From: a virus
Direction: 5' to 3' (one strand)
DNA length: 20,619 bases
IMG/VR virus record: IMGVR_UViG_3300021519_000091
Location: 1 to 20,619 of that record
Below the pieces are notes generated by a model, which was given only the letters and a program-made list of their open reading frames with translations, made no database searches and was not told where the DNA came from. Shown piece by piece: positions 1-20,619 of the stretch; the stretch's first letter is position 1, and every line of letters begins with the position of its first letter. The position numbers and the translations under genes were made by a program.

Positions 1-273
1 AATCAAATTATCCTCACGGAACTGCAACAAATTGAGTTGTTACGGATTGAAAGAGACGACCTTAAAATCAAGGTATCGATCATGTTAGATCAATTCAATG
101 CAATTGAAAAAAGTTGCGACGATTTGGAAGTGCATGAACCAATACATCTTGAGGATTCTCTTGTTGGCCGGGTTGTAAGGCTGATTGATTACCAGCGTTT
201 ACAATTGGCATCGGCAAAATCGAGAACCGTCTTGAAGACAAAATTAGAAGCATTAACCAAACAAAAACAATGA
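1..273 (+). CDS. Hypothetical coiled-coil protein, 5' end cut by the window edge
   Basis: The reading frame is open from the first base to a TGA at 271-273, giving 90 visible residues, so the gene probably begins upstream of the window. A TTG at 37 and an ATG at 82 exist in frame, but nothing favours either as the true start. The visible part is charged and rich in Leu, Ile, Gln and Lys with heptad-like spacing, consistent with an alpha-helical coiled coil. I do not recognise a family. Its stop overlaps the start of the next gene in an ATGA arrangement at 270-273, so the two are probably cotranscribed and translationally coupled. It could be a small phage accessory protein or the tail of a longer one. 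Confidence 0.6.
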   Translation, partial: NQIILTELQQIELLRIERDDLKIKVSIMLDQFNAIEKSCDDLEVHEPIHLEDSLVGRVVRLIDYQRLQLASAKSRTVLKTKLEALTKQKQ

Positions 274-950
274 TCGTAATGCCATCAAATGCTTCAGGCT
301 GGTTTTGGCATTGCCTTGCACGAGAAACTGGTCGAATTGGTCATTTATTTTCGCCGGGAGGTGAAAGAGGTCCGTGGCCGTGGCTTCCTTATGCACTTGA
401 TAATGGTGCGTTTGCAGCATGGGACTCCAAAACTAATTTTTGGAATGAAATGAGCTGGAATGTGAATGCATGGCGACGGTTAATTTTTTGGGCTGAAGCT
501 CAACCAACCCCACCTTTGTGGGCGATTATTCCTGACGTTCCCGGGAACAGTAAAGCAACATTAGATCGGTGGAAAATTTTTAAAAACGATGTTCCATTTC
601 CAAAGGCACTAGCAGTGCAAGATGGAATGACAGTGGCAGATGCTCAAGCGTTAAAGCCCGATGTGGTGTGTGTTGGAGGCACAACAGAATGGAAATGGGC
701 GACTGTTGAAATGTGGGCACGGGAATTTCCAAGAGTGCATTTACTGCGTTGCAATTCGCCTGAAAAATTAAGTTATCTTGAACAACTTGGCGTTGAATCT
801 TGCGATGGCACTGGTTGGAATCGTGGAGATCGAAAACAGACCGCTGGTTTAGAAAACTGGGCACGTCAAAAGCCAACGCCTAATACGTCGCCATTAACTC
901 CATTTGTTTGTCGAAAAACCAAACAGAAAGAACAACTTACATTTGCGTGA
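270..950 (+). CDS. TGT/DpdA-like transglycosylase (queuine tRNA-ribosyltransferase-like)
   Basis: This 226-residue protein shows the order of short motifs expected of the tRNA-guanine transglycosylase barrel. LDNGAFAAW (43-51) matches the TGT DSGGFQ region, PDVPGNSKATLDRW (88-101) supplies a second Asp, VGGTTEW (135-141) matches the glycine-rich substrate loop, and SCDGTGWNRGDR (177-188) matches the catalytic Asp segment that in TGT reads roughly DCVxPTRxARNG. Family knowledge: TGT swaps a guanine for a 7-deazaguanine in tRNA, and the short phage relatives called DpdA do so in DNA. The protein is much shorter than bacterial TGT (about 370 residues), as in phage DpdA-type proteins. The target, DNA or tRNA, is inference. 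The ATG overlaps the upstream stop. The last 25 or so residues look disordered. No queuosine or preQ0 synthesis gene lies in the window. Confidence 0.62.
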   Translation: MIVMPSNASGWFWHCLARETGRIGHLFSPGGERGPWPWLPYALDNGAFAAWDSKTNFWNEMSWNVNAWRRLIFWAEAQPTPPLWAIIPDVPGNSKATLDRWKIFKNDVPFPKALAVQDGMTVADAQALKPDVVCVGGTTEWKWATVEMWAREFPRVHLLRCNSPEKLSYLEQLGVESCDGTGWNRGDRKQTAGLENWARQKPTPNTSPLTPFVCRKTKQKEQLTFA

Positions 951-985
951 GTCCCCATCAACATCATCAAAACTGGAAAAATAAA

Positions 986-1153
986 ATGATTTGCACAGGA
1001 TTTCCCGGGGACTCAGACCCCCGAAACGAAGAAGAATCAGAATGCCCAAACTGCGGCGGTGTTGTGATTCCAACTGGAACAGAAACAGCTAAATGCGTTG
1101 ATTGCGGAGAGATGTTTGAGCCAGACGGTGAACCTGAAGACACAAACTGGTGA
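986..1153 (+). CDS. Small zinc-ribbon protein
   Basis: This 55-residue acidic protein carries two CxxC knuckles, CPNC (20-23) and CVDC (37-40), spaced as in a zinc ribbon, so it most likely binds one zinc ion. The function is unknown; such small ribbons in phages may bind nucleic acid or protein partners. I chose the ATG at 986, which has a weak GGAAAA stretch ahead of it. The frame also opens with a TTG at 908, but that start would overlap the TGT-like gene by 43 bases and add a stretch without recognisable features. The stop overlaps a following ATG in a TGATG arrangement. Confidence 0.6.
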   Translation: MICTGFPGDSDPRNEEESECPNCGGVVIPTGTETAKCVDCGEMFEPDGEPEDTNW

Positions 1154-1224
1154 TGAAAATGGGAAAAATAATTTCACACGCAAGCAAGGTAAAATCAGCA
1201 ACTTATGATGGTGCTGCAATTTAA
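1153..1224 (+). CDS. Possible 23-residue small ORF
   Basis: An ATG at 1153 overlaps the stop of the zinc-ribbon gene (TGATG) and opens a 23-codon frame ending in TAA at 1222-1224. The peptide is basic (MKMGKIISHASKVKSATYDG at its start) and has no membrane segment. The only argument for it is the coupling geometry; an ORF this short can occur by chance. No family is recognised. Confidence 0.3.
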   Translation: MKMGKIISHASKVKSATYDGAAI

Positions 1225-1303
1225 TCTTAAATAAATCGTGACCGTCGTCCGATACTGTGTTTAGATCCTTCTTGTCAGTCCAATCTCATCCATACATCGA
1301 TAC

Positions 1304-2077
1304 ATGATCATCCTATCCGACATCTACGGCAACCTCATCACTGTCAGCTACTTTGGCATCTCGACTGGTGACAAAAGCGGGTTCTACACACTCAAGGCTT
1401 ACGGGACCCGGACCCGCCACAGCAGGGACGACGAAGGCAACGTAAGCACCGAGATCGACGACGCTTCGGTCTACATCAAGAACCTGAGCACCGACAAAGC
1501 ACAGGCGCTCGAGTCCGCCCGGGAGTACCTGTCCAAAAACTACCCCGGCGCTAAGTTCAGCGGCGTCGTCAGCTTCGACCTCGACGAGATCGCACGCATC
1601 TCCCGGGAGCAGGCCGAGGCCCGCCGGGCGGCTGAAGCAGCCCGTGTCGCCTCCACCGACTTCTCGGTGTTCCAAGGCGGCAAATACGCTGGCCGCTCGG
1701 TGACCGACGTTCTGGCCGAAGACAAAGGCTACTGCGAGTGGTTTTCTGGCAACTGCTTCAAGGCCGACACTGACAACGGTCGCACTGCCGCCATCATCAA
1801 CGCTATTCTTGCTCCCGAACGGGAAGCCGCCGCCGCAGCGGCTGGGAGCCTCGCCAAGGCGCTTCTAAGCGAAGTTGGTGACTCTACCCTCGACGCATGG
1901 ACAAAAGGCTTTGCAGGCGGCTTCCTGTGCTCCATCACAACGGCGTTGCTTCAAGGTCACGCCCCTAAAGGCCGGGCGCTCGGCATTCTAATCGAGTGCA
2001 TTGCCAAGCAAGCTGGCCGGGCCAACAGCAAAGCATTCAAAGCTCGCTACGCAGAGCTGGAAGCCAAGTTCATTTAA
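1304..2077 (+). CDS. Hypothetical protein with an ExoX-C-like motif
   Basis: A 257-residue protein of unknown function. Residues about 121-148 (VFQGGKYAGRSVTDV followed by a YCEWF segment) resemble the short motif found at the C-terminus of ExoX-type exonucleases and as a stand-alone module in phages: a GKY.G.s hairpin, then a helix ending in an aromatic Y..W pair. No DnaQ exonuclease domain precedes it, so nuclease activity is not supported. Residues 93-115 are a charged Ala/Arg/Glu helix that probably links an N-terminal beta-rich domain (1-90) to this motif, and the C-terminal 80 residues are helical and alanine-rich. The ATG at 1304 has no SD; it follows the repeated leader motif ATCGATACAT. 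This gene begins the GC-richer segment of the window. Confidence 0.7.
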   Translation: MIILSDIYGNLITVSYFGISTGDKSGFYTLKAYGTRTRHSRDDEGNVSTEIDDASVYIKNLSTDKAQALESAREYLSKNYPGAKFSGVVSFDLDEIARISREQAEARRAAEAARVASTDFSVFQGGKYAGRSVTDVLAEDKGYCEWFSGNCFKADTDNGRTAAIINAILAPEREAAAAAAGSLAKALLSEVGDSTLDAWTKGFAGGFLCSITTALLQGHAPKGRALGILIECIAKQAGRANSKAFKARYAELEAKFI

Positions 2078-2088
2078 TCACTCACCCC

Positions 2089-2111
2089 GGGCGGGGTTCG
2101 ATCCCCCGCCC
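2089..2111 (+). other. 8-bp hairpin with a tRNA T-loop sequence
   Basis: GGGCGGGG (2089-2096) pairs perfectly with CCCCGCCC (2104-2111) around the 7-base loop TTCGATC. The loop and closing pairs match the conserved TpsiC arm of tRNA (G-TTCGATC-C). The 60-70 bases upstream show no partner acceptor strand, D arm or anticodon arm, because they are the 3' end of the preceding coding region. It is therefore not a tRNA gene. It could be a T-arm mimic in the mRNA, a remnant of a tRNA 3' end, or a plain intergenic stem-loop. It lies between the stop at 2077 and the start at 2137. Confidence 0.6.
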
Positions 2112-2136
2112 ATTACCCGCAAATCGATACATTCAT

Positions 2137-2286
2137 ATGTTCAGCCTGCTCACTTACCGAGTCGAAGCGGACTACCGTCCCGGACTCTTTGCCATCATCA
2201 AAGCCGAATCCCATTGGGACGCTCTGGTTGCCGCCAGTGCGCTCTGGGACATACCAACTAAACACATCACAGCCTCACTTGCCTAA
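2137..2286 (+). CDS. Small hypothetical protein (49 residues)
   Basis: A 49-residue ORF beginning MFSLLTYRVEADYRPGLFAI. It has a short beta-like start followed by an Ala-rich helix (HWDALVAASALWD). The ATG at 2137 is preceded by the motif ATCGATACAT, as are neighbouring genes, and not by an SD. The frame continues upstream to 1996, but that extension runs through the end of the previous gene and the T-loop hairpin, so the shorter start is chosen. Its TAA overlaps the next ATG (TAATG), which supports real translation. The fold resembles small phage proteins that handle a single domain, but no family is recognised. Confidence 0.5.
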   Translation: MFSLLTYRVEADYRPGLFAIIKAESHWDALVAASALWDIPTKHITASLA

Positions 2287-2531
2287 TGCACCTCCACGAC
2301 TACATCAAAGCCACGCCAGATCACGACGCCCGGTTTGTCGAGACTTGGTATTCTCGCCACGACCGCAACTACGTCACGCAGATTAAGGATTCCAACCGGG
2401 ACCAGATCGACGAAGCAATCTACAGCGGAAACAAACAGGCTGCTCTCAACGCCCATTCGAGGGCAGTTTTTGACTGCCTCGCCGACGTTCCGCATGGGTG
2501 CGTGGCGACCGTTGCGTTGACGCTCAAATAG
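2286..2531 (+). CDS. Hypothetical protein (81 residues)
   Basis: An 81-residue charged protein beginning MHLHDYIKATPDHDARFVET. Its ATG overlaps the preceding stop in TAATG, so it is probably translationally coupled. It is rich in Asp, His and Arg and is predicted helical, with no transmembrane segment and only two cysteines that do not form a zinc-knuckle pattern. The family is not recognised. It is followed by a 94-base region holding two hairpins, which may end or stabilise the transcript. Confidence 0.55.
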   Translation: MHLHDYIKATPDHDARFVETWYSRHDRNYVTQIKDSNRDQIDEAIYSGNKQAALNAHSRAVFDCLADVPHGCVATVALTLK

Positions 2532-2546
2532 CGTGAGTGTCCCCGT

Positions 2547-2605
2547 CTGCCTACGGTTTCTGTCCACGGGCACAAACCGTAGGTAGCAGGGGGCAATCAA
2601 GCCCC
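2547..2605 (+). other. Two adjacent intergenic stem-loops
   Basis: The first pairs CCTACGGTTT (2550-2559) with AAACCGTAGG (2574-2583), ten perfect pairs around a 14-base loop. It can be extended by CTG (2547-2549) with CAG (2587-2589) across a 3-base bulge. The second pairs GGGGC (2590-2594) with GCCCC (2601-2605) around AATCAA. No T-run follows, so these are not classic intrinsic terminators. They may be mRNA processing or stability elements, or a structured leader for the gene at 2626. Confidence 0.55.
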
Positions 2606-2625
2606 ACTCAAATAAGCAGATACAT

Positions 2626-2967
2626 ATGTCAGACGAAACCAAGCCAACCATCAAATCAATTGGCGAACTCACACTTGAGGTCGCAACCAAAATTCCAAAG
2701 CACGACGAGATCGAAGTGCGATACTTGCCATCCACGGCCAAGCGTGGAGACCGGGTCAAATTGAGCTACAAGGCCCGGGGACGCAGCCTCACGCTGCCCT
2801 ACGACGAAAACATTGGGAACTTCGAGCGGCAGGCCATTGCCACACTGCTTGAGCACGGCGTCAACGTCGCCAGTTTTCATACGCCTGACGAAGGACCCAC
2901 GACGCTTTCAATCTCGCAAACCAGCCGGGCTGTGTTGGCAACAGTGTTCAAAATCAAAAGTCTGTAA
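2626..2967 (+). CDS. Hypothetical protein (113 residues)
   Basis: A 113-residue protein of unknown function, beginning MSDETKPTIKSIGELTLEVA. It alternates short beta-like stretches (EIEVRYLP, DRVKLSYKA, SLTLPYDE) with one helix (FERQAIATLLEHGVNVASF), consistent with a small alpha/beta domain. It has no cysteines and no membrane segment. The start at 2626 is the first ATG after the double hairpin and carries the leader variant CAGATACATATG. The stop overlaps the next gene's ATG in TAATG at 2965-2969. Confidence 0.6.
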   Translation: MSDETKPTIKSIGELTLEVATKIPKHDEIEVRYLPSTAKRGDRVKLSYKARGRSLTLPYDENIGNFERQAIATLLEHGVNVASFHTPDEGPTTLSISQTSRAVLATVFKIKSL

Positions 2968-3173
2968 TGAGAAATACAAACCAACCTACTCCAATCATGG
3001 ACGAAGACCATGCTCTCGAAATGGCCGAGGCCGAGATTCGTAGGTTAAACGCCACAGTAAAGGCACTCACGGCGCTCTGTGATGCTGCCCGGCTAACCGT
3101 TGTGCAGCACAGCGGGAACAAGTGCCTCGAATGGTTAGAAACCCTCGATCTTTGCAAGGCAGGGAAATTATGA
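2967..3173 (+). CDS. Small coiled-coil hypothetical protein
   Basis: A 68-residue protein whose central part (EMAEAEIRRLNATVKALTAL) has the heptad pattern of a short coiled coil. Three cysteines (near residues 38, 53 and 62) are present but are not arranged as zinc knuckles. The ATG at 2967 overlaps the upstream stop; an in-frame ATG at 2997 is a second possible start. The 3' end overlaps the next gene in ATGA (3170-3173), so translation is probably coupled on both sides. Family not recognised. Confidence 0.5.
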   Translation: MRNTNQPTPIMDEDHALEMAEAEIRRLNATVKALTALCDAARLTVVQHSGNKCLEWLETLDLCKAGKL

Positions 3174-3487
3174 ATCGACACATATTTGAAATTCCGGCAG
3201 AAGCTAACCAGTGTCTCGCTGTTCTTTTTTACAAAGAAAATGATTGCGAAATGGCGATCCGGCCTTTGTGCGTCAAAGGTGAGTTGAGCAACACTCAAAA
3301 GGCAGGGATCTTGTTTGCGGCTTTTGTGCAGACTGCAATGGATATCAAAGACGCAGCAACGGCTGGGTGCAATTTATCAGCGCAGTGGTGCGACGAAACC
3401 GGGATCAATCCGTGTGATTCATCTCTTGCCGAAATCGCTGGCAGCATGCTGTTTTTTGACAAGCTGAACGGAGGGGGCCATGACTGA
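3170..3487 (+). CDS. Hypothetical protein (105 residues)
   Basis: A 105-residue protein starting MNRHIFEIPAEANQCLAVLF. The ATG at 3170 sits in an ATGA overlap with the upstream stop and has the purine-rich stretch GGCAGGGAAA just before it. The open frame begins at 3122, but that longer version would overlap the preceding gene by 52 bases, so the shorter form is chosen. The protein has an N-terminal beta-like segment, a helical middle (AGILFAAFVQTAMDIKDAA) and five cysteines without a clear metal-binding spacing. No known family is assigned. The 3' end overlaps the next gene by 8 bases. Confidence 0.55.
   Translation: MNRHIFEIPAEANQCLAVLFYKENDCEMAIRPLCVKGELSNTQKAGILFAAFVQTAMDIKDAATAGCNLSAQWCDETGINPCDSSLAEIAGSMLFFDKLNGGGHD
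3470..3474 (+). promoter_or_regulatory. Strong Shine-Dalgarno site
   Basis: GGAGG at 3470-3474 lies five bases before the ATG at 3480. It is the clearest SD in the window and fixes that start. Its rarity contrasts with the SD-less leaders of most other genes here. Confidence 0.7.
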
Positions 3488-3872
3488 CCATCCTGAGTTC
3501 GACTTTGACAAGCCCAAGAAACGGAAGAAGACCCTTTGGGAGCGGTATCACATTTATCACAAGGCTAATCCTCACGTCATGCCCATCTTGGTAAACATGG
3601 CTTACGAGGTCTCGCGGTCAGGACAGAGAAACATCGGCATCAACATGCTGTTCGAGGTGTTGCGCTGGAAGATCAACGTCGAGACCGTCAAAACCGAAGG
3701 ATTCAAGATAAGCGATCCGCTCGCAGCCGTATATGTCCGCTTCATCCTCCGGGATCACCCGGATTTGAGAGGCGTATTTGTGCTCAAGAAATCACAGGTG
3801 GACCCGTACTTTCCAGACTTGGAATACCTAAAGGGCGAACCTGTTCCAGAAACAGAAGACGACGACGAATAA
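3480..3872 (+). CDS. Conserved phage hypothetical protein
   Basis: A 130-residue protein of a type I recognise from many tailed-phage genomes. A Lys-rich N-terminus is followed by WERYHIYHKANPHVM, then a helical region with NIGINMLFEVLRWKINVET, then a KISDPLAAVYVRFILRDHPD segment and an acidic tail (EDDDE). The function of the family is not established. In other phages it sits among early or accessory genes, as here. The start is fixed by the strong SD at 3470. It overlaps the preceding gene by 8 bases and is followed after 7 bases by the next start, so it belongs to the same operon. Confidence 0.7.
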   Translation: MTDHPEFDFDKPKKRKKTLWERYHIYHKANPHVMPILVNMAYEVSRSGQRNIGINMLFEVLRWKINVETVKTEGFKISDPLAAVYVRFILRDHPDLRGVFVLKKSQVDPYFPDLEYLKGEPVPETEDDDE

Positions 3873-3879
3873 CCAACCC

Positions 3880-4380
3880 ATGAAAAAACCATCCAAACCA
3901 TCAAGCCCATCAAAATCACACACATTATCAACCTGTTCCGGGCCAAACATGAGACGAGCCGTAGTTGAAGAGTTCTGCGAGATTGTCGCCCCGGAAGAGC
4001 CAATCATGCTCGCAGACGGCCACGATAAAGCCTTCATCGGTGTCGCGTTCATAAACCACACTGCCATTGCTGTGTATGACCAAGAACGCACCATTGACGG
4101 CATCATGCAGGATTCCGGGATGTCAGCAGAAGACGCCCAAGAGTTCTTCGACTTTAACGTCGCAGGAGCCTGCGTCGGCGAGCGCACCCCTGCGTTCATG
4201 TTTCCATTCTCGCCCCAACTCGATTGGTACGACCTTGATATCCTGATCATGTACATCAACGACGACCCTAAACGGTTCGTCCAACACATAACCGAGTTTG
4301 GCTATACCCAAAAAGAAGCCAAAGACATCAAAAAAAACATCGTAGAAACCCTCGCATTCCAAGCCGCCAGAATCATCTAA
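3880..4380 (+). CDS. Hypothetical phage protein
   Basis: A 166-residue protein. The core (about residues 40-115) contains AFIGVAFINHTAIAVYD, a helix DGIMQDSGMSAEDAQEFFDF, and the segment GACVGERTPAF, a pattern seen in small phage proteins of unknown function. The C-terminal 45 residues (from the DWYDLDILIMYINDD stretch) look like a separate helical unit and may be a fusion. The first 23 residues are Ser/Lys/Pro-rich low complexity, so the in-frame ATG at 3949 may be the true start. No SD precedes either. A strong hairpin follows 10 bases after the stop. Confidence 0.6.
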   Translation: MKKPSKPSSPSKSHTLSTCSGPNMRRAVVEEFCEIVAPEEPIMLADGHDKAFIGVAFINHTAIAVYDQERTIDGIMQDSGMSAEDAQEFFDFNVAGACVGERTPAFMFPFSPQLDWYDLDILIMYINDDPKRFVQHITEFGYTQKEAKDIKKNIVETLAFQAARII

Positions 4381-4390
4381 ACAACAGAAT

Positions 4391-4459
4391 GCCCCGGACA
4401 CCGTCACACGACGGGCCGGGGCCTTCCTGTCCACGTCACCAACGCCGCCCAGCGTTTGG
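4391..4459 (+). other. Two intergenic stem-loops
   Basis: The first is a strong compound stem: GCCCCGG (4391-4397) pairs with CCGGGGC (4416-4422), and inside it CCGTC (4401-4405) pairs with GACGG (4410-4414) around ACAC. The second pairs AACGC (4441-4445) with GCGTT (4452-4456), extended by CC (4439-4440) with GG (4458-4459) past a bulged T. No T-run follows either. They separate the gene ending at 4380 from the next start at 4509 and could be a processing site or a weak terminator. Confidence 0.5.
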
Positions 4460-4508
4460 TTAGGCCGTCACTCTAAAACACCACAATCATTCATCAAACC
4501 AAAACACC

Positions 4509-5009
4509 ATGATCGAACAAGAATTCAAAGCCTTCCGGGAAGCAGCCCTGCCACTCATGCAGTGGCTCGCAGACAACCGTCACCCCCACGTCACAGTCAT
4601 CGTTGACTCCGAACGGGCCGAGCTGCTCGAGGGCCAAGCAAACGCCCGGCGAGTCAGCAAAGAACACGAACTGGAAAAGCTTGAGAAAGCCCTTGCAGAG
4701 ACCGCGCACACAGCCATTGCACAGGCTCGTCAGACCTTTGCACAGGCTCGTCAGATAAAGGAACGCGACGAAGCCCGCGCTGAGGTGGAGCGTCTCAAAG
4801 AAGCATTAAAGAACGCTTTGGCCGAAATCGGAACGCTGCAAAACTTGGCCCCAGTTATCCCGCCCACCATAACCCGCCCAGAACCTTCACGGCTGGAAAT
4901 TGCGGCGATGGCAATGCAAGGATTTATCGCTAATGGCACTTGGGGACTCACAATTGCAGACAGATCCGTAGATTACGCAGACGCACTCATCGCAGCAGCA
5001 AAGGGGTAG
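4509..5009 (+). CDS. Hypothetical phage protein with N-terminal domain and coiled coil
   Basis: A 166-residue protein. The N-terminus (ALPLMQWLADNRHPHVTVIV, followed by ERAELLEG) matches a short domain common in phage accessory proteins that has no known function. Residues about 50-110 form a charged Ala/Glu/Lys/Arg coiled coil with a duplicated heptad (AQARQTF, AQARQIK) encoded by a 21-base tandem duplication. The last 40 residues resemble another small phage module ending in YADALIAAAKG. It therefore looks like two phage micro-domains joined by a helix. The start has the SD-less leader CCAAAACACC. Confidence 0.6.
   Translation: MIEQEFKAFREAALPLMQWLADNRHPHVTVIVDSERAELLEGQANARRVSKEHELEKLEKALAETAHTAIAQARQTFAQARQIKERDEARAEVERLKEALKNALAEIGTLQNLAPVIPPTITRPEPSRLEIAAMAMQGFIANGTWGLTIADRSVDYADALIAAAKG
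4719..4755 (+). repeat. In-frame 21-base tandem duplication
   Basis: GCACAGGCTCGTCAGA occurs at 4719-4734 and again at 4740-4755, a period of 21 bases, or exactly seven codons. It lies in the coiled-coil part of the gene at 4509, so it adds one heptad. The 16 bases are identical in both copies, which suggests a recent event. Confidence 0.75.
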
Positions 5010-5042
5010 TAAACCCAAACAACAAACCCATCCATTAATGTT

Positions 5043-5348
5043 ATGAGTAAACGATTCCACAACCGTACCGTCGCCTGCTCCTGCGGGGCCGAACTAACCG
5101 ACCTGCACCGGGACATCTGCCCAGTCTACGAAGAGCTGACAAACGGCGATCTCACCCACGAGTCGCCCCCGGCACTCATAGCTAAAAAACAGCAGGCTGA
5201 AGCCGCCAAGGCCATCAAGGCTGCTCATCGGGTCGAAAACATCAATCGATCAGCCGCCAGTTACAAGCGAACCCAAGGCCGCAAAGTCGCACCGATCAAC
5301 TCCGTCGCCCATGCCCTAAACGCCGCTCTATCCGCCGTACATCGATAG
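5043..5348 (+). CDS. Small cysteine-containing hypothetical protein
   Basis: A 101-residue basic protein. The N-terminus has CSC (12-14), His 22 and Cys 26 (in DLHRDICPVYEE), a possible single metal-binding site, and the rest is an Ala/Lys/Arg-rich helix suited to nucleic-acid contact. The family is not recognised. It is the last gene before a clear intrinsic terminator, so it closes the accessory transcription unit. The ATG at 5043 is preceded by an AT-rich, SD-less leader. Confidence 0.5.
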   Translation: MSKRFHNRTVACSCGAELTDLHRDICPVYEELTNGDLTHESPPALIAKKQQAEAAKAIKAAHRVENINRSAASYKRTQGRKVAPINSVAHALNAALSAVHR

Positions 5349-5370
5349 CCTGTCGGAAATAAGGGTACTC

Positions 5371-5409
5371 AAAACCGTCAAGCCAAATCAAGTGGTTTGA
5401 CGGTTTTTT
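5371..5409 (+). terminator. Rho-independent terminator
   Basis: AAAACCGTCAA (5371-5381) pairs with TTGACGGTTTT (5397-5407), 11 perfect pairs, and CCA/TGG in the loop can add three more. The stem runs into six T residues (5404-5409). It lies 22 bases after the stop at 5348, which is the standard geometry. Confidence 0.85.
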
Positions 5410-5453
5410 CGTATATTTTAACAATCCAAGCTACAACGCCGGAAACCATCCGT

Positions 5454-5482
5454 TTGACCTCAATGATGCAAAGTGTCATAAT
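5454..5482 (+). promoter_or_regulatory. Sigma70-type promoter for the late/terminase region
   Basis: TTGACC (5454-5459, 5 of 6 match to TTGACA) and CATAAT (5477-5482, 5 of 6 match to TATAAT) are separated by exactly 17 bases. Transcription would start near 5489, about 80 bases ahead of the small terminase. It directly follows the terminator, as expected at the junction of two transcription units. Confidence 0.65.
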
Positions 5483-5570
5483 CCAACCCAAAAGTACTAC
5501 AAATGCCAACAAACTCCAACACTGTGGGTCGCGCCCCCCTTTCCGCCGGCGCTGCTCCAAACCGCTGATC

Positions 5571-6119
5571 ATGCCTCGCCTGACCAACAGACTGCACGAG
5601 CGATTCTGCTGGCTCGTTGCCGAAGGGCTGGACCGTAAGGCCGCTTACACCCAGTTGGCTCCGCATGCCAACAACCCCGGGCAGATCGGCTACCAGCTCT
5701 ACAAGAAGGCCGACATTAAGGCCCGGATTGCCGAGATCCAGACCGAGGTCAACTGTCGGTCCCTGATGGCAATCGACAATAAACGGGACCTGCTGCGCCA
5801 GATGATTGAAGGCACTGTGCCGACCAAGGTAGTCAAACGGGCCGACGGCAAGCTCGAGGCCACGTTCGACCGTCTGGGCGCTCTGATGGCCGACGCCAAG
5901 CTCGCCGGCGAACTGGCAGACAACGTGCAGCCTGACGCCGGGTCCGACGTGAAGCTGACGTTCGAGGTTTACCACCGCAACCACCCCAACCCGCCCCGGG
6001 AATGGATGGAGGCCATCGTCGTTGCCCCGGAGGCCGCAGAGCTATTGTACAAGTCCGCGCCAATGGACCAGCCCGGTTTGGATGATATCCTGAAGCAGTC
6101 TGCAACGTCACCTTTGTAA
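5571..6119 (+). CDS. Terminase small subunit
   Basis: This 182-residue protein has the layout of a small terminase that recognises phage DNA and recruits the large subunit. The N-terminal helix-turn-helix region reads LTNRLHERFCWLVAEGLDRK, then AAYTQLAP, then a YQLYKKADIKARIAEIQTE helix, matching the Terminase_2-type pattern in which the last helix follows a 'kadI..RI..i' segment. The C-terminal part is acidic and would contact the large subunit. The frame opens at 5397, but 5397-5570 covers the terminator tail and the promoter, so the ATG at 5571 is chosen. Genes in order after it include the large terminase 517 bases downstream. Confidence 0.75.
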   Translation: MPRLTNRLHERFCWLVAEGLDRKAAYTQLAPHANNPGQIGYQLYKKADIKARIAEIQTEVNCRSLMAIDNKRDLLRQMIEGTVPTKVVKRADGKLEATFDRLGALMADAKLAGELADNVQPDAGSDVKLTFEVYHRNHPNPPREWMEAIVVAPEAAELLYKSAPMDQPGLDDILKQSATSPL

Positions 6120-6172
6120 ACAACGTAAATTCAATCACTTCCGTATAACACAATACAATGGCAGTCATATGG

Positions 6173-6194
6173 AGTGGAAAACCCCACTGCTTTT
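6173..6194 (+). terminator. Weak hairpin with short T-run
   Basis: AGTGG (6173-6177) pairs with CCACT (6184-6188) around AAAACC, and TTTT follows at 6191-6194. An alternative pairing uses GCAGT (6161-6165) with ACTGC (6186-6190). The stem is short, so partial termination or attenuation is the most that can be claimed. Confidence 0.3.
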
Positions 6195-6233
6195 AGCTCG
6201 TAAACATCAACCAATCAGCAACCTACACCTATT

Positions 6234-6536
6234 ATGGCAACCTACTTCACCGAGGGTAACACCTACACCAACTCACTGACCAACTACGGACTGCGCCCAT
6301 ACGACGTGCAGAACAACACCGAGGCCGCAGTCATGCCCGACCTGACGTTTCTCTGCGTGGCTGTCTCCAAGACCTTCGCCGTCTTTAAACGGACGCAGCC
6401 CACGGGCAGCGGGGCCACAGCCAACCCCGGTTGGTTGCTCGGGCAGACCCAGCGCCTGCGGGTCCGCCGGGACGCTACAGGCTTGTTTGTGCAGCCTCTG
6501 GGTCGGAGCAATGGCCGTATCATCCTGCGCCCATGA
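6234..6536 (+). CDS. Hypothetical protein (100 residues)
   Basis: A 100-residue protein beginning MATYFTEGNTYTNSLTNYGL. It is Thr/Asn-rich at the N-terminus and beta-prone throughout (LTFLCVAVSKTFAVFKRT, RLRVRRDATGLFVQPL), with a basic C-terminus. It lies between the two terminase subunits, so it could be a packaging accessory or a small virion protein; neither is shown by the sequence. The start has an SD-less leader (CACCTATT). The stop overlaps the next ATG in ATGA. Confidence 0.55.
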   Translation: MATYFTEGNTYTNSLTNYGLRPYDVQNNTEAAVMPDLTFLCVAVSKTFAVFKRTQPTGSGATANPGWLLGQTQRLRVRRDATGLFVQPLGRSNGRIILRP

Positions 6537-6637
6537 TCATGTCCACCAGCTTTATGTGGAGCGACTTCGTCATGCTGTTGATGCTCGCCGGGTTCGCCAT
6601 TGCGGTCATCACCTGCTTTGACCAGCACCTGTTCTGA
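6533..6637 (+). CDS. 34-residue single-span membrane peptide
   Basis: An ORF of 34 codons linked on both sides: its ATG overlaps the upstream stop (ATGA, 6533-6536) and its TGA overlaps the large-terminase ATG (TGATG, 6635-6639). Residues about 9-28 (WSDFVMLLMLAGFAIAVITC) form one hydrophobic membrane span with a short N-terminal head and a short polar tail. This is too short for a standard holin, although a pinholin-like or regulatory role cannot be excluded. Its main role might be to couple translation of the terminase. A second ATG at 6539 is also possible. Confidence 0.5.
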   Translation: MIMSTSFMWSDFVMLLMLAGFAIAVITCFDQHLF

Positions 6638-8511
6638 TGTCAGACGATCTGCTGACGACCCTGCCGCCCCCGGTCGCCCGGGCCATCCGCATCGCAACGG
6701 AGGCCCGGGAGCTGGCCGACTCGAGCGAGGAGCGTGGGCTGATCCGCTGCGCCGGGTACATCGCCACGGCGGCACTCCAGCACCGTGGCAAGCTGGCGCT
6801 GACCGAAGCGATGGCGGAGAAGATCGTCCGGGGCTACGTCCAGCACCTGCTCGACGCCGACCTGTTTGAGCCTGCGGCCATCCTGCTGTGGGGACCCGGG
6901 GCGTTCGACTGGAGGCCCGAGTCCTGCCGCCGGGTATGGGAGGGCCTGATGGGGACCGACAAGCTGTTGGTTCAGGGCGCAGGCTCGATGGGCAAAAGTT
7001 ACGGGGCAGCGGCATGGTTTTACCTCGACTGGTATCGTGACCCGGACTGGACCTGCGTCAAGGTCGTCTCCCTAACGGCCCAGCACGCTACTCGGAACAT
7101 CTTTGCCTCGATCAAGACGTTCCACAGGACGGCGCTGATCCGCCCGGGTGGCATGGACGACGACCTCGCCACGAGCATCCAGAGCACGACCGACAGCAAG
7201 CAGGGCATCCACCTTGTGGCCATACCCAAGGGGGAGAGCGGCCACGGGAGCCTGCGCGGCTTCCATCCGTCGCCCCGGTTTGGCCCGGCTCATCCTCGGT
7301 GGGGCAAGGTGTCCCGGACGCACATCGTGTTGGACGAGGCGGAGGAGGTCCCGGACGGCGTCTGGGCTGGCGTGATGAACTGTTTGACGGCTGCTGACTC
7401 CTCGACGCCCGGGCGCATCAAGGTGTTTGCGGCCAGCAATCCTCGAGACAGGACCAGCCAATTCGGGCAGCGGTGCGAGCCAAAGTTTGGGTGGGGCAGC
7501 ATAGACATGGAGCTGGACCGGGACTGGCGGAGCCGGGACGACTGGCAGGTCATCCGCCTCGACGCAGCCGACTGCGAGAACGTGAAGGAGCGGAAGGTCA
7601 TCTTCCACGGGCTCCAGACGTACGAGGGCTTCATGGCTTACGTCAGCAAGGGACGCACGGCAGAGGCATCCACGATGGCCCGGGGCTGGTTCCCGGAGGA
7701 GGGGATAGCCATGTCGATCATCACGCCGGCTATGATGGACAACGCACAGGGCATCATTCGCTTCACTGGCCCGGTCGTACCGTTGGCCAGCTTTGACTTG
7801 GCGCTGGAAGGCGTTGACCAAGTGCTGTGCTCCTACGGACGGTTTGGATTGAGCGACGGCTGGACGGACAGGAGCGGGAAGTTCCACGAGTTCAAGCGGC
7901 CCCGGACGATGTTGCAGCTCGACAGCCAGATGCCTTTTCCGAAGGCGGCTACGCTCGAGCAGGCGCAGGCCATCACGAAGTTCTGCAAGCAGATGAAGAT
8001 CGGCCCGAGATGGTTGTGCGTAGATCGTACCGGGAACGGGGCTGGGATTCACGATGTGTTGTGCTCGACGTTTGGGGCAGACGTTATGGGGCTAAACTAT
8101 AGCTGGGCGGCTACGGAGACCCCGGTGATGGGGGACGACAGTCAGAAGGCAAATGAATTGTACAACGGACTGGTGACCGAGTTGCTGTTTGCGCTTGGCA
8201 AATACCTCGAGTTCGAGTGGCTCAAGATCAGCCCCGGGTTCCGCAATGAGGACCTGACGAAGCAGGCTATCTCCCGGCGCTACATGCAGAAGGGCAAGGG
8301 ACTGGTGCGGGTGGAGAGTAAGAAGGACTATATCAAACGGACACGGCTAGGGAGCCCTGATGCGCTGGATTCGTTATCGATGCTGGTACATTTGATGCGG
8401 CAGAGGGGCGGGAATGTGGCGACTATGAGTGAAAAGAAGCCAGAAGTAGTTGAGAAAGAACTTGTTTCTCTGGTAGATTCTTCAGTGAGCTTTGTGGACT
8501 TCTCGGAATAA
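6637..8511 (+). CDS. terL: Terminase large subunit (ATPase/nuclease)
   Basis: This 624-residue protein is the DNA-packaging motor. The ATPase domain shows Walker A GAGSMGKS (114-121), Walker B IVLDEAEE (230-237, with acidic D233, E234) and a coupling-like AASNP (265-269). The C-terminal RNase H-like nuclease domain shows acidic residues in ASFDLAL (D387), CVDRTGNG (D463) and SPDALDS (D575/D578). Family knowledge: the motor docks on the portal, pumps DNA using ATP and cuts concatemers. The N-terminal 100 residues are an extra helical segment. The ATG overlaps the preceding small gene's stop. The portal lies 3.5 kb downstream rather than adjacent, with accessory genes between. Confidence 0.93.
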   Translation: MSDDLLTTLPPPVARAIRIATEARELADSSEERGLIRCAGYIATAALQHRGKLALTEAMAEKIVRGYVQHLLDADLFEPAAILLWGPGAFDWRPESCRRVWEGLMGTDKLLVQGAGSMGKSYGAAAWFYLDWYRDPDWTCVKVVSLTAQHATRNIFASIKTFHRTALIRPGGMDDDLATSIQSTTDSKQGIHLVAIPKGESGHGSLRGFHPSPRFGPAHPRWGKVSRTHIVLDEAEEVPDGVWAGVMNCLTAADSSTPGRIKVFAASNPRDRTSQFGQRCEPKFGWGSIDMELDRDWRSRDDWQVIRLDAADCENVKERKVIFHGLQTYEGFMAYVSKGRTAEASTMARGWFPEEGIAMSIITPAMMDNAQGIIRFTGPVVPLASFDLALEGVDQVLCSYGRFGLSDGWTDRSGKFHEFKRPRTMLQLDSQMPFPKAATLEQAQAITKFCKQMKIGPRWLCVDRTGNGAGIHDVLCSTFGADVMGLNYSWAATETPVMGDDSQKANELYNGLVTELLFALGKYLEFEWLKISPGFRNEDLTKQAISRRYMQKGKGLVRVESKKDYIKRTRLGSPDALDSLSMLVHLMRQRGGNVATMSEKKPEVVEKELVSLVDSSVSFVDFSE

Positions 8512-8543
8512 AAACGCTAAGGCATACAGAAACAAGTGCTTGT

Positions 8544-9287
8544 ATGAATATTACACGCAAATGGAAACGATTCATGGCAGTGGGATGCACGCACGGCCAT
8601 CTCGTTGACCAATCGCTGTTAAAGCAAGTTCTTGCGTTTAAGGAGAGGTGGAAGCCCCATACCTGTATAGCACTGGGAGACCACATTGATTTAGCCTGCT
8701 TGAGGGCTGGGGCAGTGGGAACGGCTGACGATGCTGCTGACCCGGAGGGAGATTTGAACGACGGGCTGAACTTTATATCGAGGTTTGAGCCGTCTGTTTA
8801 TTTGTTGGGTAACCATGAGAACAGGCTGTTCACATTGATGGAATCGCCACGTGCAATTGTGTCGGCATTGGCCGCTCGAATCTACGCCCAGATCACTGAC
8901 CGGGCTAAGGAGATTCGGTGCGAGGTTGTCCCGTATTCGTTTCAGAACGGCTGGCGGCAATACGGAGATTGCTTATTTGGACACGGTTATATGATAAATG
9001 AGCAGGCCGTTAGGGATCATGCAGAAGCGGTATGCCACGGAAGTGCCCAAAAGGTGGTTATTGCTCACTTGCATCGAGTTACGCAGGCCGAGGGCAGGAA
9101 CCGGGCGCATCCAACGGGGTACTGCGTTGGATGGCTGGGGAAAACAGAGGAAATGGGATATGCAGCCCTGAGACGGGCAACGACAAGCTGGAGCAGAGGA
9201 TTTGCGTTTGGGGAATATGCTGATAACGAGACAATTGTATGGCTAGCAAAGGAAACAAAAAACAAAACATTCCGCCTGCCGATGTGA
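8544..9287 (+). CDS. Calcineurin-like metallophosphatase
   Basis: A 247-residue protein with the ordered motifs of metallophosphoesterases: GCTHGH (14-19), GDHID (45-49), GNHEN (89-93), GHG (146-148) and AHLHR (174-178). The fold binds two metal ions and cleaves phosphomonoesters or phosphodiesters; the substrate is unknown. The first motif is usually D-x-H, but here a Cys (C15) stands in place of the Asp, which could weaken one metal site. Phage relatives may act on nucleic acids or nucleotides. It starts 32 bases after the large terminase with no SD; an in-frame ATG at 8574 is an alternative. The 3' end overlaps the next gene by 49 bases. Confidence 0.8.
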   Translation: MNITRKWKRFMAVGCTHGHLVDQSLLKQVLAFKERWKPHTCIALGDHIDLACLRAGAVGTADDAADPEGDLNDGLNFISRFEPSVYLLGNHENRLFTLMESPRAIVSALAARIYAQITDRAKEIRCEVVPYSFQNGWRQYGDCLFGHGYMINEQAVRDHAEAVCHGSAQKVVIAHLHRVTQAEGRNRAHPTGYCVGWLGKTEEMGYAALRRATTSWSRGFAFGEYADNETIVWLAKETKNKTFRLPM

Positions 9288-9490
9288 GTTGGCTAGAGGA
9301 GCTGGCTGCGGAAATTAATATCCCGCTTGCGCCACCGGGATGGTTTACAATCACTGAGATTTGCGAAAAAACGCAACGAGACCATCAGGTTGTCCGTAGA
9401 ATTTTAAAAGAGAGAAACGCGGAAGTGAAAAAATTTAAACACATTGGTTTAGACGGCAAGGTTTATGTTGTAAAGCATTACAAATTATAG
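9239..9490 (+). CDS. Small winged-helix/HTH-like protein
   Basis: An 83-residue basic protein. After a flexible N-terminus, residues about 35-60 (WFTITEICEKTQRDHQVVRR) have the spacing of a helix-turn-helix, followed by a hairpin ending in DGKVYVVKHYKL that could be a wing. It may be a small DNA-binding regulator or a terminase-associated protein. The ATG at 9239 overlaps the metallophosphatase by 49 bases, an overlap compatible with coupled translation. The 135 bases after it contain a candidate promoter. Confidence 0.55.
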   Translation: MASKGNKKQNIPPADVSWLEELAAEINIPLAPPGWFTITEICEKTQRDHQVVRRILKERNAEVKKFKHIGLDGKVYVVKHYKL

Positions 9491-9536
9491 GTTTAATTGG
9501 CTGTAATGTTGGCATGCAAGGTGGAATCAAAAAAAT

Positions 9537-9564
9537 CCGACCCCACTGGGGTTAATAGTATAAT
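9537..9564 (+). promoter_or_regulatory. Candidate promoter with inverted repeat in the spacer
   Basis: A perfect TATAAT lies at 9559-9564. The -35 position 16 bases upstream reads CCGACC (9537-9542), only 3 of 6 to consensus. Between them ACCCC (9540-9544) and GGGGT (9548-9552) form a small inverted repeat, which could be an operator. Transcription would start near 9571, ahead of the gene at 9626. Confidence 0.4.
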
Positions 9565-9625
9565 CTCCCCCGGTTGCGAATGACCCCCTCTTGTATATAA
9601 ACTTGGAAGACGAACGAATTGATCT

Positions 9626-10051
9626 ATGCAAAACAGAGGCAAGAAAAGCTGGACCCTTTACGCAACCAAAAGACCTGATAAGCCGGGAATCTATTGGATT
9701 GGCTTTTTGTACTATGCTGAAAAACGAGAGCAGCAACAAATTAAAGACCAACAGACGTATACGTTGGAAAATATTCGAGCGGACATTGCGAAAGAACATT
9801 TGGTCTCCGATGACTGCCTCGTGTGGTTTGGCCCAGTAAACGTCCCTGACTCACTTCCGAGAACCATGACGCGACTTAAACGAGAGCAGCGCAAAGTGTT
9901 TGTCCGGGACAATGAGAAGTACTGCACAAAGTGCGGGCATACAACCGGGGTTAACGCTCGGTCAATTGTTTACATTGATGAGTCGGAAGACTGCAAACAG
10001 TGCAACGGCATCTTCACGGTATACATTCGGTTGAAATCCAAAAAGAAATAG
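9626..10051 (+). CDS. Zinc-knuckle hypothetical protein
   Basis: A 141-residue protein with two CxxC pairs at the C-terminus, CTKC (100-103) and CKQC (123-126), consistent with a single zinc ribbon. The N-terminal part contains KPGIYWIGFLYYAEKREQ, a beta-prone stretch, then a charged helix. The function is unknown. It opens a run of cysteine-rich genes (9626-11989) and follows the candidate promoter. No SD is visible; the ATG at 9626 is chosen because it is the first after the promoter and the frame is otherwise open only in unrelated directions. Confidence 0.55.
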   Translation: MQNRGKKSWTLYATKRPDKPGIYWIGFLYYAEKREQQQIKDQQTYTLENIRADIAKEHLVSDDCLVWFGPVNVPDSLPRTMTRLKREQRKVFVRDNEKYCTKCGHTTGVNARSIVYIDESEDCKQCNGIFTVYIRLKSKKK

Positions 10052-10071
10052 AATACCGTCATAAATCTCTT

Positions 10072-10269
10072 GTGAAGGATTACAAACCAGTTAAAGCCCA
10101 GAAAGACCCCAAGCCACGCAAGCTGCACGAGTGCGGCCATGTTGAGTCGTATAAGGGCGCTGGGGGCATGGAATACAATAAATGCGGCACACTCACATCA
10201 AAGCAGGTCACGCTGGCGAACGGCATGAAGGTCTTTCTTTGTCCCACCCATGAAAAGCGCCACGAATAA
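10072..10269 (+). CDS. Small Cys/His protein
   Basis: A 65-residue basic protein when read from the GTG at 10072, with possible zinc ligands C21, H23, C38, C57 and H60 (in CGHVES, NKCG and FLCPTHEKRH). An alternative GTG at 10000 would give 89 residues and overlap the upstream gene by 52 bases. No ATG is available before the Cys region, so the start is uncertain. The 3' end overlaps the next gene by 20 bases. It could be a small nucleic-acid-binding finger. Confidence 0.45.
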   Translation: MKDYKPVKAQKDPKPRKLHECGHVESYKGAGGMEYNKCGTLTSKQVTLANGMKVFLCPTHEKRHE

Positions 10270-10768
10270 AGACCGACTCGAGGTCGTCATGCGGCCCATA
10301 GCAGAGCTGATCCCCTACAACAGGAACGCTCGGCAGCATTCATTGGCCCAGATTATCTGTTTGAAGGAAAGCATTCAGCAGTTTGGGTTCACCAACCCAA
10401 TACTTATCCACTCTTCTGGGCGCATTATTGCTGGCCACGGTCGCATGGAAGCCGCCAAGCAGCTTGGCGTCAAGGAAGTGCCATGCATTGTGCTGCACAG
10501 CATGACAGACGCCCAAGTGAAGGCATACACGATTGCAGACAATCAGCTCCCAACAATGGCAACATGGGACTTTGATGTTCTCGCCGCCGAGATTGATGAG
10601 CTGAGAGAAGAAGGCTTTGACATGTCGAAGCTTGGGTTCACGCAGGAGGAGCTTGACGAAATGATTGGCTCTCCTGACGAGCTACCCGAAATCCCTGACG
10701 AAAAGCCCAAAAAGCCTGACAGTGACACGACAATCTGCCCGAAGTGTCACCATGAGTTTGTCCTATGA
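10250..10768 (+). CDS. ParB-like domain protein, stand-alone
   Basis: A 172-residue protein. Residues 10-95 are a ParB/sulfiredoxin-fold domain with IAELIPYNRNARQH, then GRIIAGHGRMEAAKQLG (57-73), the conserved box of this family. The following segment (AYTIADNQLPTMATWDFDVL, then GFD..KLGFTQEELDEM) is the part that, in many phage proteins, links a ParB domain to a DNA methyltransferase. Here no methyltransferase follows; the protein ends with a CPKCHHEF zinc-like tail (163-170). Such domains bind or cut DNA or hydrolyse nucleotides. It overlaps the GP88-like gene by 17 bases. Confidence 0.8.
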   Translation: MKSATNKDRLEVVMRPIAELIPYNRNARQHSLAQIICLKESIQQFGFTNPILIHSSGRIIAGHGRMEAAKQLGVKEVPCIVLHSMTDAQVKAYTIADNQLPTMATWDFDVLAAEIDELREEGFDMSKLGFTQEELDEMIGSPDELPEIPDEKPKKPDSDTTICPKCHHEFVL

Positions 10769-11411
10769 TATGATCCCGGCGTTCACAAAAGCTAATCGAT
10801 ACCTGTTTGACCCCAGCGCCTACGCTTGGAATCTTCCTAGCGGCTGGACGTGTCCATCTGCTGAAGCGTGTTTGTCAAAAGCGGACAGGGTTACTGGCAC
10901 AATCACGCACGGTCCAAAGCAAAAGTTTCGCTGCTATAGCGCAATGACAGAGCGATACCCAAGCGTAAGAAAAAGGTTGTGGTGCAACTTCGATGCAGTA
11001 AAGGGAAAGACCCCAGAAGAAGTTGCAGACGTGTTGGAGTGCCTGCCCAAAAAAGCTCGGCTAGTTCGCACCCACGCAGCGGGAGACTTCTTTTCGCAAG
11101 CGTACTTTGACGGCTGGCTACTCTTTGCCTCCAGACATCCAAATGTCCATTTTTGGGCATTCACAAAATCAGTTTCTTTCTGGGTTAACCGACTTAAAGA
11201 GATTCCTTCTAATTTTGAACTTCAGGCTTCGGTAGGAGGAAAACAAGATGCGCTCATAAAACAGCACAATTTAAAGTACGCACAGGTTGTTTGGAGCGAA
11301 GAAGAAGCGCATGGGCTTGGCTTGGAAATTGACACCAATGATTACCTTGCAGCCTACGGGAAAGACCCGTTTGCATTGCTTGAAAACTTCACAAAGCAAA
11401 AAGCACGGTAA
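10752..11411 (+). CDS. GP88-family phage protein
   Basis: A 219-residue protein that resembles the 'gene product 88' family known from actinobacteriophages and others. Conserved parts are LPSGWTCPSAEACLSKA (28-44), the FRCYS segment (C61), RTHAAGDFFSQAYFDGW (106-122), FWAFTKS (134-140) and a C-terminal VWSEEEA. Cys 34, 40 and 61 could bind metal or an Fe-S cluster; this is inference. The biochemical function is not known. The ATG at 10752 overlaps the ParB-like stop by 17 bases, and the longer frame from 10665 would only repeat ParB-coding DNA. The TAA overlaps the next ATG in TAATG. Confidence 0.7.
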   Translation: MSLSYDMIPAFTKANRYLFDPSAYAWNLPSGWTCPSAEACLSKADRVTGTITHGPKQKFRCYSAMTERYPSVRKRLWCNFDAVKGKTPEEVADVLECLPKKARLVRTHAAGDFFSQAYFDGWLLFASRHPNVHFWAFTKSVSFWVNRLKEIPSNFELQASVGGKQDALIKQHNLKYAQVVWSEEEAHGLGLEIDTNDYLAAYGKDPFALLENFTKQKAR

Positions 11412-11989
11412 TGGCAAAACCAATCATGGGCATGGTCCCTCCCGGGGGATGGCATTACTACCAGTCAGACGTAAAGCTGACTGGGTACAGCCATGCCGAC
11501 CTGTTAAAGGCCGTGGAGACGTACCGAGCCGAGAATCACTTACCCGGGGGTGACATCGAGGGGGACGTGGCAAGCTACATCTGCTCGAACTGGCCAAACT
11601 TCTGCCACGGCGTGGATATGGTTGCAATTACCAGCGTGAACGCTACAACCGCAACTGGCGAGCTGATGAACGACATTGGGACGTGGGCAAAAGGAATTCT
11701 GCACTCAAACGAACCGCATCCACTGGTATCAGATGACCTCGCCGAGACTCGGGCGCAGATTTGCCGGGCCTGCCCAAACAACGTCAATTGGAGGGGCGGC
11801 TGCAATTCTTGCATTGCTTCCACCGACAGGCTGTGCGCCTCGGTGCGACAAGCCCGGGACACTAAATCTTCCGCCGTCCTCGGAGGCTGCACACTGATGC
11901 GCCACGACAATCGGGCTGCAATCTTCATGGACCGCTCGGTCCTGCAACGAGCAACAAACCTACCCAACGCCTGCTGGGTCACACTATAG
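11411..11989 (+). CDS. Cysteine-rich protein with two CxxC pairs
   Basis: A 192-residue protein with nine cysteines. Two CxxC pairs, CRAC (118-121) and CNSC (131-134), are separated by nine residues, and further cysteines lie at 58, 65, 142, 160 and 188. This suggests a zinc or Fe-S site. The central pattern (ICRACPNNVNWRGGCNSC) is seen in small phage proteins near packaging genes, but I cannot name a function. The N-terminus has GWHYYQSDVKL and a helix DLLKAVETYRAEN. It overlaps the GP88-like gene (TAATG) and ends 3 bases before the portal ATG, so it is in the same operon as the head genes. Confidence 0.65.
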   Translation: MAKPIMGMVPPGGWHYYQSDVKLTGYSHADLLKAVETYRAENHLPGGDIEGDVASYICSNWPNFCHGVDMVAITSVNATTATGELMNDIGTWAKGILHSNEPHPLVSDDLAETRAQICRACPNNVNWRGGCNSCIASTDRLCASVRQARDTKSSAVLGGCTLMRHDNRAAIFMDRSVLQRATNLPNACWVTL

Positions 11990-11992
11990 CAT

Positions 11993-14392
11993 ATGGCCAA
12001 CATAAAGCCTCTCGACCCTCGAATCACTGACAAGTTTGCCGACAAATCCCCTCGGGTGAGCGATCACCACGAGAAGCCACGCATCCTTGGGCTGGACGTG
12101 CAGGACCCGGACGTTGGAAACACCGACACTGTTGATCCAGACACGCTCAAGGTCCGCCGTACATTTAAAGATGCCCAACAGGCCCACTCAGCTTACCGCA
12201 GGCTCAAACAGCAGAACGTCGAGCGCAATCGAAAGAATCAATTAATCCAGAAAAAATTAAATAATGAACCTCCATATCAGCCAAAAAAGCTCGAATCAAT
12301 GGGTCAGAATTGGCGCAGTAATCGGCCTACTGGTTTTATTTCGACTATGGTCAGTCGTATCCAGCCACCGTTCCGAGAAGTCATAGAACAAGCTGCGACA
12401 CTTACATTTGCAAAGTACCCAGTGGACGGAATTGACACCGAACACAAGACAAAAGTGTTTCGGAATGCGATCACCAAATGCATCCGGGGGTGGAACGGAT
12501 TTGATGATTTGGTTGCACAGACCGTCCATGAAAATACGACCTTTGGATATTGCGGGTGGTGCTGGGACGACACCCGGGACTGGAAACCCGAGTTTCTCAG
12601 ACAGGATTATACGTTTTTTAGCATTGAAACTCCGATGCTTTCAGACGCAACTCCTATTTGGGCAAGGAAGCGCCGATATCAAATTGCCGAGCTTTTACCG
12701 ATCCTCGAGAATGAACAGATGTCCATTTTGGCCGGGTGGCACATCAAAAACCTAGTTAAGGCCATCAACAACGCCATCCCTGCCGGGCGCACGCTCGATG
12801 CTGATGACGACGCTCGCAGGTACGAAGACTGGCAGCGGGAAGGTTCCTACGGAGCCAGCTATGAGAACGATGCGAAATATGTGGAACTGGGTGAAATCTT
12901 GGTCAAAGAACCGCACGGGAAAATATCCCGCTTCCTTTTCGATGATAAGAGCGGAGACGAAATTTGTACGCAGGTTGATCGCTATAACCGCATGTCCGAA
13001 ACACTTGCGCTCTTCGCAGTCGAGATCGGATCAGGAAACCTGATGAGTTCCCGGGGCGCTGGCAGAGACCTGTACAACACCCACGTCGCCGTAGATAAGG
13101 CTCGAAATTTGGTGGTGGATAACAGCTACATCAAGGGCTTGTTGCTGCTCAAAAAAGGACCAACAGCAAAGCCAAACATGGCTCCGCTGACGGTTCATCA
13201 TCCCGTAGCATTTGTGTCCGAAGGGTACGATGTTGTGCCACAGGGCCTCCCGGCTGACGTTGATGACTTTTTGCAGCTCGACCGATTTGTTTCACAGCTT
13301 GCAGAAATTCAAGTTGGAACATTTTTACCCGGGTCACCAATTGAGACGCAGGGGAAGAAAACGGCATCAGAAGTCAATCGAGTGGCGGCTATTGAGAACC
13401 AGCTTCGGCAAGGCATTCTCATGCGATTTTCTCGTCAATTCTCGCACGGTGTCGAGCGCATGCAGCGTGGCATCTGTCATCCCGAGCACCTTAAAGCCGC
13501 AGCCGACCTTAAAGGCAAGCTCGACCTTGCTCGGCAGGTAGAAAAGCACGCAATATGGGCACGTCGCGAGGTGGTTGATGCATTTGATCGTTCAATGCTC
13601 GAGCTTCCTCCGTTTTTAGTTCCATTTGAGATTCCAGAACACTTGGATGAGGATGCCATCAATTGCTGCCTTGAGATGATGGAAAAAAACATCTCCCCAG
13701 CAGACATTCTTCTGATGGCTTACAGCCCAGCAAGTGAGTTAATTCCCGACAATTCGGCGCAAGACAACCAAATTTTGGATGTCATGGTTCAACGGTACAT
13801 GGGCAATCCAAACATTAATCAAGATGCCCTGATGAAATTGGACTGGGTCAAGAAGCTTGGCCAAACAACTGCCAACGAAGTTATTCTTCCAAAGGATCAA
13901 GTGGAAGCAATGGCAATTGAAGCTACTAGACAGCAAATTATTGAGCTTCAGTCTATTATTGCTGGTCAAAACATTCCAGTTTCGCCTCGAGACAACGATC
14001 AAGTGCATCTCGACACAATGGTTCAAAAGTTGATGCCTGCTGTTCAGAATGTTCCTGCGGGAGGATTAACTCCTGAATTTGTTGGGATGCTTACAAATGC
14101 TATGGAGCATTTTGGCATGCATATTCAAGCGGCGGAAGCCAAGGGAATGCCTTCGGACGCTGTTGGAAAATACAAACAGATGTACAGGCAGGCGCACGAC
14201 CATCTTACAAAGGGTCACAATACTCCGCCCCCTCCAGACCTTACCCCCGCAGCCGCGCATCAAGGCGGATTTCGGCAACAAACGGCGGCTGCACAAAAAC
14301 ATATGGGTGAAGTTTACACGCAAAATACACCAAACCAGAATGCGATGATTTCTAACGTAGCAACACCACCAAGACCACCAACAGCAGCTTAA
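11993..14392 (+). CDS. Portal protein
   Basis: A 799-residue protein, within the size range of T7/P22-type portals (about 535-725 or somewhat larger). The core (residues about 100-580) contains repeated helical segments ending in the portal-typical QGKKTASEVNRVAAIENQ stretch (TASEVNR at 457-463) followed by a long helix FSRQFSHGVERM. The portal forms the twelve-subunit ring at one capsid vertex and is the docking site for the terminase. The last 90 residues are Gln/Pro/Ala-rich (PPPPDLTPAAAHQGGFRQQT) and may be disordered. It is followed by a scaffold-like gene and the capsid, as expected. No SD; the leader is CTATAGCAT. Confidence 0.8.
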   Translation: MANIKPLDPRITDKFADKSPRVSDHHEKPRILGLDVQDPDVGNTDTVDPDTLKVRRTFKDAQQAHSAYRRLKQQNVERNRKNQLIQKKLNNEPPYQPKKLESMGQNWRSNRPTGFISTMVSRIQPPFREVIEQAATLTFAKYPVDGIDTEHKTKVFRNAITKCIRGWNGFDDLVAQTVHENTTFGYCGWCWDDTRDWKPEFLRQDYTFFSIETPMLSDATPIWARKRRYQIAELLPILENEQMSILAGWHIKNLVKAINNAIPAGRTLDADDDARRYEDWQREGSYGASYENDAKYVELGEILVKEPHGKISRFLFDDKSGDEICTQVDRYNRMSETLALFAVEIGSGNLMSSRGAGRDLYNTHVAVDKARNLVVDNSYIKGLLLLKKGPTAKPNMAPLTVHHPVAFVSEGYDVVPQGLPADVDDFLQLDRFVSQLAEIQVGTFLPGSPIETQGKKTASEVNRVAAIENQLRQGILMRFSRQFSHGVERMQRGICHPEHLKAAADLKGKLDLARQVEKHAIWARREVVDAFDRSMLELPPFLVPFEIPEHLDEDAINCCLEMMEKNISPADILLMAYSPASELIPDNSAQDNQILDVMVQRYMGNPNINQDALMKLDWVKKLGQTTANEVILPKDQVEAMAIEATRQQIIELQSIIAGQNIPVSPRDNDQVHLDTMVQKLMPAVQNVPAGGLTPEFVGMLTNAMEHFGMHIQAAEAKGMPSDAVGKYKQMYRQAHDHLTKGHNTPPPPDLTPAAAHQGGFRQQTAAAQKHMGEVYTQNTPNQNAMISNVATPPRPPTAA

Positions 14393-14393
14393 T

Positions 14394-14636
14394 ATGGATC
14401 AATGGAATTCCGCAGACTCAGCACGGTTTAGGCAATACCACCAACAGACCGGGGGACGACTTCTCAAGTATCTACGGGACCAAGTTCCGCCGCTGCTTGG
14501 AACCACAATTGAGTCTGTTGCTTTAGAGGCAAAGCACAAAGAAGGGTGCGAGCGCATCATTCGTGCAATTGAAAACATCTTGGCGGACATCCCGCAAGCA
14601 GACGATTCAGCGTCTGGCAGTCACACCACAATGTAA
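14394..14636 (+). CDS. Small hypothetical protein in the head module
   Basis: An 80-residue, mostly helical protein starting MDQWNSADSARFRQYHQQTG. It has no transmembrane segment and one Cys. The ATG at 14394 comes just after the portal stop (TAATATG), and the stop lies four bases before the scaffold-like start at 14641. Its position and size suit a small head-assembly or decoration factor, but no family is recognised. Confidence 0.55.
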   Translation: MDQWNSADSARFRQYHQQTGGRLLKYLRDQVPPLLGTTIESVALEAKHKEGCERIIRAIENILADIPQADDSASGSHTTM

Positions 14637-14640
14637 TTAT

Positions 14641-15906
14641 ATGATCGACACCGACGACACAGTACCAGAGATCACGGCAGCAAATCCCGATGGTGGAGCA
14701 GCCCGGCTAGATGCCGACCCAATTAGCCAGTCACTTAGTGATTCAATTGACTCAGCCTTAGATGCAGCAGAGGACAATTCTTCGGACAATTCTTCGGACA
14801 ATTCATCTGCATATCAAAGAAATATACCAACGGAAAAGCCTGAGCCTAAACAAGAAATACAAAATCCGTTTAGTGCAAATTTTCAGACAGATTTTGGGAA
14901 ACAACAACCAGAAATCGACCCTGAAATCGCGGCAATTCCAATGCCGCCAAACATGTCCGAGAAGCAGCAGTCAAACTGGCGAAAGCTTGCGGAAAGCGCC
15001 AGCTTGGCCAAGCGACAGGCGGCAGAGGCTGAAATTCTCCGTCAGAAACTTGCAGAAAGCCAACAGCAAGCTCCACCTGACTACGATGAGTTGCGTAAAT
15101 TTCGGGCTACATTTGACCTCAAGAACGATCCAAAGTTTAAGGAAAAATACGACATCCCGCTAAAGCAGAGTGCGGAAAGCATCTACGGATTGCTGCGTAA
15201 ACACAAAGCTGGGGAAGATGTGATTAAGTCGATTGAAGATGCTGGAGGTCCCGGGAAAGTATCAAAGGCTTGGTGGAAAAAGAATGCCATAGACCGTCTC
15301 GCTGCAACTGATGACGGGTATGTGGACGCTCGGAGGCTTGAGAATGCGCTGCTTCAGATTGACGACATTGAGTCATCTCGCGAGCAAGACTTGGAAATGG
15401 CATCCCAGAATCAAGAAGCGTGGATGCAACAACGTCAGGCCGAGCAGCAAGAAATGCAGCAGCAAGAGTCTCAGCAGGTTTACGGCTACGTTGAAAATCT
15501 GACAAAGGATGTCCCGTGGGCACGTTACCAAGAAATCCCGCTCGGGGCGACCGCAGAACAGGTGCAACGCATTCAAGCTCACAACGAAGGAGTGAAAGAT
15601 TTAGAAACCAAGTTCAACTCGGCGTTGTATCCAAAAAGTTCCAGCGAACGGGCTGCAATTGCTGCCGCAGCGACGTTGAGTCACGTCGTAACAAACCAAT
15701 TGCGCTACGAGCAAGCGCAGGGCGCAAAACTACAACAGCAGATTGCACAGCTAACTAAAGAGCTAAATTTAATCAAGGCGTCTGGGAAAATGCCGCGCAG
15801 TTCTGTGTCAGGTCAAACCTCTTCAAAGAGCGGGAATGTAAACGACCGCATCAAGATGTCGGCCTCGGACGCAATTGACATGGGTCTGGATGAGGCTGGT
15901 GCTTAA
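14641..15906 (+). CDS. Scaffolding-like protein
   Basis: A 421-residue, acidic and Gln-rich protein. The first 110 residues are disordered and acidic, including a DNSS triple repeat. Residues about 110-170 and 260-310 (WMQQRQAEQQEMQQQ) are long coiled coils, and the C-terminus is a short Ser-rich region with SASDAIDMGLDEAGA. This composition and the location between portal and capsid genes match scaffolding proteins, which guide capsid assembly and then leave. The ATG at 14641 is preferred over the frame opening at 14563, which overlaps the previous gene. No catalytic motif for a protease is visible, so a protease-scaffold fusion is not supported. Confidence 0.6.
   Translation: MIDTDDTVPEITAANPDGGAARLDADPISQSLSDSIDSALDAAEDNSSDNSSDNSSAYQRNIPTEKPEPKQEIQNPFSANFQTDFGKQQPEIDPEIAAIPMPPNMSEKQQSNWRKLAESASLAKRQAAEAEILRQKLAESQQQAPPDYDELRKFRATFDLKNDPKFKEKYDIPLKQSAESIYGLLRKHKAGEDVIKSIEDAGGPGKVSKAWWKKNAIDRLAATDDGYVDARRLENALLQIDDIESSREQDLEMASQNQEAWMQQRQAEQQEMQQQESQQVYGYVENLTKDVPWARYQEIPLGATAEQVQRIQAHNEGVKDLETKFNSALYPKSSSERAAIAAAATLSHVVTNQLRYEQAQGAKLQQQIAQLTKELNLIKASGKMPRSSVSGQTSSKSGNVNDRIKMSASDAIDMGLDEAGA
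14773..14808 (+). repeat. 12-base triplet repeat coding DNSS
   Basis: GACAATTCTTCG occurs at 14773-14784 and 14785-14796, followed by a third copy with two changes (GACAATTCATCT, 14797-14808). Each unit codes for Asp-Asn-Ser-Ser, lengthening a disordered acidic stretch in the scaffold-like protein. It is likely to vary in copy number. Confidence 0.85.
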
Positions 15907-15908
15907 TT

Positions 15909-16928
15909 ATGGAGCCAAAAATATCTCCAATGGAGCGTCGTACACTTTCGGCGCTAGACTCAGCCAACCCATTTTCAACTCCAGTGCGCCCGCCGCAAAC
16001 GCTGGACGGTCGCCCGGTATCAAAAATGCCAGACCCGGACCCAGACCCTCTTGAACAACGAGACAGAGAAGGTGACGACATGATTGATATTGCAATTGAA
16101 AGCAAAGAGCGCCGGCGCCGACGCCCAAAAGCTGCTCTTGAAAAGATTAAGGAGCCAGAGCCTTCTGACGTTACGGTTCCTGTACAGGCAGCAGAAACCG
16201 TAGAGGAATCGGAGCCGTTTAGGAACCCGATCACGGAATCCCATGACCAAAACGGAATGCCGTCCTACCGCTGCGAGTTTGCTGGGCGGGACATCTTTGT
16301 TGGCCTGCCTTGGTACACAACCAGCAACCCGGTCACAACGATGGCGCTCGTGGCGATGGCGCTGGATTTTGGAAAGGATCGCATTCGATTTGATTGCGTG
16401 ACAAACACCGAAATTCACGTTGCCCGGAACATGATTGCCAAAAAGTTTCTCGAGACTGACGCCAAGTGGCTGTTCATGCTCGACCATGACATCATTCCAA
16501 GCATTGGCCGGGCGGCTTGGTACAAGAGCTGGGTTGAGTCAACCCGGACAATGCTGGACCAGCCGCTTCTTCGGCACGTTCTTCACCGTCTGATGGGCGC
16601 TGGTAAGCGGCTTGTCGGGGCTGCGTATTTTGGTAGGCAGGAAGGCGCACGGCTGATGTGTAGCGACCAATCTCTTGTCGCAGACGCCCGGGCGTTCTCT
16701 GACAAGGTTGCGCCAGTCGATTGGATCGGGACTGGCTGTATTATGATTCACCGCAAAGTGTTTGAGGACATCGACGCCACTCAGCCAGAAGTAAAAGGCG
16801 ACTACTTTTTGCCAACAACGGGGGCGAGCGAGGATATTGCGTTTTGCAGGCGAGCAAAGAAGGCTGGGCATCAATGCCACATCGACCTCGGGGTCCCGGT
16901 GAAGCATCTCGGATACAAAACATACTGA
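15909..16928 (+). CDS. Glycosyltransferase-like protein (GT-A fold)
   Basis: A 339-residue protein. Residues 1-115 are low complexity, acidic and Pro-rich. From about 125 a GT-A-like domain begins: DIFVGLPWYTTSNPVTTM, then AKWLFMLDHDIIPS with the metal-binding DHD (192-194), then VDWIGTGCIMIHRKVFED (270-287), then GASEDIAFCRRAKKAGH (305-321), the acceptor-site SED box seen in family 2 and related enzymes. It probably transfers a sugar from a nucleotide-sugar to a virion or host glycan; the acceptor is unknown. The N-terminal tail might bind a capsid protein. ATG at 15909 follows the scaffold stop by two bases; ATG 16080 is an alternative start. The stop overlaps the next start (TGATG). Confidence 0.7.
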   Translation: MEPKISPMERRTLSALDSANPFSTPVRPPQTLDGRPVSKMPDPDPDPLEQRDREGDDMIDIAIESKERRRRRPKAALEKIKEPEPSDVTVPVQAAETVEESEPFRNPITESHDQNGMPSYRCEFAGRDIFVGLPWYTTSNPVTTMALVAMALDFGKDRIRFDCVTNTEIHVARNMIAKKFLETDAKWLFMLDHDIIPSIGRAAWYKSWVESTRTMLDQPLLRHVLHRLMGAGKRLVGAAYFGRQEGARLMCSDQSLVADARAFSDKVAPVDWIGTGCIMIHRKVFEDIDATQPEVKGDYFLPTTGASEDIAFCRRAKKAGHQCHIDLGVPVKHLGYKTY

Positions 16929-17515
16929 TGAACATATACGCATTCTATCAATCAATTCCGACCGCAGATCAGCCCGAAGAATTCGCCTGCGCGAACTGGT
17001 GGAAAACCTCATGGACTGCCAACGGTTGGAACCCCGTAATGCTTAATAGGTCGCACGCACAAGGAAGCCCGCTGTATAACAAGTTGCAGCAAAAGCTGGC
17101 TCAAGAGCTGAATAAGCACAACAGCCTCGTTGCCCGGGCGGCATGGTTTCAATCGAGGTTTACCCGCTGGTGCGCCTTGCATGCTGCTGGCGGGGGCTGG
17201 ATGTCGGATTACGATGTCTTGAACCTTGACCTAACGCCCCGAATTGCAAAGGACGCCGAAAAGAAGACGCTGCTTCTAAACGAAGGCCCGGCATATTTGT
17301 TTTACGCCAGCGCCGAGCATTGCCTTGGAGCAATTCGGAAATTTATCTCCGAGGATCTAAGTGAAGATGGGAATGTCCGCCCAGAGGTGGATATTCTTAA
17401 TTGTGAACCAGAGCTTGGCGTTCTGCTTGAAAGGGTTGTGCATGTTCACAGCCGGGGAGACAAGTGTCGGTCTGCAAAAATGCAGGAAATATTTAGCCAG
17501 CTAGAAGAAAGCTAA
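16928..17515 (+). CDS. Glycosyltransferase-like protein (GT32/capsular type)
   Basis: A 195-residue protein of the DXD sugar-transferase type. It has an N-terminal aromatic strand (MNIYAFYQSI), a helix with FQSRFTRWCALHAAGGGWMS, then the metal-binding SDYD (93-96), a pattern typical of family 32 and capsular polysaccharide enzymes (R...LHAAGG.WxSDYD). The rest is compact and shorter than in bacterial members (usually over 250 residues), so some C-terminal elements are missing. It is coupled by TGATG to the upstream glycosyltransferase. Together they may form a two-step sugar pathway; the substrates are not shown. No SD. Confidence 0.72.
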   Translation: MNIYAFYQSIPTADQPEEFACANWWKTSWTANGWNPVMLNRSHAQGSPLYNKLQQKLAQELNKHNSLVARAAWFQSRFTRWCALHAAGGGWMSDYDVLNLDLTPRIAKDAEKKTLLLNEGPAYLFYASAEHCLGAIRKFISEDLSEDGNVRPEVDILNCEPELGVLLERVVHVHSRGDKCRSAKMQEIFSQLEES

Positions 17516-17544
17516 AATATTTTTCACTTTGTCATAAAAATAGT

Positions 17545-17573
17545 TTGCTTCAAAATATTGGGCAGGCTATAAG
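17545..17573 (+). promoter_or_regulatory. Candidate promoter upstream of the FGE-like gene
   Basis: TTGCTT (17545-17550, 3 of 6) and TATAAG (17568-17573, 5 of 6) are spaced by 17 bases. Transcription would start near 17580 and give a leader of about 190 bases that includes three hairpins and a 37-codon ORF. The weak -35 keeps this tentative. Confidence 0.35.
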
Positions 17574-17587
17574 CAAAGCACGGTGTG

Positions 17588-17628
17588 GCTTCTCCGCATG
17601 AAGCTGGTTGCAGGACCTAAACCTGCAA
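17588..17628 (+). other. Two leader hairpins
   Basis: GCTTC (17588-17592) pairs with GAAGC (17600-17604) around a 7-base loop, and TTGCAGG (17608-17614) pairs with CCTGCAA (17622-17628) around ACCTAAA. The ATG of the small ORF at 17598 lies in the first hairpin. These could act as a leader structure in the transcript. Confidence 0.45.
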
Positions 17629-17711
17629 ACGGTCGTAACATCCGCCCAGACGACGGGGGCTACAACAAGACTTTTGCGTTGCCGCGCAGGCAATTGCACG
17701 CTTGGACGTAG
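17598..17711 (+). CDS. Possible 37-residue leader ORF
   Basis: A 37-codon ORF in the otherwise gene-free stretch 17516-17772, beginning MKLVAGPKPANGRNIRPDDG and ending in LHAWT. The product is basic, with no membrane segment. Codon use resembles the neighbours, but there is no SD and the start lies in a hairpin loop. It might be a leader peptide that controls the next gene, a small structural peptide, or chance. I know no family for it. Confidence 0.35.
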   Translation: MKLVAGPKPANGRNIRPDDGGYNKTFALPRRQLHAWT

Positions 17712-17715
17712 CCTA

Positions 17716-17766
17716 GTTTTCTAACTGGTTATTGTTCAGGCAGAACAAACTCAACCACTAGAAAAC
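17716..17766 (+). promoter_or_regulatory. Nested long hairpin directly before the FGE-like start
   Basis: Three stacked stems nest in order: GTTTTCTA (17716-17723) with TAGAAAAC (17759-17766), TGGTT (17726-17730) with AACCA (17753-17757), and TTGTTC (17732-17737) with GAACAA (17743-17748) around the loop AGGCA. That gives 19 pairs, ending six bases ahead of the ATG at 17773. This is likely a translation-control or RNA-protection element. Confidence 0.65.
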
Positions 17767-17772
17767 ACACCT

Positions 17773-18756
17773 ATGAAGTTCCTTAAAGGAATCCTGATCG
17801 TCGCGGTTTCTGCATTGGGCATTAGCACCAGCGAAGCTGCTTGGAATACACTTGTAACAGTTGCTGGCACTTCTGCTATTGCTCCCGCCTCAAATTTTAA
17901 AGGGCAGGCAGTCACTGGCTTTAAGGTCGGTCAAAGCGAAGTCAACTACACTGAATGGCTGGCCGTTCGCACATATGCAGGCAACATTGGAGGGTTTGAC
18001 CTCTCCTTGTCTGGCACTGGCTACTCGGCAACCGCTCCCGTTGAGACTCTCAACTGGTACGACGCACTAAAATGGTGCAATGCCGCAACCATTCAACAAG
18101 GCACGCTAACCCCGGTTTACAATGTTGGAACATTGTCTGTCGGATCGCTGACCAGCACTGGCACGGTCGCCACGGCTATTGTTCCCGGAGGCCACAAGCT
18201 CTCTTCTGGAGCTTGGGTGCGGGTGACTGGAGCAACTCCTACTGGCTACAACCTTACCCGCTCGGTGTTTGTTGTGAATGCTACCACGTTCACGTATCAA
18301 ACGGTGGTGTCTGGCACAGCAACCGCCACTGGAACACTTGTTGCAACGGTGTTGTACACAACTGGCGACGTTGTTCCAAACGTAGATGCAGCCGCAACTG
18401 GCTACCGTCTGCCGAGCGAAAAAGAATGGGAATGGGCAGCTCTGGGTGGCGTTTCTAGCGGATCGTACACCTACTCTGGGAGTAACACATCAACCTCCGT
18501 TGCATGGTCAAGCACCAACATTCCTGCGCGAGGTGCGCAGCCTGTCATGGGCAAAACCGCCAATGAACTGAGCATCTACGACATGAGCGGAAACGTAAAC
18601 GAATGGTGCTTTGATGACTCAACTCCTCTTTACGGTCGCCGGGTTCGTGGCGGCTGTTGGTTACAAGACGCAAATTCGCAACGCACCTTGATACGTGGCT
18701 ATTCAAACCCAGCTCGTCAAGAGGCAGGCTTTGGGGTTCGTGTCTTCGCAAACTAA
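17773..18756 (+). CDS. Secreted FGE/C-type-lectin-fold protein with an inserted beta domain
   Basis: A 327-residue protein. Residues 1-23 form a signal peptide (MKFLKGILIVAVSALGIST, with cleavage likely after SEA). The rest is a formylglycine-generating-enzyme/sulfatase-modifying-factor fold: SEVNYTEWLAV (55-65), YDALKWCNA (96-104), TGYRLPSEKEWEWAALGG (209-226), YDMSGNVNEW (269-278), RVRGGCW (290-296) and a final GFGVRVFAN. Residues about 118-195 are an insertion resembling repeats of phage tail proteins (GHKLSSGAWVRVTGATPTGYN, then TTFTYQTV). The catalytic C-terminal cysteine pair of true FGE is absent, so binding rather than catalysis is likely. The same fold serves as the variable binder of diversity-generating retroelements, but no reverse transcriptase or template repeat is in the window. 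Confidence 0.8.
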   Translation: MKFLKGILIVAVSALGISTSEAAWNTLVTVAGTSAIAPASNFKGQAVTGFKVGQSEVNYTEWLAVRTYAGNIGGFDLSLSGTGYSATAPVETLNWYDALKWCNAATIQQGTLTPVYNVGTLSVGSLTSTGTVATAIVPGGHKLSSGAWVRVTGATPTGYNLTRSVFVVNATTFTYQTVVSGTATATGTLVATVLYTTGDVVPNVDAAATGYRLPSEKEWEWAALGGVSSGSYTYSGSNTSTSVAWSSTNIPARGAQPVMGKTANELSIYDMSGNVNEWCFDDSTPLYGRRVRGGCWLQDANSQRTLIRGYSNPARQEAGFGVRVFAN

Positions 18757-18816
18757 CACAACTCAAAACCAAACCAACCAAACCAACCCTAGATAGAAAC
18801 CTTAAATACCACTGTT

Positions 18817-20031
18817 ATGGCAGACACAAACAATTGTATCCCTCTCGCAACAATCCAAAATTTTGCGAGCAAAGACGTTAACCGCATCATCGGCCAGATC
18901 GCAAAGGTCTTGGCTCGCAAATCACCGTATATCAACAGCATAGACGGGGGAACTCTCCCTAATGTCTCTGACGTTGTGCGTTCCGTAGTCGAAGAAATGG
19001 CCGTCCCGGCTGCTTCTCTGGCAAGCCCCACGTTTGTCGAGGACACCACGCTTTGCGGCGTCGGCGCTACTCCCGACCAAGTGGGCTCTACGGAGTACCA
19101 GTTCAGCCTCCAGACGCTCCGTGGCGCTGGTCCTCGCGTCTGCGTTAAGCAGGCCCGGACGGCGTTCAAGGGTTCGTACTTGCAGGCGCAGGTGAGCTTG
19201 GAGAAGACCATTCTTCAAATCATCAACGCCGACATTCGTTACCAGTATCTCATTCAGTCCGGGGTCAAATATGTCGTGAATACCACTGCGGCGTTCACGA
19301 GCAATTTGACGGGCGACATGCAGAACATCAATACGAAGTTCGCGCAGACGCTTCCTGACGGTCCTCTGAACTTCAAGACGCTCTACCGGGCTGGTACGTT
19401 CCTGCGCGAAGAAATGCTCGCCGAGCCTTTCGCCGCCAAGGAAGGCGAATTCTTCCAAGTCATGCTCTCCGCCGATGCGATTGAAAACATTCGCAACGAC
19501 GCCGACGTGAAGGAAGACCTGTTGTACCTAACCGCTGGCAGCTTCAAGCTCGGTGAAGATTCCATCAGCGGCTACCAGTTCCAAGGCTATCGTGGCTTTG
19601 CGTTTGGGATTGACCAGCAGCCTTTACGGTCTACTGGCTTCGATTCTAACGGAAATCTGGTGCTCGTTAATCCGATCATCAGCACCGCCGTGACCAACGG
19701 ATTTGCACAACGCCGCAACCCTGATTGGGTCTCTGCTCCTTACGAAGTAGGTTTCGTAATTGCAGGTGACGCATTCAAGCGTTTGGTTCCCGAAAACTAC
19801 GTCGGAGAAGGCACGTTTAAGTTTGCCCCGCAGCTCGCAATGGGCGAACTGGAATGGACTTACTTCCGCGACAATGACTGTAACTTGTACGGCGACTTTG
19901 GTCAGCACATCTACCAAATCAGCCGCGCAATTCAGCCAATTCGTCCGCAGAACGTCATGCCGATTCTGTACAAGCGTTGCCCGTTTGACGGTCAGCCGTT
20001 GCCTTGCTCTACGGCAGCAACTGGGCTTTAA
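18817..20031 (+). CDS. Major capsid protein
   Basis: A 404-residue protein placed after portal and scaffold-like genes and before a strong stem-loop, the usual position of a highly expressed major capsid protein. It has an N-terminal helix (DVNRIIGQIAKVLARKS), a region of mixed strands including ASLASPTFVED, and a C-terminal half with FVIAGDAFKRLVPENYVGEG and ELEWTYFRDND, compatible with an HK97-type fold, though sequence alone is weak evidence for the fold. The last residues form a Cys-flanked tail (KRCPFDGQPLPC) that may bind metal or a disulphide. Codons ending in C or G are frequent, as in strongly expressed genes. No SD; the leader is rich in AACC repeats. Confidence 0.75.
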   Translation: MADTNNCIPLATIQNFASKDVNRIIGQIAKVLARKSPYINSIDGGTLPNVSDVVRSVVEEMAVPAASLASPTFVEDTTLCGVGATPDQVGSTEYQFSLQTLRGAGPRVCVKQARTAFKGSYLQAQVSLEKTILQIINADIRYQYLIQSGVKYVVNTTAAFTSNLTGDMQNINTKFAQTLPDGPLNFKTLYRAGTFLREEMLAEPFAAKEGEFFQVMLSADAIENIRNDADVKEDLLYLTAGSFKLGEDSISGYQFQGYRGFAFGIDQQPLRSTGFDSNGNLVLVNPIISTAVTNGFAQRRNPDWVSAPYEVGFVIAGDAFKRLVPENYVGEGTFKFAPQLAMGELEWTYFRDNDCNLYGDFGQHIYQISRAIQPIRPQNVMPILYKRCPFDGQPLPCSTAATGL

Positions 20032-20050
20032 TCTTGAGGTGAGTTAATGA

Positions 20051-20080
20051 AGAGGGGGCTGGCTAAGGTCAGCCCCCTCT
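20051..20080 (+). terminator. Strong stem-loop after the capsid gene
   Basis: AGAGGGGGCTG (20051-20061) pairs perfectly with CAGCCCCCTCT (20070-20080), 11 pairs around an 8-base loop. It follows the capsid stop by 19 bases. No T-run follows (GATTAG), so it may stabilise the capsid mRNA or attenuate transcription rather than terminate fully. Confidence 0.6.
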
Positions 20081-20099
20081 GATTAGCTTACGTAAGGTT

Positions 20100-20619
20100 A
20101 TGTCTAATTTGTCTACCGCAGTATTTCAGCAATATGCACTCACCTTGCTTCAGCAAATAGCTGGAGCATCTGGAGTTGTAGGAATTCATAGCAACCTTTC
20201 TACAGCGGTTTACAGGCAATACGTCCTGACGTTGCTAGAATACATTGCTACTCACGGTGGCGGCGGAGGCGCAACTGGGTTCCAAGGCGCAACCGGGTAT
20301 CAAGGCTCAACAGGAATTGGATTTCAAGGAGCAACGGGCTATCAAGGTTCGACTGGCGTTGGCATTCAAGGAGCAACGGGCTCTGGAACACAAGGCGCAA
20401 CAGGTGTTGGCTTGCAAGGCAGTACGGGCTTGCAAGGTGCAACTGGTTTTGGCTCGACAGGGCCACAAGGTGCTACGGGCACGACTGGATCGGCTGGTTC
20501 TACTGGGTTAACTGGGGCAACGGGCACAGGCGTTGCAGGCAACGCGGGAGCTACTGGTGCTACGGGCGTTGGCTCTACTGGCTTGCAAGGCAGCACAGGG
20601 TTGCAAGGAGCAACTGGGG
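20100..20619 (+). CDS. Collagen-like fibre protein, 3' end cut by the window edge
   Basis: The frame opens at ATG 20100 (after TAAGGTT) and stays open to the last base, 173 codons. The N-terminal 52 residues contain a duplicated helix: [19 protein letters not shown] (3-21) and [19 protein letters not shown] (32-50), a repeat of 29 residues. After a Gly-rich hinge (HGGGGG) come Gly-X-Y triplets of the GATG/GSTG/GFQ/GYQ kind. Proline is nearly absent, with Thr and Gln in place of it, as in phage collagen-like tails. Collagen-like phage proteins form triple-helical fibres or head/tail decorations. The duplicated N-terminal helix may anchor it to the virion. The length and C-terminal tip domain are outside the window. 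Confidence 0.8.

Follow-up and report, generated by a model that had tools for sequence, protein, structure and literature searches.

An FGE-fold protein with a predicted signal peptide is an optional neighbour of the presumed capsid gene in a group of uncultured phages

The window analysed here, namely the whole 20,619-nucleotide stretch of IMG/VR virus record IMGVR_UViG_3300021519_000091, raises the question of why a gene for a probably secreted protein with a formylglycine-generating enzyme (FGE) fold should be found among phage structural genes and what its product may do there. The ORF at 17773-18756 on the plus strand codes for a protein of 327 aa, hereafter the FGE protein. The gene is genuine and is under purifying selection, with whole-gene dN/dS values of 0.04-0.14. 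Relatives with 50-99% identity were found in ten IMG/VR loci, and no full-length relative was found in named phage isolates. The contigs of these relatives share a gene order consisting of terminase, portal candidate, scaffold candidate, GT1, GT2, the FGE gene and the presumed capsid gene. GT1 (15909-16928, plus strand) is a glycosyltransferase-like protein with weak matches to PHROG glycosyltransferases and conserved synteny, and GT2 (16844-17515, plus strand), the synteny of which is also conserved, resembles a glycosyltransferase by eye only, the family searches having given no match. The gene at 18817-20031 (plus strand) follows the portal and scaffold candidates and is the best-conserved member of the cluster, with 82-100% identity in the relatives. 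As PHROG, Pfam and PDB profiles gave zero matches to its product, the latter is presumed to be the major capsid protein from position and conservation only. The virion gene cluster proposed in the sequence-only reading is confirmed by this synteny and by a virion-protein neighbour in one relative. Shine-Dalgarno usage does not set the FGE gene apart, most genes here being without such a site, and scans for promoters and terminators gave results at chance level only. Right after the presumed capsid gene, at 20100-20619, there is a gene coding for a protein with collagen-like Gly-X-Y repeats, which is cut by the end of the window.

The FGE protein shows a Pfam FGE-sulfatase match (1.7e-20) over residues 82-324 and belongs to the PF03781 superfamily, with 74.2 bits against the curated cut-off of 23.3. 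The AlphaFold model, based on an alignment of 38 phage and bacterial sequences, has a pLDDT of 90.2 and a pTM of 0.88. Its FGE/C-type-lectin fold is made up of an N-terminal part (residues 23-116, 17839-18120, plus strand), which has pLDDT values of about 89-97 over most of its length and to which TvpA and CarF align, and a C-terminal part (residues 195-327, 18355-18753, plus strand), which is covered by the FGE-sulfatase match and is conserved with low dN/dS. In the PDB, the top hit by sequence is TvpA, the Treponema denticola variable protein (PDB 2y3c; 5.9e-16, or 5.2e-40 with the family profile), and TvpA (2.4e-15) and CarF (PDB 5aoh; 1.5e-14) also head the Foldseek ranking, well ahead of true FGE (6e-8), SUMF2 and PvdO, with TM-scores by target length of 0.65-0.73 for the TvpA/CarF-like C-type-lectin fold. 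Among solved structures, it is TvpA and CarF to which the model comes closest, and not true FGE. CarF, which has a carbapenem self-resistance role in the envelope, is likewise a single FGE-fold domain, but it is bacterial, is encoded outside a phage structural cluster and does not have the beta insert described below, the window protein differing from it on each of these points.

The likeness to FGE itself (SUMF1) is limited to the shared Pfam superfamily domain, since the structure match is weaker than those to TvpA and CarF and the catalytic cysteines are replaced. In the alignment, no conserved cysteine pair after the RGG motif was detected in the window protein or any relative, and, with the invariant GG anchor as reference, Q298 and Q303 are taken to occupy the positions of human C336 and C341. 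A catalytic FGE is ruled out because the active-site cysteines are missing, and both the fold and its non-catalytic state, as read from the sequence at first, hold true.

The occurrence of CarF and PvdO among the structural neighbours is consistent with the gene being cargo for lysogenic conversion or host fitness that has no connection with phage competition; its product might, for instance, provide CarF-like envelope protection or act as a periplasmic enzyme of the PvdO/EgtB kind. This reading is also favoured by a second, unrelated-looking phage group (L217-L228), in which secreted FGE-fold proteins without the insertion are encoded beside an integrase-like gene. Despite that, we regard such a role as quite unlikely, given the absence of the catalytic cysteine pair, scores that are far from the curated NCBIfam cut-offs for PvdO, GldK and EgtB, and the location of the gene in a structural cluster and not at a prophage edge.

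TvpA is the target of a diversity-generating retroelement, and the FGE subtype of the window protein is the same as that of TvpA, Mtd and TaqVP (PMC6328139). The sequence-only reading had likewise regarded the C-terminal fold as a possible variable binder of such an element and had proposed a search for a reverse transcriptase and a template copy. Neither was found: nothing in the window closely resembles a copy of the 3′ end of the gene, and 26 phage contigs of up to 94 kb, many of them fragments, contain no reverse transcriptase. The differences from a 99%-identical relative lie mostly at third codon positions, are spread across the gene and show no adenine-linked hypervariation, and dN/dS of the C-terminal segment is 0.01-0.23 where computable. 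The C-terminal part of the fold occupies the place that serves as variable region in retroelement targets, but in contrast to the hypervariable C-terminus of TvpA that of the window protein shows conservation, and the latter protein contains an additional inserted module. Due to the absent template, the absent reverse transcriptase and the conserved C-terminus the gene was rejected as a retroelement target and this explanation is largely refuted, its version with both missing parts located outside the fragments being extremely improbable.

A Sec-type signal peptide is predicted for residues 1-22 (17773-17838, plus strand) from the n/h/c pattern, with cleavage after the TSEA motif placed by eye, and residues 1-23 are disordered in the AlphaFold model while the remainder is folded. 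All 18 homologues checked possess such a peptide, consisting of a charged start, a hydrophobic stretch and a cleavage region with small residues, although the signal sequences themselves differ among them. As controls, 224 other ORFs with a length of 100 aa or more were taken from four phage contigs, and only 8 of them passed the same home-made rule, one of the eight being an FGE gene of the same family. Export of the protein, already suggested at first reading, is well supported at the sequence level by this conserved pattern.

The two parts of the fold are separated by a beta module (residues 117-194, 18121-18354, plus strand), which interrupts the fold between TPVY and YTTGD and forms a compact beta domain in the AlphaFold model. 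It is lacking in L149, one of the phage homologues, and in the bacterial homologues, where a short loop takes up this site. An HMM of the module matches a 1346-aa protein of the related phage G009 (two copies, E 6e-13) as well as an 821-aa and a 1921-aa protein of another one, G010 (2e-5 and 2.5e-4, respectively), and outside the module these proteins resemble PHROGs of the virion, head-closure and baseplate categories, with the 821-aa protein, which adjoins the capsid gene, matching phrog_1645 at 1.4e-43. The G009 copy resembles Pfam E1_FCCH (PF16190) at 1.1e-6 and 29.0 bits, just below the cut-off of 29.5; the window insertion itself gave no direct PF16190 match in the Pfam search and no match to an Ig family in the family search. 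On sequence grounds the module is probably better called E1_FCCH-like than Ig-like, as it was named previously, whereas its suggested relation to modules of virion proteins is corroborated by the G009 and G010 copies. Between the window and L006 the module is 90% identical and the rest of the protein 66%, and between the window and L004 the values are 74% and 79%. The module is thus out of step with the remaining protein, from which, as judged by these identities, it has been exchanged independently.

An insert common to virion proteins fits a virion part equally well, which speaks against regarding the gene as cargo. The main rival to the cargo reading is that the FGE protein is itself a virion component, i.e. 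a receptor-binding or decoration lectin held by the E1_FCCH-like module, which would perhaps reach the virion via the periplasm and lysis. The FGE gene is located immediately upstream of the presumed capsid gene in all 10 relatives carrying it, the module occurs in the large virion or baseplate-like proteins mentioned above, and its matches to predicted viral structures, about 80-100 residues long, include phage fibres and baseplate proteins. Moreover, FGE-fold receptor binders are known, Mtd being one example (PMC6328139), and the tail-fibre targets of a D. piger prophage have the FGE fold (PMC12724379). Tentaclins (PMC10743442) are also phage proteins combining a C-type-lectin domain with beta domains, but in these an N-terminal lectin domain is followed by Ig domains and they can be retroelement targets, while the window protein has a signal peptide and its additional domain lies within the fold itself. 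A conserved signal peptide is, however, unexpected in a virion protein of a tailed phage, and the L149 homologue does without the module.

The distribution of the gene also bears on this point. The presumed capsid protein used as a query retrieved 80 loci, 73 of which have at least 1.5 kb upstream and were counted for the presence of the FGE gene. It is present in 13 of the 73 and absent from 60, and supported branches of the capsid-gene tree force at least five gains or losses. The gene is therefore optional, which argues against the virion component, an unlikely explanation in our view. The silent-site distances of the two neighbouring genes disagree, with dS between the window and L003 being 0.61 in the FGE gene and 1.41 in the capsid gene, and that between the window and L004 being 1.56 and 0.41, respectively, which points to gene exchange. 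Each phage contig carries one FGE domain. One 94-kb contig, IMGVR_UViG_3300020229_000001, contains two related terminase/portal/capsid sets (L030, 3344-4549; L033, 3472-4686), one of them without the FGE gene, and may represent two phages joined by assembly or lying in tandem.

Relatives without the FGE gene often have extra glycosyltransferase- or methyltransferase-like genes upstream of the RNA leader described below, as recognised by eye. Extra glycosyltransferase cargo was found in 0 of 13 loci with the FGE gene versus 39 of 58, a difference that is not significant once relatedness is considered, and mutual exclusion of the two was dropped for this reason.

Secreted bacterial homologues, which do not have the inserted module, include proteins of Verrucomicrobiota, among which the best matches are found; they suggest, but do not show, that this lineage was the donor or is the host. 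A search of 388 genomes of Verrucomicrobiota, the phylum of the best bacterial homologue, gave no match to the presumed capsid protein.

A conserved structured RNA leader with pseudoknot-like pairings, supported by covariation and a covariance model, is located at 17578-17720 (plus strand). It comprises five helices, two of them of pseudoknot type, in 15 sequences, and contains 58 compensatory (double-change) cells, whereas shuffles gave 18.7 such cells and slid controls no more than 16. Since the structure was drawn from the same 15 sequences, it is favoured over the slid versions with regard to cells paired, and the compensatory count is the stronger evidence. The covariance model, R1, finds one copy per locus, on the same strand, in 76 of the 80 capsid-gene loci, including by construction the 15 sequences (the window among them) from which it was built. 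No Rfam match was obtained for the leader, and permissive thresholds likewise gave nothing credible. In loci without the FGE gene the median distance from the leader end to the capsid gene is 60 nt, while in those with it the leader ends 42-77 nt before the FGE gene, which is in turn separated from the capsid gene by about 37-65 nt; the FGE gene thus lies between the leader and the capsid gene.

The explanation that we tentatively put first is that the FGE gene is optional late-operon cargo (a moron) of bacterial origin, the product of which is exported and acts on the host envelope, perhaps against superinfection, as the sequence-only reading had suggested. The source from which the gene was captured would be a family of bacterial proteins that are secreted and have a TvpA/CarF-like FGE fold, and the gene would be read late, from the capsid-gene transcript, behind the folded RNA leader. 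Its product would leave the cytoplasm via the Sec pathway, the lectin-type fold would bind a ligand in the periplasm or on the cell surface, and the E1_FCCH-like module would offer a second contact surface. The phage would most probably benefit from an envelope of the infected cell altered in such a way as to hinder adsorption or entry of other phages or the loss of progeny to receptors. Actual export, late expression, ligand binding and the superinfection role are what we infer, the last of these because phages are known to export exclusion proteins, T5 Llp being an analogous case, the gene of which lies beside that of the receptor-binding protein (PMC9586334). T5 Llp and Cor (PMC9586334) are exported phage proteins, as the window protein is predicted to be, but they are small lipoproteins with an unrelated fold, and exclusion by the window protein is putative. 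What the gene illustrates is a C-type-lectin protein, predicted to be exported and not diversifying, as swappable cargo in a phage structural operon, with a domain exchanged with virion proteins. Should the FGE protein modify the envelope of the host at a late stage of infection, it would represent a new type of phage surface effector.

A more speculative version, which we consider improbable, is that the previously unreported pseudoknotted leader sets late expression and couples whatever cargo lies behind it to capsid synthesis, the exported FGE protein with its virion-derived domain being a soluble decoy that blocks the attachment partner of the virion itself. In any case, the leader is a hallmark of an entire group of uncultured phages and provides a testable case for RNA control of capsid expression. 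In L183, L185, L187 and L197, GT2 and the leader are separated by several hundred bases that share sequence and contain no obvious gene, possibly representing another structured RNA. In one relative, a match to the Rfam abiF RNA lies ahead of the capsid gene (L150, 3093-3129), and another contains a tRNA gene (L145, 178-250).
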